From Lachnospiraceae bacterium (GTDB lineage Bacteria; Bacillota; Clostridia; Lachnospirales; Lachnospiraceae), in NCBI GenBank assembly GCA_022794255.1, contig JAAWEL010000047.1:1-64000 (forward strand): a DNA stretch of 64,000 nt, given 5' to 3'. The first letter of the stretch is position 1. Every line of letters starts with the position of its first letter. The notes beneath the pieces were generated by a model. It was not told where the DNA came from. It worked only from the letters and a program-made list of their open reading frames with translations, and ran no database searches. The translations under genes were made by a program, and so were the position numbers. Of this stretch, positions 1-64,000 are shown piece after piece.

Positions 1-888
1 GATACTGCTCAGGGCGGATATGCTGGCCATATCGGTGAGGGCAAGCATACGGTTGAGGCTGGTGAAGATTCCATTACCGTAGATGGAAAGACTATCCGGA
101 TTTACGCAGAGAAGGACGCTGCAAATCTTCCATGGGGAGAGATCGGTGTTGACGTAGTTCTGGAGTGTACCGGATTCTACACCTCCAAAGCAAAATCTCA
201 GGCTCATATCGATGCTGGCGCTAAGAAGGTTGTTATCTCCGCACCGGCTGGCAATGATCTGCCGACCATCGTATTCAGCGTAAATGAAGGCACCCTGACC
301 AAGGATGACACCATTATTTCCGCCGCTTCCTGCACCACCAACTGCCTGGCTCCTATGGCAAAGGCTCTGAACGATTATGCACCGATTCAGTCCGGTATCA
401 TGAGCACCATTCATGCATATACCGGAGACCAGATGATTCTAGACGGCCCCCACAGAAAGGGCGATTTGAGAAGAGCAAGAGCTGGCGCTGCCAACATTGT
501 TCCCAATTCCACTGGCGCTGCCAAGGCAATCGGCCTGGTTATTCCGGAATTGAACGGTAAGCTGATTGGTTCCGCCCAGCGTGTTCCGGTTCCCACCGGC
601 TCCACCACGATTTTGACTGCAGTTGTTAAGGGCAGCGATGTAACCAAGGAAGGCATCAATGCTGCTATGAAGGCTGCTGCTTCCGCATCTTATGGTTACA
701 ATGAGGATCCGATTGTTTCTTCTGATGTTATCGGTATGAAGTATGGTTCTCTGTTTGATGCTACTCAGACCATGGTTTCCAAGATTGCAGATGACCTGTA
801 TGAGGTTCAGGTAGTTTCATGGTACGACAATGAGAATTCCTATACCAGCCAGATGGTAAGAACCATTAAGTACTTCGCTGAACTGTAA
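1..888 (+). CDS. gap: Glyceraldehyde-3-phosphate dehydrogenase, 5'-truncated by window edge
   Basis: This is the C-terminal 295 residues of the glycolytic enzyme that oxidises glyceraldehyde-3-phosphate with NAD and phosphate. The frame is open from base 1, so about 40-45 residues of the Rossmann N-terminus lie outside the window. The catalytic cysteine is in SCTTNCLAP (codon 331-333). Further family landmarks are the HAYTGDQ segment, the [17 protein letters not shown] segment and the closing [16 protein letters not shown]. It heads a gap-pgk-tpiA cluster. A strong hairpin separates it from pgk, so gap transcripts may outnumber the downstream ones. Identification is secure; only the start is missing. 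Confidence 0.97.
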
Positions 889-954
889 TCAAAGATTGTT
901 GTTTGCCGGCCTGCCGGTGACAACAGTATCAAAGGAGCAGGATAAGGCTCAAGC

Positions 955-987
955 GGGTCCGGTCTTTAAAAGGACCGGGCCCTTTTT
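955..987 (+). terminator. Rho-independent terminator/attenuator between gap and pgk
   Basis: GGGTCCGGTC (955-964) pairs with GACCGGGCCC (973-982) with one G-U pair. The loop is short and five T residues follow (983-987). It lies inside a same-strand glycolytic cluster, so partial read-through into pgk is likely. Confidence 0.8.
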
Positions 988-1037
988 ACATGGATTACGG
1001 GGTTTGTATAAATAATCAAGAAAGGGGTATTACAGAT

Positions 1038-2261
1038 ATGCTGAACAAGAAAACTGTAGATGATTTAAAGGACTTGAAAGGCAGAAAAGTTCTGGTCCGC
1101 TGCGACTTTAATGTACCGCTAAAGAATGGGGAGATTTCTGATGAGACTCGTATCGTGGCTGCGCTTCCTACCATCCAGAAATTGGTTGGCGAGGGGGCAA
1201 AGGTGATTCTTTGCTCTCATTTGGGCAAAGTGAAAAATGGTCCGAATGAGGGTGAGTCTCTGGCTCCTGTGGCAGTGCGTCTCACAGAGAAGCTGGGCAA
1301 GGATGTTGTGTTTGTGTCTGATTACAATGTGACTGGTGAGGCTGCCACCAAGGCAGTTGAGGCTATGAAGGACGGAGATGTGGTGCTCTTACAGAATACC
1401 CGTTTCCGCGGCAAGGAAGAGACTAAGAACGGCGAGGAGTTCAGCAAAGAGCTGGCAGAGCTGGCAGATGACTATGTATGTGATGCTTTCGGTTCCTCCC
1501 ATCGGGCACATGCATCTGTGGAGGGCGTGACCAAATTCATCACAGCTAAGGGCGGAACCAATGCGGTTGGTTATCTGATGCAGAAGGAGATTGATTTCCT
1601 GGGCAATGCAGTGGAGAATCCGGTGAGACCTTTTGTGGCGATCCTAGGTGGTGCCAAGGTAGCAGACAAGCTGAACGTGATTTCCAATCTGCTTGAGAAG
1701 TGTGATACACTGATCATTGGCGGCGGCATGGCATTCACCTTCTTAAAGGCACAAGGAAAGGGTGTGGGCAACTCTCTGGTGGATGACAGCAAGATCGATT
1801 ACTGCAAAGAAATGATGGAGAAGGCAAAGAAGCTGGGCAAGAATCTGCTTCTGCCGGTTGACACCACCATTGCTGCAGCATTCCCCAATCCGATTGACGG
1901 ACCGGTTGAGGTTAAGGTGGTTTCTTCTGATGAGATCCCAGCGGATATGGAAGGCCTGGATATTGGACCGAAGACTGCTGAGCTCTATGCAGAGGCAGTA
2001 AAGAGTGCCAAGACTGTTGTGTGGAACGGACCTATGGGTGTGTTTGAGAATCCGACTCTGGCAGCAGGGACCATCGCAGTGGCAAAGGCTTTAGCAGAGA
2101 CTGAAGCTACCACGATTATCGGCGGCGGTGATTCAGCAGCAGCCATGAACCAGCTTGGATTTGCAGACAAGGTGAGCCATATTTCCACCGGCGGCGGTGC
2201 TTCTCTGGAATTTTTGGAAGGCAAGGTACTTCCGGGTGTAGCAGCAGCTGACAATGCATAA
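1038..2261 (+). CDS. pgk: Phosphoglycerate kinase
   Basis: Cytoplasmic kinase making ATP from 1,3-bisphosphoglycerate in lower glycolysis; 407 residues, within the usual range. The N-terminal substrate segment [12 protein letters not shown] and the C-terminal nucleotide segment with [10 protein letters not shown] and [14 protein letters not shown] are both present. An in-frame ATG lies 48 bases upstream at 990, but the ATG at 1038 follows a GAAAGGGG ribosome site and matches the expected [10 protein letters not shown] start. It follows gap after a terminator-like hairpin and precedes tpiA by 43 bases. Confidence 0.97.
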
Positions 2262-2304
2262 GTGAGAATAAGCAGAGTAAAATCAGATAAGGGAGAATAG
2301 GATA

Positions 2305-3057
2305 ATGTCCAGAAGGAAAATTGTTGCAGGTAACTGGAAGATGAACATGACCCCCACGGAGGCAGTTGCTCTGGTTAATGAGTTAAAGCCATTGGTAGGA
2401 AACGATGATGTGGATGTAGTATTCTGCGTTCCGGCGATTGATATCATTCCAGCCATGGAAGCAGCTAAGGGAACCAATATCCATATTGGTGCTGAGAATA
2501 TGTACTATGAGGAGAAGGGTGCCTATACGGGCGAGATTTCTCCGGCTATGTTAAATGATGCAGGCGTAAAGTATGTGATTATCGGTCATTCCGAGAGAAG
2601 AGAATACTTTGCTGAGACAGATGAGACGGTCAACAAGAAGGTGCTGAAAGCATTTGAGCATGAGATTACTCCGATTATCTGCTGTGGAGAGACTCTGACT
2701 CAGCGGGAGCAGGGAATTACAATTGACTGGATTCGCCAGCAGATCAAGATTGCTTTCCTCAATGTGACAGCGGATCAGGCAAAGAAGGCAGTGATTGCCT
2801 ATGAGCCTATCTGGGCTATTGGAACTGGTAAAGTGGCAACCACTGAGCAGGCCCAGGAGGTTTGTGCGGCAATTCGTGTCTGCATTGGCGAGTTGTATGA
2901 CGCTGCTACGGCAGAGGCTATCCGTATCCAGTACGGCGGATCCGTATCTGGTGCTAGTGCTCCGGAACTGTTTGCTCAGCCCGATATTGATGGCGGTCTG
3001 GTAGGCGGCGCATCTCTCAAGCCAGATTTCGGAAAGATTGTCAACTACAATAAGTAA
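2305..3057 (+). CDS. tpiA: Triosephosphate isomerase
   Basis: Interconverts dihydroxyacetone phosphate and glyceraldehyde-3-phosphate. The 250-residue TIM barrel has the expected residues: N and K in GNWKMN, the catalytic His in IIGHSERR, the catalytic Glu in [12 protein letters not shown], and the phosphate-binding loops YGGSVSG and GGLVGGASL. The start follows a GGGAGAATAGG ribosome site. It is the last gene of the gap-pgk-tpiA cluster and is followed by a GC hairpin. Confidence 0.98.
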
Positions 3058-3081
3058 GTCTGATTGTAACAAATTGTTTTT

Positions 3082-3110
3082 GGGCAGGGGCATAATGCTT
3101 CCTGCCCTTT
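3082..3110 (+). terminator. Probable terminator after tpiA
   Basis: GGGCAGG (3082-3088) and CCTGCCC (3101-3107) form a stem whose loop has its own short pairing, GCAT with ATGC. Only a short T run follows, so it may be leaky. Confidence 0.6.
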
Positions 3111-3150
3111 GCTTATGTTTGGTGTAAAATCATTGCAAAGGGAAAGGGAA

Positions 3151-4248
3151 ATGAAAGACAAAGAGCAGATGGATCAGGGGGCACTTTTAAAAAATATCTG
3201 TACTACGATTGGGATTTTTGTTGCGGCGACTATTTTGGCAGTTACCTTTTTTCATTACAGCGCCAATTCTACCAGCGTTGCGATTATCTATGTTCTGGCT
3301 GTAATGTTGATTGCCAGGTATACGTCAGGATACGTACCAGGGATTGTGGCTTCCTTTATTGGGGTGATTTGTGTAAACTATGTATTTACCTATCCATTTA
3401 TGCGGTTAAATTTCAGCATTGACGGGTATCCGGTGACCTTTGTCAGCATGGCGGTTATCTCAGGCCTTACCAGTGCCCTTACCACAAAGTTTAAAAAACA
3501 GAATCAAATTTTAAATGAACGGGAAAAGCTTCTCATGGAGGCGGAGAAAGAAACTATGCGTGCAAATCTTCTCCGGGCCGTGTCCCACGATTTGCGGACG
3601 CCCCTGACTAGTATTATCGGCATGGCGGATTCCTATCTGGCAGGGATTGACCGGTTGACAGAAAGTGAAAAATCGTATATGGTTAAGAGTATCAGCGAGG
3701 ACGCCAACTGGCTTTTGAATATGGTGGAAAATCTGTTGTCTGTAACTCGGATTCGGGTGGGAGAGACCCGGGTCAATACCACCCCGGAACCTTTGGAGGA
3801 GGTGGTTTCAGAGGCTGTAATGCGCCTTAAAAAGCGGCTGCCTCAGGCCAACAAGATACAGGTTCAGGTACCGGAAAACTTTCTGATGGTTCCCATGGAT
3901 GCAGTATTGATTGAGCAGGTGATCATCAATCTGCTTGAAAATGCGGTATATCACTCTGGAGCAGATGATATTGAATTGTACGTAATACAGCAGGAGGATA
4001 AGGTGGAGTTCCATATCCGGGATTATGGCAAGGGAATTGCACCAGAAAGGCTGACCGTTATCTTTGACGGGGCCGGCATGGAAAGCAATCAGAGCGGAGA
4101 TTCTCACAGGGGGATGGGAATCGGGCTTACGATCTGCAAAACAATTATCAATGCCCATCAGGGAACGATCTATGGGAGAAACTGGGCGCAGGGAGCTGAA
4201 TTTATTTTTACATTACCACTGGGAGAGGATAAAAGTAATGGCAAATAA
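3151..4248 (+). CDS. KdpD-type sensor histidine kinase lacking the KdpD/USP N-terminus
   Basis: A 365-residue membrane histidine kinase. Residues about 15-115 contain four hydrophobic helices resembling the DUF4118 membrane module of KdpD. A HisKA domain follows with the phospho-acceptor His in RAVSHDLRTPLTSIIG. The HATPase domain has its N box (NLLENAVYHS) and glycine boxes (DYGKGIAPE, GMGIGLTICK). Full-length KdpD is about 900 residues and carries N-terminal KdpD and universal-stress domains; both are absent. No kdpFABC genes are nearby, so the signal is unknown. An upstream in-frame ATG exists at 3109, but 3151 follows AAAGGGAAAGGGAA. The end overlaps the regulator gene by 11 bases. Confidence 0.88.
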   Translation: MKDKEQMDQGALLKNICTTIGIFVAATILAVTFFHYSANSTSVAIIYVLAVMLIARYTSGYVPGIVASFIGVICVNYVFTYPFMRLNFSIDGYPVTFVSMAVISGLTSALTTKFKKQNQILNEREKLLMEAEKETMRANLLRAVSHDLRTPLTSIIGMADSYLAGIDRLTESEKSYMVKSISEDANWLLNMVENLLSVTRIRVGETRVNTTPEPLEEVVSEAVMRLKKRLPQANKIQVQVPENFLMVPMDAVLIEQVIINLLENAVYHSGADDIELYVIQQEDKVEFHIRDYGKGIAPERLTVIFDGAGMESNQSGDSHRGMGIGLTICKTIINAHQGTIYGRNWAQGAEFIFTLPLGEDKSNGK

Positions 4249-4951
4249 ACAGACGATATTAATCATAGAGGATGAGAAAAATATTGGGAATTATATTGAG
4301 ACGATTCTGATCTCCAATGAGTATAAGGTGCTGCGTGCTATGAATGGCATAACGGGCCTGTCTCTCTATACCTCCCATCATCCAGATTTGGTTCTTTTGG
4401 ATCTGGGCCTTCCGGATATTGACGGGATGGAGGTATTGCAGCGTATCCGGGGATTTTCCCATGTGCCAGTTATAGTGATTTCTGCCCGAACCCAGGAGCG
4501 GGAGAAGGTAGATGCCCTCGATGGGGGAGCTGACGACTATATCACAAAGCCTTTTGGAGCAGAGGAGCTGCTGGCCCGGATTCGGACAGCGCTGCGTCAC
4601 TATCTTAATACTGGGCAGGGAAAGCCTCAGGAGCCTATCTATTCCCGGGATGAGCTGGTGATCGATTTTGACAAGCGTCTGGTAGTTCTTCGGGGAATAG
4701 GGGTTCACCTGACTCAGATTGAGTATAAACTGGTTTCTCTTTTGGCCAGGAATGCCGGAAAGGTTCTTACTTATGATTTTATTCTCAAAGATATCTGGGG
4801 ACCTTATGCAGATACGGATAATCAGATTCTGCGGGTGAATATGGCAAATATACGCAGGAAGCTGGAGGTGAATCCGGCAGAGCCTCATTATATTTATACA
4901 GAGATCGGAGTAGGATACAGAATGTTAGAATCCGATGATGTGCGCCATTGA
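4238..4951 (+). CDS. KdpE-like OmpR-family response regulator
   Basis: A 237-residue regulator paired with the kinase it overlaps. The receiver domain has the acidic pair in IIEDEKN, the phospho-Asp in LVLLDLGLPDIDG, the Thr/Ser region VIVISARTQ and the switch Lys in DDYITKPFG. A winged-helix DNA-binding domain follows with the typical LTQIEYKLVSLLARNAGKV segment and a closing IGVGYRM. The start is the ATG at 4238, preceded by GGGAGAGGATAAAAGTA; the frame stays open upstream inside the kinase gene, but that extension carries no receiver sequence. Targets are not evident from the window. Confidence 0.93.
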   Translation: MANKQTILIIEDEKNIGNYIETILISNEYKVLRAMNGITGLSLYTSHHPDLVLLDLGLPDIDGMEVLQRIRGFSHVPVIVISARTQEREKVDALDGGADDYITKPFGAEELLARIRTALRHYLNTGQGKPQEPIYSRDELVIDFDKRLVVLRGIGVHLTQIEYKLVSLLARNAGKVLTYDFILKDIWGPYADTDNQILRVNMANIRRKLEVNPAEPHYIYTEIGVGYRMLESDDVRH

Positions 4952-4961
4952 TGAAAAGAAG

Positions 4962-4985
4962 AGCAGCGGCTTTAAAAGCCGCTGT
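4962..4985. terminator. Bidirectional terminator between convergent genes
   Basis: AGCGGCTTTTAAAAGCCGCT-type hairpin (about 4964-4984) between the regulator ending at 4951 and the minus-strand lipoprotein. It overlaps the last codons of the lipoprotein gene. T-rich sequence follows on both strands. Confidence 0.6.
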
Positions 4986-5589
4986 TAATGATTTTCCAGT
5001 TATCGGATTTTGACCGGCGGGCAATGCTGATGGAGCGCATGGGATTGCCTGCCGCTTTATCTTTTCCGGTGAGAACCATGTAGATAATAATATTTCCCGG
5101 ATCATATTCTGCCTCAATTCCGGTATTCTGATAGAGGGAGTAGCCATCGTCTGCCAGCTGAATCTCTTCCACGCCATCAAAGCCGGGGGAGCCTTCAGTG
5201 AAGTAGTAGCGGGCTAATTCTTCTGTCTCCATCAGTTCCTTCTCTGTCAGGGCATCTATGTAAGAGGGAGAGGCAGCTGTGCTGGTCTCTGCAGTATGGA
5301 CGATCCCTGAGCCCACAAACTCATTGGGTATGAAGGAGAGCGCATTGCGCTCTTTCTCAGGAAGGGTTTGATACCATTCCAGCCATTGGAGCGTGTCATC
5401 AGATAGTTCCGTTTTTTGACGTGTAATTCCATTGAATGTGATCCAGGCATCTCCACGAACTGTATCAGGGCTTTCTTCTGGAACTTCTGCAGAGGCAAAG
5501 TTGCCTTCAGAGAGCTGGGGGGAACGATTGCTGCAGCCGGCAAGAAGGACAATGGCAACAGCAGTAAACAGTAAAGTTTTTGTCTGCAT
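4972..5589 (-). CDS. Predicted lipoprotein of unknown function
   Basis: A 205-residue protein with a lipoprotein signal: basic MQTK, a hydrophobic stretch and the lipobox LLAGC ending near residue 19, so it should be anchored on the outer face of the membrane. The mature part is acidic, with a short LQWLEWYQTLPEKERNALSF segment and a C-terminal half about the size of a small beta-sheet domain. I do not recognise a family. It is convergent with the kinase/regulator pair and divergent from the MATE gene, so neighbours give no function. Confidence 0.8.
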   Translation of the reverse strand: MQTKTLLFTAVAIVLLAGCSNRSPQLSEGNFASAEVPEESPDTVRGDAWITFNGITRQKTELSDDTLQWLEWYQTLPEKERNALSFIPNEFVGSGIVHTAETSTAASPSYIDALTEKELMETEELARYYFTEGSPGFDGVEEIQLADDGYSLYQNTGIEAEYDPGNIIIYMVLTGKDKAAGNPMRSISIARRSKSDNWKIINSGF

Positions 5590-5687
5590 GGGAAAATTCC
5601 TCCTTGGGTGATATTATAGCAGTGATAGGGAAGAAATAAATTAATAAATTATTAAATTTTGGAGAAATCATTAAGAATATTAACAAT

Positions 5688-5716
5688 TTGACTTTTGGCT
5701 TTTTATTCGTTATAGT
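5688..5716 (+). promoter_or_regulatory. Sigma-A promoter for the MATE-degV operon
   Basis: TTGACT (5688-5693), exactly 17 bases, then TATAGT (5711-5716). A strong AGGAGGA ribosome site follows at 5737-5743. This is one of the best promoter matches in the window. Confidence 0.8.
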
Positions 5717-5751
5717 GGAAACAATTGTTGGTGTACAGGAGGAATACGAAA

Positions 5752-7110
5752 ATGCAGAAGGATCTTACAAAAGGAAGTGTATTCCGTATACTGGTTCGAT
5801 TTTCATTGCCATATTTATTGTCCTGCTTTTTGCAAACTTTTTATGGTATGGCAGATTTGTTTGTAACCGGACAGTTTAACGGGGCGGATACGATATCAGC
5901 AGTGTCGATTGGCAGTCAGCTGATGCATATGCTGACGGTGATCATTGTAGGGCTGGCTATGGGATCAACGGTGGCTCTCAGTAAAGCTGTGGGAGGAAAG
6001 AAGGAAAGCTATGCAGCCCGGGTGGTGGGAAATACGGCATCTTTGTTTTTGGTGGCGTCCCTGCTTTTTACGGCCGCGTTGATGGCAGCAGTAAATGGAA
6101 TTATTGCTTTGATTGCAACCCCTGGGGAGGCGGTGGAACAGACGAGGAACTATCTCCTTATCTGCTTTGCCGGGATTCCTTTTATCACAGCTTATAATAT
6201 TATCAGCTGCGTGTTCCGGGGAATGGGGGATTCGAAAAGCCCTATGTATTTTGTGGCTGTGGCCGGAGTGCTGAATGTAGTGCTGGATTTTCTCTTTATC
6301 GGGCCAATGCACATGGGGGCAGCAGGGGCTGCAGCAGCAACGGTGATCTCTCAAACCATCAGCGTATTTACGGCATTTTATGTGTTGCAAAAAAAGGACT
6401 TCGGACTGATGATCAAAAAGGAGGATTTTTGCTTTCATAAGCCGGTGATGGAGGAGATTTTGAAAGTGGGACTTCCCATTGCCTGCCAAGATGGGCTGAT
6501 TCAGGTTTCTTTTCTGGTGATCACTGCTATTGCAAACCAGAGAGGCGTAGTGGTGGCGGCTAGTGTGGGGATTGTGGAGAAGATCATCACCTTTTTGTTT
6601 CTGGTGCCCTCTGCTATGTTGTCCTCCATCTCAGCGATTGCTGCTCAGAATATCGGAGCCGGGAAATATGAGAGGGCAGATAAGACTCTGGGCTATGGAG
6701 TGGCTATAGGGATTTGTTTTGGGCTGGCGGTGGCATTTATCTGCCAGTTTTCTGCAGAGCCGATTTTGAGAATGTTTACAGACAGCCCGGATGTGGTGCG
6801 TATGGGAGGCCAGTATCTTCGTTCCTATGTGTTTGACTGCGGGCTGGCAGGGGTGCATTTTTGCTTCAGTGGATATTTCTGTGCTTACGGAAGGTCGGGA
6901 ATCTCTTTTGTACATAATCTGACATCCATTTTGCTTATTCGGATTCCGGGAGCATATCTGGCATCCGTTTATTTTCCGCATACCCTGCTGCCTATGGGGA
7001 TGGCGCCGCCTTTGGGATCAGCGCTGTCAGCAATCTTCTGCATTGTGGTGTTTTATTGGTACAGGAACGGTGGAAGGTGGTTTTTAGAAGAAAGAGGAGG
7101 TGGGGTATGA
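5752..7110 (+). CDS. MATE-family multidrug/cation antiporter
   Basis: A 452-residue inner-membrane protein with about twelve hydrophobic segments. It has the N-terminal signature of the family (FSLPYLLSCFLQTFYGMADL) and a related second-half repeat starting near KVGLPIACQDGLIQ, as in MATE exporters driven by sodium or proton gradients. The ATG at 5752 has an AGGAGGA site nine bases upstream; a longer in-frame start at 5725 has none. The stop codon overlaps the start of the following degV gene. The exported substrate cannot be read from the sequence. Confidence 0.92.
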   Translation: MQKDLTKGSVFRILVRFSLPYLLSCFLQTFYGMADLFVTGQFNGADTISAVSIGSQLMHMLTVIIVGLAMGSTVALSKAVGGKKESYAARVVGNTASLFLVASLLFTAALMAAVNGIIALIATPGEAVEQTRNYLLICFAGIPFITAYNIISCVFRGMGDSKSPMYFVAVAGVLNVVLDFLFIGPMHMGAAGAAAATVISQTISVFTAFYVLQKKDFGLMIKKEDFCFHKPVMEEILKVGLPIACQDGLIQVSFLVITAIANQRGVVVAASVGIVEKIITFLFLVPSAMLSSISAIAAQNIGAGKYERADKTLGYGVAIGICFGLAVAFICQFSAEPILRMFTDSPDVVRMGGQYLRSYVFDCGLAGVHFCFSGYFCAYGRSGISFVHNLTSILLIRIPGAYLASVYFPHTLLPMGMAPPLGSALSAIFCIVVFYWYRNGGRWFLEERGGGV

Positions 7111-8000
7111 AGAAAATCGGGATTATTACTGACAGTCACAGCAGCATTACCCAGGATGAAGCAGAGAGACTGGGAATATGGGTGCTTCCCATGCCGTTTT
7201 ATATCGGAGAGCAGTGCTGTTATGAGGGAATATCCCTGACAAGGCAGGAATTTTTTGAAAAACTGAATTTGGGGGTGGATATCACCACTTCTCAGCCTTC
7301 TCCTGCGGATGTAATGAGCCTGTGGGACCGGGCTTTGGAGGAATGGGAGAAAGTCCTGTATATTCCTATCAGCAGCGGCCTGAGCGGTTCCTATGCCACA
7401 GCACTTTCCATGGCTCAGGAGGAGCCTTATACAGGAAGGGTACTGGTAGTGGACAGCGGACGGGTGTCAACACTCCTTCACCGCATGGTATTGGATGCTT
7501 TGGAGTTGGTTAAGGAGGGATATTCTGCGGAGGAGATACGGGATATTTTGGAAAAATCCAGGGATAAGATGGTGATCTATATCGGGGTGCAGACTCTGGA
7601 GAATTTAAAACGGGGAGGGCGTATTACTCCGGCAGCAGCGGCTCTTGGAACGATACTGAATATCAAGCCAGTGCTTCAGTTTGATGTGGGAACTTTGGAT
7701 GTATACAAAAAATGCCGGGGCTTTGCAAAGACGAAAAAAACTATGCTGGAGGCAATGGCCCATGACCTGGAAAACCGCTTTGGGCCCTGGCATGATAAGG
7801 GACAGGTGTATCTCTTGGCTGCTTCTAGCGCGCCCCAGGAGGACACAGAGCAGTGGATCCGGGAGATTCGGGAGATGTTTCCTCAGATGGAGGTGATGTG
7901 TGATGATCTTTCTCTGGGAGTTTCTTGCCATATCGGTTATGGAGGACTGGGGATCGGATGCTCCTGTCGGCCGAAGAGGCCGGGGGAAGGGTGCCGGTGA
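7107..8000 (+). CDS. DegV family fatty-acid-binding protein
   Basis: A 297-residue DegV protein. Members bind a single fatty acid, and in Firmicutes some (FakB) present it to the kinase FakA. Seen here are the N-terminal IITDSHSSITQDEAERLG, the TSQPSPADV segment, the SSGLSGSYATA lipid-binding loop, and NIKPVLQFDVG. The start overlaps the MATE stop codon (ATGA), so the two are translationally coupled. A second DegV gene lies at 53796-54632. The FakB role is inference; no fakA is in the window. Confidence 0.9.
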   Translation: MKKIGIITDSHSSITQDEAERLGIWVLPMPFYIGEQCCYEGISLTRQEFFEKLNLGVDITTSQPSPADVMSLWDRALEEWEKVLYIPISSGLSGSYATALSMAQEEPYTGRVLVVDSGRVSTLLHRMVLDALELVKEGYSAEEIRDILEKSRDKMVIYIGVQTLENLKRGGRITPAAAALGTILNIKPVLQFDVGTLDVYKKCRGFAKTKKTMLEAMAHDLENRFGPWHDKGQVYLLAASSAPQEDTEQWIREIREMFPQMEVMCDDLSLGVSCHIGYGGLGIGCSCRPKRPGEGCR

Positions 8001-8131
8001 AGAAACCTAATAGTTAATTTGGACATATGGCCCATTGGCTTTTCCCTTTACGGTGGAAGGAAGAAATGTTATCATGTCTTGTATAGGGTAGCAGGCATGT
8101 TTTAATAAAAAGCCGGAGGGATAAAAGAGCA

Positions 8132-10039
8132 ATGGAGAAAAAAGAACCGATCAAAAAGAACCAGGAAATCTCGGAAAAAAAGAAGAACAGAAAAATCACA
8201 GAGAGCGAAAAGACATTTGAGATCCGTCTGGCTCGTCACATGGATGAGCTTAAATGGCTGTATATGGAGCTATATGACAGCACAGATCATTTTGACAGCC
8301 TTTTAGAGAATTTAAAACAGTTTTATGATCAACGGAAGGCAAAGCTTAAGGCGCTGGATAAAAAGAGAGAAAAGGAGCCAGGCTGGTATCGAAGGAACGG
8401 AATGTTAGGCATGATGCTGTATGTGGATCAGTTTGCCGAAACCTTGAACGGAGTGAGAGAAAAGCTGGATTATATTAAGCGCTGCCACGTGAATTATGTA
8501 CATTTGATGCCGCTTTTGGATACCGTTGAAGGGCGTTCAGATGGCGGGTATGCAGTGGCGGATTTTCGTAAAGTTCAGGAGAAGCTGGGGACTATGGAGG
8601 ATCTGGAGAAGTTGGCCAGTGAGTGCCACCAGGAGGGGATCAGCCTATGCCTTGATTTTGTCATGAATCACACTTCGGAGGATCATGAGTGGGCGAAGCG
8701 GGCCCGGGCAGGGGAGAAGGAATACCAGGATCGGTACTTCTTCTTTGACAACTATTCCATGCCTGCCATGTATGAAAAGACCGTTCCCCAGGTATTCCCC
8801 ACCACAGCTCCCGGGAACTTTACCTGGCTGCCAGAACGACAGGAATTTGTCATGACCACCTTTTACCCCTATCAGTGGGATTTGAACTATCGCAATCCGG
8901 TGGTGTTTAATGAGATGGTGTACAATTTCCTCTATCTGGCAAACCAGGGAATCGATGTATTGCGGATTGATGCAGTGCCCTATATCTGGAAGCAGATCGG
9001 TACCAACTGCCGTAACCTGCCTCAGGTTCATACCATTGTCCGCATGATGCGCATGATCGGCGAGATCGTCTGCCCGGGGATTGTGCTTTTAGGTGAGGTG
9101 GTGATGGAGCCGGACAAGGTGGCTCCCTACTTTGGTACAGTGGAGAAGCCGGAGTGCCATATGCTTTATAATGTGACGACTATGGCTACCACCTGGCACA
9201 CAGTGGCCACCCGGGATGTGCGGCTGTTAAAGCGGCAGATGGAGATTATCAGCGGACTTCCATCGGATTATACTTTTTTAAATTATCTGCGGTGTCATGA
9301 TGATATTGGCTGGGGACTGGATTATCCCCTGTTGGAGAACTGGGGCTCTTACCAGGTACCTCACAAGAAATATCTCAATGACTATTTTACCGGCAAATGG
9401 GAGGGGAGCGTCAGCCGGGGTGAGCTTTACAATGAGGACTTTGTAACCGGAGATGCCCGGTTCTGTGCCACCACTGCTTCCATGTGTGGTGTTGAGAAGG
9501 CAGGCTTTGAGCAAAATGAGGAGGCCATGGGGGCGGCGATCCAGACGGATGTGATGCTTCATGCTTATATGTTATTCTTGTCAGGGATTCCTATGCTCTA
9601 CAGTGGGGATGAGATCGGCCAGGTCAATGACTATACCTACAAGGAGGATCCCAACAAGGCACCGGATTCCCGTTATATCCACCGAGGGAAATTTAACTGG
9701 GAGCTGGTGGAGAATATTGACAAGCCGGAAACCGTACAGGGAAAGCTGTTTGCCCGGTTGGGCCAGCTGGAGGAGATACGGGCAGAGGAAAAGGTATTTG
9801 ATGCATCGGCTGGTTTCAGAATCTTAGAGACTTGGGATAACGGTATCTTAGGTCTTGTAAGGGAGAGCGGGGAAGGGAAGCTTCTTGGACTTTTCAACTT
9901 CAGCGATGAATTTAGGATTGCCTGGATCAATGAGGAGGATGGGATGTATCAGGATTTGGTAGGAGGCAATGTGTTTAAGGCATCTGCGGTGGGGGTTGAC
10001 GGACATAGCTTTTACTGGCTGAAGCGCAAGGATGGGTGA
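8132..10039 (+). CDS. Amylosucrase-like GH13 glucosyltransferase
   Basis: A 635-residue alpha-amylase superfamily enzyme whose length and layout fit amylosucrase (sucrose to alpha-1,4-glucan plus fructose). A basic leader is followed by a helical N-terminal domain (about 30-110), then the TIM barrel with DFVMNHTSEDHEW (region I), GIDVLRIDAV with the Asp nucleophile (II), LLGEVV with the Glu acid/base (III) and LRCHDDIGW (IV), and a C-terminal beta domain. There is no signal peptide, so it should act in the cytoplasm. A GGAGG ribosome site precedes the start. Sucrose hydrolase or a related alpha-glucosidase is the alternative. Confidence 0.85.
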   Translation: MEKKEPIKKNQEISEKKKNRKITESEKTFEIRLARHMDELKWLYMELYDSTDHFDSLLENLKQFYDQRKAKLKALDKKREKEPGWYRRNGMLGMMLYVDQFAETLNGVREKLDYIKRCHVNYVHLMPLLDTVEGRSDGGYAVADFRKVQEKLGTMEDLEKLASECHQEGISLCLDFVMNHTSEDHEWAKRARAGEKEYQDRYFFFDNYSMPAMYEKTVPQVFPTTAPGNFTWLPERQEFVMTTFYPYQWDLNYRNPVVFNEMVYNFLYLANQGIDVLRIDAVPYIWKQIGTNCRNLPQVHTIVRMMRMIGEIVCPGIVLLGEVVMEPDKVAPYFGTVEKPECHMLYNVTTMATTWHTVATRDVRLLKRQMEIISGLPSDYTFLNYLRCHDDIGWGLDYPLLENWGSYQVPHKKYLNDYFTGKWEGSVSRGELYNEDFVTGDARFCATTASMCGVEKAGFEQNEEAMGAAIQTDVMLHAYMLFLSGIPMLYSGDEIGQVNDYTYKEDPNKAPDSRYIHRGKFNWELVENIDKPETVQGKLFARLGQLEEIRAEEKVFDASAGFRILETWDNGILGLVRESGEGKLLGLFNFSDEFRIAWINEEDGMYQDLVGGNVFKASAVGVDGHSFYWLKRKDG

Positions 10040-10227
10040 AACACAAAGGGTCTTGGGCAGAGGCATGAATGAGGGAAAGGAACGGATGAGCAAAGCAGAC
10101 ACAATGTTAAATTTACAAATATAAAAAAACATAATTTGAAAAGGCAAAATTGCCCTGAATATTTCCTGGTCTGTTGGAGAGAATAATCGGTGTACAAAAG
10201 AAGTACAAAACAGAAATAGGTGAGTCC

Positions 10228-11307
10228 ATGGGTAAGCCAGAGAAGAAACTGAAGAGAATTCTATTAATTATGGGGATCACAGGAGCAGTGTACGGGACGT
10301 TTCGTTATCTGCTGCCTCTTGTGGTTCCCTTTTTAGTGGCATGGGGATTGGCAGCTTTTTTGAGGCCAACAGCATTGTGGCTGTCGGCCCACTGCCGGGT
10401 GACTATCTATGCGAATGGGAAAGAAAGGATATGGGCGCTTCCGGTAGGAGTGGCAGGAATTGGAGAGCTTTTTGTTATCATGGGGGTTCTATTCTGGCTC
10501 TTATACTTTGGAAGCCGGGCTTTGTGCCTGGAGGCAGGGATGTTTCTGGATCAGATTCCGGTGTGGGTAGAGGAGCTGGATGCATGGCTCACGGGCATGT
10601 GCCATTGGGTGGAGGATTGCTTTTGTTTAACTCCCAACTGTCTGGTGCTATTGATGCGGGAAATGCTGCGGGGATTGATGGAAAGTCTGAAGCAGGGTGC
10701 TATGCCCTATTTGATGGTGAATTCTGTCACGGTTTTTCGATGGGGAATGGAATTTACGGTGGTGTCAGTGATTCTTTTGGTGGCGGTGGGGATGATCCTA
10801 CAGGAGATGGAGGTTTGGAAGAGACGTTGCAAAGGCTCTCTTTTCTGTCAGGAATATGACCTTATGGGACGCAGGCTGACAAATGTGGCCAATGCCTATC
10901 TGAAAACCCAGGGGATCATCATGGTATTGACTACCTTAATCTGTACTGCAGGGTTTTGGATGCTGGGAAATCCCTATTATATTCTGGCTGGTCTGGGGAT
11001 TGGCATTCTTGATGCATTTCCGATCCTTGGCACTGGTACAATTCTAGTTCCCTGGGCGATTTTCTGTTTTTTTGGAAAACGGTGGGGGAGAGGCTTGTTT
11101 TTGCTGGGATTGTATCTGGTCTGTTATTTTCTGCGGGAAATTTTGGAGGCAAAGCTTATGGGAAACCGGGTAGGGCTTTCTTCCCTGGAAACTCTGATTT
11201 CCATGTATGTGGGGCTGAAGCTTTTCGGTATACTGGGACTCATTTTGGGGCCAGTGGGGCTTTTGCTGGTGGAGGATCTGGTGGAGCATTATGATAATGT
11301 TTATTGA
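10228..11307 (+). CDS. YtvI-like sporulation membrane protein (AI-2E transporter superfamily)
   Basis: A 359-residue protein with about seven to eight hydrophobic helices. The C-terminal half carries the superfamily pattern: GIGILDAFPILGTGTILVPW, a LREILEAKLMGNRVGLSSL segment and a terminal GLKLFGILGLILGPVGLLLV. The LDAFPILGTGTILVPW form is typical of the YtvI sporulation branch rather than AI-2 exporters. Starts at 10174 or 10228 are possible; 10228 follows AGGTGAG at a reasonable distance. It stands alone between the GH13 gene and the pilus island. Confidence 0.8.
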   Translation: MGKPEKKLKRILLIMGITGAVYGTFRYLLPLVVPFLVAWGLAAFLRPTALWLSAHCRVTIYANGKERIWALPVGVAGIGELFVIMGVLFWLLYFGSRALCLEAGMFLDQIPVWVEELDAWLTGMCHWVEDCFCLTPNCLVLLMREMLRGLMESLKQGAMPYLMVNSVTVFRWGMEFTVVSVILLVAVGMILQEMEVWKRRCKGSLFCQEYDLMGRRLTNVANAYLKTQGIIMVLTTLICTAGFWMLGNPYYILAGLGIGILDAFPILGTGTILVPWAIFCFFGKRWGRGLFLLGLYLVCYFLREILEAKLMGNRVGLSSLETLISMYVGLKLFGILGLILGPVGLLLVEDLVEHYDNVY

Positions 11308-11451
11308 ATTTTTTTGTGTTTTTGCAAGTATGGCCGATTGTTCAGCCATTTCCTTGTAAAAATTCTCGATCATATATTTGGCTGTGTATTTCTAAGATAC
11401 TGAAAACGAGTCAGGACCAGTGGTTGGGGTAAAAGGTCAGGATGGGAAAAT

Positions 11452-12747
11452 ATGCCAGCAATAATATTGACACAAAGAAACTATGTGAATATAATTAAAA
11501 TAAACGCTTTATTTGTAAGCTTGGTGAAGCATTGGGCGACAGGGGGGATAAAGGTTGTGGAAAAGGGCAGTGGAAAACTAGAAATCTGTATGTTAGGTGG
11601 ATTTACCATCCATTATAACGGATACCCCATATCTTTCAGCAAGGGAAGCAAATTTAAGTCCATTCAGCTTTTGCAGATCCTTCTGATTCATAAAAAGACC
11701 GGGATTTCCAAGGAACAGCTCCTTTCGTATCTGTATGACTGGGAAGTGATCAATGACCGGAATAACAGTCTTAACAGCCTGATTTACCGTCTGAAAAAAC
11801 AGCTGGTTGCCGCAGGCCTTCCAAAAGAAGAATATATTTCTCTGAAAAATGGCATCTGCTATTGGTCTGCGGGTACAGAGACCTGGGTGGATGCCATAGC
11901 CATGGAGGAGCTGATCGAGGAGGCTGGTGAGAAGGAGGGAAGGGAGCAGGAGGAGCTTCTTAAAAAGGCTTGTTTCCTTTACCAGGGGGAATTTTTGCCG
12001 GAGATGTACAGCGAGGTGTGGGCTGCTGTGGAAAACATACGGTTGAAGAATCTGTATGGAGATGCGGTTTACCAGTTGTGCGAGATCTGGAAGGAGCAGC
12101 AGGAGTATCAGCAGATGCTTGAGCTTTGCACCAAAGCAGCGGAATTTTACCCATACGAGGAGTGGCAGGCATATCAGATTGACTGTCTGATGGAGTTAGA
12201 GCAGTATGAGCAGGCGTATCAGATCTATCAGCAGACGGTAAAGCGATACTCGGACGAGATGGGGATTCCGCCTTCTCCCCGGTTGATGGAGCGTTTCCAG
12301 AAAATGAACGGAAGGCTGGTTAACCGGGAGAACAGCCTGATGAATGTGAAAAAACAGCTAAGCGAGGATAAGGAAAATCCGGGAGCCTACTATTGTCCCT
12401 ATCCCAGTTTTATTGATACATACCGTCTTGTATGCCGTATATTGGAACGCAGCGATCAGTCTCTGTATTTGATGCTGTGCAGCCTCCAGTATATGGATGT
12501 CCCTATGGAAAAGGAGAAGGAGGCAATCGAGTGGCTTTCTCAGGCTATTGCGATCACCTTGAGGCGGGGAGATGTGTATACAAGGTATAGTGGCAGTCAG
12601 TGCCTGATCCTGCTGTCTGGAACCAGCAGTGATGACTGTGAGACGATCTTTCAGAGAATCCGCAGTAAATTTCAGGAGATGAACTCCAATCCCTTCTGCC
12701 AGATTGTGTATGAGATTGTGGAGATTATTGAGTTGGGGAAAGAGTGA
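11452..12747 (+). CDS. BTAD/SARP-type transcriptional activator with degenerate GGDEF-like C-terminus
   Basis: A 431-residue regulator at the head of the pilus island. Residues about 42-125 form an OmpR-like winged helix (LEICMLGGFTIHYNG onward). Residues about 145-280 are helical and match the bacterial transcriptional activator domain (ACFLYQGEFLPEMYSEVW, YEEWQAYQIDCLMELEQY, YQQTVKRYSDEMGIPPSP). The last 130 residues resemble a GGDEF fold in which RRGDVYTRYSGSQCLILLSG replaces the usual RxxDxxxRxGGDEF segment, so cyclase activity is unlikely. The ATG at 11452 follows AGGATGGG; a shorter start near 11555 is possible. Likely target: the pilus genes downstream (inference). Confidence 0.82.
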   Translation: MPAIILTQRNYVNIIKINALFVSLVKHWATGGIKVVEKGSGKLEICMLGGFTIHYNGYPISFSKGSKFKSIQLLQILLIHKKTGISKEQLLSYLYDWEVINDRNNSLNSLIYRLKKQLVAAGLPKEEYISLKNGICYWSAGTETWVDAIAMEELIEEAGEKEGREQEELLKKACFLYQGEFLPEMYSEVWAAVENIRLKNLYGDAVYQLCEIWKEQQEYQQMLELCTKAAEFYPYEEWQAYQIDCLMELEQYEQAYQIYQQTVKRYSDEMGIPPSPRLMERFQKMNGRLVNRENSLMNVKKQLSEDKENPGAYYCPYPSFIDTYRLVCRILERSDQSLYLMLCSLQYMDVPMEKEKEAIEWLSQAIAITLRRGDVYTRYSGSQCLILLSGTSSDDCETIFQRIRSKFQEMNSNPFCQIVYEIVEIIELGKE

Positions 12748-13123
12748 GGGGAAAGAAATACGATTCCCATGGGAAGCTTGGCAAAATTGTTTCTGCCGCT
12801 GCAAGAGAGAATCCTTTTGCGGCGGTTTTTTTCATCTGTAACCGGTTTATGGGTTCCGTGCTGATTGTAATATTATCTGTTTTTCTTGTATTTCCCTGTT
12901 TTCTGTGTCTCATTAAACCGAATGATTGAAAATGTGATTTTTGAGTGTATCTGTATATCTTATCAATTCTTAACCGAAATGTTCCCTTGTCCGTGGAGGA
13001 TAAATGGAGACAAAATTCCGCAGGTTTTAAAAAAATTAGAAAAAAGTGAAAAAAATGGCTTTGCGTGACAGTTGGCGTGCCAGCCGTTTTGCTATTTTAT
13101 TGCTAGAGAGGAGGAGATAGAAT
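12748..13123. other. Intergenic region between BTAD regulator and small hypothetical gene
   Basis: Contains the terminator at 12796-12832 and then about 290 bases with no convincing gene. Two short open frames of about 60 codons have no ribosome site and low-complexity content. A GC-containing segment at 13065-13105 includes the 10-bp palindrome TGGCGTGCCA and may belong to the promoter of the next gene. Confidence 0.5.
12796..12832 (+). terminator. Rho-independent terminator after the BTAD regulator
   Basis: CCGCTGCAAGAG (12796-12807) pairs with CTTTTGCGGCGG (12814-12825) through G-U pairs and is followed by seven T residues. It makes the regulator a separate transcript from the structural pilus genes. 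Confidence 0.85.
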
Positions 13124-13651
13124 GTGCTGAACAGAGAAGCAGTAAATATGGCGGCTCTAAACCTGGTAAATATCTGCATTGACAGAGATTATGAGGACGA
13201 GATGACAGGCAGGCTGTACAACCGGTACTCAAAACAAGCGATAAGTTTTGATGATGTAAATAGTCTGCTGATGCAGATGGAACAGCTTATGGACTGGATT
13301 GATTTTCCTAAGGCACATGCAAGTCTCCGCAGATTTGCAGCCTCTGAAAGAGGTGGCTGCAGAATCAAAGAACAGTCCTGGAGCATGTCAGGGAGCCAAC
13401 GAGGGGCGAGATGGTATGGGAACGCCAACAGGAAGGACGGTATTGTGAAAGGCACAGACGAAATCCTCAATGAAACAGGAAAGAGAGCCACATTTTTGGT
13501 AAATGTCCAATACCGGCAGAATGCTACATGGCAAGGGCGGGTATTGTGGGCAGAGACCGGGAGAAGCTGTTATTTCAGAAGTGCGCTAGAGCTTTTGAAG
13601 TTGATGGACGGAGCACTAGATGAGCTGCCAGAGGAAGCCCAGGCACAGTAG
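13124..13651 (+). CDS. Small hypothetical protein of the pilus island
   Basis: A 175-residue cytoplasmic protein without signal peptide or membrane segment. It starts with GTG at 13124 after a GAGGAGGAGATAG ribosome site; the ATG two bases earlier runs into a stop after two codons. The N-terminal 75 residues are helical, the middle is basic and low in order, and the C-terminal 45 residues (FLVNVQYRQNATWQGRV, then FRSALELLKLMDGAL) look like a compact conserved module. I recall similar C-termini in other Lachnospiraceae proteins but cannot name a family. Position between the regulator and the surface-protein genes suggests a link to pilus control or assembly; this is inference. Confidence 0.75.
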   Translation: MLNREAVNMAALNLVNICIDRDYEDEMTGRLYNRYSKQAISFDDVNSLLMQMEQLMDWIDFPKAHASLRRFAASERGGCRIKEQSWSMSGSQRGARWYGNANRKDGIVKGTDEILNETGKRATFLVNVQYRQNATWQGRVLWAETGRSCYFRSALELLKLMDGALDELPEEAQAQ

Positions 13652-14204
13652 TAAAAGGGTGGAGTACAAAGGATAAATGACATAAAAGAAGCAGTTTACG
13701 AAAGAAAAGATAGATAGAAGAAGCATGATACAAAAGAAAACGATATGTAAGAAGAAAAGTACGAAAGAAGAATAATACAAAAGAAAGTTACAGTTCTGGT
13801 ATGTATCCAAGAAAGAGACAGCAGAGGGATACAGGGTATGCTGGTGAATCCATATCAAGAAAGGCTCATTGGATTTGCCAATGCAGGAAGATCTGGTGCT
13901 AACGCCGGATAAGATGTGCAGTTAGGTACTTAGACTGGAACGGGATTGGGGACCCTGTTTTCTGTCTCTTATAAGAGACAGAAAACAGGGGAAAGCCCTG
14001 CTATTTGAAACATCATGGAGTGTGACAAATATCTGAAAAAATACCGGACAAAGCCTGCCCTGGAGGTGTGTATAAATAGGTGTATGCAGGGTGTGCGGAG
14101 AAAGGTGACGGGAAACCGTTATATAGGCTTTCAGAGTGCATTGCAACTATTGGGGCGGTAAGTATGATGAAAGCAGAAGAGTGAGGATCCGAGGAGGGAG
14201 AGGA
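13652..14204. other. Long non-coding leader region before the acidic surface protein
   Basis: 553 bases without a convincing gene. 13680-13800 is A/G-rich with an approximate repeated unit (TACGAAAGAA followed by ATACAAAAGAAA, twice). 13953-13990 is a perfect palindrome, listed separately. The last 60 bases hold a GAGGAGGGAGAGG ribosome site for the gene at 14205. The length suggests a regulated untranslated leader. Confidence 0.55.
13953..13990. repeat. 38-bp perfect palindrome
   Basis: Two 19-base arms, 13953-13971 and 13972-13990, are exact reverse complements with no spacer. Each arm begins CCCTGTTTTCTGTCTCTTA read inward. No T tract follows on the plus strand, so it is not a standard terminator. 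The core CTGTCTCTTATA equals the first 12 bases of the Tn5 mosaic end. Confidence 0.9.
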
Positions 14205-16214
14205 ATGAAAAGAGGAAAGCGTTACCTGGCGGCCCTGATGATTGTGGCGATGGTATTTGCCAATGTGGGCCCCGGGGTATGGGCAGCTCTGAATGGACCG
14301 GAAAAGGATGTACTGTTTGAGATCGAGGCCTCTGACCTAATCGGGGAAATCGAGGAAGCGGCAGTGGGAAAGCTGGAGATGGGGGATGTGGAATACGAGA
14401 CCATTGACGGGGAAGCCGGGATGTTCTGGAAAACCTTTGTGGAGGGAGGGGGTGTGTATGAGCTTACTCCCAGGATCCAAGGAGGGAGGGACGGGGTGGA
14501 GCTGCGTCTGTTTGTTCGATTGCCGGATCTGCCGGATGAGCTGGAGGAAGGCTATCGTGTGACCGGGGATGAGGAGCTCCTTCTATTATATACGAATGAG
14601 ACGCCGGATACGGTCCGGTGCCGGCTGAAGATGAAGCGGACGGGAGAGGACGGAGAAGAATATATCCGGGTGACAGACAATGTGGTGCTTTCCGGATATG
14701 AGGCATTTCTGGATGGAGCAAAAGAGACGGAGGAGGATGGAAGTATCCAGGCATCCGGGTCAGATGCAGCGGAAGGGGAAGGGCCAGGTGTGGAGGAAGA
14801 TGAAAATACCGGAACGGAGCAGGAATCAGAGGTTAGCAATGGTCCGGGGGAAGTCCAGGAAGAAAATGGGGCTTTTGAAAGTAAAGATGAATCAGAGGTA
14901 AATGGAGACTTGGAGAGTATCCAAGAGTCAGAAGAAAGCGACAGTTTAAGAAGTGGCCAGGAAACCAAGGAAAGTATAGAATGGGAAATTGCTCCAGAGA
15001 CAGAAGATCACTGGGAGACAGAAAAAGATCCAGAATACGGAACGTTCAAAGAGATTCAGCCGGAAAGCTTTGACACTGAAGCATTGGAAAATAAACGGAA
15101 AGATCCGGTCAATCCGGAGGAGAGCGGGGAAAATACAGAGATTCTCCTGAAAGAGGATGGGGAAGAAGCTTCAGAAGATTTAAATGGGACGCAGACCGGG
15201 GAGGAGGAAGAGATACAGACCCTCCTGAAACAGGAAACCTCAGAGAAAGAGCCAGAGCAGATAGAAGAAAATCCGAAATATGAAGTGGAAAAGGAAGAAG
15301 TCAGCCAGATTCCCGCAACCAGGGTGCCGGAAGAGGAAGCTGGAGCTGTCCTTCTGGCTACAGAAAGCAATGCAGAAGAAAGTGACCTGGACGCAGAGGA
15401 GAAAAACAGCAGTGATATAGTGGAAGCCGGAAAGGCCACAGAAAGCAATGCAAGTCCGCCGGCCACGGAAAGCAATGCAGAAGAATACGGGGAGGTTTCA
15501 AACCAGGTAGGGGTGGATGGAAGTGCCACAGCACGCCTGTGCAGGATGTCTTTAAGGCAGCTGATCCCGTCTCTGGAAAAACAGTTCCAATATGAATATG
15601 AAGGGGAAGGAATCTATGTACTGGTGGAGCTTCCAAAGGATACATCAGTCCCGGCAGGAGCAAAGCTTTTTGTAAAACGGATAACAGAGGAAAATGATCC
15701 GGAGCGTTTAAGACAGAGAAAAAGCCAGTTTGCAGAGGCTTATGGCGGGGATGGAGAAGCCCTGGATCTTTATGATATCGGATTTTATGTGAAAGCGTCA
15801 GACGCAGAGGAAGTCCCTGGTGTGGGGGAAGAGGGGGATGAGGCGGAAGCAGAGCCAGAGTTGGAGCGCTTTTTTGTACCAGAGGAGGCAAAAATTTCCA
15901 TCTGTTTTACCGATGGCCCGATGGATGTAGAGAATGCCGTATCGGTTGTCCGTTTTGGAGAGGAATCTTCCAGGCCAAGGATGCTTAATATTCTCAGAAT
16001 TGATGAAGCTTATGTAAATGAAATTGAATCTTTGACCTTTTGTATGGAGGATCTTTCCGAATTTGGAATCTGGAGAAGAGGGGTTATCCGCCATACCGGA
16101 GGAAGAGGAACCGGATGCCAGAAAGCAATGGGAATGCTTCTGATGCTGGGAGCAGGATGTTTGCTGATGTGTCAGGAGCTGTGCGGAAAAATGGCGGGAA
16201 GAAAAGAGGATTGA
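14205..16214 (+). CDS. Large acidic surface protein with sortase-signal-like C-terminus
   Basis: A 669-residue exported protein. A signal peptide (MKRGKRYLAALMIVAMVFAN, cleavage after VWA near residue 28) precedes an N-terminal beta-rich region of about 160 residues. Residues about 190-440 are a Glu/Ser-rich low-complexity stalk, with three ATESNA copies near 385-430. The next 180 residues resemble the membrane-proximal domain of Lachnospiraceae Cna-type surface proteins (VPAGAKLFVKRI, LYDIGFY, MEDLSEFGIW). The end has RHTGG at 629-633, then a hydrophobic stretch and GKMAGRKED, that is, sorting-signal layout with Arg in place of the usual Pro. ATG 14205 follows GAGGAGGGAGAGG. Probable pilus-associated adhesin (inference). 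Confidence 0.78.
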   Translation: MKRGKRYLAALMIVAMVFANVGPGVWAALNGPEKDVLFEIEASDLIGEIEEAAVGKLEMGDVEYETIDGEAGMFWKTFVEGGGVYELTPRIQGGRDGVELRLFVRLPDLPDELEEGYRVTGDEELLLLYTNETPDTVRCRLKMKRTGEDGEEYIRVTDNVVLSGYEAFLDGAKETEEDGSIQASGSDAAEGEGPGVEEDENTGTEQESEVSNGPGEVQEENGAFESKDESEVNGDLESIQESEESDSLRSGQETKESIEWEIAPETEDHWETEKDPEYGTFKEIQPESFDTEALENKRKDPVNPEESGENTEILLKEDGEEASEDLNGTQTGEEEEIQTLLKQETSEKEPEQIEENPKYEVEKEEVSQIPATRVPEEEAGAVLLATESNAEESDLDAEEKNSSDIVEAGKATESNASPPATESNAEEYGEVSNQVGVDGSATARLCRMSLRQLIPSLEKQFQYEYEGEGIYVLVELPKDTSVPAGAKLFVKRITEENDPERLRQRKSQFAEAYGGDGEALDLYDIGFYVKASDAEEVPGVGEEGDEAEAEPELERFFVPEEAKISICFTDGPMDVENAVSVVRFGEESSRPRMLNILRIDEAYVNEIESLTFCMEDLSEFGIWRRGVIRHTGGRGTGCQKAMGMLLMLGAGCLLMCQELCGKMAGRKED

Positions 16215-16577
16215 CTTTTGTGATGGTTTTGTTAAAAAGAGTCCCAAAAAGGTGTTTGCAAGGTGTTTTCCGGAAGAGGAATGAAGAAAATTCAGAGTAC
16301 CGGGCAGGTAAGAAGATAGGTCCGGTGGAAAACACACCAGAAACGCGTTTTATAGGATAGAGATACCCATGAGTCCAATGATTTGTAAAATAGGTTCTTA
16401 GTTAAAAAAGGGCATCAGATCATTTAGAAAATAAGCGTGCTCATGGGTATAAGAGAAGCAGGAAAGGAGGCAGGGACGCCTGCAAAAAGACCCACACGAA
16501 AAGCCCGGGTGTGGGGGAGGCGGGAATGAGTGAAAAAGGGCCAAAATTATGTGGTGAAAGGAAAGGAGTTTAGGAAA
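16215..16577. other. Regulatory leader upstream of the backbone pilin
   Basis: 363 bases without a gene. It contains the inverted repeat ATACCCATGAG/CTCATGGGTAT (16363-16373 and 16440-16450) and two hairpins close to the gene: GCAGG-CCTGC at 16470-16483 and CCCACAC-GTGTGGG at 16491-16515. A first AAAGGAGG sequence sits inside the first hairpin. The functional ribosome site, GGAAAGGAG, is just upstream of 16578. No clear sigma-A promoter was found. Confidence 0.6.
16363..16450. repeat. 11-bp inverted repeat pair flanking 66 bp
   Basis: ATACCCATGAG at 16363-16373 and its exact reverse complement CTCATGGGTAT at 16440-16450 enclose 66 bases of AT-rich DNA between the acidic surface protein gene and the pilin gene. 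It could be an invertible segment, a looped operator or a large RNA stem. Confidence 0.7.
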
Positions 16578-18905
16578 ATGAAAAAAATGGCAAGACGATG
16601 GCTCTCAATGCTGTTGGTGGTGTTGATGACAATCGGGATGGTTCCGATGCAGGCATTTGCATTAGAAGGTGAGCTTAACATTACAGTTCGATTATTTGAT
16701 GAGAGTGCAAATCGAATATATGAAATAGGGAAAGATACGGTTAGCACAGGAAATAGTGAATTGATACAATCTGCCAATTATACAATTCCTGCAGTATCAA
16801 AATTCTTAAATAGTAATGATTCCGTTGGAAGAGTTACGAAGGTAACTGGTAGCTGGTATCCCAGCAGCGGGACATCAAAAAATGAGGGCTCAGTGGTAGA
16901 GTTTGCGACCAATAATCGGAATCAGTCAATCACTTATTATGTATCCTCTTATTACCCAAATGCTTCAGGAGGCGGTGGAGAGAGTTCAGAAGAGACGGTT
17001 AATGTTGGAAGCGGAAGTAAAACCATTCGTGCAACGTTAGTATATCATTCCAATTATCCGAATGGCAACGATATCACAAAGACTTATAACTATGTGGCAA
17101 AATCATATGTAGACATTTTTAATATATTTTCCTCAGATTTTAAGTCATTTGATGATTGTGGATTTACAGTTCCTGAGAGCTATGATTTAAAAAGGCCTTC
17201 CGTAACAACCGGAAAAAATTGGGCGAAAACAGCTAGCGGTGCAGATATCTGGGGGAATATCGGCCTTGAAAATGGAAAAACATATCATTTATATGCCCAG
17301 TATACTCCACAGGAAGGAAAACCAGCAACACCTGTGACCCTGACCTATATGGATGGAACACAAAAGCTGGGGGAACAGAGCTACTTTGTCAGAGATGAGG
17401 TAACGATAATTGGTTTAGAAGATAAAAGTGATACAGAATTTGTGGGATGGTCTGATAAGCCAGACCAAACGGAGGCTGACTGGAAAGCAGGAGACCGTTT
17501 TGCCATTCTGTCTGATCGCACACTCTATGCAGTGTGGAGAGAAAAGGGGACACAACCAACCGACCCGACAAACCCAACGGATCCGGCCACTGAATATACC
17601 ATTACTTATAAAAACAACGGGGAAGTAATTGATGTAACTACCGTACCGGCAGGCGGAGACGCAGTTGTGAAAGATGCTATCACAGATGAGGAAAAGGAAT
17701 TTTCCTATTGGCTGGGGGATGACGGGAATATTTACAGACCCGGGGATTCAATCACGAACATAGATAAGAATTACGTCCTAACTGCCGTATGGAAAGGTGA
17801 GGAGCCGAATCCGGATAATCCAAGAGACAAAGAAAACAAACCAGGTATAGATAAAAAGGTCGATAATGGTGACAGAACTCTTGTTAAACCAGGTGATACT
17901 GTAAACTTTACTTTGGAATCGAATGTGCCGGATAACCTTTCCGACTATATTGACTGGAGTGCAGATCCCTGGAATATTGTGAATCCTTCCACCGGACGGG
18001 AAGGCACTGTAAATCCGGAGAATCCGGTAACTCCTGATCATACAACTCCAGATAACCTAGCACCAGCAGACCTGGATACTGCTGTAAAGTCAGACGGGAC
18101 TGCAGGCAGTGATACCAGAGCAGCTTCCGAGGATAGCAGTATTACAAAAGGCTATTATATACTGACCTTCCACGATGTTATGTCTGAAGGTCTGGATATG
18201 AATGATGATAGCCTTAAGGTTACAATCGGTGGCAAGGATCTGGCTGCCGGGGATTATACATTTACAACACAGAATGATGATCAGTGCAGTTTTGAGCTCT
18301 CCATGGATTTGGTTCAGCTTTTTAATGCGGGAAAATTTGAGCTTAACACAGATACAGATGTAAAAAGAATCCTGGTAACATATTCTGCTACTTATAATGG
18401 AACCGAGGGAAGCGAAGGGGATGGATTTAAATCCACCAACAAAGCATGGGTGGATTATACGGATAAGAATCCGGATGACCCGAATCCTCCGGATGAGGTT
18501 GAGGTGGTTACGGGAAGTATCAGTATCATAAAGATCGATCAGGATACCCGTGAGCCATTGGAAGGAGCAGAGTTTGAGCTGTATCAGGATAAAGAAGGAA
18601 CGCAGCAGGTAGGAGACACTGTAACAACAGATCAGGACGGAAAGGCTTCCTTTGGCAGTTTGAAAGCCGGTACGTATTATCTGAAAGAGACAAAGGCTCC
18701 GGACGGATATGTGGGACAGGAAGGACTTCAGGAGGTAACCATCACAGAGAAGGATGGAGAGTATCTTGTGACCTATGAAGTTCCGAATAAATATGTTCCT
18801 CATACAGGTGGCGCCGGTACCCGGATGTTCACCATCCTTGGTCTGGCAATCATGGCAGGAGCGGGAGCCGCATTTGTGATCTCCAGAAGAAAAAGAGAAG
18901 ATTAA
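16578..18905 (+). CDS. Backbone pilin with B-repeat-like and CnaB domains
   Basis: A 775-residue surface protein. Signal peptide with cleavage after QAFA (about residue 29). Residues about 250-415 hold two B-repeat-like modules (LTYMDGTQKLGEQ ... TLYAVW and ITYKNNGEVIDV ... VLTAVW). Residues about 430-640 resemble a fimbrial isopeptide-forming domain (YYILTFHDVMSEGLDM, then NKAWVDYT). Residues about 645-738 are a SpaA/CnaB domain (SISIIKIDQDTREPLEGAEF) with the E-box YYLKETKAPDGY. The sorting signal VPHTGG (Pro 741), a hydrophobic helix and SRRKRED end the protein. Start 16578 follows GGAAAGGAG; a GTG at 16530 is also in frame. The class C sortase next door is the obvious polymerase. Confidence 0.9.
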   Translation: MKKMARRWLSMLLVVLMTIGMVPMQAFALEGELNITVRLFDESANRIYEIGKDTVSTGNSELIQSANYTIPAVSKFLNSNDSVGRVTKVTGSWYPSSGTSKNEGSVVEFATNNRNQSITYYVSSYYPNASGGGGESSEETVNVGSGSKTIRATLVYHSNYPNGNDITKTYNYVAKSYVDIFNIFSSDFKSFDDCGFTVPESYDLKRPSVTTGKNWAKTASGADIWGNIGLENGKTYHLYAQYTPQEGKPATPVTLTYMDGTQKLGEQSYFVRDEVTIIGLEDKSDTEFVGWSDKPDQTEADWKAGDRFAILSDRTLYAVWREKGTQPTDPTNPTDPATEYTITYKNNGEVIDVTTVPAGGDAVVKDAITDEEKEFSYWLGDDGNIYRPGDSITNIDKNYVLTAVWKGEEPNPDNPRDKENKPGIDKKVDNGDRTLVKPGDTVNFTLESNVPDNLSDYIDWSADPWNIVNPSTGREGTVNPENPVTPDHTTPDNLAPADLDTAVKSDGTAGSDTRAASEDSSITKGYYILTFHDVMSEGLDMNDDSLKVTIGGKDLAAGDYTFTTQNDDQCSFELSMDLVQLFNAGKFELNTDTDVKRILVTYSATYNGTEGSEGDGFKSTNKAWVDYTDKNPDDPNPPDEVEVVTGSISIIKIDQDTREPLEGAEFELYQDKEGTQQVGDTVTTDQDGKASFGSLKAGTYYLKETKAPDGYVGQEGLQEVTITEKDGEYLVTYEVPNKYVPHTGGAGTRMFTILGLAIMAGAGAAFVISRRKRED

Positions 18906-18957
18906 AAATTTGAAGAAACAAGAAATAAATCCAACAGAGAATAACGGATAGAAGCTT

Positions 18958-19911
18958 ATGAAAAGACGCAGATGGACAACGATTCTATTCGGCCTGGTAT
19001 TTCTGGCAGGAGCCTGTATCCTGCTGTACCCAACCATGCTGAATCTGTACAATGTGTGGCAGAGCAAACAGGAGATCCGGAATTATACAGCGGAGGTAGT
19101 ATCTGCCAAAGAAGATTACAGCAGGCAATGGAAGGTGGCAGAGAAGTATAACGAACGCCTGGCAGAAAAAGAAAATCAGATGATGATGACCCAAAGGGAC
19201 CGGGAGGAGTATCGTTCAATCCTGGATATCCGGGGAACCGGAATGATGGGATATATAGAGATTCCCAAGATCGATGTTCATCTGCCCATCTACCATGGGA
19301 CGGAGGAGACGGTTCTTCAGGTAGGGGCGGGACACTGGGAGGGGACTTCTCTCCCGGCTGGGGGAGTAAGCACCCATTGTGTGCTGACTGCCCATACCGG
19401 CCTGGTGAAGGCAAAAATGTTTACGGATGTGGATCAGCTGAAAGAAGGGGATGTATTCACTATTACGATCCTGGACCGTGTTCTGACGTATGAAGTGGAT
19501 CAGACCATGGTGACTCAGCCGGAGGACCAGTCAGAGTTGTTTGTAAAAAAAGGAGAGGATCTGGTGACTCTGTATACGTGCTACCCGTATGGGGTCAACA
19601 CACACCGTTTGCTGGTGAGGGGGCATCGGATCCCGACTCCCAAAAAGGAGACTCCGGCTGTGACTCTGCTGCAGCTGGCTACAGAGGAGTGGTATGGGAA
19701 GGGAATCCTGGCAGCAGCGGTATTGCTGCTTGTAATAATCCTTCTGACTTTCGGAAAGAAGAAAAAGAAGAAAGAGAAAGCAGAAGGAAAAAGGCAAGAA
19801 AAACCGGATGAGGCGACAGAGGTGGAACAACCCCAAAATGCCGACAGAAAACCGAAAGAACCGGAAGGATCCGACCGGAGGAACTCTGAAAAAAGGGAGG
19901 GAGATGGATGA
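18958..19911 (+). CDS. Class C (pilin-polymerising) sortase
   Basis: A 317-residue membrane transpeptidase that would link pilin subunits through their sorting signals. It has an N-terminal membrane helix, a helical linker (about 40-85), and the beta-barrel with catalytic His146 in LTAHTG, Cys208 in TLYTCYPYGVNTHRLLVRG and Arg217. A second membrane helix (GILAAAVLLLVIILL) and a long charged tail follow, typical of class C. The DPW/DPF lid motif usual before the barrel is not visible; DIRGTGMMGY occupies that position. It lies 52 bases after the pilin gene and overlaps the next gene by four bases. Confidence 0.93.
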   Translation: MKRRRWTTILFGLVFLAGACILLYPTMLNLYNVWQSKQEIRNYTAEVVSAKEDYSRQWKVAEKYNERLAEKENQMMMTQRDREEYRSILDIRGTGMMGYIEIPKIDVHLPIYHGTEETVLQVGAGHWEGTSLPAGGVSTHCVLTAHTGLVKAKMFTDVDQLKEGDVFTITILDRVLTYEVDQTMVTQPEDQSELFVKKGEDLVTLYTCYPYGVNTHRLLVRGHRIPTPKKETPAVTLLQLATEEWYGKGILAAAVLLLVIILLTFGKKKKKKEKAEGKRQEKPDEATEVEQPQNADRKPKEPEGSDRRNSEKREGDG

Positions 19912-20774
19912 TGAAGATACGGATGAGAGCAGTATCATGGATTCTTGGCATAAGTCTTTTGTCTGCTCTGGCATTGCCGTTTTCGTCAGCAGCCTCGCTG
20001 AGGGAGGATGAGCCGCAGACCAGGGCAGAGCTGACATTAAAATACGAACATCCGGGAATGGAGTTCCAGCTCTACCGGGTGGCAGAGGAGGACGGCCGGC
20101 TGACAGAACACTTTAAAGCTGGGGATTTTCAAGAAAATGGCTATTTGACTGAACATGAAAATAACGGTGATATGCAGAAAATAACGATTGCCTTGTGTCA
20201 ATATGTGGGTCAGAAAGGAACAAAACCAGATTATACCGGTCTAATGGAAGAGGATGAAGAGGAGATCACTTTATCTGGTCTAAAACCGGGATATTATCTG
20301 GTAATGGGTACTTCTCTGACCATAGGGGAAGTGGTTCACATGCCAAATCCTTTCCTGGTACAGCTAAGCAGGGGGGAAAAACTGCTTTGTGATATAAAGT
20401 CGGATCATTTTCCGGTAAACCCAACCGAACCGACCGATCCCACAGATCCGACAAAGCCCATGGTCCCCATTGGACCAGGAGGTTCTGACAGCTCGGGGGG
20501 AGGCTCTTTTGGGAGTTCATCTTCTGGCGGTGGCGGCGGTCCTGCCACCACCACCATTGGGGAGGAGGCAGCGCCTTTGGCCAGTTTTACAAATCCACCG
20601 GATGAATTAATGACCTTGGAGGATCCACAAATTCCTCTGGCAGCTTTGCCCATGATCCCGAAGCTGGGTGATCTGGGAGCCGCCGGATATCTTTATGGAA
20701 TGTTTGTTTCCCTGCTGTTGTTTGCGCTGTCTCTGGTCTTTTATCAGGCAGTGAGCCGGGCTGAGGAGCGATGA
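19908..20774 (+). CDS. Minor pilin-like surface protein with altered sorting signal
   Basis: A 288-residue exported protein. Signal peptide to about residue 31 (FSSAA). Residues 40-170 form one beta domain of pilin type (MEFQLYRVAEEDGRL, ITLSGLKPGYYLVMG). A PTEPTDPTDPTKP linker, a Gly/Ser-rich stretch and PLAALP lead to MIPKLGD (Pro 251), a membrane helix and SRAEER. The sorting signal has Leu253 where Thr is normal in LPxTG. Starts at 19908 or 19911 are equivalent; both overlap the sortase stop. It also overlaps the following sortase by four bases, so all are one transcript. Likely anchor or minor subunit (inference). Confidence 0.82.
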   Translation: MMKIRMRAVSWILGISLLSALALPFSSAASLREDEPQTRAELTLKYEHPGMEFQLYRVAEEDGRLTEHFKAGDFQENGYLTEHENNGDMQKITIALCQYVGQKGTKPDYTGLMEEDEEEITLSGLKPGYYLVMGTSLTIGEVVHMPNPFLVQLSRGEKLLCDIKSDHFPVNPTEPTDPTDPTKPMVPIGPGGSDSSGGGSFGSSSSGGGGGPATTTIGEEAAPLASFTNPPDELMTLEDPQIPLAALPMIPKLGDLGAAGYLYGMFVSLLLFALSLVFYQAVSRAEER

Positions 20775-21583
20775 TGGGAAGAAAAGCTGTAGGATTTTTG
20801 CTGGTATTACTGGCTCTGATTTCTGCTATTGCTGCTGTGTGGTTCGGATGTTCTTATTACCGGACCATGGAGGAGTACAAAAGGGGAAATGAGGATTTGA
20901 ATTCCCTTTATGAGAAGATGGGGGGAATCCCTGCTCCAATGGATTCGGATAAGACAGCAGGAGAGGGCGGGAAGGAGCAGGAAGCGGTTCGAAAGCAGGC
21001 AGAGCGCCTCCGACTTGCAGGCTATAGAAAGCTTGCAGAAGTGAATGAGGACGTGATTGGCTGGGTGAGAATCGAAGGAACTGTGGTGGATTATCCGGTA
21101 ATGCATACGCCTGATCAGCCAGATTATTATCTAAAGAGGGGCTTTGACCGGGAGTATTCGGTGTATGGAATGGTGTACCTGGATGGAGGATGTTGGATCG
21201 GAGAGGGCTGCCCCAACTATCTTTTGTATGGACATCATATGAAAAATGGTTCCATGTTTGCTGCTTTGGAGGAATATGCAGACAAGGAGTATCAAAAAGC
21301 ACATCCGATCATAGGGTTTGATACTTTGGATGAAGTATCCGATTACCAGGTGGCCGGAGTATTCAGGATACCTGCCAGTGAGATCAGCCAGGAGTTTGCA
21401 AAAATGTTAGCGGCCCGGACAGAGAAGGATTATAAACAGCTTGTTGCCTATATGAAAACGAACAGCTTTTACGAGACGGGTGTTGAGCCGGAGTGGCCTC
21501 AGCAGCTGATTACCCTGACCACTTGTGAGTACACAGAGGGGGACGGGAGGTTTTTGGTAGTGGCAAGGCGGGTGGAAGAGTAG
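20771..21583 (+). CDS. Class B sortase
   Basis: A 270-residue sortase with one N-terminal membrane helix and no C-terminal helix. The catalytic set is His155 in YGHHMKNGSMF, Cys252 in LTTCEYTEGDGR and Arg260. The YGHxM and TxTTC...DGR forms and the helix between them are those of class B. In Lachnospiraceae pilus loci such an enzyme probably attaches the finished fibre to the cell wall, here perhaps through the downstream-type signal of the neighbouring minor protein; that role is inference. It is the last gene of the island and its end lies inside a terminator hairpin. Confidence 0.92.
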   Translation: MMGRKAVGFLLVLLALISAIAAVWFGCSYYRTMEEYKRGNEDLNSLYEKMGGIPAPMDSDKTAGEGGKEQEAVRKQAERLRLAGYRKLAEVNEDVIGWVRIEGTVVDYPVMHTPDQPDYYLKRGFDREYSVYGMVYLDGGCWIGEGCPNYLLYGHHMKNGSMFAALEEYADKEYQKAHPIIGFDTLDEVSDYQVAGVFRIPASEISQEFAKMLAARTEKDYKQLVAYMKTNSFYETGVEPEWPQQLITLTTCEYTEGDGRFLVVARRVEE

Positions 21584-21606
21584 CGTCCACCCGCTTTTGT
21601 TGTTTT
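21568..21606 (+). terminator. Strong terminator closing the pilus operon
   Basis: GCGGGTGGA (21568-21576) and TCCACCCGC (21586-21594) form a perfect nine-base-pair stem, followed by TTTTGTTGTTTTT. The stem includes the last codons of the sortase gene. Confidence 0.93.
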
Positions 21607-21751
21607 TCGCAGCAGCTTATGGTAATTGGGCTGTTACGGTTTTTCAGGAATATTCTTTCATACTTCTTGACATTTTCAGAGAAACCATGGAAAATAAGAG
21701 TATAGAAAATGAACCGGAACTTAAAGAGACGAGGAAAGAGCATAATTGCAA

Positions 21752-21795
21752 TAATAAAAAGCATGGTCATTTTATTCGGATCATGCTTTTTATTA
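21752..21795. terminator. Bidirectional terminator between sortase and RelA/SpoT gene
   Basis: TAATAAAAAGCATG (21752-21765) and CATGCTTTTTATTA (21782-21795) are exact inverted repeats with A and T runs at the base, as in terminators used from both sides. It lies 30 bases past the end of the minus-strand RelA/SpoT gene. Confidence 0.85.
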
Positions 21796-21825
21796 CCTAA
21801 TATATTGGTTTGTATTTATATGAAC

Positions 21826-23061
21826 TTATTTTGTTCCGAACTGAGCATCCAACTTCCGATAAAGTTCCTGAGCCTCTCGGGCACGTTTTAAAACAATGTC
21901 TGTCTCTGGGATCTCGATATCGTGAATCAGCATGTTTCGCAACTTTCTAAGAGAAATAATGGCTCCAATACAGTCTTGGCTTAACAGATTCATACGCTTT
22001 AAGGAATTGATGTGAAAAGCGCCCTTTTGTCTGGGGGAAGTGATCTGATTTAACAGATTTTCCAAGGGAACCCAGCTTTCTAAAAACTGATGGGTCGCCT
22101 GATGCCCTGCCTCATCAATGGTATGGTTGATGGAGCGGAGTTCCTGATAGGTCTGGTAATATTTAGCATTGCCAGTGATGATCTGGTCGATAATTTGTTG
22201 GGATATGTTCCTTTTATCCTTTTCAAATTTTACGGATTTCATGACTGGCTCAATGGCTTTGACACTGTTCATTTCCAGATGGCTGATAAGCCGGTATAAA
22301 AGTTCGATATCTCCCATGCGCAGCTCAACATCTTCCTTGCGGAAATTGATGCTTAAGTAGTTATACAGATAAGAGGCAAGATCATATTGGCTGTCAAAGG
22401 AGGATTTTTTGTTGAGAATCCTCTTGTCACCAGCGATCTGAAGCCGTTCTAAGGCAATCTCACCTGAGAGGACCAGACCATTCAGCTCGTCAATAATAGC
22501 AAGCTCTTCCTCTGAAAGGCCTCCCTGAAGCGGCTTATAGATCAGGTCGTGCTCTACCTCTGACCAGGCATGCATCAGCAGAGATGCCACCTGGATTTCC
22601 AGACGTGCGGAGGAATATCGTTTTTGGGCCTGCGTCAGGGTATCTTCCTTAAGTGTTGCCCGATAATGAGTGGCCCAGTAGCCGGAGAAGCGCCGGTTGT
22701 AAGTGGGAGGGCTGGATTGTTCAGGAAAATGGCGAATACTCTCAATTGCGAACTGGTCGGAAATCAGATCACCGGTTTTGTTGCGGTCACCGGGGAAATA
22801 TAAGGATACCCGAATGCCGCACAGATCCGCAATATCATCATAGATCTCTTTCATATTTTTGTAGGGTGTCTGGCGCTTGGTATTCCGGCGGATTACCTTG
22901 GTTTTCAGCCGGTCAGGATTTTTGGCGCGGGAGGTGACCATGGCGCGGATACCAGCTGACTGCAACACCGCCTCCAACTGAGCGGCGGCCAGTCTGCCAG
23001 CCGCCTCATAAAAAGGCATTTTCTTTTTGTAATTTTCAATAAACTGGCTGACTAAATCCAT
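21826..23061 (-). CDS. RelA/SpoT-domain nucleotide pyrophosphokinase with HEPN-like C-terminus
   Basis: A 411-residue protein. The N-terminal half is a RelA/SpoT synthetase domain: basic segment NPDRLKTKVIRR, IADLCGIRVSLYFPGD, the guanine-stacking Tyr in FSGYWATHYRATL, and LEIQVASLLMHAWSEVEH. There is no HD hydrolase, TGS or ACT domain, so it is not RelA or Rel; it is about twice the size of RelP/RelQ. The last 80 residues are helical and contain SLRKLRNMLIHDIEI, an R-x4-H motif (Arg375, His380) as in HEPN domains, followed by a helix ending YRKLDAQFG. The ATG at 23061 follows AGGAGG; a longer frame from 23121 lacks a ribosome site. Product could be (p)ppGpp, (p)ppApp or RNA modification. Confidence 0.82.
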   Translation of the reverse strand: MDLVSQFIENYKKKMPFYEAAGRLAAAQLEAVLQSAGIRAMVTSRAKNPDRLKTKVIRRNTKRQTPYKNMKEIYDDIADLCGIRVSLYFPGDRNKTGDLISDQFAIESIRHFPEQSSPPTYNRRFSGYWATHYRATLKEDTLTQAQKRYSSARLEIQVASLLMHAWSEVEHDLIYKPLQGGLSEEELAIIDELNGLVLSGEIALERLQIAGDKRILNKKSSFDSQYDLASYLYNYLSINFRKEDVELRMGDIELLYRLISHLEMNSVKAIEPVMKSVKFEKDKRNISQQIIDQIITGNAKYYQTYQELRSINHTIDEAGHQATHQFLESWVPLENLLNQITSPRQKGAFHINSLKRMNLLSQDCIGAIISLRKLRNMLIHDIEIPETDIVLKRAREAQELYRKLDAQFGTK

Positions 23062-23291
23062 ATTGGCCTCCTTTTCCCAAATCATTGTCTTTAAGTATAA
23101 CAAATCAAGCCAGGAAAACAAGGGGATTTATAAAGATTTCTGTGGATTTCTTCATTGAAATATATTATGATATGGCAGAATATGATGAGATATGGAAAGA
23201 TCGGACGAAATACAGCGAATTATGTCAGAAAAAGCTGGCTGCTTCGCCTGTCTGAGCTTTTATGGAAAACAGAAAGAGAAAGGAAGTATCT

Positions 23292-23861
23292 ATGAACCGG
23301 AATATATCCTATGAGCTGATTCGAAGCTCCCGGAAAACCATTGCAATTCAGATATCTGCTGATGGTTCTGTGACTGTGCGGGCACCGATGGGGTGCCGAA
23401 AGATAGATGTGGAGGCATTTGTGCAGGAGAAGAGAAACTGGATTGCAAAAAAGCAGGAGGAGCTGCGATTGAAAGCCAGGGAAAGAGAGAAGAAAAAAGC
23501 GCAGCTTCCAAAGTGGAGCCGGAAGGATTATGAACAATATAAAAAGCTGGCGGCTCAGGTATTGCAGCAGCGGACCGGATACTATGCACAGCGAATGGGG
23601 GTTGTGTATGGAAGAATTACCATACGGGATCAAAGAACCCGTTGGGGAAGCTGCAGTATTAAGGGTAATCTGAATTATAACTGGCGTCTGATTCTGGCAC
23701 CTTATGAGGTGCTGGACTATGTAGTGGTTCATGAGCTGGCGCACTTAAAGGAAATGAACCACTCAGAGCGGTTTTGGAGAATTGTGGAGGAGGCTATGCC
23801 GGATTATCAGAGAAGGAGGAGCTGGCTAAAGATTAACGGAGAGCTGTTGATGGAGCAGTGA
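23292..23861 (+). CDS. YgjP/DUF45-type zinc metallopeptidase
   Basis: A 189-residue cytoplasmic protein of the M48-related YgjP family. The zinc site is VVVHELAHLKEMNHSERFW: HELAH with the third ligand in the NHSxxFW segment. The family block RTRWGSCSIKGNLNYNW lies before it. An earlier in-frame ATG at 23262 exists, but AAAGGAAG precedes 23292. The biological substrate of this family is not settled. It stands alone between the RelA/SpoT gene and the choloylglycine hydrolase gene. Confidence 0.88.
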   Translation: MNRNISYELIRSSRKTIAIQISADGSVTVRAPMGCRKIDVEAFVQEKRNWIAKKQEELRLKAREREKKKAQLPKWSRKDYEQYKKLAAQVLQQRTGYYAQRMGVVYGRITIRDQRTRWGSCSIKGNLNYNWRLILAPYEVLDYVVVHELAHLKEMNHSERFWRIVEEAMPDYQRRRSWLKINGELLMEQ

Positions 23862-23964
23862 AAGATACTTTATGCTTTGGAATGATTTTAAAGAATCAGT
23901 CAACTGGGGAATAGAGAGCAGGGAAATGAATTATAATAAATAGGAGCAAGAAGAAAAACAAAAA

Positions 23965-25017
23965 ATGAGGAAAAAAGGCATGAAAGAATCGGATATACGG
24001 AATATGAATTTCGGATGCAGCAGCTTTTCCTGGGATACGAAGGACGGAAAACATCTTCTGGGACGTACCTATGACCAGTTTGGGGATCTGTCCATGAATA
24101 AGATTGCTGTGATTCCCAGAGAATACAGGATGCGGCTGGAGATCAACCCTTCCAGCCAGTCCTGGACAGTGGTCCGATATGGGTTTGTGGGAATGGCGAT
24201 TTTAGGACTGGACACACCGATCATGGTGGATGGGATCAACGAATGTGGTCTTATGGGAGCTCTTTTAAATCTGCCAGAATATGCAGATTACCCGCAGGTT
24301 CATGGAGAAAGCAGCCGGATACCGGTGAATCCCGGATTCTTTGTGAATTATCTTTTGGGAAGATGTGAGTCTGTGGAGGAGATCATGCGGCAGCTTCCGG
24401 GGCTGCAGCTGACAGATGAGCTGGTATTTGGTCATCGGATGTGTGTTCACTATATATTTTCTGATACTACCGGGGAGGCGATTGTGATTGAGTCAACTAA
24501 AAAAGGTCTGAGTGCTTACCGTCATGCTATTGGAGTTTTAACAAACAGTCCAGATTATCATTGGCATTTGACGAATCTGTGCAACTATACCGGAATCCGA
24601 AATGTTCCAATCCCGCCTCAGAAAATAAACGGTATAGAGATTTCCGTATTTGGGGAAATGCAGGGCGGGGGTGTGGGCCTTCCGGGTGGATATACATCGC
24701 CTTCCCGATTTGTGCGGCTGGCATTTATGAAAGCCTATGGGGTGAAGGGTGAGAATGAACTGGACGGGATTTCCAAGATGTTCCACAATTTTGCTGCAGT
24801 GGATATTCCAAAAGGCATTATTAAAGCGGGAGATGGAAGTGATAACTATGAGATGACGCTGTGTATCGCAGCTATGTGTGGGGAAAGCAAGACCTATTAT
24901 TTCTCCACAGCGGAAAACCGGCGGATATCGGCGGTGCGTCTGGAAAGGGAGTTGTTAAACAGCCAGATAAAGTATTTTGACCTTCCCAGGCAGCAGGATG
25001 TGGCATATCTGAATTGA
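23965..25017 (+). CDS. Choloylglycine hydrolase family enzyme (bile salt hydrolase-like)
   Basis: A 350-residue Ntn-hydrolase that should cleave amide bonds of conjugated bile salts or related acyl-amides. Cys18 aligns with the N-terminal nucleophile: the spacing Cys18-Arg34-Asp37 in NFGCSSFSW ... LLGRTYDQ is that of bile salt hydrolase and penicillin V acylase. LLNLPEYADYP has Asn at the place typical of bile salt hydrolases, and TNSPDYHWHLTNLCNY and GLPGGYTSPSRFVRLAF carry the later active-site Asn and Arg. The nucleophile is preceded by 17 residues, so a propeptide must be removed; starts at Met6 or Met14 would shorten it. No signal peptide is seen, so it is probably intracellular. Confidence 0.88.
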   Translation: MRKKGMKESDIRNMNFGCSSFSWDTKDGKHLLGRTYDQFGDLSMNKIAVIPREYRMRLEINPSSQSWTVVRYGFVGMAILGLDTPIMVDGINECGLMGALLNLPEYADYPQVHGESSRIPVNPGFFVNYLLGRCESVEEIMRQLPGLQLTDELVFGHRMCVHYIFSDTTGEAIVIESTKKGLSAYRHAIGVLTNSPDYHWHLTNLCNYTGIRNVPIPPQKINGIEISVFGEMQGGGVGLPGGYTSPSRFVRLAFMKAYGVKGENELDGISKMFHNFAAVDIPKGIIKAGDGSDNYEMTLCIAAMCGESKTYYFSTAENRRISAVRLERELLNSQIKYFDLPRQQDVAYLN

Positions 25018-25136
25018 GCAGTTCCGGTTTGACAATCATTTTTCTGGAATTTATAATGGAATAGAAAATTAAGCGGTTCAGGCAGCATGGCAAAGGTGTC
25101 CGGACCGTTGAAGAAGAGATGGGAGATACAAAAATT

Positions 25137-25412
25137 ATGACATTTACTTACCCGGCGGTATTTACGCCTCATAAGGAAGATGAAGGGTTTCATGTAGTGT
25201 TTCCGGATTTAGAGTGCTGTGAGGCGGATGGGCCAGATCTGGAGGATGCCCTGGACGAAGCCAGGGAGGCAGCTTACAACTGGCTCAGTGTAGAGCTAGA
25301 GGAGGGCGGGGAGTTTCCGGCTCAGACTCACAAAGAGGATATGGAGCTGCCAGAGGGAAGTTTTGTTCGTCAAATTATGGTGCGGATCAAGCTTTTGCCG
25401 GATAATGACTGA
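25137..25412 (+). CDS. HicB-like antitoxin-type protein, no HicA partner seen
   Basis: A 91-residue protein with the HicB N-terminal fold: YPAVFTPHKEDEGFHVVFPDL followed by the conserved helix ALDEAREAAYNWL and the hydrophobic end SFVRQIMVRIKLL. It has no recognisable DNA-binding tail. HicB normally neutralises the small ribonuclease HicA, encoded next to it; no such gene is found on either side. The ATG at 25137 follows GGGAGA; 25119 is a weaker alternative. Solitary HicB-like proteins are common in Firmicutes. Confidence 0.82.
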   Translation: MTFTYPAVFTPHKEDEGFHVVFPDLECCEADGPDLEDALDEAREAAYNWLSVELEEGGEFPAQTHKEDMELPEGSFVRQIMVRIKLLPDND

Positions 25413-25468
25413 GAAGACAATGACAGACGAAAATTCAAAAAAGTCGGAAAATAGGGGAGGAGCCCTGG

Positions 25469-27535
25469 ATGGTAAAGGAGAAAACTCAGATGACATACAC
25501 ACAGAAAACAATCTGTCCCTATGATTGTCCGGCTGCCTGTGGGCTGCTGGCGGAAACGGACGGAACAAGGCTTGTAACAGTACAGGGAGACAAGGATCAC
25601 CCCATGACAAAGGGACTGATTTGCAGAAAGATGCAGAACTATGAAAAATCGGTTAATTCGGTCAACCGGATTCTGACCCCGTTAAAGCGAGTGGGGGAAA
25701 AGGGAGAAGGGAGATTTGTGCCTGTTACCTGGGAGGAGGCAGTGGAGGAGATTGCCGGCCGGTTTCAGGAGATCCTTAAGGAGGATGGGGGAAACGCTAT
25801 TCTTCCTGTATATTTTTCCGGAGTTATGAGTGTGATTCAGAGACGATGCGGGGATGCCTTTTTTAACCGGTTGGGAGCCCGCCAGCTGGTAAAAAGCTTG
25901 TGTTCTTCCGCTAAAGGGGCTGGTTACAAATCGGTGATGGGAGATACGGGATGTTTGGATCCCAGAGAGCTAAAGGACAGTGATTTTATCCTGATCTGGG
26001 GAAGCAATGTGAAATCTACCCGAATCCATACTATGCCAGTTTTGGCCCAGGCCCGCAAGGAGGGAAAACGGGTGGTGTTGGTGGAGGCCTGTGCCCTGGA
26101 TATGGCGGATACCTGCGATCAGGTGGTTCTTCTTAAGCCTGGAACAGATGGAGCTTTGGCACTGGCTATGATGCATGTCTTGGCAAAGGAGGGGATGACC
26201 GATGAGGAGTATCTGAAAAAGCATGCGAGGGGATATGAGCTATTTAAAAAGACTCTTGTTACATATACTCCCGAATGGGCCGGGGAGATTACTGGCGTTC
26301 CGGCAGAGACCATAAGAGAACTGGCCAGGGAATATGGAAAGGCCTCTGCCCCGGCCATTCTGATGGGAAGCGGTCCCTCCCGGCAGGGCAACGGGGGTAT
26401 GAATGTGCGTCTGGTTGTTATATTATCAGCGATTACTGGTGCATGGGGGAAGCCTGGAGGGGGATTTTGCGGAAGCAATCCAGGGGCTGGTCCTTATGTG
26501 GCAGAAGAGCGGGTGACCCGGCCGGATTTCCGCAAAAAAGAGTGGGAGGATGAGGCAGGAGAGCCAGTGAATATCAACCAGCTGGGACAAGCTTTGTGCT
26601 GTGAGGAGAAGGGAAAACGGATTCGCGCCTTGTATGTGTATGGTTCCAATCCGGCTCTGACAGTCAGCGACCAGTCTGCTGTGCTTAAGGGGCTTGCCCG
26701 ATCCGATCTTTTTACGGTGGTTCATGAGCGTTTTATCACAGATACGGCCAGATATGCAGACTTTGTTCTTCCAGCCACTTTTTCGGTGGAACAAACGGAC
26801 TGTTATACAGCTTATGGCTACTGTACCTTTGGAACGGCCTATCAGGTGGTAAAGCCGGCAGGACAATGTAAAAGCAACTGGGATACTTTTCGCCTTTTGG
26901 CCAGAGCCATGGGTTATGAGGAGGAGTATTTTGACCGGACAGAGGAGGAGGTACTTTGGGATTTGCTTGAACATCCAGACAAAGGTCTTTTAAATATATC
27001 GGAGGAGGAGTGGCAGCTGCTGGAAAAGGGAGGGGTAATCACTACACCATTTGCAGACCATGGGAGATTTCTGACAGAGGACGGACGGATACAGATTGTC
27101 AATGAAAGCCTTGCAGACCCTCTGCCTTGCTACCGGGAAAACCATGGAGGCCAGGAACCTTTGTGTCTGGTGGCTGTGCCCAGCTTTTACACCTTGAATT
27201 CCACATTTCTGGACCGGGAGGATCTGACCGGAAGGCGGGGGGAGGCCCGGATTTTTCTTCATCCTGCCGATGGGGCTGCAAGAGGAATAAAGGAAGGGGA
27301 TCTGGTGGAGGTATTCAATGATCTTGCACAAGTGTGCTTTCGGGCTGGGATATCGGACCGGGTGGCTAAGGGGGTGGCGGCTGTACCGGGAGTATTCCGG
27401 CAGGATGCAGACGGAAGAGCGTTGCATGTTAATGCGCTGCACCACGAACGGTTATCGGATATGGCAGATGCCACTACCTTAAATGACAATCGGGTAGAGA
27501 TCCGGCTGGCTGCCAGGTATTGTGATTCCTTATAA
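25469..27535 (+). CDS. Molybdopterin-dependent oxidoreductase with [4Fe-4S] cluster
   Basis: A 688-residue enzyme of the DMSO reductase/formate dehydrogenase superfamily. The N-terminal iron-sulfur site is CPYDCPAACG with the fourth Cys in KGLICRK. Molybdopterin-binding landmarks follow, including LIWGSNVKSTRIH, GSGPSRQGNGG, YVYGSNPALTVSD and a C-terminal PADGAARGIKEGDLVEVFND. No twin-arginine signal is present, so it is cytoplasmic. No electron-transfer subunit or cofactor gene is adjacent, and the substrate is unknown. Start 25469 follows GGGGAGGAG. Confidence 0.88.
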   Translation: MVKEKTQMTYTQKTICPYDCPAACGLLAETDGTRLVTVQGDKDHPMTKGLICRKMQNYEKSVNSVNRILTPLKRVGEKGEGRFVPVTWEEAVEEIAGRFQEILKEDGGNAILPVYFSGVMSVIQRRCGDAFFNRLGARQLVKSLCSSAKGAGYKSVMGDTGCLDPRELKDSDFILIWGSNVKSTRIHTMPVLAQARKEGKRVVLVEACALDMADTCDQVVLLKPGTDGALALAMMHVLAKEGMTDEEYLKKHARGYELFKKTLVTYTPEWAGEITGVPAETIRELAREYGKASAPAILMGSGPSRQGNGGMNVRLVVILSAITGAWGKPGGGFCGSNPGAGPYVAEERVTRPDFRKKEWEDEAGEPVNINQLGQALCCEEKGKRIRALYVYGSNPALTVSDQSAVLKGLARSDLFTVVHERFITDTARYADFVLPATFSVEQTDCYTAYGYCTFGTAYQVVKPAGQCKSNWDTFRLLARAMGYEEEYFDRTEEEVLWDLLEHPDKGLLNISEEEWQLLEKGGVITTPFADHGRFLTEDGRIQIVNESLADPLPCYRENHGGQEPLCLVAVPSFYTLNSTFLDREDLTGRRGEARIFLHPADGAARGIKEGDLVEVFNDLAQVCFRAGISDRVAKGVAAVPGVFRQDADGRALHVNALHHERLSDMADATTLNDNRVEIRLAARYCDSL

Positions 27536-27608
27536 AATATGATATACTCCGAGGGTAAAACAGAACATTGGTATGATAGAGAACATTGATAACCGGGAGG
27601 AAGGTGCC

Positions 27609-28061
27609 ATGACCAGAAGAGAAATGCGGGAACATTGTTTTAAAATGCTGTTTGGGGTAGGATTCTATCCGGCAGAGGAGGCTGCGCAGCAGGCGGAACG
27701 ATATTTTGAATCGCCAAATGAGGATGACACCGCAGACAACGGTAATGTGGAGATCATTCATCAGGTAGATATGAAAGAGGCGGATCGGCTCTTTCTCACA
27801 GACCGGGTGGAGAAAATGGCTGTTAGGATTCCGGAGCTGGATAAAAGGCTGAATGAGGTAGCGCAGGGATGGAAAACCCGGCGGATGGGAAAGGTGGAGC
27901 TGACGATTTTGCGGCAGGCTCTCTATGAGATGATATATGACAATCAAGTGCCGGAAAAAGTGGCTATCAATGAGGCAGTGGATCTGGCGAAGAAGTATGG
28001 CGGAAAGGACTCTCCGGCTTTTATCAATGGAATTTTGGCAAAGCTGGTGACAGCGGAATAA
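27609..28061 (+). CDS. nusB: Transcription antitermination factor NusB
   Basis: A 150-residue RNA-binding factor that, with NusE, supports rRNA antitermination. The N-terminal TRREMREHCFKMLFG and the C-terminal block VAINEAVDLAKKYGGKDSPAF match the family. The ATG at 27609 follows GGGAGGAAGG; an earlier ATG at 27573 lacks a good site. It begins the long operon running to recN; the xseA start is one base after its stop. Confidence 0.95.
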   Translation: MTRREMREHCFKMLFGVGFYPAEEAAQQAERYFESPNEDDTADNGNVEIIHQVDMKEADRLFLTDRVEKMAVRIPELDKRLNEVAQGWKTRRMGKVELTILRQALYEMIYDNQVPEKVAINEAVDLAKKYGGKDSPAFINGILAKLVTAE

Positions 28062-28062
28062 A

Positions 28063-29289
28063 ATGGCAAGTATTTATTCGGTTTCTCAGGTAAATTCTTA
28101 TATTAAAAATATGTTTGCCCAGGATTTTGCCCTCAGCCGGATCACGGTGCGGGGAGAGGTTTCCAACTGCAAATACCATACCTCCGGACATGTGTATTTT
28201 ACATTGAAGGACAAGGGCGGGACCTTGGCTGCAGTGATGTTTTCCGGCCAGAGAAAAAGCGGTTTGAGATTTCAGATGCAGGAAGGGCAGCAAGTGGTGG
28301 TTACCGGCGCGGTGGATGTGTATGAGCGGGACGGGAAGTACCAGCTGTATGCAAAAAAGATTGAGCCGGATGGATTGGGAGGGTTGTTTGAAAGATTTTT
28401 GCGGCTGAGGAATGAGCTGGAGGAGATGGGGATGTTTGCCCCGGAGTATAAGCAGCCGATTCCCAAATACGCATCCCGGGTGGGGATTGTGACAGCGCCC
28501 ACAGGGGCTGCTATCCGTGACATCATGAATATTTCAGCCCGGCGCAATCCCTATGTACAGCTGATTCTTTATCCGGCTCTGGTTCAGGGGGAGGCGGCTT
28601 CAGAGAGCATTGCTGCCGGAATCCGGACACTGGACGCCATGAACTTGGATGTGCTGATTGTGGGGAGAGGAGGCGGATCCATAGAGGATCTGTGGGCTTT
28701 CAATGAGGAGCTGGTGGCCCGGGCTATTTTTGAATGTAAAACACCGGTCATATCGGCTGTGGGCCATGAGACGGATGTGACCATTGCAGATTATGTGGCA
28801 GATCTGCGGGCGCCAACTCCCTCAGCGGCAGCTGAGCTGGCAGTTTTTGATTACCAAAGATTTGAGGAGCAGAGGCAGGTATATAAAAAGGCTGTTATGC
28901 GGGCTATGGAACGGAAAGTGGAGAAGAGGCGTTATCTGGTGCAGCAGTACCGGTTCCGGCTCAGGCTTAAGGATCCGGCAAGGAAGATCAATGAGAAAAG
29001 ACAGCAGTTGGCGGATATGGAAGAAAGAATGCAGTTGATTGTAGAGAAGCGGCTGCAGTCTGCCCGGCACAGGCTGGCTTTGGACAGCGGGCGGCTCCAC
29101 GGTCTGTCGCCGCTAGAAAAGATCAGCAATGGTTTTGGGTTTGTCACAGGGCCGGATGGAAAGCGTGTGGACCGTGTGGAGCGGGTAAAGGTGGGAGAAT
29201 CCATTACCGTGCGGATATCAGATGGAAGACTGACTGCCCGGATTACAGAGAGGGAGAAAACAAAATACAAGTCAGAAGATCAACCATAA
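28063..29289 (+). CDS. xseA: Exodeoxyribonuclease VII large subunit
   Basis: A 408-residue catalytic subunit that, with XseB, degrades single-stranded DNA to oligonucleotides. The N-terminal OB fold (ITVRGEVSNCKYHTSGHVYF) is followed by the nuclease core (IGRGGGSIEDLW-type segment IVGRGGGSIEDLWAF, VISAVGHETDVTIADYVAD, RAPTPSAAAELAV) and a coiled C-terminal region. It starts one base past nusB, so the two are co-transcribed and probably coupled. Confidence 0.96.
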   Translation: MASIYSVSQVNSYIKNMFAQDFALSRITVRGEVSNCKYHTSGHVYFTLKDKGGTLAAVMFSGQRKSGLRFQMQEGQQVVVTGAVDVYERDGKYQLYAKKIEPDGLGGLFERFLRLRNELEEMGMFAPEYKQPIPKYASRVGIVTAPTGAAIRDIMNISARRNPYVQLILYPALVQGEAASESIAAGIRTLDAMNLDVLIVGRGGGSIEDLWAFNEELVARAIFECKTPVISAVGHETDVTIADYVADLRAPTPSAAAELAVFDYQRFEEQRQVYKKAVMRAMERKVEKRRYLVQQYRFRLRLKDPARKINEKRQQLADMEERMQLIVEKRLQSARHRLALDSGRLHGLSPLEKISNGFGFVTGPDGKRVDRVERVKVGESITVRISDGRLTARITEREKTKYKSEDQP

Positions 29290-29344
29290 GGCAGTAAAGA
29301 GACAGAAAAAGCGGCAAAGCGAGGACAGGAGAAGGCAGAACGCT

Positions 29345-29548
29345 ATGGATAAAACGATAGAACAGACATTTGAAGAGCTGGAAGAAATCATGGAGAAGTT
29401 AGAGGATCCGGATACCTCTTTAGAGGACTCTTTTGGATACTATGAGGCAGGGATGAAGCTGGTTAAGGCCTGCGGGGAAAAGATTGACAAGGTAGAAAAG
29501 CAAATGATTGTTTTGCAGGAAGGCGAAGGAGCAAATGGAGACGGTTAA
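29345..29548 (+). CDS. xseB: Exodeoxyribonuclease VII small subunit
   Basis: A 67-residue helical protein with the family segments FEELEEIMEKLEDPDTSLED and YEAGMKLVKACGEKID. It binds XseA to form exonuclease VII. Its end overlaps the ispA start by 14 bases, indicating coupled translation. Confidence 0.95.
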   Translation: MDKTIEQTFEELEEIMEKLEDPDTSLEDSFGYYEAGMKLVKACGEKIDKVEKQMIVLQEGEGANGDG

Positions 29549-30452
29549 GGGAGCAGATCAGACAGCAGGGTTTAAAGAAACTCTTGCTAAGAGAACCAAA
29601 GAGGTGGAAGCTGTGGTGGAACAGTATCTTCCAAAGGAGGAGGGACACCAAAAAACAATTTTTGAGGCCATGAACTACAGTGTGCGGGCAGGAGGAAAAC
29701 GACTGCGCCCTATGCTGATGGAGGAGACATACCGGTTGTTTGGCGGAAGCGGACAAAAGATCGGGCCCTTTATGGCGGCGATTGAGATGATTCATACCTC
29801 TTCTCTGATTCATGATGATCTTCCCTGTATGGACAATGATGAACTGCGCCGGGGGGTGCCTACAGTCTGGGTGAAATTCGGTTATGACATGGCGGTGCTG
29901 GCCGGAGATGCGCTCCTGATCTATGCGGTGGAGACAGCTGCAAAGGCCTGCACGCTCACGGACAATGGAGGGGCAGTGGCCAGAGCGATTGGGATTCTGG
30001 CAGCCAAAACCGGTATATACGGCATGATTGGCGGCCAGGTGGTGGATGTGCAGCTGACCAATCAGCCAATCTCTAAGGAGAAGCTGGATTTCATCTATCG
30101 CCTGAAAACAGGGGCCCTTTTGGAGGCATCCATGATGATCGGTGCATTGCTGGGGGGAGCAGACGAGCAGCAGATAAAAAAGGTGGAGGAGATGGCTTCG
30201 CTGATAGGCCTGGCTTTTCAGATTCAGGATGATATTTTGGACGTGACAGCCACCACAGAGCAGCTGGGTAAACCAGTGTACAGTGACGAGAAGAATCAGA
30301 AAACCACTTATGTGACCCTTGAGGGACTTGAGAAGGCGAAGCTGGATGTGGCGGAGATCTCGGCCAGGGCCATCCAAATCCTTCAGGAGCTTCCTGGTGA
30401 TAACCCGTTTTTGGAGGGACTTATTAATCGGCTGATTACAAGAGAAAAATAA
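29535..30452 (+). CDS. ispA: Farnesyl/geranylgeranyl diphosphate synthase
   Basis: A 305-residue trans-prenyl synthase joining isopentenyl diphosphate to allylic diphosphates. The first Asp-rich motif is in HDDLPCMDNDELRRG and the second in FQIQDDILD; GGKRLRPML and GQVVDV are also present. The ATG at 29535 follows GAAGGAG inside the end of xseB. It is followed closely by dxs, so two isoprenoid steps are encoded together. Confidence 0.95.
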   Translation: METVKGADQTAGFKETLAKRTKEVEAVVEQYLPKEEGHQKTIFEAMNYSVRAGGKRLRPMLMEETYRLFGGSGQKIGPFMAAIEMIHTSSLIHDDLPCMDNDELRRGVPTVWVKFGYDMAVLAGDALLIYAVETAAKACTLTDNGGAVARAIGILAAKTGIYGMIGGQVVDVQLTNQPISKEKLDFIYRLKTGALLEASMMIGALLGGADEQQIKKVEEMASLIGLAFQIQDDILDVTATTEQLGKPVYSDEKNQKTTYVTLEGLEKAKLDVAEISARAIQILQELPGDNPFLEGLINRLITREK

Positions 30453-30465
30453 AGGGGCGATGGAC

Positions 30466-32349
30466 ATGCTGCTGGAACAGATAGAAAAGCCGCAGGATAT
30501 CAGAAATTTGAGTACAGAAGAATTAAAGGCGTTAGCAGAGGAGATCCGCCATTTCCTGATTGATAAGATCAGTGTGACCGGAGGCCATTTAGCTTCTAAT
30601 CTGGGAGTGGTGGAGCTGACCATTGCACTGTATCTGGCTTTTGATTTGCCCCGGGATAAGGTGATCTGGGATGTAGGGCATCAATCTTATACCCACAAAA
30701 TTTTAAGCGGACGGCGGGAGATGTTTGATGAGCTGCGTCAGTATGGCGGCATAAGTGGTTTCCCCAAAAGGAAAGAGAGCCCTTATGATGCTTTTGACAC
30801 AGGACATAGTTCCACATCTGTTTCAGCCGGGTTGGGGATGGCCCAGGGACGGGATCTTTTAGGGGAGGATTATGCAGTGGTATCGGTGATCGGTGACGGG
30901 GCTTTGACCGGTGGAATGGCCTATGAGGCTCTGAACAATGCGGCACGGATGCGAAAGAATTTTATTATTATTTTAAATGACAACAATATGTCTATCTCAG
31001 AAAACGTGGGAGGCATGTCAAAATATCTTAATGGGATCCGTTCCGGGAAGGGATATAATCGTCTGAAGAAGGATGTTGAGGCGGCCCTCATGAAAATTCC
31101 GGTAATCGGTGACGGGCTGGTGGACAAGATCAGCCGGACGAAGAACAGCATCAAGCAGCTGGTAATCCCGGGAATGCTGTTTGAAAATATGGGAATCACT
31201 TACTTGGGACCTGTGGACGGGCATAATGTCTATGAGATGGTGAAGGTTTTAAAAAAGGCCCGGATGATGGATCATGCGGTACTGGTGCATGTAAACACGA
31301 AAAAGGGCAGGGGTTACAAACCTGCGGAAAAGAATCCGGCCCGCTTTCACGGGGTGGAGCCCTTTGATCCGGAGACGGGAAAAAGCCTTAAAAAGAAAAT
31401 TTATCCCGGATATACAGATGTATTTTCCAGGGAGCTGTGCCGGCTGGCAGGAGAGGATTCCCGAATTGTGGCCATCACGGCGGCCATGCCAGATGGAACC
31501 GGACTGAAGGCATTTGCCAAACAATATCCGGAGCGGTTTTTCGATGTGGGGATTGCAGAGCAGCACGCGGTGACATCAGCTGCAGGCATGGCAGCGGCAG
31601 GATTGAAGCCGGTGGTGGCTGTGTATTCTTCTTTTTTACAGCGGGGTTTCGATCAGATTCTTCACGATGTGTGTATTCAGAATCTGCCGGTGGTGTTTGC
31701 ATTAGACCGGGCGGGACTTGTAGGCAGTGACGGGGAGACCCACCAGGGAATATTTGATTTATCCTATTTGACTTCCATTCCCAATATGAGTGTGATGGCT
31801 CCGAAAAATCTGTGGGAGCTTCGCCGCCAGATGGAATTTGCTGTCAGCCAGTTTGATGGCCCGATTGCCATCCGCTATCCCCGGGGGCAGGCTTACCGGG
31901 GACTAAAGGAGTTTGATTCTCCTATCGAGTACGGAAAGGGAGAGATCCTTTACAGAGGGCGGGAAATTGCTCTTTTGGCAGTGGGCAGCATGGTCAGCAC
32001 TGCTGAGCATGTGCGGGACAAGCTGCTGGAAGAAGGGGTGGACTGTACCTTGGCTAACGGCCGGTTTATTAAGCCGGTGGATAAAGCGCTGATAAGGGAG
32101 CTGGCCCGTACCCACAGACTGATTGTGACTCTGGAAGAAAATGTTTTGCAGGGGGGCTTTGGACTTCAGGTAACAGCTCTGGTCCATCAGTGGGATGCCC
32201 AGGTAAAGGTATTAAACATTGCCCTTCCGGACGCTTATGTGGAGCATGGAAATGTGTCCCTTCTGCGGGAAAGTCTGGGGATTGACAGTGATTCGGTCAT
32301 CCAGACGATGAGAGATTTTTATCCGGAAAGACTTGCAGGGAGAAAATGA
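30466..32349 (+). CDS. dxs: 1-deoxy-D-xylulose-5-phosphate synthase
   Basis: A 627-residue thiamine-diphosphate enzyme joining pyruvate and glyceraldehyde-3-phosphate, the first step of the non-mevalonate isoprenoid pathway. The ThDP site is VIGDGALTGGMAYEALNNA. Family blocks DVGHQSYTHKIL, FDVGIAEQHAVTSAAGMA and IRYPRG are present. ATGs at 30460 and 30466 are both possible; AAAGGGG lies two and eight bases upstream respectively, so 30466 is preferred. The stop overlaps the tlyA region. Confidence 0.96.
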   Translation: MLLEQIEKPQDIRNLSTEELKALAEEIRHFLIDKISVTGGHLASNLGVVELTIALYLAFDLPRDKVIWDVGHQSYTHKILSGRREMFDELRQYGGISGFPKRKESPYDAFDTGHSSTSVSAGLGMAQGRDLLGEDYAVVSVIGDGALTGGMAYEALNNAARMRKNFIIILNDNNMSISENVGGMSKYLNGIRSGKGYNRLKKDVEAALMKIPVIGDGLVDKISRTKNSIKQLVIPGMLFENMGITYLGPVDGHNVYEMVKVLKKARMMDHAVLVHVNTKKGRGYKPAEKNPARFHGVEPFDPETGKSLKKKIYPGYTDVFSRELCRLAGEDSRIVAITAAMPDGTGLKAFAKQYPERFFDVGIAEQHAVTSAAGMAAAGLKPVVAVYSSFLQRGFDQILHDVCIQNLPVVFALDRAGLVGSDGETHQGIFDLSYLTSIPNMSVMAPKNLWELRRQMEFAVSQFDGPIAIRYPRGQAYRGLKEFDSPIEYGKGEILYRGREIALLAVGSMVSTAEHVRDKLLEEGVDCTLANGRFIKPVDKALIRELARTHRLIVTLEENVLQGGFGLQVTALVHQWDAQVKVLNIALPDAYVEHGNVSLLRESLGIDSDSVIQTMRDFYPERLAGRK

Positions 32350-32351
32350 TT

Positions 32352-33167
32352 ATGAAAGAGTCAAAGGAACGTCTGGATATCCTTTTAGTGAGTCGGGGGC
32401 TTGCCCCTTCCAGGGAAAAGGCAAAGGCCTTCATCATGTCCGGTATTGTGTATGTGGACGGGCAGAAGGAAGATAAGCCCGGAACTTCTTTTCCTCTGTC
32501 GGCGGATATTGAGGTTCGGGGCGTGGCATTAAAATATGTGAGCCGGGGCGGCCTTAAGCTTGAGAAGGCCATGCGCTGCTTTGATGTGTCACTGGTAGGA
32601 AAGATTTGTATGGATGTGGGCTCCTCCACCGGAGGATTTACAGACTGTATGTTGCAGAACGGGGCAAGAAAGGTCTATGCGGTGGATGTGGGCCATGGGC
32701 AGCTGGACTGGAAGCTGCGCAATGACGAGCGGGTGGTCTGTATGGAGCGGACCAATATCCGGTATGTAACTCCAAACGAGATTCCGGAGAAAATTCAGTT
32801 TTCTTCCATTGATGTTTCCTTTATTTCATTGACGAAGGTGTTGGAGCCGGTGCAGAGGCTTCTGGCGGAGGATGGTCAGGTAGTGGCCCTCATTAAACCT
32901 CAGTTTGAGGCAGGCAGAGAGAAGGTAGGGAAAAAGGGAGTAGTCCGGGAGAAAAGTACCCATCTGGAAGTGATTGAAATGGTGCTCCGATATGCTGCGA
33001 AGCTGGGATTTGAGATTCGGGGATTGGAGTATTCTCCCATTAAGGGACCAGAGGGAAACATTGAGTATCTGGTACATTTGCAGAACCGGCCAGGAGAAGA
33101 AGGATCGGACAGGATCCTTTTTGCAGATCCGAAACAGGTTGTGGAAGCGGCTCACGGAAGTCTGTAA
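32352..33167 (+). CDS. tlyA: TlyA-family rRNA 2'-O-methyltransferase/hemolysin-like protein
   Basis: A 271-residue protein with an N-terminal S4 RNA-binding domain (ERLDILLVSRGLAPSREKAK) and an FtsJ-like SAM methyltransferase domain (CMDVGSSTGGFTDCMLQNGA, YAVDVGHGQLDWKLRND). In actinobacteria TlyA methylates 16S and 23S rRNA; the clostridial substrate is inferred. The ATG at 32352 sits nine bases after AGGGAG; an ATG at 32346 overlapping the dxs stop is the alternative. Confidence 0.93.
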   Translation: MKESKERLDILLVSRGLAPSREKAKAFIMSGIVYVDGQKEDKPGTSFPLSADIEVRGVALKYVSRGGLKLEKAMRCFDVSLVGKICMDVGSSTGGFTDCMLQNGARKVYAVDVGHGQLDWKLRNDERVVCMERTNIRYVTPNEIPEKIQFSSIDVSFISLTKVLEPVQRLLAEDGQVVALIKPQFEAGREKVGKKGVVREKSTHLEVIEMVLRYAAKLGFEIRGLEYSPIKGPEGNIEYLVHLQNRPGEEGSDRILFADPKQVVEAAHGSL

Positions 33168-33211
33168 CCAATTTCATACAAATTGACAGAGACAGGAGAT
33201 TTTGGACATCT

Positions 33212-34054
33212 ATGGAACATTTTTATCTGGTTGCAAACCCATCAAAAAAAGGTGCGGTTCAGGTAGGGAAGGAGATTAAGGAATATCTTTGTGCCCGGGG
33301 AGCCACCTGTGAGGGAAGTATACAGGAAAGGAGAAGGGAGGGAGCCGCCTATGGCTATACAGACAAAAGGCGGATTCCACCTAAGACGCAGTGTGTGATC
33401 ACATTGGGCGGTGACGGAACTTTGATACAGGCGGCCAGAGATCTGGTGGATCTGCAGCTTCCTATGATTGGAATCAATATGGGCAATCTTGGCTATCTGA
33501 CTCAGATCGCATATGGGGAGGCCCTGTCTCCTATGCTGGATGCATTATTGACCGATAATTTCCATCTGGAAAAGCGGATGATGTTAGAAGGCATGGTACG
33601 GGGGGAGAGGGGCATTGCATTAAATGATATTGTCCTGACCCGAAAGGATGTGATGCAAGTTCTCAAATTTCAAGTGTATGTCAATGGGGAGCTGCTCAGT
33701 GAATATACAGCGGATGGTATGATTGTGGCAACCCCTACCGGGTCTACAGCCTATAATCTGTCAGCCGGAGGGCCTATAGTGACACCAGGGGCGGAGATGA
33801 TCGTACTGACGCCTATCTGTTCTCACTCCATCAGCTCCCGAAGTATTATTCTTTCTCATCATGACCAGGTTGGGATACGGGTGATGGAAAATGCAGGTCA
33901 GAGACAGATGGCGGTGTTTGACGGGGATCAGGTGATGGCTCTAGAGGCTGGTGAGCTTTTAACGGTTGGGGAATCCGGCAGCTATACCATGCTGATTCAG
34001 ATGAAAAATGTTCCGTTTTTGGAAAATATCCGTAAAAAGCTGGCGCGGGTGTAG
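33212..34054 (+). CDS. nadK: NAD kinase
   Basis: A 280-residue kinase making NADP from NAD and ATP or polyphosphate. The catalytic motif is TLGGDGTLIQAARD; the second block ATPTGSTAYNLSAGGPIV and the LTPICSHSISSR segment are typical. It follows tlyA by 44 bases and precedes argR in the usual clostridial order. Confidence 0.95.
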   Translation: MEHFYLVANPSKKGAVQVGKEIKEYLCARGATCEGSIQERRREGAAYGYTDKRRIPPKTQCVITLGGDGTLIQAARDLVDLQLPMIGINMGNLGYLTQIAYGEALSPMLDALLTDNFHLEKRMMLEGMVRGERGIALNDIVLTRKDVMQVLKFQVYVNGELLSEYTADGMIVATPTGSTAYNLSAGGPIVTPGAEMIVLTPICSHSISSRSIILSHHDQVGIRVMENAGQRQMAVFDGDQVMALEAGELLTVGESGSYTMLIQMKNVPFLENIRKKLARV

Positions 34055-34095
34055 AGGAGACAGGCGGCAGGGAGGAATTAAGAGGAGACAGGGAA

Positions 34096-34542
34096 ATGAA
34101 GCTGGAACGGCATAGTAAGATTGTGGAACTGATTGGAAAATATGAGATCGAGACGCAGGAAGAGCTGGCAGACCTTCTAAGAGGGGCTGGCTACCGTGTG
34201 ACTCAGGCAACGGTCTCCCGGGATATTCGTGAGCTGAAACTGACAAAGGTTTCCGGGGAGAATGGCAAGCAGCGCTATGTGGTGATGCAGAATCAGGGCT
34301 CTTTCAGTGATAAATACATACGGATTTTAAGAGATGGCTATCTGTCCATGGATATGGCCCAGAATATTTTGGTGATCCGAACGGTCTCCGGTATGGCTAT
34401 GGCTGTGGCAGCTGCTCTGGACGCGATTCATTTTTATGAAATTGTGGGATGCATTGCAGGAGATGATACGATCATGTGTGCGGTGAGAAGCGTGGATGAT
34501 ACAATTTTGGTTATGGATAAGATCCGCAAGCTGGTGTCCTGA
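34096..34542 (+). CDS. argR: Arginine repressor
   Basis: A 148-residue regulator of arginine metabolism. The N-terminal winged helix contains TQATVSRDIRELKLTKV; the C-terminal hexamerisation/arginine domain contains VGCIAGDDTIMCAVRS with the Asp pair that binds arginine. No ARG-box was searched for. It sits between nadK and recN as in many Clostridia. Confidence 0.95.
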   Translation: MKLERHSKIVELIGKYEIETQEELADLLRGAGYRVTQATVSRDIRELKLTKVSGENGKQRYVVMQNQGSFSDKYIRILRDGYLSMDMAQNILVIRTVSGMAMAVAAALDAIHFYEIVGCIAGDDTIMCAVRSVDDTILVMDKIRKLVS

Positions 34543-34613
34543 CTATCGGGTCAGAGGATTAGTGGCAAGGAGACAATATCTGTATGAATGTGAAAACATA
34601 AAAAGGAGGAAAT

Positions 34614-36293
34614 ATGCTGCTGGAATTACATGTGAGAAACCTGGCGCTGATTGAACGGGCAGATGTGGAATTTGGTGACGGGCTGAATATTCTGACCGGA
34701 GAGACCGGGGCAGGAAAATCCATCATTATCGGCTCGGTAAATCTGGCTCTTGGTCAGAAAGCGTCAAAGGATATTATCCGCAGCGGTGCTGACTATGCTT
34801 ATGTGGAGCTGGTCTTTTTCGTAAAGGAGGAACAGAGAAATCAATTGGCAGAGTGGGAGATTTTTCCGGACGAGAACGGACTCTTGATTGTAGCCCGAAA
34901 GATCATGCCTGCCAGAAGCGTCAGCAAGATAAATGATGAGACCGTGACAGCGGCCAGGCTTCGGCAGGTGACGGGACTTCTCATGGACATTCATGGTCAG
35001 CACGAGCATCAGTCTCTGCTGCATGTGTCCAAACATCTGGAGATTCTTGATACCTTTGCAAAATCCCGTACCAGCTCAATAAAAGATCAGGTGGCGGATG
35101 TGTACCGGCAGTATAAAAAGCTGCAATCTGCCTTGGAGGAGACAGAGGGAGATCAGGAAAGCCGCAAACGGGAAGCAGATTTTCTTCGGTTTGAGATCGG
35201 GGAGATCGAGGAGGCAGAGCTAAAGGAGGGGGAGGAAGAAGAGCTGACAGATCAGTACAGAAGATACTCCAATGGAAGGAAGATTATGGAGAGGCTGTCA
35301 GCGGCTTATCAGGCAGTAGACACGGATGGAGTGGGACAGGCTCTTCACCAGATCAACGAGGTGGCATCTTACGATAAGCAGCTTAAGGAAATACAGGATC
35401 AGTTATACGATGTGGAATCAATCTTAAATGATATAAACCATGCAATGGGAGCTTATCTGGATGATATGACCTTTGATGAGGAAGAGATGAACCGGATAGA
35501 AAACCGGCTGGATCGGATCCATGGGCTCCAGTCTAAGTATGGCAGCACTGTGGAGTGTATTTACCAAGCTTTAGAGGACAAAAAGGTTCGTCTGGAAAAG
35601 CTGGAAAACTTCGATGAATATCGCAGGAAAACGGAGAGAGACTATAAAGAGGTGACAGAGAGACTGGAAAAGCTGTGTAAAGATCTTTCAAAAAAGCGAA
35701 AGGCATCTGCGAAAAATCTTACTGAGCAGATACGAAAGGGATTGGTGGAGCTGAATTTTCTTGATGTAGATTTTTCCATGGAGTTTCGGCGCCTGAAAAA
35801 TTACACAGCTTTGGGATATGATGAGGCAGAATTTATGATTTCCACTAACCCGGGAGAGCCAAGACGGGCATTGGGGATGGTGGCTTCTGGCGGTGAACTG
35901 TCCCGGATTATGCTGGCAATCAAGACGGTGCTGGCAGACAGTGATGAGATTCCAACATTGATTTTTGATGAGATTGATACAGGGATCAGCGGCAGGACGG
36001 CTCAGAAGGTATCAGAACAGCTGGCAGTTATTTCCCAAAGCCATCAGGTGATCTGTATCACCCACCTGCCTCAGATTGCAGCTATGGCGGATTGTCATTA
36101 TGAGATTGCCAAATCAGCGGAGAATGGAAAAACCACAACCAGAATTTACAGGCTGGAAGAGGAGGCAATCGTGGAGGAGTTAGCAAGACTTTTGGGAGGC
36201 GCTCAAATCACAGATGCAGTGAGACAAAATGCAAGGGAGATGAAGGCTCTGGCAGACAAAATTCGACAAAATCCAAGAAACGGATTGGCATAA
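34614..36293 (+). CDS. recN: DNA repair protein RecN
   Basis: A 559-residue SMC-like ATPase acting early in double-strand break repair. Walker A is in ILTGETGAGKSIIIGS, the coiled-coil arms cover about 150-380, and the C-terminal half holds the signature ASGGELSRIMLAIKTVL and Walker B PTLIFDEIDTGISG. An AAAGGAGG site precedes the start. A terminator closes the operon after it. Confidence 0.96.
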   Translation: MLLELHVRNLALIERADVEFGDGLNILTGETGAGKSIIIGSVNLALGQKASKDIIRSGADYAYVELVFFVKEEQRNQLAEWEIFPDENGLLIVARKIMPARSVSKINDETVTAARLRQVTGLLMDIHGQHEHQSLLHVSKHLEILDTFAKSRTSSIKDQVADVYRQYKKLQSALEETEGDQESRKREADFLRFEIGEIEEAELKEGEEEELTDQYRRYSNGRKIMERLSAAYQAVDTDGVGQALHQINEVASYDKQLKEIQDQLYDVESILNDINHAMGAYLDDMTFDEEEMNRIENRLDRIHGLQSKYGSTVECIYQALEDKKVRLEKLENFDEYRRKTERDYKEVTERLEKLCKDLSKKRKASAKNLTEQIRKGLVELNFLDVDFSMEFRRLKNYTALGYDEAEFMISTNPGEPRRALGMVASGGELSRIMLAIKTVLADSDEIPTLIFDEIDTGISGRTAQKVSEQLAVISQSHQVICITHLPQIAAMADCHYEIAKSAENGKTTTRIYRLEEEAIVEELARLLGGAQITDAVRQNAREMKALADKIRQNPRNGLA

Positions 36294-36341
36294 AAACAAA
36301 AAAATGACAGTGTGAATTTTTGATTTTCTCACATACTAGAA

Positions 36342-36367
36342 GGGAGCTTAAAAAGCTCCTTTTATTG
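36342..36367 (+). terminator. Terminator between recN and spoIVB
   Basis: GGAGCTT (36343-36349) and AAGCTCC (36353-36359) form a tight hairpin followed by TTTTATTGTTG. It separates the housekeeping operon from the sporulation gene, which should have its own promoter. Confidence 0.88.
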
Positions 36368-36504
36368 TTGCTGATAATTTATAAAATTGTTCCTAACAGC
36401 GGGTCAGATATTTTGTCATAATCCAGACAACAAATGGGAATACTCTGGAAAGTGCTTCTGGAAATATTTCTGAGAGATGACCCTGGAAAGAGGAGGTATG
36501 TGTG

Positions 36505-37794
36505 ATGTCAGGAAAGAAACATAAGCAAAATCCCTTCCGAAGATGCCTGGTCTGGACTTTCTGGCTCAGTTTGTTCTCTGCCATAGGGTTTACCTGGTAT
36601 TATGTGGAGCGGCGGGTTCCGGACCATCTCAATGTGGTGGTAAATGAGGAGGAGGAATTTAATTTTGCACTGCCCTTTGACGTGAGCCTGCTCAGCGACA
36701 GTGAGGAAGTGGTGCTGGGGAATCAGTCCAATATCCCGTCTGATGAGATCCGTCTTGGGGTAGATGAGTCTTTCTCTCTGTATGGAAAAAATCAGGGAAG
36801 CTATCGCCTTGGACTTAAATTGTTCGGACGTTTTCCTTTTAAGGAAATTCAGGTGGATGTGGTGGACACACACTATGCGGTTCCCTGTGGTGTGCCGGTG
36901 GGAATCTATCTTAAGTCAAAAGGGGTTCTGGTGATCGGAACGGGCCGGATTCGATGCCGGGATGGTGAAGAGGTAGAGCCGGCATATGGTGTGCTTCAGT
37001 CTGGTGATTATATCGAGGCGATCAATGGGGAGCCTTTGCGGGATAAAGAGGCTTTGATCAGCAATCTGAACCACAGCGGAGGCCAGGAGGCTGTTTTGCG
37101 GGTCCGCAGAGATGGGGAGGAGTTGGAGATCCATATGAATCCGGTTCAGGCAATGGATGGAAATTATAAGCTGGGAGCCTGGGTGCGGGATGATACCCAG
37201 GGAATCGGAACCCTGACCTATGTGGACACGAATGGAAACTTTGGCGCTTTGGGGCATGGGATTAGTGACAGTGATACAGGAGAGGTGGTGGAGATCCAAG
37301 AAGGGGCTTTGTATGAAACAGAGATTATGGGAATCGAGAAAGGGAGCGCAGGCAACCCAGGGGTAATGGCCGGAGTGATTTACTATGGTCCCGGATCCAG
37401 TTTGGGAACGATTGAAGCCAATACCAAGGTGGGAATTTTTGGAAAGGTCAATGAAAAGCTGCAGAAATCTTTGGGTGTGGAGCCAGTGGAGATCGGCTAC
37501 CGACAGAATGTAAAGAAAGGCCAGGCCTGGATTCGCAGCAATGTATCCGGGGAGCTTCGGGATTATGAGATTGAGATTCAGCGGGTAGACTACAATCCTA
37601 TCCAGGAGAATAAAAGCCTGGTTCTTAAGGTGGTGGATGAGGAGCTTTTGCGGCTTACAGGAGGAATCGTTCAAGGCATGAGTGGTAGCCCGATTATCCA
37701 GGACGGAAAGCTGGTTGGGGCTGTGACGCATGTATTTGTGCAGGATTCCACCAGAGGTTACGGGATATTTGTGGAAGATATGCTCCGGCATTGA
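36505..37794 (+). CDS. spoIVB: SpoIVB signalling serine peptidase
   Basis: A 429-residue sporulation protease that, in Bacillus, is made in the forespore and triggers processing of pro-sigma-K. It has an N-terminal membrane helix (LVWTFWLSLFSAIGFTWYY), a PDZ domain (about 125-210, GDYIEAINGEPLRDKEAL), and an S55 peptidase domain with His in ALGHGISDSDTGE and Ser in VQGMSGSPIIQDGKLVGAV. ATG 36505 follows AGAGGAGG; the GTG just before it is also in frame. spo0A, its usual downstream neighbour, is not found next. Confidence 0.94.
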   Translation: MSGKKHKQNPFRRCLVWTFWLSLFSAIGFTWYYVERRVPDHLNVVVNEEEEFNFALPFDVSLLSDSEEVVLGNQSNIPSDEIRLGVDESFSLYGKNQGSYRLGLKLFGRFPFKEIQVDVVDTHYAVPCGVPVGIYLKSKGVLVIGTGRIRCRDGEEVEPAYGVLQSGDYIEAINGEPLRDKEALISNLNHSGGQEAVLRVRRDGEELEIHMNPVQAMDGNYKLGAWVRDDTQGIGTLTYVDTNGNFGALGHGISDSDTGEVVEIQEGALYETEIMGIEKGSAGNPGVMAGVIYYGPGSSLGTIEANTKVGIFGKVNEKLQKSLGVEPVEIGYRQNVKKGQAWIRSNVSGELRDYEIEIQRVDYNPIQENKSLVLKVVDEELLRLTGGIVQGMSGSPIIQDGKLVGAVTHVFVQDSTRGYGIFVEDMLRH

Positions 37795-37820
37795 GCCGGG
37801 CAGGTCACTTACAAAAAGAG

Positions 37821-37840
37821 GGAGAAGGGCTCTCCTTTTT
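37821..37840 (+). terminator. Terminator after spoIVB
   Basis: GGAGA (37821-37825) and TCTCC (37831-37835) with a five-base loop, followed by TTTTT. The stem is short but well placed 27 bases after the spoIVB stop. Confidence 0.7.
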
Positions 37841-37920
37841 CCAAAATGGAATAGTTCCTTGTCTAAAGGGACAGGCATTTGAAAAGGAGGGAGACTGAGG
37901 AGCTTCCCAAAGGGCGGTAT

Positions 37921-37974
37921 ATGGCCGGGGGTGTGATGGATTATGAGATGACCGGGTTTGACGGGGACAATTAA
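37921..37974 (+). CDS. Possible 17-codon peptide gene
   Basis: ATG at 37921 preceded by AAAGGGCGGTAT reads 17 codons (MAGGVMDYEMTGFDGDN) to a TAA at 37972. A terminator follows 20 bases later and another precedes it. A short frame of this kind can arise by chance, and no promoter was identified, so it is offered as a candidate only. Confidence 0.2.
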   Translation: MAGGVMDYEMTGFDGDN

Positions 37975-37993
37975 AAATACGGAAGGGTGTGAG

Positions 37994-38034
37994 AAGAAGG
38001 CGATGCAGAAGTTCTGGCAGAAGCCTTCTTTTTT
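37994..38034 (+). terminator. Terminator upstream of the receiver-RelA/SpoT gene
   Basis: AAGAAGGC (37994-38001) and GCCTTCTT (38023-38030) form a stem with a 21-base loop, followed by a run of T residues to 38034. Confidence 0.78.
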
Positions 38035-38115
38035 AATTATAATTATTCATCTATACGGTAATTTATACAGGATTTTATATGGAAAAGGTGATGATTTAAA
38101 TCTCATTTTGTGTTA

Positions 38116-38144
38116 AACTATTGGAATAGTTCAGACTGTCTGAA
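38116..38144. promoter_or_regulatory. Two abutting palindromes, possible operators
   Basis: AACTATT-GG-AATAGTT (38116-38131) is immediately followed, sharing two bases, by TTCAGAC-T-GTCTGAA (38130-38144). Both are perfect. They end 34 bases before the start codon of the receiver-RelA/SpoT gene. Confidence 0.5.
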
Positions 38145-38178
38145 AAAAGAAATTGGATTTTGCAAGGAGAAGAGGGTT

Positions 38179-39249
38179 ATGCAAAGGATACTGGTGGTGG
38201 ATGACTCGGAATTGAACCGTGAGCTTCTGCAGGACATGCTTAAGGATGACTATGTGATTGAGATGGCGGAGGACGGAAAACAGGCGATCCACAAGCTTGA
38301 GGAGTACAGCCGTGAGACAGCAGCGCTTTTATTGGATCTGAATATGCCGGTGATGGATGGCTTTTCCGTGATTGCCGAGATGAGAAGGAACGGATGGATG
38401 AAAAAAATCCCTGTGCTGATCATAAGCAGTGAGTATGCGGCTGAGGTGGAGAGCACCTGCTTTGAGCTGGGAGTCTCCGATTTTATTCACCGGCCTTTTG
38501 AGGAAAAGATTGTCAGAAACCGGGTAAGGAATACGATAGAGCTGTTTGCCTGCAAGAACCAGCTGGAAGAAAAGGTGGAGGAACAGGAGGAACAGATTGA
38601 GGAGCAAAAGAATATTATCCGGCAGCAGGCGGAAAAATTGAGAGAGGAGAAATCTTTTAATAAGCTGATGCTGGAATACAGTGCCGCCATTATGGAGGTG
38701 GAGACAAGGCTTCGAGTGCTCAATAAGGAATTTTCCCAGGAATACAACCGGAATCCTTTTGAGTCAATTATGAGCCGTTTAAAGTCACCAGAAAGTATCT
38801 TTGAGAAACTGGAACGGAGAGGGTTCCCTGTATCAGTGGAAAGTATTCGGGAAAACCTTACCGATGTGGCGGGACTCCGTGTGATCTGCTCTTTTCCGGA
38901 TGATATTTACCGTCTGGCAGAGCTTTTTACCAGACAGGACGACATTATTCTCATGGTGGAGAAGGACTATATAAAGAATCCCAAAACCAATGGCTACCGA
39001 AGCCTTCATCTTATTTTGAGTGTCCCGATCTTTTTATCCAATGAGAAGAAATATGTCAGTGTGGAGGTGCAGTTTCGGACGATTGCCATGGATTTCTGGG
39101 CCAGCTTAGAACACAAGCTGAAATACAAAAAGAATATAGGAAAGACAGATGATATTGAGGAGCAATTGAGAAATTGTGCAGACTCGATTGAGGAACTGGA
39201 TTATCAGATGCAGGAAATTCGCAATAAGATTGACCGGTTTCGAGCATAG
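38179..39249 (+). CDS. Receiver domain fused to RelA/SpoT (p)ppGpp synthetase
   Basis: A 356-residue fusion. Residues 1-120 are a CheY-like receiver: acidic pair Asp8-Asp9, phospho-Asp53 in LLLDLNMPVMDGF, Ser83/Ser84, and Arg105 (FIHRPFEE) in place of the usual switch Lys. Residues about 125-165 form a Glu/Gln-rich coiled coil. Residues about 170-330 are a synthetase domain of the RelQ type: SRLKSPESIFEKL, LTDVAGLRVICSF, Tyr273 in GYRSLHLIL, Glu296 in VEVQFRT and His312 in LEHKLKYKK. No hydrolase domain is present. Start 38179 follows AAGGAG; a frame from 38110 has no receiver sequence. Phosphorylation may gate alarmone synthesis (inference). No kinase gene adjoins it. Confidence 0.9.
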   Translation: MQRILVVDDSELNRELLQDMLKDDYVIEMAEDGKQAIHKLEEYSRETAALLLDLNMPVMDGFSVIAEMRRNGWMKKIPVLIISSEYAAEVESTCFELGVSDFIHRPFEEKIVRNRVRNTIELFACKNQLEEKVEEQEEQIEEQKNIIRQQAEKLREEKSFNKLMLEYSAAIMEVETRLRVLNKEFSQEYNRNPFESIMSRLKSPESIFEKLERRGFPVSVESIRENLTDVAGLRVICSFPDDIYRLAELFTRQDDIILMVEKDYIKNPKTNGYRSLHLILSVPIFLSNEKKYVSVEVQFRTIAMDFWASLEHKLKYKKNIGKTDDIEEQLRNCADSIEELDYQMQEIRNKIDRFRA

Positions 39250-39253
39250 ACTG

Positions 39254-39280
39254 TTAGCACTCACTAAAAATGAGTGCTAA
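39254..39280. promoter_or_regulatory. CIRCE element (HrcA operator)
   Basis: Exact consensus: TTAGCACTC (39254-39262), nine bases, GAGTGCTAA (39272-39280). It lies eight bases upstream of the -35 box of htpG. Because TTTT follows at 39281, it may also act as a terminator for the preceding gene. Confidence 0.97.
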
Positions 39281-39287
39281 TTTTCTG

Positions 39288-39316
39288 TTGACATTTGTTC
39301 CTACTCGTATTAGAAT
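39288..39316 (+). promoter_or_regulatory. Sigma-A promoter of htpG
   Basis: TTGACA (39288-39293), 17 bases, TAGAAT (39311-39316). The start codon is about 140 bases downstream, leaving a long leader. Confidence 0.88.
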
Positions 39317-39459
39317 ATAAATCATAGATGCCGGTTTCATTCGGCAGGATATCCCCGGCAGGCAAAGGCAGGATGGATCCGTGGTCTGAGCAGGGATATA
39401 CAAAAAGAGTAAAGAAGAGCTAACAAAGTAAGAGAATAAAAGAACAGGAGTGATACGCG

Positions 39460-41463
39460 ATGGGCAGTAAATCAGGTAATTTATCGATTAACAGTGAGAA
39501 CATATTTCCGATTATCAAGAAGTGGCTCTATTCGGACCATGACATTTTCTACCGGGAGCTGGTGTCCAATGGCTGTGATGCCATTACCAAGTTAAAGAAG
39601 TTAGAGCTGATGGGAGAGTACACCAAGCCAGAGGATTTGGAGTACAAGATTCAGATCACCGTAGATTCAGAAGAGAAGTCTATTCGGGTAAAGGACAACG
39701 GCCTGGGGATGACTGCGGAGGAGGTGGAGGAGTATATTAATCAGATTGCATTCTCCGGCGCGCAGGATTTCCTGGAAAGATATAAGGATAAGGCCAATGA
39801 GGATCAGATTATCGGTCATTTCGGACTGGGCTTTTATTCGGCCTTTATGGTAGCGGATAAGGTGACGATTGATTCCCTGTCTTACAAGGCAGGAAGCACC
39901 CCGGTTCACTGGGAGTCTGAGGGCGGACTGACCTTTGAGATGAAGGACGGGGACAAGGAGGACCAGGGGACGGTCATCACCCTGTATCTGAACGAGGACA
40001 GCTATGAGTTCTCCAATGAGTACCGGGCCAGGGAGGTGCTTGACAAGTACTGCTCTTTCATGCCGATCCCGATTTTCCTTGACAATGCCAAGGCAGAGCC
40101 GGAGTATGAGACGATTGATAAGGAAGAGCTGACGGACAAGGATACCATTGTTGAGACGGTGGTAGAGCCGGCCAAGACGGAAGAGAAGGAGAATGAGAAC
40201 GGGGAGAAGGAGACAGTGGAGATTGAGCCTTCCAAGGAGCGTTATAAGATCGTAAAGCGCCCGGTGGCGCTTAATGACACTACTCCGCTGTGGAACAAGC
40301 ACCCCAACGAGTGTACCGAGGAGGAGTACCGCTCCTTCTACCGGAAGGTGTTTATGGATTACAAGGAGCCTCTTTTCTGGATCCACCTGAATATGGACTA
40401 TCCGTTTAATCTGAAGGGGATTCTCTATTTCCCCAAGATCAATACGGAGTATGATTCCATTGAGGGCACCATCAAGCTTTACAATACCCAGGTGTTCATT
40501 GCAGATAATATTAAGGAAGTGATCCCGGAATTTTTGATGCTGTTAAAGGGCGCTATCGACTGTCCGGATCTGCCGCTGAATGTTTCCCGGAGTGCCCTGC
40601 AAAATGACGGCTTTGTGAAGAAGATTTCGGATTATATCACCAAGAAGGTGGCGGATAAGCTGACGGGTATGTGCAAGACTGACCGGGAGAATTATGAGAA
40701 GTACTGGGATGACATTGCGCCCTTTATCAAGTTCGGCTGCATCAAGGATGAGAAATTTGCCGAGAAGATGAATGACTATATCCTGTTTAAGAATCTGGAA
40801 GGCAAGTATCTGACCCTGAAGGATTATCTGGAGGAGAACAAGGAGAAGCATGAGAACAAGGTGTTCTATGTGACAGATGAGAAAGAGCAGAGCCAGTATA
40901 TCAACCTGTTTAAGGAAGAGGGACTGGATGCAGTGATTCTTCCCCACAATATTGACAATCCTTTCATCAATCATTTGGAGCAGAAGAATGAGGGGCTGAA
41001 ATTCCTGCGGATTGATGCGGATCTCAACGACACCTTCAAGGAAGAGGTGAAGGAGGATGACGAGGAGTTTAAAAAGACAGCAGAGACTCTGACAGAGATC
41101 TTCAAAAAGGCTTTGGGCAATGATAAGCTGGAGGTCAAGGTGGAGAAACTGAAGAACGAGAACATTTCTTCCATGCTGACTGTGGCAGAGGAGAGCCGCC
41201 GGATGCAGGATATGATGAAGATGTACAATATGTATGGTATGGATCCCTCCATGTTCGGCGGCGCCGGTGAGACCCTGGTGCTCAATGCCAACCACAAGCT
41301 GGTGCAGTATGTATTAAAACATGGGGAAGGGGAGAATACGGCCAAGTTCTGCGAGCAGTTATATGACTTGGCGCTTTTAAGCCACGGTACCCTGAATCCG
41401 GAGCGGATGACGAAGTTTATTGCCCGGAGCAATGAGATTATGATGATGATGGCTGGGGAATAA
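39460..41463 (+). CDS. htpG: Hsp90-family chaperone HtpG
   Basis: A 667-residue ATP-dependent chaperone. The N-terminal GHKL ATPase domain shows SNGCDAITKLKKL, VKDNGLGMTAEEVEEYI, and IGHFGLGFYSAFMV. An acidic charged linker (about 215-270) separates it from the middle domain (GILYFPKINTEYDSIEG, NVSRSALQND). The C-terminal domain lacks the eukaryotic MEEVD end. The start follows an AACAGGAGTGA ribosome site. A CIRCE element and sigma-A promoter upstream indicate HrcA heat-shock control, unlike the HrcA-independent htpG of Bacillus subtilis. Confidence 0.97.
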   Translation: MGSKSGNLSINSENIFPIIKKWLYSDHDIFYRELVSNGCDAITKLKKLELMGEYTKPEDLEYKIQITVDSEEKSIRVKDNGLGMTAEEVEEYINQIAFSGAQDFLERYKDKANEDQIIGHFGLGFYSAFMVADKVTIDSLSYKAGSTPVHWESEGGLTFEMKDGDKEDQGTVITLYLNEDSYEFSNEYRAREVLDKYCSFMPIPIFLDNAKAEPEYETIDKEELTDKDTIVETVVEPAKTEEKENENGEKETVEIEPSKERYKIVKRPVALNDTTPLWNKHPNECTEEEYRSFYRKVFMDYKEPLFWIHLNMDYPFNLKGILYFPKINTEYDSIEGTIKLYNTQVFIADNIKEVIPEFLMLLKGAIDCPDLPLNVSRSALQNDGFVKKISDYITKKVADKLTGMCKTDRENYEKYWDDIAPFIKFGCIKDEKFAEKMNDYILFKNLEGKYLTLKDYLEENKEKHENKVFYVTDEKEQSQYINLFKEEGLDAVILPHNIDNPFINHLEQKNEGLKFLRIDADLNDTFKEEVKEDDEEFKKTAETLTEIFKKALGNDKLEVKVEKLKNENISSMLTVAEESRRMQDMMKMYNMYGMDPSMFGGAGETLVLNANHKLVQYVLKHGEGENTAKFCEQLYDLALLSHGTLNPERMTKFIARSNEIMMMMAGE

Positions 41464-41490
41464 GAACCGGCCAGGCAACCATCAGACAGA

Positions 41491-41528
41491 GGAAGCCTTA
41501 CCGTAACCGGTCGGGCTTCCTTTTATTT
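41491..41528 (+). terminator. Terminator after htpG
   Basis: GGAAGCC (41491-41497) and GGCTTCC (41514-41520) followed by TTTTATTT. Confidence 0.88.
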
Positions 41529-41627
41529 GACAGAAGAGAAGAATCGTACTAAAATCAGAAACAGATGCAGACCGGATCTTCTAAAACAGGGAATATGGGG
41601 CAGCTATTTAAGGAGGGATACAGGATA

Positions 41628-42416
41628 ATGGAACGAATATATAAATATCCAAGAACTCGTCATGTGGAAGGTTCAAGAAAACAGGCAGGGGACGAGGATC
41701 TGAACAGTGTAAAATTTGCAGAGATCCGGGGGAAATATCTGATTTTGGAAGAGAAGATTGACGGAGCCAACTGTGGGATCAGCTTTGGGGAGGACGGCAG
41801 GCTGTATTTGCAGAGCCGGGGGCACTTTCTGGACGGAGGATGCAAAGAGCGGCAGTTTGATATGCTGAAGGTGTGGGCAGAGTGCTTTCGGGAGGGGCTT
41901 TGGCAGGTATTGGGAAGCCGCTATGTGATGTACGGGGAGTGGATGTTTGCCAAGCACACGGTATTTTATGATGAACTTCCCCATTATTTTCTGGAATTTG
42001 ATATTTTTGATAAGGAAGAGGAGCGTTTTTTTTCCACAGCAAGGAGAAGAGAAATTTTGAAAAAGGCACCTTTTGTCCAGTCTGTACCAGTCTTGGAAAC
42101 CGGGCGATATGAAAAGCTTTCGGATATAACCGGGCTGATCGGGCATAGTAATTTTATATCAGAGGAACCGGCAAAAGCTCTCCGGGAGCAGTGTGAAAAA
42201 TATGGAGTGGATGAAGAGAGAACAAGAAACCAAACGGATCTTGGCGGGATTATGGAAGGAATTTATATCAAGGTAGAGGAAGGGGACTATACAGTGGACC
42301 GGCTGAAATTTGTCCGCCATTCCTTTCTCAATTCCATTCTGGATTCAGAGAGCCACTGGATGAACCGGCCTTTGGTGGCCAATCGGCTGGCAGATGGGAA
42401 GGATCTGTTTCGGTGA
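41628..42416 (+). CDS. Rnl2-like RNA ligase
   Basis: A 262-residue ATP-dependent nucleic-acid ligase. The adenylation motif is EEKIDGANCGI with Lys43 as nucleophile. Further nucleotidyltransferase motifs are YGEWMFAKHTVFY (motif III-like), GIMEGIYIKVE (motif IV) and DRLKFVR (motif V). The size fits the single-domain-plus RNA ligases of the Rnl2 group, which seal 3'-OH/5'-phosphate RNA nicks. The ATG at 41628 follows AGGAGGGATACAGG. It is followed 31 bases later by a gene for an end-healing enzyme, so the pair forms an RNA-repair cassette. A DNA substrate is not excluded. Confidence 0.85.
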   Translation: MERIYKYPRTRHVEGSRKQAGDEDLNSVKFAEIRGKYLILEEKIDGANCGISFGEDGRLYLQSRGHFLDGGCKERQFDMLKVWAECFREGLWQVLGSRYVMYGEWMFAKHTVFYDELPHYFLEFDIFDKEEERFFSTARRREILKKAPFVQSVPVLETGRYEKLSDITGLIGHSNFISEEPAKALREQCEKYGVDEERTRNQTDLGGIMEGIYIKVEEGDYTVDRLKFVRHSFLNSILDSESHWMNRPLVANRLADGKDLFR

Positions 42417-42447
42417 GGTCACCTGGCATGGAGAGAGGAGTGAGACC

Positions 42448-43581
42448 ATGGAGCATGGCAGGGAAGGGATACTAAGCTGGATTCGGGAAAGTATGTTTTC
42501 TTTAGACCAGCTGACAAAACGGTATCCGGAACTGGAAATCTTAAAAGGGGTACCTCAAAACCCAGAGTATCATGGGGAAGGAGATGTGTATATCCATACC
42601 GGTTTGGTCTGTGAGCAATTGTGCAGCCTTTCAGAATGGGCCGGGCTCACGGATCGTGAACAGGAAGGCTTGTTTTTGGCGGCAGCCTTTCATGATATCG
42701 GAAAACCTGCCAGCACAAGGTTCGAGGAGGGCAGGTGGACCTCTCCCAAACATACCATTGTGGGGGAAAAGGTGTTTCGGGCTATGGCATATCGGGGAGG
42801 AAAGGGATTTGGGATGACCTTTCAGGAGCGGGAGCTGGCCGCTAAGCTGGTGCGCTTTCACGGACTTCCTGTGTGGTTCTGGAAAAAGAAACGGATGGAC
42901 TATGATCTTTTGCGGGCAGCAGAGGTGGTGCCTCTTAGGCTTCTCTGGCTTTTGGCAAAGGCAGATGCCAGAGGAAGGATGTGCCAGACACCGGGGGAGC
43001 TAGAGGAGCAGGGGAAGCTGTTTGCAGAGTACGGGAAGGAGCTGGGAGTCTGGGAGAAGCCCTATCCTTTTGCCAATGCCTATACCAGGTACCAGTATTT
43101 TCATAAGGAGGAAATGCAGCCAGGGGTACAGCTTTACGATGATACAAAGTTTGATGTGTGGATGATGGCAGGGCTGCCCTTAGCAGGAAAAGATACATGG
43201 ATCGAAAAAAATGGCGCTGGAAGAACGGTGATTTCCCTGGATGAGATCCGGAAGGAGCTGGGGATTTCGCCTAAAGACGGCTCAGGTAAGGTGGCCAATC
43301 TGGCCATAAAGCGGGCCAGAAATCTGCTGCGGAAACAAGAGTCCTTTATCTGGAATGCCACCAACCTGCTGCAGGAAACCAGACAACGCCTGGTGAGGCT
43401 GTTTGCAGGATACGGAGCGCGGGTGCATATCCTGTATCTGGAAACGCCCTATGAGGAGCTGTTAGAGAGAAACCGGGTAAGAGAGCGGCAGATCCCGGAA
43501 AAGGTGTTGGAGCAGATGATTGATAAACTGGAAATGCCAGAGCCCTGGGAAGGGTATGAGGTGATTTTTAAGGAGAGCTGA
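42448..43581 (+). CDS. HD-Pnk-type end-healing enzyme (HD phosphoesterase plus polynucleotide kinase)
   Basis: A 377-residue two-domain enzyme. The N-terminal HD domain has a full metal-ligand set: His50, His82-Asp83 in AFHDIGKP, His102, His138 and Asp173 in AKADARG. The C-terminal kinase domain has Walker A GLPLAGKDT (Lys248), SLDEIRKELG and WNATNLLQETRQRLV, as in 5'-OH polynucleotide kinases. The order matches HD-Pnk of Runella, which removes 2',3'-phosphates and phosphorylates 5'-OH ends. The ATG at 42448 follows GAGAGGAGTGAG. Together with the ligase it could restore RNAs cut by endoribonucleases. Confidence 0.87.
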   Translation: MEHGREGILSWIRESMFSLDQLTKRYPELEILKGVPQNPEYHGEGDVYIHTGLVCEQLCSLSEWAGLTDREQEGLFLAAAFHDIGKPASTRFEEGRWTSPKHTIVGEKVFRAMAYRGGKGFGMTFQERELAAKLVRFHGLPVWFWKKKRMDYDLLRAAEVVPLRLLWLLAKADARGRMCQTPGELEEQGKLFAEYGKELGVWEKPYPFANAYTRYQYFHKEEMQPGVQLYDDTKFDVWMMAGLPLAGKDTWIEKNGAGRTVISLDEIRKELGISPKDGSGKVANLAIKRARNLLRKQESFIWNATNLLQETRQRLVRLFAGYGARVHILYLETPYEELLERNRVRERQIPEKVLEQMIDKLEMPEPWEGYEVIFKES

Positions 43582-43623
43582 CAGCAGGAAAGTGTTTTTA
43601 AAAGGCAGTCCTTGGCAGAAGGC

Positions 43624-43674
43624 GAGGCGGAGGTGATGGAGACTGAGTGAGTCCCCTGCCTCCGCTCTTTTTTT
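43624..43674 (+). terminator. Terminator after the RNA-repair cassette
   Basis: GCGGAGG (43627-43633) and CCTCCGC (43659-43665) with a 25-base loop, followed by TCTTTTTTT. Confidence 0.82.
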
Positions 43675-43697
43675 AGACGTATCTGCCTTAACCTCGT

Positions 43698-44840
43698 TTA
43701 AAAGTACAGTGCCCCTTCTGGCTGGTTCTGGGCATATTCCGGTCCCAGAAAACCTTTGGGAAGCATGGGCTGGAGACAAAATCCGGATTCCAATTCATAA
43801 AAACGGCCGGTCTGGCTGCTTTCCATGATGCCTGTCAGGATTTCCAGGGCGTGAACCGCCATATCTGCATTGGTTCTGGGGGTTCGGTTCATTCTGAGTG
43901 ACCAGGCCATCTCAGCCACTCCCAGCCCCCGGCAATTTCCTGCATATCCGTGGGTGTGAGGGAAGCTTACCGGCTCTGTCTGGCCTTTGAGAATAACCTT
44001 TACATCGCCTCCGAAGAAATTGGGATCCTCCAGCATCAGAATGCCGTCTGTTCCGTAAAAGGCCACATAAGGTTTTTCCGTCCGGATACTTCTTGCATTA
44101 AAATGTACATTCCCTATACAGCCGTTTTTAAAGCGGATAATCCCGGCCAGATAGGTCTCGGATTCCTGGAGGTAAGGCTGGCCGAAATTGTCATTTTTGG
44201 TAAAATAGTGGGTCTTTTTTTGCTCCGTGATTCCAGCCATGCCACAGACCATGGCAGCTTCTCCTAAAATCTGAATCATGGCAGTGGTGTAATAGATTCC
44301 CACATCAATGCCGATGCCGCCTCCGGGTTTTACCGTGTAGGGGAATTTTTCAGCCAGAAGAGAGCCGTCTCTCTGCAAAATGGAGACACAGGAAGTCACC
44401 TGCCCGATCAGGCCGGAGCCGATCAGATACCGGGCAGTCTGCACAGCTGCTCCTAAAAAGGTGTCAGGGGCACTGCACAGCAGGCAGTGATTGGCATTTG
44501 CCAACTGAGCCAGTTCCCTGGCATTGGCGATATCCACAGCCAAAACTTTTTCTGTATACACCTGCTTTTTGTGTTCCAGCAGGGTTTTGATAACCGGATA
44601 ATGGGCAGAGGGATTGGTCAGATTCACCACGATTTCAATCTCGGGATCCTTTAAGATCTCCTCCATACTCATTGCACGGATTCCATAAGTTTCAGCAGTT
44701 TTTGAGGCCAGTTGGGGATCAAGGTCACAGCAGCCAGCCAATTCCAGAATTTCAAACATATCCTTCATGTTTTTTAGGTAAATCTCACTGATAGCACCAC
44801 AACCGATTACGGCTGTTTTGACTTTTTTAATCTGTTCCAT
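43698..44840 (-). CDS. Gfo/Idh/MocA-family NAD(P)-dependent oxidoreductase
   Basis: A 380-residue dehydrogenase. The Rossmann motif is TAVIGCGAISEIYLKNM; the catalytic Lys lies in KQVYTEKVLAVD (usual EKP replaced by EKV), and GGGIGIDVGIYYTTAMIQILG holds the His/Asp region, with Tyr where His is common. Members oxidise sugar or polyol hydroxyls. The ATG at 44840 follows AAGGAGTCTCCT; an in-frame ATG at 44873 is within the preceding gene. Last gene of the minus-strand glycan operon. Confidence 0.87.
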   Translation of the reverse strand: MEQIKKVKTAVIGCGAISEIYLKNMKDMFEILELAGCCDLDPQLASKTAETYGIRAMSMEEILKDPEIEIVVNLTNPSAHYPVIKTLLEHKKQVYTEKVLAVDIANARELAQLANANHCLLCSAPDTFLGAAVQTARYLIGSGLIGQVTSCVSILQRDGSLLAEKFPYTVKPGGGIGIDVGIYYTTAMIQILGEAAMVCGMAGITEQKKTHYFTKNDNFGQPYLQESETYLAGIIRFKNGCIGNVHFNARSIRTEKPYVAFYGTDGILMLEDPNFFGGDVKVILKGQTEPVSFPHTHGYAGNCRGLGVAEMAWSLRMNRTPRTNADMAVHALEILTGIMESSQTGRFYELESGFCLQPMLPKGFLGPEYAQNQPEGALYF

Positions 44841-44853
44841 AGGAGACTCCTTT

Positions 44854-46197
44854 TTATATGGCATTTTTGGCAATGACCTGTGAATACCAGTGCCCGCTTT
44901 CCTTGATAATGCGCTCTTGGGTGCTGAAATCTACAAATACAATGCCGAAACGGCTGGAATAACCAAAGGACCACTCAAAATTATCGTACAGGGACCACTG
45001 GAAATAGCCTTCCACGGGAGCACCGTCTTGTATGGCTTTCCACAGAATGTCTAAATGGCGGTGAAGATAATCCTTCCGTCCTCCGTCCTCCACCTTGCCT
45101 TCCATGGAAACCACATCCGGGAAGGAGGTTCCGTTTTCTGTGATATAGATTTTTTTGACGCCATATTCATTTTTCATGCGCATCAGCATGTTGTAAAAGC
45201 CTTTCTCTGTCACCGGCCAGTTTCTGTCATTCACCGGTACATAAGGGGGATTTTGAATCTGAAAATCAATGGGCCACCGCTTGTCTGCTTTCACCCAGAA
45301 ATCGTTGTAATAATTGAGTCCCACAAAATCCAGAGGCTGATGCATCAGTTCCAAATGTTCTTTTTGGAATTTAGGCAGCCGGACTCCTTTTTTCTGATAT
45401 AAGTCTATCATATCCTGGGGGTAGCTTCCCAGAAGAATCGGCTCTGCAAACCAACGGTTTAGATATCCGTCAGCCCGCGCGGCAGCCGCCACATCTTCCG
45501 GTGACTGGGTAAGGGGCAGTCGGCCCATAAGGTTTAAGGTAATGCCGATCTCCCCGTCACAACCGGATTCCCGAAAATACTTTACCACCAGTCCATGTCC
45601 CACATACATATGGTATGCTACCAGCAAGGCGGTGGAAAAATCCCGGAGCCCGGGAGCCTGACGGCCCTCATAATTCCCTAAAAAGGCGGCGCAGTAAGGC
45701 TCGTTTAATGTGATCCATTTCTTTACCTTGCTGCCAAAAGCATGGATAACCGTTTTTCCGTACTCCAGGAAATATTCCGGCATCCGGGGATTGGACCAGC
45801 CGCCGATATCCTGGAGGGCTTGAGGCAGATCCCAGTGATATAAAGTAATGTAGGGCTCAATGCCTGCCTCTGTCAGGGAATCGATCAAGCGGCTATAAAA
45901 TTCCAGCCCCTTTTGGTTGACCTCGCCAAAGCCTTTGGGAAAGATTCTGGACCAGGCGATAGAAAAACGGTAGGCTTTGATTCCCATGCTTTTCATCAAA
46001 GCAACATCCTCCTGGTAACGATGGTAATGATCGCAGGCAATGTTGCCGTTGTCGCCGTTTAATACATTGCCAGGTATGGAGCAATAGCGGTCCCATATGG
46101 TTTCCCCCCGGTTGTCCTCATTGTAAGCTCCCTCAATCTGGTAGGACGCAGTGGCAGCACCCCAGGCAAAATGCTCTGGAAATTTTTTCTCATTCAT
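44854..46197 (-). CDS. GH1 family beta-glycosidase
   Basis: A 447-residue retaining glycosidase. The acid/base Glu is in TLNEPYCAAFLG and the nucleophile Glu in KIYITENGTSFPD. WGAATASYQIEGAYNEDNRG opens the barrel and YFQWSLYDNFEWSFGYSSRFG closes it. No phospho-sugar (6-P) binding lysine-rich signature was identified, and the operon has an ABC importer rather than a PTS, so it should act on unphosphorylated beta-glucosides or related compounds in the cytoplasm. ATG 46197 follows AAGGAG. Confidence 0.92.
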   Translation of the reverse strand: MNEKKFPEHFAWGAATASYQIEGAYNEDNRGETIWDRYCSIPGNVLNGDNGNIACDHYHRYQEDVALMKSMGIKAYRFSIAWSRIFPKGFGEVNQKGLEFYSRLIDSLTEAGIEPYITLYHWDLPQALQDIGGWSNPRMPEYFLEYGKTVIHAFGSKVKKWITLNEPYCAAFLGNYEGRQAPGLRDFSTALLVAYHMYVGHGLVVKYFRESGCDGEIGITLNLMGRLPLTQSPEDVAAAARADGYLNRWFAEPILLGSYPQDMIDLYQKKGVRLPKFQKEHLELMHQPLDFVGLNYYNDFWVKADKRWPIDFQIQNPPYVPVNDRNWPVTEKGFYNMLMRMKNEYGVKKIYITENGTSFPDVVSMEGKVEDGGRKDYLHRHLDILWKAIQDGAPVEGYFQWSLYDNFEWSFGYSSRFGIVFVDFSTQERIIKESGHWYSQVIAKNAI

Positions 46198-46225
46198 CTT
46201 TTTTCTCCTTGATAATTGTTTTTCC

Positions 46226-46687
46226 CTATTCATCCTGTTCCAGCAATTCCACCACAACCTTCAGGCTGTCAAGGGCATCCATAAAGGCGTATCTGCCGTT
46301 TCCTCTCCGGTACTCTCCCTTTTGGAGCAATTTCATTCCCCAGTTCTCACAGGCCTGGATGGTTTTTGTCATGCCTTTTACCTGGAAGGAGATGTGGTGG
46401 ATCCCTTCTCCGAACTGTTCCAAATGCTCTCTCCAGATGCTGGGCTCTTCGTTGGGCTGAATCAATTCCATCTGCAGATCTCCGAAATAAAAGAACGTCA
46501 TATAGCATTTGGCCTTGGGAGCCGGCTCTCCCCGGTATTCAGTCTTGACGATTTCGTATTCGCCGCTGTTTACGGTTTCCGGTTCCGGAACATCAAAAAA
46601 CCGGGCAAATTCCTTTTTGGTCTTTTCGATATCCTTTACTAAAAATCCAATTTGTACCAGTCTCGTATCTTCAATGGGTCTGCTCAT
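46226..46687 (-). CDS. VOC-superfamily (glyoxalase-like) protein
   Basis: A 153-residue protein with two beta-alpha-beta-beta-beta modules. VQIGFLVKDIEKTKKEF opens the first and IHHISFQVKGMTKTIQACE opens the second; Glu in LQMELIQPNEEPS and VVELLEQ are probable metal ligands. The superfamily includes epimerases, isomerases and lyases. It overlaps the preceding UxuA-like gene by four bases, so a step in the same sugar pathway, for example an epimerisation or isomerisation, is likely. Confidence 0.85.
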   Translation of the reverse strand: MSRPIEDTRLVQIGFLVKDIEKTKKEFARFFDVPEPETVNSGEYEIVKTEYRGEPAPKAKCYMTFFYFGDLQMELIQPNEEPSIWREHLEQFGEGIHHISFQVKGMTKTIQACENWGMKLLQKGEYRRGNGRYAFMDALDSLKVVVELLEQDE

Positions 46688-47733
46688 GTTTCCTCCAATC
46701 TGTGTGCTTTTTGTGCAAGTTTTTTATTTTCCATTTTTTCGATGGCTTCCATCAGTCCTTTGATATAGGCGGTGTCAGCATATCGGACCCTATGACCCCA
46801 TTCCTTATCCCCTTCAATTCCAGGGACATGGTCACTGACAATAAATCCTTCAAATCCTGATTGCATCAATGCATATATAACCTCAAAAGGATCCAGATTC
46901 CCTTCCCCTAAAAAGCACTCCCGGAATGAGGGAACGGTTCCCTTAACGTCCCGCATGTGGGCGTAGATCAGCTTTTTCCTTGGACCAAAATATTCAATGG
47001 CATCGAACACATTTTTTGCTCCGCCTCTCATCTGGGAAAAGCTGCCAATGCAGAACAAGAGTCCCCAGTTGGGGCTGTTTATCATCTGCTCCGCCCTCTG
47101 AAAGCTTTTCAGGTCAATGAACATTCTGGCAATGCCGGACAGGCTTTCTATGGGCGGGTCATCGGGATGGAGAGCCATAGTCACATGGTATTCCTCTGCC
47201 ACCGGTATCACCCGCTTCATAAAATAGGCAAAGTTTTCCCACAGAAACTCCACATCAGGGATTAAAATGTCTCTTCTCTGGCCGAAATCTGCCATATCAT
47301 CGATACCTGCTGCCTGCTTTTCCAAGTCAAAAACCTGGACTGTGGCGCCATATCTTCCCACAGGTGCATGGTTCTCGGTTCTCCACACAAAGGAGGGAGA
47401 GAAATGATATCCAAGTACCGGGATCCCTGCCCGTCCCAGGTTCCGGATGGACTCGCAGACGTTTTCTATCTGCTCCTCCCGCCCTTCTAAACCAAGCATT
47501 GCCTTATCATAAAAGGATATGGGCAGATTTTCCATCGCTTCCACAATAATGCCGTAGGTATCACACTGATCCTTTAATCTTGCCAGGTCATCGTATTTCC
47601 AGTACTTGTCAGCTTTTAAGTCAAAGGGAAGGTTGAACTGCACCCGGTCGATTCCCATCTGTCTTGCATTGGTGAGGATTTCTTTATCCACACTCCGAAC
47701 TTGCCCATAGGCTAAACGCATTTTCATAGTCAT
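46684..47733 (-). CDS. UxuA-like mannonate dehydratase family protein
   Basis: A 349-residue TIM-barrel protein. Family marks are VTMALHPDDPPIESL, NSPNWGLLFCIGSFSQM and KLIYAHMRDVKGT, matching the metal-binding His, Cys and His blocks of D-mannonate dehydratase. The start is at 47733, overlapping the previous stop (TAATG); nearby ATGs at 47727 and 47721 are possible. UxuA converts mannonate to 2-keto-3-deoxygluconate. A related xylose-isomerase-like sugar enzyme cannot be excluded. Confidence 0.83.
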   Translation of the reverse strand: MTMKMRLAYGQVRSVDKEILTNARQMGIDRVQFNLPFDLKADKYWKYDDLARLKDQCDTYGIIVEAMENLPISFYDKAMLGLEGREEQIENVCESIRNLGRAGIPVLGYHFSPSFVWRTENHAPVGRYGATVQVFDLEKQAAGIDDMADFGQRRDILIPDVEFLWENFAYFMKRVIPVAEEYHVTMALHPDDPPIESLSGIARMFIDLKSFQRAEQMINSPNWGLLFCIGSFSQMRGGAKNVFDAIEYFGPRKKLIYAHMRDVKGTVPSFRECFLGEGNLDPFEVIYALMQSGFEGFIVSDHVPGIEGDKEWGHRVRYADTAYIKGLMEAIEKMENKKLAQKAHRLEET

Positions 47734-49136
47734 TAACTCCATATCCGGTCTAATGAGGTTTCCCCATTCCATTCCTCTGTGGATACCCAGACATCCGATC
47801 CCTTCATCGGCCCATGTTCCCGGATCAGGTCTTCGTTGAGGGCTTCGATACCCAGTCCCGGGGCATCTGTCACCACAGTGAAGCCATTTTGTACAATGGG
47901 CTTTACCGGGCCCACAATCAGATCCTGCCACCATGGAGAATCGAAGGCATCATGTTCCTGAACAAAAAAGTTTTCACTGGCAGTTGCCATGTGGGCTCCG
48001 GCCAGAGCGGAGATGGGGCTTTCGCACATGTGGAGAGCCATGGAGGCGCCATACCGGGCAGCCAGGTCTCCCAGCTTTTTCGTCTCTAAAATACCGCCGG
48101 AGGTAAGAAGGTCGGGATGAACCACATCCAGGGCGCCGGCCTGTAAAAGAGGCTCAAAGGTTTCTGAAAGATACATATCCTCCCCGGTGGCTAAGGGGGC
48201 GGTGGTGGCATGTTTCAGTTCTCTGTACTGATCGGTCAGGTACCAGGGCAGCATATCTTCCAGCCATGCTAAGTTGTATTTTTCCATTCTTCTGGCAATC
48301 TTGATCATATCCGGCAGTGGGAAATGACCGAAGTGGTCAATGGCCAGGGGAACCTTGTAGCCAATCACATCCCGGATCCGCCCGATATATTCGTCTAAGG
48401 CATCCAACCCTTTTTCCGTCACATGCATGTTGGTAAAGGGATGAGGGATCCGGTTAAAATCATAGAGGGCTGCATTGGCAGCAGAGACCTCGGCCCGGGT
48501 ACCGGTGAGAGCCACTTTGCGGACCTTGTCCTCTGCAAGCCTCAAATCATTTACCCAGTCAAGAGGCCCGCAGTAGTTGCCTTCCTGAGCCATGAGAAGT
48601 TCCACGCTTAAGATTTTCAGTACTGTAAAGCCCTGGTCCATAAAGCCTTTTAAAACAGAACCCACTTCTTCCGGTTCCATCAAAATTCCGGTGGCCCGCC
48701 CGGATTCAATATGGGTATCCGCATACAGCCGGACCTTATCCCGGAACCTTCCTCCTAAAAGCTGATAGACCGGGACGCCGTAAGCCTTCCCTGCCAAGTC
48801 CCACAGAGCCAGTTCGATGGCACAGACACCGGCAGACTGCCGGGACTGGCCGCCAAACTGTTTTATTTTCCGGAAAATCCGGTCCACTTCACAGGGATTT
48901 TCTCCCACAATCCGGCTTTTCAGGTATTTTAAATAGGTGGCACTGGCGCCGTCCCGCATTTCCCCATAACCACGGATCCCCTGATTGGTATCGATCCGTA
49001 TAAGATAACAGCCCCATGGCGGCAGATCCACCTTGGTAAACTTTACATCTGTGATTTTCAGCTCTGAAGGACTTGAACTTTGCCTTACATAATTCAGACA
49101 CTGGCTGTAAGCCTGATTTTCCTTGTCACTTTTCAT
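47733..49136 (-). CDS. Enolase-superfamily (mandelate racemase-like) sugar acid dehydratase
   Basis: A 467-residue protein. The capping domain (TNQGIRGYGEMRDG) is followed by VCAIELALWDLAGKAYG and a barrel with metal ligands in AIDHFGHFP (Asp), AWLEDMLPW (Glu) and LATGEDMYL (Glu), then HPDLLTSGGILETKKL and MALHMCESPISALAGAHMA. This is the pattern of acid-sugar dehydratases such as mannonate/gluconate dehydratases. It is longer than usual, with an extra 25 residues at the start. Paired with the UxuA-like protein, so the operon has two dehydratase-type enzymes. Confidence 0.87.
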   Translation of the reverse strand: MKSDKENQAYSQCLNYVRQSSSPSELKITDVKFTKVDLPPWGCYLIRIDTNQGIRGYGEMRDGASATYLKYLKSRIVGENPCEVDRIFRKIKQFGGQSRQSAGVCAIELALWDLAGKAYGVPVYQLLGGRFRDKVRLYADTHIESGRATGILMEPEEVGSVLKGFMDQGFTVLKILSVELLMAQEGNYCGPLDWVNDLRLAEDKVRKVALTGTRAEVSAANAALYDFNRIPHPFTNMHVTEKGLDALDEYIGRIRDVIGYKVPLAIDHFGHFPLPDMIKIARRMEKYNLAWLEDMLPWYLTDQYRELKHATTAPLATGEDMYLSETFEPLLQAGALDVVHPDLLTSGGILETKKLGDLAARYGASMALHMCESPISALAGAHMATASENFFVQEHDAFDSPWWQDLIVGPVKPIVQNGFTVVTDAPGLGIEALNEDLIREHGPMKGSDVWVSTEEWNGETSLDRIWS

Positions 49137-49198
49137 AAAACAGGTTTTCCTTTCTATGTATTTGGGATTGTGTGCTTTTTCCTGTTTTCAAATCTCAG

Positions 49199-50053
49199 CT
49201 ATCCCTTTACCGCTCCGTCTGCCATACCTTTGACAAAATACTTATTGCAGGCCAGGAAAATCAAAAGCACGGGAAATGCCACAACCGCTGATGCGGCCAT
49301 AGTAGCGCCCCAGTCCACCGCAAATTCCCCGGCAAACATATGGATGGCAATGGGCAGTGTTCTTGTCTTGGTGGAGGTGCTTAAGTTCAGGGCAAACAAG
49401 AATTCTTCCCAGGCATGAATATAGGTATAGATGGTCACGGAGATCAGCCCAGGCTTTGCGATAGGCAAAACCACCCGGAACAGAGCCCCAATCCCTGTAC
49501 AACCATCAATCTTGGCAGCCTCCTCTAACTCCCTGGGAACGGTCTCAAAAAAGGAACTGAGCATAATCACTCCCATAGGGATAGTCAGAGCCATGTCAGC
49601 CATAATGAGAGAAAAGTGGGTGTCGAGAAGCTGGGATTTGGATGCCAGGAAGTAAAGGGGGATGATGATTACCACACTGGGAATCATCTGTCCAAACAGC
49701 AGCCCCACCTTTAAAAAGCCATGGCCCCGGAAGCGGTACCGGCTGAGTCCGTACCCGGCCAGCACGGAGATAAAAAGGGTGACTCCAACAACGGAAAGGG
49801 TGATAATCAGGCTGTTGACAAAGGCATCGAACATTTTTGTGTTAGTGAGAACCGTCACATAGTTTGACAGGGTAGGTGTGTCAGGAATGATCTGAGGCGG
49901 AATATCATACTGTTCCGTGGGCAGCTTGATGGAGGTGGAAAGCATCCAGATTGCCGGGAAAACCGCCACAAGCACCACAAGGAGCAGGATGGCGTAAGTA
50001 AGAATCTGCCATATGATATTGGTTCCTGTCACAGATTTTTTCATTTTCGGCAT
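49199..50053 (-). CDS. Sugar ABC transporter permease, MalG type
   Basis: A 284-residue membrane protein with six hydrophobic segments. The EAA loop contacting the ATPase is ELEEAAKIDGCTGIGALFRV. It follows the MalF-type permease by one base. No ATP-binding subunit is encoded in the operon, so a shared MsmK/UgpC-type ATPase encoded elsewhere is presumed. Confidence 0.93.
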   Translation of the reverse strand: MPKMKKSVTGTNIIWQILTYAILLLVVLVAVFPAIWMLSTSIKLPTEQYDIPPQIIPDTPTLSNYVTVLTNTKMFDAFVNSLIITLSVVGVTLFISVLAGYGLSRYRFRGHGFLKVGLLFGQMIPSVVIIIPLYFLASKSQLLDTHFSLIMADMALTIPMGVIMLSSFFETVPRELEEAAKIDGCTGIGALFRVVLPIAKPGLISVTIYTYIHAWEEFLFALNLSTSTKTRTLPIAIHMFAGEFAVDWGATMAASAVVAFPVLLIFLACNKYFVKGMADGAVKG

Positions 50054-50054
50054 A

Positions 50055-50933
50055 TTAATTCCCCTCCTTATCTCTGGTCAGATACAGGTATACAAGGCTG
50101 ACAGCCATAGACAGGACGAAAAGTACGGCGCTGGCAGCACTGGCAATACCAAAATCGTAATTCATAAAAGCCTTTTTATAAATGTACATGGCCATAACTT
50201 CTGTCTTATGGGCCGGTCCTCCCTCTGTCATGGCATAGATAAAGGTAAAGGCATTAAGAGTCCAGATGATCATCAGCAAAATCGTGGAGTAGCAGGTGGC
50301 GGCGATGGAGGGCCAGGTAACATTTTTGAAAATATTCCATATATTAGCCCCATCAATAAGAGCAGCTTCCTTCAGGTCTTTGGAAACTCCCTGAAGAGAG
50401 GCTTCGATCATCAAAAGAATAAAGGGAAACATTTTCCATGTATTGACAGCAATCACGGACCACATGGCAATGTTGGGATTGGAAAGCCATGTCTGGTTTT
50501 TCTCAATCAGCCCCAGAGAGCAGAAAAGGAAATTGATAATTCCGTAATCCGCATTATACATCCATTTCCACACAGCAGAGCCAATGATACTGGGAGTGAC
50601 CCAGGGGATCATTAGCAGGATGCGGATCAGGGCTTTTCCCTTCACAAATGGCTGGTGCAGAAGCAGAGCCAGGGCAAAGCCTAAAGAAAACTGAAAAAAC
50701 ACGCTGCCAAAGGTCCAGACCAAGGTGTTTTTGATAGAGCCGATAAAAACCTTGTCAGAGAATAATTTTTCAAACTGGCTTATGCCGCAGAAGGCGGGGG
50801 TCTCTAAAAACAGGGTGTTTTCAAAAAAGCCCATGATCAGGGTGTATACCAGGGGATACATCATAACCACTGCTATGACCAGAAGGGCAGGCATTACATA
50901 GCCTGCACCGGAGCGCTTGAACTTTTTTATCAT
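50055..50933 (-). CDS. Sugar ABC transporter permease, MalF type
   Basis: A 292-residue membrane protein with six hydrophobic segments and the EAA loop DLKEAALIDGANIWNIFKNV. It pairs with the MalG-type permease and the binding lipoprotein to form a carbohydrate uptake system of the CUT1 kind. Confidence 0.93.
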   Translation of the reverse strand: MIKKFKRSGAGYVMPALLVIAVVMMYPLVYTLIMGFFENTLFLETPAFCGISQFEKLFSDKVFIGSIKNTLVWTFGSVFFQFSLGFALALLLHQPFVKGKALIRILLMIPWVTPSIIGSAVWKWMYNADYGIINFLFCSLGLIEKNQTWLSNPNIAMWSVIAVNTWKMFPFILLMIEASLQGVSKDLKEAALIDGANIWNIFKNVTWPSIAATCYSTILLMIIWTLNAFTFIYAMTEGGPAHKTEVMAMYIYKKAFMNYDFGIASAASAVLFVLSMAVSLVYLYLTRDKEGN

Positions 50934-51052
50934 CTTCTCACCTCTTTTAAAAACAGCAGACTTCGCTGTGATTTTGCGAAGCCTGCCTGGTTGTTGTCAA
51001 TGGAATGAATGACTTGGATAGGGCTCTTCTTGCCCGTCTGTCCTGCTGCATT

Positions 51053-52366
51053 TTATTGCAGCAGCTGGTTTACAGCCTCATTTAAGGCAGCGCAGGCTTC
51101 CTCGGCTGACATGTTTTCCGATAATATGGGCTGGAGATAATCCAGCATAGCCTGACGGATCCCCACAATATTTTTTACAGAAGGAAGCGCATTGGCATAC
51201 TGCAAGGCATCGGCATTGGGCTTAATAATATCTTCCGGATAATCCGCATAACGGGCAGCCACTTCTCCGGTTCCGGTAAAGGTATTGGTGTAGATGGCAG
51301 CAATGTCAGGCCTGGTAAGGAATTTGACGAATTCCCAGGCAGCCTGCTGCTGTTTGCTGGTCTTGGAGATAGCTACAGACCATCCGCCCAGAATCGTATT
51401 TCTTTCCGCCCCGTTGGCTGTGGGTACCATAGCACAGGCAAAATTTAAATCCGGATTGGCCTTTACAATCTCTTCCAGATCATAGATGCCGCTTAAGTAC
51501 ATGGCTACTTTTCCGCTGGCAAAAAGCGTCCGGTTGGCAATATTGTCATTTTCCAATAAGGACTCCGGCGCATAGGCAGCCAGATCCTTGTATACTTGCG
51601 CAGTCTGGATTGCCACCTCATTGCCCAGCTCAGAAGCTGTATCATCTCCATTTAAGATGGAACCTCCAGAGGAGCGCAGCATGGTAATATACTGGAAGGA
51701 AAGGTTGGAATAGTTGGTTCCGCACAGGCCATAGCCGTATACCCCGTCTTTGGTACAGGCAGCGGCGACCTCTTTTACCTCGTCCCAGGTAGCCGGAGGC
51801 GTGTCATAGCCGGCTGCAGAGAGGATATCCTTATTGTAATACATTACGTAGGTTTCACTTCTAAAGGGAAGGCCGTACAGATTGCCGTTCACTGTAGATG
51901 CGTCAATGGCGCCTTTTACATATTGGTTCACATCCAGGGAATCTGCTGCTATGTATTCATCCATGGGCGCCAGAAGGCCTGCATTGCCGAAGGTAGTTAC
52001 CCAGTCCAATGCGCAGGATAAGACGTCCGGGGCAGTTCCGTTGGTCAAGGCCAACATGTACTTGTCATTGGCAAGATCTGCCTGGAACTCAGCCTCAACC
52101 TTGATCTCCGGGTGCTCCTGGTTCCAGATGGCTTCTATCTCCGGCCAGACACTTTCCTGCCAGTTGCCATCCCAGAAGGTGATGGTTGTCTGCTCAGCAG
52201 CAGCTGGGCTTGTGTCGGTTTTTGTCTCTGTCTGTCCGGCTGCAGGCGGCTGTGCGGCAGCCGGTTCTTCTTGCGCTGGTTTGCCGGAAGAACAGCCAGT
52301 CATCAATCCTAATGTCAATAGTGCTGCTGTGGTCAGGCTTACTTGTTTTTTCCATGTTTTTTTCAT
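51053..52366 (-). CDS. Sugar-binding lipoprotein of the ABC importer
   Basis: A 437-residue extracellular binding protein. The lipobox is LGLMTGC near residue 22, followed by a Pro/Ala-rich linker and the family fold (ITFWDGNWQESVWPEIEAIW, LAPMDEYIAADSLDVNQYV, ILGGWSVAISKTSKQQQAAWEF). The ATG at 52366 follows CAGGAGG; upstream in-frame sequence runs through the operator and is not coding. It is the first gene of the operon and should set substrate specificity. Confidence 0.93.
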   Translation of the reverse strand: MKKTWKKQVSLTTAALLTLGLMTGCSSGKPAQEEPAAAQPPAAGQTETKTDTSPAAAEQTTITFWDGNWQESVWPEIEAIWNQEHPEIKVEAEFQADLANDKYMLALTNGTAPDVLSCALDWVTTFGNAGLLAPMDEYIAADSLDVNQYVKGAIDASTVNGNLYGLPFRSETYVMYYNKDILSAAGYDTPPATWDEVKEVAAACTKDGVYGYGLCGTNYSNLSFQYITMLRSSGGSILNGDDTASELGNEVAIQTAQVYKDLAAYAPESLLENDNIANRTLFASGKVAMYLSGIYDLEEIVKANPDLNFACAMVPTANGAERNTILGGWSVAISKTSKQQQAAWEFVKFLTRPDIAAIYTNTFTGTGEVAARYADYPEDIIKPNADALQYANALPSVKNIVGIRQAMLDYLQPILSENMSAEEACAALNEAVNQLLQ

Positions 52367-52396
52367 AGCGTCCTCCTGAAATTTTATTCTTTTTAA

Positions 52397-52414
52397 AATG
52401 GTAACGTTACCATT
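52397..52414. promoter_or_regulatory. LacI-family operator, perfect palindrome
   Basis: AATGGTAACGTTACCATT, an 18-base perfect palindrome with the central CG typical of LacI/GalR operators. It sits about 10-20 bases downstream of the predicted start point of the minus-strand operon. Confidence 0.9.
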
Positions 52415-52428
52415 ATTTCCATGGCTAT

Positions 52429-52457
52429 ATATTAGCACTAATTTTGCAGATATGCAA
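52429..52457 (-). promoter_or_regulatory. Sigma-A promoter of the sugar-utilisation operon
   Basis: On the minus strand TTGCAT (52457-52452), 17 bases, TAATAT (52434-52429). The operator at 52397-52414 follows directly, so repressor would block initiation or escape. Confidence 0.82.
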
Positions 52458-52507
52458 GTACTTTTTGGAAAATAAATAAATTTTTTGTTTATATTTTTGT
52501 GTTAAAA

Positions 52508-52525
52508 AATGGTAACGTTATTAAT
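52508..52525. promoter_or_regulatory. Second, imperfect LacI operator
   Basis: AATGGTAACGTTATTAAT keeps the left half and centre of the perfect operator. It is 111 bases away and 23 bases upstream of the -35 box of the regulator gene, suited to looping or autoregulation. Confidence 0.75.
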
Positions 52526-52547
52526 TTTTAAAATCATATAGCCTTTA

Positions 52548-52576
52548 TTGCACTATTTTTTTTGTTGTGCTATAAT
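52548..52576 (+). promoter_or_regulatory. Sigma-A promoter of the lacI-type regulator
   Basis: TTGCAC (52548-52553), 17 bases, TATAAT (52571-52576). An AAAGGGGAAAAAG ribosome site follows before 52609. Confidence 0.85.
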
Positions 52577-52608
52577 AAAATGAAAGATTTTCACAAAGGG
52601 GAAAAAGA

Positions 52609-53640
52609 ATGAAAACAATCAAAGATGTGGCTCGCCTATCAGGTGTTTCCTTAACAACTGTATCCAGAGTCATCAATGGATCGGAAAAGGTTTCAAAAAA
52701 AACAAAGGACAAAGTGGATCAGGCAATCCGGGAATTGGGGTATTTTCCTAATAATGCCGCCCGTTCCCTGGTGAAAAAGCAGACTGACTCCATTGCTGTT
52801 TTGCTCAGGAATATCCATGATCCTTTTTTTTGTGATTTAATTCGCGGCATAGAGGAGGCTTCCCTCGAACTGGGACGCAATGTTATTTTCTGCAGTCTGG
52901 GAAAGGACGAGAAAATCAGAGACCGCTATATTGAGTACTTGACGAACGGAATATCGGATGCCATTGTTTTGTATGGCTCATTATTCAGCGATAAGGCGAT
53001 GATTGAGCATTTGCACCGTGTTCAGTTTCCTCTTCTTTTGGTGGAAAATAATTTTCAGACTTTGCCTCTGAATCAGTTCCTCATTGATAATGTGACAGGG
53101 GCCAGGGATGCCGTTTTTTATCTTATCCGGCATGGGCATAAAAGAATTGCCCATGTTATGGGCAATCCCAATAAAAAGGTGATTTTGGAGCGGTTCAGCG
53201 GATATACGGAGGCCATGCAGGAAAACGGGCTTACCATCCAAAGTTCTTATATCCAAAACACATTGAATAATTCTGTTTTGTCCCTCCCTCAATTTCAGGA
53301 GATGATGAAAGCTCCTAACCGGCCAACGGCTGTTTTCTGCAGTGATGACAAAATTGCTATTCAGGTAATCAATGCTTTGGGAGATTTGGGGTTTTCTGTG
53401 CCAGGAGATGTGTCTGTGGTGGGGTTTGATAATCTGAAAAGCTATGACCATTCGTATCGTGGACCCCGCATCACCAGCGTGCAGCAGCCTTTGTATGAGA
53501 TCGGACATGACAGCATTGTGTCTTTAGACCGGATTCTTAAGGGAGAGGAATCCGGGCTTATCAGCAAATGCTATAAAACCACCTTAGCGGAACATGATAC
53601 AGTTGGAATATGGCATGAGGGGGAAGGCGTGGACTTGTAA
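52609..53640 (+). CDS. LacI-family transcriptional repressor
   Basis: A 343-residue regulator. The N-terminal helix-turn-helix and hinge are TIKDVARLSGVSLTTVSRVI and NNAARSLVKKQT. The periplasmic-binding-protein-like sensor domain has AVFCSDDKIAIQVINALGDL and VVGFDNLKSYDHSYRGP. It is divergent from the ABC/glycosidase operon, and the two palindromes between them are its probable sites. The inducer is probably an operon intermediate. Confidence 0.94.
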   Translation: MKTIKDVARLSGVSLTTVSRVINGSEKVSKKTKDKVDQAIRELGYFPNNAARSLVKKQTDSIAVLLRNIHDPFFCDLIRGIEEASLELGRNVIFCSLGKDEKIRDRYIEYLTNGISDAIVLYGSLFSDKAMIEHLHRVQFPLLLVENNFQTLPLNQFLIDNVTGARDAVFYLIRHGHKRIAHVMGNPNKKVILERFSGYTEAMQENGLTIQSSYIQNTLNNSVLSLPQFQEMMKAPNRPTAVFCSDDKIAIQVINALGDLGFSVPGDVSVVGFDNLKSYDHSYRGPRITSVQQPLYEIGHDSIVSLDRILKGEESGLISKCYKTTLAEHDTVGIWHEGEGVDL

Positions 53641-53795
53641 ATACTTGCACAGCAAAAGGAAATTCCCGGCAATTCTGAAAAATAGATGGAATGGCGATAT
53701 GTTATCATCCGAGTATTGAAATATCTGAAATATATGCTATAATAAGTAGTAATTAAAACTATGTATGGTAGAGAGATGATTTCAGGAGGATGAAC

Positions 53796-54632
53796 ATGAG
53801 TTATAAGATTGTCGGCGACAGCTGTCTGGATTTGACAAGGGAGATGAGGGAAGATAGAAGGTTTCAGCTTGTGCCGCTGACATTGCAGGTTGACGATGCA
53901 ATGATCGTGGATGATGAGGGATTTGACCAGGCGGGATTTTTGCAGCTGGTCAGAGAAAGCAAAGAATGTCCCAAGACTGCATGTCCGTCCCCGGAAGCAT
54001 TTAAGAAGGCTTATGAATGTGAGGAAGAGGATGTTTATGTGATTACCATTTCCAGCCATTTGAGCGGTTCCTACAACAGCGCCATGGTGGGAAAGAGCTT
54101 ATATGAGGAAGAGCATGGACACAAGAATATTCTGGTAATTGATTCGGAGTCCGCATCTTCGGGTGAGGTGAATCTGGCTATGGCGATCTGCGGCATGGCT
54201 GACAAAGGGATGGGATTTGATGAGATTTCCAGGAGGATTTTGGAGATGCGGGACCGGCAGAGAACGTATTTTGTCCTGGATTCTCTGGAGTATCTGCGCA
54301 AGAACGGACGGCTCACAGGCTTGCAGGCTTTTTTTGCCACAGCGCTAAATATTAAGCCGGTGATGGGAGCAGAGCATGGAGTGATTGTCAAGCTGGATCA
54401 AGCCAGAGGCGTAGGGAAGGCCTTTGCCAAGATGTGTGAGATTGGAATCCGTGAGCGGGGAGACGGGGAGGAAGAATTTGCAGTGATCGCGCACTGTAAT
54501 GCATTAAAGAGAGCGGAGCAGGTGAAGAAGGAGCTGGAAGGACTTGGCCTTTCCAGAAAGATTGTGATCACAGAGACAGCCGGGGTTGCTACCTTGTATG
54601 CGGGGGATGGAGGGATTATCCTGGCAATGTAA
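53796..54632 (+). CDS. DegV family fatty-acid-binding protein (second copy)
   Basis: A 278-residue DegV protein with IVGDSCLDLTREMRE, TACPSPEAFKKAY, ISSHLSGSYNSAMVG, a SLEYLRKNGRLTG segment and ALNIKPVMGAEHG. It differs clearly in sequence from the copy at 7107-8000, so the two may bind different fatty acids. AGGAGG at 53784-53789 favours the ATG at 53796 over 53790. It is monocistronic with its own terminator. Confidence 0.92.
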   Translation: MSYKIVGDSCLDLTREMREDRRFQLVPLTLQVDDAMIVDDEGFDQAGFLQLVRESKECPKTACPSPEAFKKAYECEEEDVYVITISSHLSGSYNSAMVGKSLYEEEHGHKNILVIDSESASSGEVNLAMAICGMADKGMGFDEISRRILEMRDRQRTYFVLDSLEYLRKNGRLTGLQAFFATALNIKPVMGAEHGVIVKLDQARGVGKAFAKMCEIGIRERGDGEEEFAVIAHCNALKRAEQVKKELEGLGLSRKIVITETAGVATLYAGDGGIILAM

Positions 54633-54678
54633 AGGGCTGCGGGATTGATGAAGGTATTTTATAGGTGAAGACAGTTTG

Positions 54679-54716
54679 TGCCGCAATGCAGACAAGGGAT
54701 GCAGGGCGGCATTTTT
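54679..54716 (+). terminator. Terminator after the second degV
   Basis: TGCCGC (54679-54684) and GCGGCA (54706-54711) with an inner TGCA pair, followed by TTTTT. Confidence 0.8.
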
Positions 54717-54873
54717 GTGTGAAGTCAAAATAACAGATTGTGTGGCAGGTATGGTGAAAAAATGTTATGATGGATGAAATCAGGAGAGGAATCCATATAA
54801 TGGCATAGGAACAACCCTGCCTTGGATCGGTTTCGGATTAAAGAAAAGACAGGTGAAAGGAATATAAGATTTT

Positions 54874-56253
54874 ATGAGAAAATACAGAGAGATCATGATC
54901 GTGATTATTATAGCACTGCTTACTGGATGTACAGGGAAGCATTATGAGAAGATCCAGGGGATCGGTGAAGGACAGGATAGCAGCCAGAATGTGGAAAGGG
55001 AGAAGCAGGAAGGACAGCTGGATTCGGAGATCTGGAAGGAGGAAGCCAATGGGCAAAAGGCAAAGCAGGAAATCATAATTTCTGACAATGAAACAGCAGC
55101 GGGGGACGATAAGAGAAGATTATTGGAAGGGGATTTGGGGAAGGAGACTGGCCAAAGAGCAGATGGAGCATCTCCTGAGACCGGGGCATACATGGAGGAG
55201 AAATCTCTGACCCTTTTATTTTCCGGAGATGTTCTCTTGTCTAATCATGTGCTGAATGCTTATGACAAGGCAGGAGGGATTCAGGGTGTGCTGGATGAAG
55301 CCTATCAAAAGCAGATCCACGAGGCGGATTTTTTCCTGGTGAATCAGGAGTTTCCCTTCAGTGACAGGGGAACAGCGGCAGAGGATAAGCAATATACCTT
55401 TCGTCTTTCCCCTGACAGGGTTTCTTTGTTTCAGGAGATGGAGATAGACGGGGTGACTCTGGCGAACAATCATGCCCTGGATTTTGGGAGAGAGGCGCTT
55501 TTGGATTCCTGTGAGATACTGGATAAGGCGGGGATTCTTCATACCGGGGCAGGTCCGGATCTGGATTCGGCCAGACAGCCTGTGTCCGTGGAGCTTAAGG
55601 GAAAGAGAATTGCCCTGATTGGGGCCACCCGGGTGATACCGGTGGCGGACTGGGCCGCGGGAAAGGACCATCCGGGAATGCTGGCGGCCTATGATATGAC
55701 TGTGCTTTTGGAGGAGATCCGCAGACAGAAGGAAGAAAATGATTTTGTGGCAGTGTGTATTCACTGGGGAATCGAGAGGGATGAAAAGCCTCAGGAGTAT
55801 CAGAAAACTATGGGACAGCAGATGATTGATGCCGGGGCAGATCTGGTGATTGGTTCCCATCCCCATGTGCTGCAGGGAATTGAGTATTATAAGGGGAAAC
55901 CGATTGTGTATAGCCTGGGGAATTTTGTGTTCGGAAGCTCCATTCCCCGAACTGCTCTTTTGCAGGTGTCCTGGGAAAACCCCCAGGGGACGAAGCCGGA
56001 TAAAACCAGAGGAGAGGGGCAGGAGAAGGAAGGCAAAGAAGGAGAGGAGGAAACAGAAGAACCAATCTTACGTCTGATTCCGGGAACTTCAGCATCCGGA
56101 TATACCCGGATGCTGACAGATAAGGAGGAAAGAGAGGCGTTTTTCCGGTATATGGAGAGCATCTCCTATGGAGTGTCCTTTAGAGAAGACGGCACAGTAG
56201 CGGCGGGAAAGCGTGATACCCGGGAAGAACAGGAACATAACGGCAAAGAATAA
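54874..56253 (+). CDS. CapA-family lipoprotein
   Basis: A 459-residue exported protein. The lipobox is IALLTGC (Cys about residue 19), followed by a charged linker of about 90 residues. The CapA metallophosphoesterase-like domain shows LLFSGDVLLSNHVL, VNQEFPFSDRG, VTLANNHALDFG, CIHWGIERDEKP and VIGSHPHVLQGIEYYKGKP. CapA proteins act in poly-gamma-glutamate or capsule synthesis, but in Clostridia stand-alone versions are common and of uncertain role. No capB or capC is nearby. It converges on the radical SAM gene. Confidence 0.9.
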   Translation: MRKYREIMIVIIIALLTGCTGKHYEKIQGIGEGQDSSQNVEREKQEGQLDSEIWKEEANGQKAKQEIIISDNETAAGDDKRRLLEGDLGKETGQRADGASPETGAYMEEKSLTLLFSGDVLLSNHVLNAYDKAGGIQGVLDEAYQKQIHEADFFLVNQEFPFSDRGTAAEDKQYTFRLSPDRVSLFQEMEIDGVTLANNHALDFGREALLDSCEILDKAGILHTGAGPDLDSARQPVSVELKGKRIALIGATRVIPVADWAAGKDHPGMLAAYDMTVLLEEIRRQKEENDFVAVCIHWGIERDEKPQEYQKTMGQQMIDAGADLVIGSHPHVLQGIEYYKGKPIVYSLGNFVFGSSIPRTALLQVSWENPQGTKPDKTRGEGQEKEGKEGEEETEEPILRLIPGTSASGYTRMLTDKEEREAFFRYMESISYGVSFREDGTVAAGKRDTREEQEHNGKE

Positions 56254-56297
56254 TTTAGCGCTGAGCTTTTGTGCCGTGGGAGTCTGGTAAGGAACAG

Positions 56298-57287
56298 TCA
56301 GGGGCTGAAGCGGCATCCCTGGGTGATTCCTCTTTCTCTAAATCGTTTATCCATAAGGTTTAAGACCTGGCGTTTGTTGCTGCTCCAAAGGGGAGCTACC
56401 AATAGCCTTTTTGGTCCATCTCCGGTGATCCGGTGGACGATGATTTTGGGGGGAAGCAGGGCAATGCAGTCAATGATTAGGTCAATATACTCTTCCATAG
56501 AGAGAACCGGAAAGGGATGGTGCTGGTACTCGAAAGCCAGATCGGTTCCTTGAAGGATGTGCAGCAGCTGCAGCTTGATTCCCTGAATGTCCTGGTGGGC
56601 CAGGTATTCAATGGTCTGCAGCATTTGTTTCCGGTTTTCCCCGGGAAGGCCTAAGATTACATGGACAATGGCTTCCAGTCCATAAGAGCGCAGCCGGTGA
56701 AGGGCATCGGTAAAACAGCTTAGGGGATAGCCCCGGCGGATGTGGACGGCCGTAGGCTCATGAATGGTCTGCAGCCCCAGTTCCAGCCATACAGGCTTTT
56801 TCTGATTTAGCTCTGCGCACAGCTTTAAAGTCTCGTCCGGAAGGCAGTCAGGGCGGGTGGCAATGGAAAGAATGCGTACATCTGGATGGCTGATGGCAGC
56901 GGTGAAAAGGGAGCGCAGGTAGGACACGGGAGCATAGGTGTTGGTGTAGGATTGAAAGTAGGCAATATAGGCTTTGGGAGAGGCGCCCAGCTTTTTGTTG
57001 ATGCGGGCAGAAGCACGGCGGATCTGATCATTTAAGTCAGACGCCAAAACTTCATGGAGGGGCATCGGGCCGGGGGAAGGCCTAACCGGATTTCCTTTGG
57101 AAAAAACAGGCTCTGCAAATTCCCCAGAGCCTCCACCACTGCAGAAGATACAGCCACGGGTGCCCAGAGAGCCGTCCCGATTGGGGCAGGTCATCCCGCC
57201 GTCCAGTGCGATTTTGTATACCTTGGTACCAAAGCGTTGTTTCATTTCATAGTCAAGAGAGTGATAGGGTTTTTGGCCAAAGTTCAT
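56298..57287 (-). CDS. YhcC-type radical SAM protein
   Basis: A 329-residue radical SAM enzyme of the YhcC/TIGR01212 kind. Its cluster cysteines lie in GMTCPNRDGSLGTRGCIFCS, with the wider spacing of this family. YIAYFQSYTNTYAP, ATRPDCLP and LELGLQTIHEPTAVHIRRGY are family blocks. The substrate is not established; tRNA modification has been suggested by similarity to elongator-type enzymes. It is divergent from the HAD phosphatase gene. Confidence 0.9.
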   Translation of the reverse strand: MNFGQKPYHSLDYEMKQRFGTKVYKIALDGGMTCPNRDGSLGTRGCIFCSGGGSGEFAEPVFSKGNPVRPSPGPMPLHEVLASDLNDQIRRASARINKKLGASPKAYIAYFQSYTNTYAPVSYLRSLFTAAISHPDVRILSIATRPDCLPDETLKLCAELNQKKPVWLELGLQTIHEPTAVHIRRGYPLSCFTDALHRLRSYGLEAIVHVILGLPGENRKQMLQTIEYLAHQDIQGIKLQLLHILQGTDLAFEYQHHPFPVLSMEEYIDLIIDCIALLPPKIIVHRITGDGPKRLLVAPLWSSNKRQVLNLMDKRFRERGITQGCRFSP

Positions 57288-57480
57288 GGGGAAAATTCTC
57301 CTTTATCAGGCTGTTATTTAGGACGTTTCCTATAATATGCTATATTATGATATATAAAAAAGTCAAGATATCTGTTATAATTTTAAAGAAATGGATGGAT
57401 CGCTATAAAATAGCAGCAAGAGAGAGCTTTTAACCGAGCAGAAAGATCAGCATTGAATACAAAAAGGAATGGATGAGGAC

Positions 57481-58140
57481 ATGATAAAAGCTGTAATATT
57501 TGATATGGATGGTTTGATGATTGACAGTGAGCGGGTTACATACGAGGGATATGTGATTGTGTGTGGAAAGCTGGGGCTAAGAATGGAGGAAGCGTTTTAC
57601 AAGCAGGTGTTAGGCCTTCCTCTGCCAACGGTTTTTCAGATGTTTTATGATAAATATGGCAGCTCTTTTCCTATGGAGCAGGTATTGGAGCAGGTACACC
57701 GATACATGGATGACCGATTTTGCAAAGAGGGAGTGCCAGTCAAAGAGGGGCTGAAGGATTTACTGGACTATTTGAAAAGGAAGGATTATAAAACCATTGT
57801 GGCCACTTCCAGCAACCGTGACCGGGTGGACAGAATCTTAGAGCAGACAAAGTTGACCGGGTATTTTGACGATTCGATCTGCGGAGATGAGATTGAAAGA
57901 GGAAAGCCCCATCCGGATATTTTTCAAAAGGCATGCGAGAAGATGGGAGTAAAGCCGGAGGAAGCGATTGTTCTGGAGGATTCTGAGGCGGGGATTCAGG
58001 CAGCATTTTCAGCTGGTATTCCGGTGATCTGCGTGCCGGACATGAAATATCCCAGAGAAGGTTTTCGGGAGAAAACGGTCAGAATTGTAGATTCATTGAC
58101 AGAATTGTCAGATCTGTTTAGGACCGGTCAGCTGCGGTGA
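57481..58140 (+). CDS. HAD-family phosphatase, beta-phosphoglucomutase-like
   Basis: A 219-residue hydrolase. Motif I is IFDMDGLMIDSE, motif II is VATSSNRDRV, the motif III Lys is in RGKPHPDIF, and motif IV is IVLEDSEAGIQAA. A helical cap of the four-helix type lies at about 17-85. Substrates are probably small sugar phosphates. The ribosome site is weak for both candidate starts (57469 and 57481). The stop codon overlaps an open frame that may be the true beginning of the next gene. Confidence 0.9.
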   Translation: MIKAVIFDMDGLMIDSERVTYEGYVIVCGKLGLRMEEAFYKQVLGLPLPTVFQMFYDKYGSSFPMEQVLEQVHRYMDDRFCKEGVPVKEGLKDLLDYLKRKDYKTIVATSSNRDRVDRILEQTKLTGYFDDSICGDEIERGKPHPDIFQKACEKMGVKPEEAIVLEDSEAGIQAAFSAGIPVICVPDMKYPREGFREKTVRIVDSLTELSDLFRTGQLR

Positions 58141-58257
58141 GGTTTTACGTGACGGAGTTGTTGTTTATGAAACAGCAGGCAGAACTACCGAAGCGCTATA
58201 AAGAAAGCATGTCCAATATGAGTAAGAATAGAGCAGAAAAGGAAGCTTGGCAGAAAC

Positions 58258-59661
58258 ATGAAAGGGAGAAGCAGGCGGCGGCCAGGAAGAGGGGAACCAG
58301 AAAAAGGAGGATTAGGAAAAGAAAAATCAGGAAAAAAGAAGCCGGGAAAAGGGAGAGCGGTGGCAGGTTTGACCTTTCTTGTACTGGCAGGCTTATGCCT
58401 GTTTCTTTTGTGGCAGGGATTGCCGGAAAAGACGGGGATCTGGCAGAGGGAAGAGACAGGAGCCTGGTTCGTGGATGAGAAGTGGGGGAAAGGGGAATCT
58501 GACGGGGTAGGAGAAGGCCTGACGAGAGAAGGAGAGGTAAGAGAAGGACAAGAAGAAAGGGAAACAAAAGAAAAAACAAGAGAAGAAATGGCGTCTGAGG
58601 AGAACCGAGAGAAGAATGGATTTGAGGCAGACAAAAATACGGATGAGAAAAATTCCCCGGAGTGGGAGGAAGCCCGGCGGTATCAGGACTTTCTTGGGCG
58701 GATGGAGGCTGTGAAGAACCGTCAGGAGATCAAGGAGATGGGATTTGCGGTGATTGAGGAGCAGGTTTATCCGCTAGTGATGGCAGAGCTGGGGGAGGTT
58801 TTTATGATTCCTGCCATGGATCCGGAAAGCCGGAGACTGGTATTGTTCTTTGCAGAAGAGGACGGGAGTATTGTTTTTTGTACAGAGCAGCTGGAGACCA
58901 ACCAACAGTTTTTGGAAAAATATAGACAGGGAACCCGGGGGGTGGCAGCAGTCTCATTTCCGGATATTAATGAGGACGGACGAAACGATGTAGTGCTGAT
59001 TACCACCTGCAATACTCAGTGGGATGGAAGTGGGATCTCCTATAAGGTGGGAGATGTGCTGTTTCAGGGAAAAGGAAGCTTTTATCAGGATTGGCGGCTG
59101 TCAGACCGGATCAATCAGTTTGGGATGAATAAAAGTGTAAAGATGATTACTTCCTTTTTCAAGGAAGGAAATTCTGCAGAATTTCTCTATCAGGCGGGTT
59201 CTATAAAGGAGCAGCGGGAGCATGGTTTTGTGGAGGAGACAGGATATTCGTTTAAAAGGGATTTTGAGAAGCTGGGGGAGCTTTCTGTAGTGCCAGGCTA
59301 TTATAAAATGGCAGAATACCATATTTTTATGATTTATCTGGTAAACAGCCAGGGAAATATTGCCTGGAGCGGTCAGCCCATGGGAGAATTTGAAAATCTC
59401 TATGAGATTCTGGGAATTGACAGCCGGGATATTAATGGGGATGGTCTTAAGGACCTTACAGTGCTGGCCCGATATACCTATGATAGTCCCTCAGGGGAAA
59501 TGATGACAGAAAAAGATTATACAATTTATTATCAGAGGACCGGGGGCTTTTTGACGGATACGGAGTTTAAAAGCCGGTATCAGTGTACCGAGGAGACCAC
59601 TATGGAGGAGCTGGTGGAGCTGGCCCGGATCTACTGGGGATGGGGAACAGGAAATGATTAA
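58258..59661 (+). CDS. Membrane-anchored protein with two DxNxDG repeats, linked to a two-component system
   Basis: A 467-residue protein of unknown function. A very basic N-terminus precedes one membrane helix (AVAGLTFLVLAGLCLFLLW). A Glu-rich linker follows, then an extracellular domain of about 330 residues with two calcium-type loops, DINEDGRNDVVLI (236) and DINGDGLKDLTVL (391), as in FG-GAP/VCBS proteins. It overlaps the response regulator by eight bases, so it probably belongs to that signalling unit. The start is uncertain: another frame open from 58137 encodes a similar basic stretch that could join by one base at 58332-58338, an A6G run. Confidence 0.75.
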   Translation: MKGRSRRRPGRGEPEKGGLGKEKSGKKKPGKGRAVAGLTFLVLAGLCLFLLWQGLPEKTGIWQREETGAWFVDEKWGKGESDGVGEGLTREGEVREGQEERETKEKTREEMASEENREKNGFEADKNTDEKNSPEWEEARRYQDFLGRMEAVKNRQEIKEMGFAVIEEQVYPLVMAELGEVFMIPAMDPESRRLVLFFAEEDGSIVFCTEQLETNQQFLEKYRQGTRGVAAVSFPDINEDGRNDVVLITTCNTQWDGSGISYKVGDVLFQGKGSFYQDWRLSDRINQFGMNKSVKMITSFFKEGNSAEFLYQAGSIKEQREHGFVEETGYSFKRDFEKLGELSVVPGYYKMAEYHIFMIYLVNSQGNIAWSGQPMGEFENLYEILGIDSRDINGDGLKDLTVLARYTYDSPSGEMMTEKDYTIYYQRTGGFLTDTEFKSRYQCTEETTMEELVELARIYWGWGTGND

Positions 59662-60313
59662 GATTTTGATTGTGGATGATGAGAAACCGATTTGCGACCT
59701 GATCGATCTGAATCTGTCAGCGGCAGGCTATCATTGCAGGGCTGTGCAGGACGGAGTGGCGGCCTTGGGGATGATTGAGGAGGGCAGATATGACCTGATT
59801 CTTCTGGATGTGATGCTGCCTGGGGTGGACGGATATGATATTATGGAATATATCCGCCCTCTTAAAATTCCGGTTATTTTCATAACGGCTAAGTATGAGG
59901 TGAAGGACCGGGTTCGGGGACTGAAGCTGGGGGCGGACGATTACTTGGTAAAGCCTTTTGATGTAGTGGAGTTGGTGGCCCGGGTGGAGGCGGTTCTGCG
60001 CCGCTATCACAAGGCGGAGAATATCCTTTCTGCCGGAGATGTGGTGGTTGACGTGGAGGCGAGGCAGGTGATGAGGGGAGGGACGCCGGTGGTGCTGACC
60101 AACAAAGAATTTGGCCTTCTTCTCTTGTTTATCCGCAACAAGAATGTGGCTCTGTTTCGGGAGACCCTCTATGAAAATGTGTGGGAGGGGGAGTATTCAG
60201 GAGACAGCCGCACCGTGGATCTCCACGTACAAAGGCTGAGAAAAAAGCTGGGCTGGGAGCGGTGTTTGGTGACGGTCTATAAAGTGGGATACCGGTTAGA
60301 GGTGCCTCAATGA
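59654..60313 (+). CDS. OmpR-family response regulator
   Basis: A 219-residue regulator. The receiver has ILIVDDEKP, phospho-Asp in LILLDVMLPGVDGYD, VIFITAKYEV and the switch Lys in DDYLVKPFDVVE. The winged helix has LTNKEFGLLLLFI, the recognition helix region SRTVDLHVQRLRKKLG and KVGYRLEVP. It overlaps the genes on both sides (eight and four bases), giving a coupled four-gene unit. Confidence 0.95.
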   Translation: MIKILIVDDEKPICDLIDLNLSAAGYHCRAVQDGVAALGMIEEGRYDLILLDVMLPGVDGYDIMEYIRPLKIPVIFITAKYEVKDRVRGLKLGADDYLVKPFDVVELVARVEAVLRRYHKAENILSAGDVVVDVEARQVMRGGTPVVLTNKEFGLLLLFIRNKNVALFRETLYENVWEGEYSGDSRTVDLHVQRLRKKLGWERCLVTVYKVGYRLEVPQ

Positions 60314-61707
60314 AATTTTCGTTTAAGCTGCTTTTGTGGACCATTATCGTGCTGGCGCTGGCTTTGGGGATCAGCGGGTATTATTTTGTGGATTATGTAT
60401 TTCAGACCTCCATGGAGCGGGAGATGGGACAGGCGATGGATGAGAGCCGGATTCTGGGATTTGCTTTTGAGACGGCGGCTCTTAACGCACCCACAAAATA
60501 TGATGTTCTGGCAGACAGGACGATAGAGGAGATTGCCCGGAATTTGGAGAACAAGGGAAGCCGCCTTCTGAGGATATCGGATGAACAGGGACAGAGGATT
60601 TATGGGAGCAACGATTTTAAAGGAGACAGTTTTTTGCTACCCCGGACAACCAAAGAGATCCATACCTGGCAGGTCATCAGCTTAGGAGCGCATTACTACA
60701 TCCATACATGTATGGTAACGGACGTTATGGACCGGGTTTTATATCTTGAGACTATGAGGGACGTGACAGGGGTTTTTCAAGAGCGGGCAATGGGATTTTT
60801 GGTATATCGGCGGGTGACGGTTCTCATGCTGGTTTTGGGAACTTTTATTATGCATGGCATTGCCTCCTGGCTGACTAGGCCTATCCGGCTTCTGACCCGG
60901 GCTACAAAGCGGATGGCAGAGGGGGAATACGGCTATCGGGCCAGAAAGGTCAGTGAGGATGAGCTGGGGCAGCTGACCCTTGATTTTAATCAGATGGCCA
61001 ACACGCTGGAAGAGAATATTGCCACATTGGAGGAAGAACTGCAGGCTCGGGAGGACTTTGTGGCGGCTTTTGCCCATGAGCTGAAAACACCTCTGACAGC
61101 GATTATCGGTTATGCAGATATGCTGCGTTCTTATCGGCTGGATGAGGAGAAAAGTTTCTTGTCTGCCAACTACATCTATACAGAGGGAAAAAGGCTGGAG
61201 GCTATGTCGTTTCGTCTTTTGGAGATTATGGTAACTCGCCATGGGGAGCCAGAGCTGCAGATGGTGTCAGTGGATCTTTTGTTTCAATATCTGTATGATA
61301 TGTATGCGACCAACAAGACCATGGGATTTCACCTGAAATACGAGGAAGGAACTGTGCGGGCAGAGCCTAATCTGATCAAGTCTGTGCTGATCAATCTGAT
61401 TGACAATGCCTGCAAGGCATCAGAGCCGGGAAGCGTTATTGAGATAAACGGAAGAATGGAAAAGGGAAAATACCGGTTTTTGGTGAGAGATCATGGCATG
61501 GGGATTCCAAAGGAGGAGCAGCAGAAGATCACAAAGGCGTTTTACATGGTAGATAAATCCCGTTCCAGAAGCCGCAATGGGGCAGGGCTGGGGCTGGCCC
61601 TCTGCGGGGAGATTCTGACCCTTCATGGAAGTTTTTTGGAGATTGAGAGTGAGCCGGGGAAAGGAACCTGCATGAGCTTTGTGCTTTTGGGAGGTGGCGG
61701 ATTATGA
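60310..61707 (+). CDS. Sensor histidine kinase with HAMP domain
   Basis: A 465-residue membrane kinase. Two membrane helices (about 7-27 and 165-188) enclose an extracellular sensor of about 135 residues. A HAMP domain (LTRPIRLLTRATKRMAEGEY) leads to HisKA with the phospho-His in FAHELKTPLTAIIGYADML. The HATPase domain has NLIDNACKAS, DHGMGIPKEEQ and GAGLGLALCGEIL. It should phosphorylate the regulator it overlaps. Confidence 0.95.
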   Translation: MKFSFKLLLWTIIVLALALGISGYYFVDYVFQTSMEREMGQAMDESRILGFAFETAALNAPTKYDVLADRTIEEIARNLENKGSRLLRISDEQGQRIYGSNDFKGDSFLLPRTTKEIHTWQVISLGAHYYIHTCMVTDVMDRVLYLETMRDVTGVFQERAMGFLVYRRVTVLMLVLGTFIMHGIASWLTRPIRLLTRATKRMAEGEYGYRARKVSEDELGQLTLDFNQMANTLEENIATLEEELQAREDFVAAFAHELKTPLTAIIGYADMLRSYRLDEEKSFLSANYIYTEGKRLEAMSFRLLEIMVTRHGEPELQMVSVDLLFQYLYDMYATNKTMGFHLKYEEGTVRAEPNLIKSVLINLIDNACKASEPGSVIEINGRMEKGKYRFLVRDHGMGIPKEEQQKITKAFYMVDKSRSRSRNGAGLGLALCGEILTLHGSFLEIESEPGKGTCMSFVLLGGGGL

Positions 61708-62522
61708 GAAAGCGGGTGAGGAGCCTTTTCTTTGTCTTGCTGGTCATTGTGACTGTAGGAGTGTCCATATGGGGGCCGGAGGCACTGTCTGATTACAGGG
61801 ACCGAGGTCTTTTGGGAAAGGCTCACTTAGAGCAGGTGGAGCGGGCGGGGGAGGGGTATCGGTATAAGCTGAGTGAGGGAGAAAAGCTGTTCCTTCTTTC
61901 TCAGGCATTGAGTGGCCGGGAATATTTAGAGAGCAGGTTAGACGGAGGAGATCAAAAGGATTATTATCAGGGGGCAGAAGGAAATTATGCGCTTGTACTC
62001 AATCATCAGGGCATATCAGAGAATACACTGACAGGGGAAGGAATTTATGATACTTGTAACCGGCAGCTGAACGAACTTAAAGCGGCAGGAATCCTGCCGG
62101 ATTCTGTAACAGAGATTGATCCAGAGCTTTATGAGGCTGTGCTGTATTCTGCCATTGATGTGCGGGAGCCGAGAAATTATGTGTTGGTGTGGAAGCTGGG
62201 ACTGGCAGACAGCTTAAGGGGGATCAGTAAGGAGAACCGGCTTATTGAGGCCTATGTGGACGCAGATGACGGAAAAATCTACGGGTTTTATGCCCGGACG
62301 CAAATGGAATGGGATGAGATGGATCCGGAGAACGTGATAAGGGAATGGTGCAGTTATCTGGGCCTTCCGGCTCCGAAGCCGTATGAAGAGATAAATCCTC
62401 TGACAGAGGCCACCCCCTTTTTCAGGAAATATGCAGTGTCCGGGGAGGGGGAGGAAGAAACGATTGTGACGGTGGGATTCTATGAAGGAATCCGGGAATT
62501 ATTTATCCGGATAACCCGGTGA
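61704..62522 (+). CDS. Membrane-anchored protein of unknown function, two-component accessory
   Basis: A 272-residue protein with an N-terminal helix (SLFFVLLVIVTVGVSIWG) and no lipobox, so it is probably anchored with its body outside. The extracellular part includes ALVLNHQGISENTL and VDADDGKIYGFYARTQ, the latter like a beta hairpin of PepSY-type domains, but I do not assign a family. It overlaps the kinase stop by four bases. Together with the DxNxDG protein it may sense or respond at the cell surface. Confidence 0.78.
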   Translation: MRKRVRSLFFVLLVIVTVGVSIWGPEALSDYRDRGLLGKAHLEQVERAGEGYRYKLSEGEKLFLLSQALSGREYLESRLDGGDQKDYYQGAEGNYALVLNHQGISENTLTGEGIYDTCNRQLNELKAAGILPDSVTEIDPELYEAVLYSAIDVREPRNYVLVWKLGLADSLRGISKENRLIEAYVDADDGKIYGFYARTQMEWDEMDPENVIREWCSYLGLPAPKPYEEINPLTEATPFFRKYAVSGEGEEETIVTVGFYEGIRELFIRITR

Positions 62523-62558
62523 AAAGGGAAAGATTCTGTGGCGAATCACGCTTTTATG

Positions 62559-62567
62559 TGATATACT
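62559..62567 (+). promoter_or_regulatory. Possible extended -10 promoter for galK
   Basis: TGATATACT gives TG-N-TATACT (62559-62567). No good -35 box is seen. The galK start is about 130 bases downstream. Confidence 0.35.
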
Positions 62568-62703
62568 TTTCACAAAAGGTTTGCGTGCCTGGTGCATGAA
62601 TCTTAAGACGGCGGACCGCTTATTGAGACCGTACATAGAGGAGGCAATTTCCGGATGTGTCACAGACGCAAAAGTAATTCCGGAAATTGAGGAAAGGAGA
62701 AAA

Positions 62704-63996
62704 ATGAAAACAGAGGAGACACTACAGTTTTTGGAGACTCAGCCGGTGAAGGAGCTGATGATTAAGCTTTACGGAGCCAGCAAGGCAGAGGAGAACCAGG
62801 AAAGATACCGGGACATGATAGAGAAATTCCGGGAGAACTATGGGGATCAAGAGATCCGGATGTTCAGCTCACCGGGAAGGACAGAGATCAGCGGCAATCA
62901 CACGGATCACAATCATGGAAAGGTGCTGGCAGGCAGCATCAACTTGGACTGTGTGGGTGTCGCGGCAAAGAACAACTCCTCAAAAGTGAATCTGATCAGT
63001 GAGACCTTTAACCAGAAATTCAGCATTGACTTAGAGGACTTGGAGCCCAGCGAGAGGAAAGCAGGAACCGAGGATTTGCTAAAGGGTCTTTTACAGGGCT
63101 TTAAAGAATTTGGATACGAGATCGGCGGTTTTGATGCCTATATCACCAGCAATGTGATCAGTTCTGCCGGCGTCAGCTCATCGGCATCCTTTGAGATGCT
63201 ATTATGTGCAATACTCAATACATTTTTCAATGAAGGACGTATGGATACAGTGGCATATTCTCATGTGGGAAAATATGCGGAGAATGTATACTGGGACAAG
63301 GCATCCGGGCTTTTGGATCAGATGGCATGTGCAGTAGGCGGCCTGATAACCATTGATTTTAAGGATCCGGCTGCTCCGGTAGTGGAGAAGATTGATTTTG
63401 ACTTTGCCTCTCAGGATCACAGCCTGATTATTGTTCAGACCGGAAAAGGACATGCGGATCTGAGCGCGGATTATTCTTCTGTGCCCAATGAGATGAAGAA
63501 GGTGGCAGAGTATTTTGGCAAGGAGGTTTGTGCTGAGATTACCAAAGAGCAGGTGCTGCGCCAGATGAAAGGAGTGCGGAAGTTTGCAGGGGATCGTTCC
63601 GTAATGCGGGCGTTGCATTTCTTTGAGGAGAATAAGCGGGTGGAGGAAGAGGTGGCGGCCTTGAAAGAAGGAAGATTTGAGGATTTCCTGGCTGGCATTA
63701 CTGCATCCGGCAATTCTTCCTGGAAATGGCTTCAGAACTGCTATACCAATTCCAATTACCAGGAACAGGGGATCTCGGTGGCATTAGCTCTCACAGAGTT
63801 GTTTATCAAGGAGAAAAAGAAAGGGGCATGCCGGATTCACGGAGGCGGTTTTGCCGGGGTCATTATGGCTATGCTTCCCAATAATCTGGTGGATGAGTAT
63901 GTAGAATATATTGAGGCAGCCTTAGGGGAGGGGAGCGCATACCGAATGAGTATCCGGCCTTATGGGGCGATTTGCATTGATGAAAAAGTTCTTTGA
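62704..63996 (+). CDS. galK: Galactokinase
   Basis: A 430-residue GHMP kinase phosphorylating galactose at C1 (Leloir pathway). The galactokinase signature is SPGRTEISGNHTDHNHG, where Asn stands in for the usual Glu of GEHTD. The phosphate loop is VISSAGVSSSASFE and the third motif is CRIHGGGFAGVIMAM. The ATG at 62704 follows GAAAGGAG; an in-frame ATG at 62581 has no ribosome site. Complete within the window. galT and galE are not seen before the window end. Confidence 0.92.
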   Translation: MKTEETLQFLETQPVKELMIKLYGASKAEENQERYRDMIEKFRENYGDQEIRMFSSPGRTEISGNHTDHNHGKVLAGSINLDCVGVAAKNNSSKVNLISETFNQKFSIDLEDLEPSERKAGTEDLLKGLLQGFKEFGYEIGGFDAYITSNVISSAGVSSSASFEMLLCAILNTFFNEGRMDTVAYSHVGKYAENVYWDKASGLLDQMACAVGGLITIDFKDPAAPVVEKIDFDFASQDHSLIIVQTGKGHADLSADYSSVPNEMKKVAEYFGKEVCAEITKEQVLRQMKGVRKFAGDRSVMRALHFFEENKRVEEEVAALKEGRFEDFLAGITASGNSSWKWLQNCYTNSNYQEQGISVALALTELFIKEKKKGACRIHGGGFAGVIMAMLPNNLVDEYVEYIEAALGEGSAYRMSIRPYGAICIDEKVL

Positions 63997-64000
63997 AAGG

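Follow-up and report, generated by a model that had tools for sequence, protein, structure and literature searches.

The receiver-synthetase gene and its surroundings

The DNA analysed here, called the window in the following, is a stretch of 64,000 nucleotides from the genome of a Lachnospiraceae bacterium. At 38179-39249 (+) it contains one open frame of 356 codons without interruption, coding for a response-regulator receiver that is joined through a coiled coil to a small alarmone synthetase. The individual features are as follows.

38164..38169, + strand: AAGGAG, probable ribosome-binding site, 9 nt 5' of the ATG (from the sequence)
38179..39249, + strand: receiver - coiled coil - small alarmone synthetase, 356 aa (open reading frame, Pfam, 30 further distinct homologues)
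38188..38526, + strand: response-regulator receiver, residues 4-116 (Pfam PF00072 Response_reg, 75.7 bits, cut-off 30.2)
38335..38337, + strand: codon of Asp53, phospho-acceptor by homology, 31/31 (homologue alignment)
38503..38646, + strand: receiver helix 5 extended as coiled coil, residues 109-156 (model, period, alignment)
38653..39234, + strand: RelP-like (p)ppGpp synthetase, residues 159-352 (PF04607, phmmer, Foldseek)
38773-39135, + strand: Pfam RelA_SpoT core, residues 199-319 (PF04607, 114.3 bits, cut-off 27)
38980..39009, + strand: G-loop region, residues 268-277, PKTNGYRSLH, with Pro268 (RelP-type) and Tyr273 (guanosine-stacking), both 31/31 (roles as described in PMC5794853)

A GTG at 38110, further upstream and in frame with the ATG at 38179, is a less probable start, as the alignment of the homologues begins at the ATG. 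A first-pass annotation had read the product as a receiver followed by a synthetase without hydrolase, and the domain search bears this out: Pfam places Response_reg at residues 4-116 and RelA_SpoT at 199-319, and detects no HD hydrolase domain, hence no HD or HD-GYP output. A fusion by chance or assembly error is very unlikely, because 31 distinct proteins have the same domain order in one open frame.

Upstream of the gene is recN-spoIVB (spoIVB at window 36502-37794), a pair that is often followed by spo0A. The idea that the fusion is a converted Spo0A was rejected, as an intact spo0A is present on contig C82 (L006, G000:C82), whereas spoIVB is on another contig of the source genome. The stretch after spoIVB is variable within the genus, with Spo0A encoded there in 2 of the 20 loci (of 22) that extend at least 1 kb downstream. 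On the other side, a perfect TTAGCACTC-N9-GAGTGCTAA at 39254-39280, which we take to be a CIRCE/HrcA operator, begins 4 nt after the stop codon of the fusion and precedes htpG (39460-41463), as does an 11/12 promoter match at 39288; the hairpin at 39254-39280 also scores as a terminator for the fusion gene. No RNA family was found at gathering score near the fusion gene. Downstream of htpG, at 41565-43581 (+), a gene for an RNA_ligase domain overlaps one for an HD and an AAA_33 (polynucleotide-kinase-like) domain, and the two possibly form an RNA repair pair.

Anatomy and conservation of the fusion protein

The homologues from the window, from 13 further genomes and from a scan of named genomes amount to 33 loci and 31 distinct proteins. 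The coiled coil proposed by the first-pass annotation is supported by an AlphaFold2 model of the fusion protein, in which residues 109-156 form a single helix of 48 residues, and by hydrophobicity that recurs every 3.50 residues across 111-156 in the 31 homologues. The monomer model was built on a 45-row alignment and reaches a mean pLDDT of 90.2 with a pTM of 0.65, a value at which the domain arrangement is not fixed by the model. After a one-residue break at 157, the first synthetase helix runs from 158 to 189. The linker (residues 105-164) is free of indels in all 31 homologues, 14 of which have a proline at residue 159, in keeping with a hinge at this position.

Both the residues (D8, D9, D53, S83/S84 and R105-P-F) and the motifs (KSPESI at 202-207, GYRSLH at 272-277, E296xQ298 and LEH at 310-312) pointed out at the first reading are correctly placed. 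The receiver pocket of the window copy consists of the acidic pair D8/D9, the phospho-Asp D53 and S83, with Arg105 in place of Lys. Among the 31 homologues, D9, D53, P57 and D101 are invariant, S or T occupies position 83 throughout, and D8 is present in 30. The replacement of the switch Lys by Arg, noted earlier for this protein, is no trait of the family, as Lys is found in 29 homologues and Arg in 2, the window copy and one other.

The roles of the synthetase residues were assigned from a gapless alignment to RelP of Staphylococcus aureus (offset 122) and from the residues named in PMC5794853, which gives K202, S206, K210 and R213 for ATP, D229 and E296 for Mg, and Tyr273 in the G-loop. As judged from this alignment, the synthetase has the ATP, Mg and guanosine residues and the G-loop proline of the RelP type. 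K202, S206, K210, D229, P268, Y273, E296 and Q298 occur in 31/31 homologues, and R213 in 29/31. Note that Pro268 is also found in both stand-alone synthetases of the genome and in 45/45 rows of alignment A4, and is therefore no marker of the fusion protein. The synthetase has the lowest rough median dN/dS (0.07), followed by the receiver (0.14) and the linker (0.19), taken from the 92, 165 and 141 pairs, respectively, of 465 that have a dS under 2.5, with dS near saturation. These values indicate that purifying selection acts on the receiver and the linker as well as on the synthetase, and the alignment indicates that a phosphorylation pocket and a synthetase active site, both complete, are kept together by selection in the 31 homologues.

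Relatedness of the synthetase domain

The best phmmer matches of the synthetase among solved structures are RelP from S. aureus (6ewz, 184.9 bits) and from Bacillus subtilis (166.7 bits), followed at about 129 bits by RelQ, and Foldseek gives a TM score of 0.93 to S. aureus RelP, normalised by target. The NCBIfam equivalog model for RelQ, GTPPhKinYjbM, scores 171 bits and stays below its cut-off of 320 bits. The match to the PADLOC candidate PDC-S33 (82.8 bits, 133-308) is confined to the synthetase part. Enzymes of the RelP type, which make (p)ppGpp and form homotetramers, consist of a single domain, whereas the fusion carries a receiver and a coiled coil at its N-terminus and is therefore not filed as RelP.

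The genome has five RelA_SpoT loci, namely a long RSH (on C11), two stand-alone small synthetases (C17 and C2), the fusion, and a weakly matching locus in the window. This last one is a second unusual synthetase-like gene, coding at 21826-23121 (-) for a protein of 431 aa with a weak N-terminal RelA_SpoT match (45.6 bits, 22534-22932 (-)) and a C-terminal helical part of unassigned kind, which contains the sequence RNMLIH, presumably resembling the Rx4H motif of HEPN proteins. A gene from another genome (L059 1149-2600, G029:C70), considered as a further receiver-like fusion, was rejected: it codes in frame for a small alarmone synthetase and a GDSL/SGNH hydrolase-like domain (483 aa), and was seen in this one genome only, which is 67% complete.

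Small synthetases are described as mostly single-domain proteins with few exceptions (PMC7591505). The first-pass annotation had characterized RelP and RelQ as single-domain enzymes under transcriptional or ligand control, which agrees with the accounts in PMC10117726 and PMC5794853, but the fused enzymes RelZ and CapRel stand as exceptions among small synthetases.

Origin and distribution

The survey of the architecture across genomes that had been suggested at the outset was carried out at several taxonomic levels. Among 397 sampled genomes of the family, the full-length fusion is found in 13, one each in 13 genera, with identities of 68-75%, and a clean gap separates these matches (E <= 3e-159) from those to the synthetase only (E >= 3e-85). 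The fusion also occurs in 2 of 116 relatives, in none of the 23 other genomes of the genus and in 3 of 392 genomes of the order, all within the family, while a set of 398 genomes of the phylum contained the window's own copy only. A scan of named genomes yielded at least 19 fusion loci among the best 80 matches, mostly from Lachnospiraceae assemblies and including the isolate Petralouisia muris.

A tree built from 134 synthetase domains has all 31 fusions on one side of a branch with a support of 99/96, and three stand-alone synthetases (L086-L088) are nearest to this clade. The receiver and linker were used as query against 200 genomes of the family, from which 22 of the 23 fetched non-fusion loci were evaluated and one with an in-frame stop was excluded. 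All 22 of these nearest non-synthetase relatives contain a receiver, and 21 of them an HD domain. For the 13 of these 22 relatives that have 340-390 aa the homology to the window protein extends through the coiled coil, and the linkers of nine of these 13 align without gaps, with 9-18 identities of 38 positions vs 3.1-4.2 in shuffled sequences; beyond residue 157 the identity drops to about 16%, which places the end of the homology at about residue 156. As far as these alignments go, response regulators that have HD(-GYP) as their output are the source of both the receiver and the coiled coil. The first-pass annotation had likewise sought the origin of the receiver on the HD-GYP side; this view stands on the homology across the coiled coil, but not on the RPF sequence offered in its favour, which was rejected as a mark of origin since 29/31 homologues have KPF and the Arg is peculiar to the window copy and one other. 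Because the synthetases form a single clade and the receiver-HD homology runs through the coiled coil, the comparison points to a single output swap near residue 157, which put a synthetase where the coiled coil had led into an HD(-GYP) domain. One receiver-HD relative in the window genome (G000:C56:68956-73958) has a hybrid kinase within about 3 kb and possibly represents a pair of the parental type.

The surroundings of the fusion gene differ from locus to locus: the 30 loci counted, which do not include L083, have 161 neighbours, of which 126 are singletons, and no conserved neighbour that might hint at the function was found among the 161. For 12 of 14 carriers, the pairwise identities of the fusion proteins do not follow those of Dxs (Spearman -0.16, Mantel p 0.73). 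In a tree of Dxs sequences from 12 carriers and from 25 non-carriers that hold the candidate kinase described below, the carriers require 11 label changes compared to a mean of 10.2 after shuffling, which is clustering no greater than that of shuffled labels, and a single clade of carriers is rejected (p-AU 0.00035). The differing neighbours and the scatter of the carriers on this host tree, which is built from Dxs as a single gene, make it probable that the fusion spreads horizontally between genera of one family; the module would thus have arisen once, by exchange of an HD(-GYP) output for a small synthetase, and moved between genera later. A possible alternative source of the scatter is a large number of losses. 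Horizontal spread is argued from the scatter and not from a vehicle, because none of the 1224 plasmid records with any match and none of 90 phage records cover 80% of the fusion protein, and a scan of viral contigs gave no relative of the fusion.

A candidate kinase

At one locus, L073 from an uncultured Lachnospiraceae assembly, a gene for a hybrid histidine kinase of 1047 aa with the domain order PAS-PAS-HisKA-HATPase-REC-REC lies 7 nt upstream of the fusion gene on the same strand. This is the one locus in which the kinase adjoins the fusion, and the only histidine kinase among 56 immediate neighbours scanned. The orthologue in the window genome, G000:C20:41435-44575, is unlinked to the fusion gene, and among 14 carriers examined the orthologue is never found beside the fusion or another receiver-synthetase. 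Three carriers (G254, G178 and G404) have a shorter form of the kinase, which in G254 ends with one C-terminal receiver instead of two. The kinase looks cytosolic, because four copies lack any stretch resembling a membrane helix (best 19-residue mean 1.1-1.2).

In a comparison of 32 genomes, orthologues with 62-79% identity are present in 13/13 carriers and in 4 of 19 non-carriers, the latter picked by hand. The sensor half was also surveyed in 397 family genomes, which appear identical to those of the fusion survey, as both number and handles agree. It matched 42 genomes, of which two with matches to residues 1-257 only were excluded, and the remaining 40 comprise 13/13 carriers and 27/384 non-carriers (Fisher p 1.5e-14, a value that ignores kinship). 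As the kinase is present without the fusion in 27 genomes, it must have other targets. A different class of hybrid kinases, judged by eye among the matches listed, occurs in 11/13 carriers vs 9/19 others (p 0.062). The identity patterns of the kinase correlate weakly and not significantly with those of the fusion (Spearman 0.35, Mantel p 0.078), nor is the correlation with the fusion receiver significant (0.23, p 0.16). A niche or clade in common may be the reason why kinase and fusion occur together.

Proposed function and alternatives

Taken together, the protein is probably an orphan response regulator of a gut bacterium, in which phosphorylation, likely by a kinase of the C20/L073 type, would switch the synthesis of (p)ppGpp. 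We infer that the synthetase is active and coupled to a phosphorylated receiver as follows. A histidine kinase, most likely the soluble PAS-PAS-HisKA-HATPase-REC(-REC) hybrid kinase encoded at G000:C20:41435-44575, would phosphorylate Asp53, and the receiver would change its shape. The last receiver helix, continuing as a two-stranded coiled coil, would then turn or re-register the first synthetase helix, and the production of (p)ppGpp would switch within seconds and without new transcription. The first synthetase helix may be the natural input point, because that of RelQ is described as lining the cleft through which pppGpp stimulates the G-loop (PMC5794853). As to the sign, we slightly favour an unphosphorylated receiver that holds the synthetase off and releases it on phosphorylation, because the rigid G-loops of the RelP type are described as always ordered and active (PMC5794853); this argument applies equally to the other small synthetases of the host, to which Pro268 is common.

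The strongest competitor, which carries a substantial though lesser probability, leaves the phosphorylation of the receiver to other kinases or to acetyl phosphate and makes the C20-type kinase a bystander that co-occurs by kinship or niche. It would account for the lack of linkage in the 14 carriers, for the 27 genomes with the kinase alone and for the weak correlation of identities, and these genomes have many hybrid kinases to choose from. On the other hand, the two genes are 7 nt apart on one strand in L073, the kinase is present in 13/13 carriers, which come from 13 genera and lie dispersed over the Dxs tree even if only genomes with the kinase are compared, and the other class of hybrid kinases leans less to the carriers among the matches listed. 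It is rather unlikely that the receiver is a protein-binding or dimerising module without a practical phospho-switch, with the synthetase set by expression or nucleotide ligands as in RelP and RelQ. Most loci are indeed without an adjacent kinase, the window copy has Arg105, and a G-loop of the RelP type (PMC5794853) predicts a constitutively competent enzyme; yet a receiver used for binding only could lose its pocket, whereas D53, D9 and S/T83 are kept in 31/31 homologues and D8 in 30/31, and the linker is devoid of indels.

Less probable still is a synthetase that makes another product, such as pGpp from GMP, an adenosine alarmone or pyrophosphorylated tRNA, with the receiver as a safety catch. 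Small synthetases do vary in substrate, with RelZ described as preferring GMP (PMC8622095) and toxSAS as acting on tRNA or making (pp)pApp (PMC11782079), but the domain is closest to RelP by sequence and fold and has the guanosine-stacking Tyr273 in 31/31 homologues. The genome moreover has its own long RSH on C11, and the genes for relatives of this subfamily stand alone and seem to be tolerated. An inactive synthetase in a protein that serves as sensor or scaffold is highly improbable: nothing speaks directly in its favour, the listed substrate and metal residues are present in 31/31 homologues except for one at 29/31, and the dN/dS value is the lowest of the three parts.

The switch by phosphorylation thus remains the preferred reading. 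With the receiver in the same chain, a sensor kinase would govern (p)ppGpp without an intermediate step, in the way that c-di-GMP is governed in PleD and WspR. The question of what regulates RelP-type enzymes post-translationally, as raised in PMC5794853, would be turned by the fusion into an experiment on one protein, with the unlinked, co-occurring kinase as the first candidate partner. More tentatively, a single mobile gene may plug the stringent response into a resident sensor, settling only where the unlinked hybrid kinase pre-exists and bringing (p)ppGpp under direct and transcription-free control by a two-component system; this would represent a new wiring of the stringent response and make the fusion a one-gene effector dependent on that kinase.

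Comparison with known systems

The fusion resembles the receiver-GGDEF regulators PleD and WspR in placing a second-messenger enzyme under a receiver, but these belong to another enzyme family and make another messenger; the better matches of the fusion receiver in NCBIfam and the PDB include PleD, and WspR (PA3702) is a Foldseek match. With the RpfG-like receiver-HD(-GYP) regulators it shares a homologous receiver and coiled coil up to about residue 156, where they have an HD output and the fusion a synthetase. With RelP/SAS2 (YwaC, SasA) it has in common the synthetase fold, the ATP, Mg and G-loop residues and the RelP-type G-loop proline, but these enzymes lack a receiver and a coiled coil, and their published links to two-component systems run via transcription, by VraRS and WalKR (PMC10117726), or consist in an operon partner, as in relRS of Streptococcus mutans (PMC4963387). 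RelZ, which joins RNase HII to a synthetase, and CapRel, a toxSAS fused to an antitoxin and phage sensor, likewise combine a small synthetase with a second domain, which in CapRel controls the activity. Both are without a phospho-receiver; the partner domain of RelZ is a second enzyme, and that of CapRel senses phage capsid on a tRNA-modifying toxin. A term search of the text of the RSH survey PMC3153485 found no receiver, and searches of the open-licence literature gave no description of a receiver-synthetase architecture, although domain databases may list it. The receiver and the synthetase are thus each known, and what is new is their coupling.
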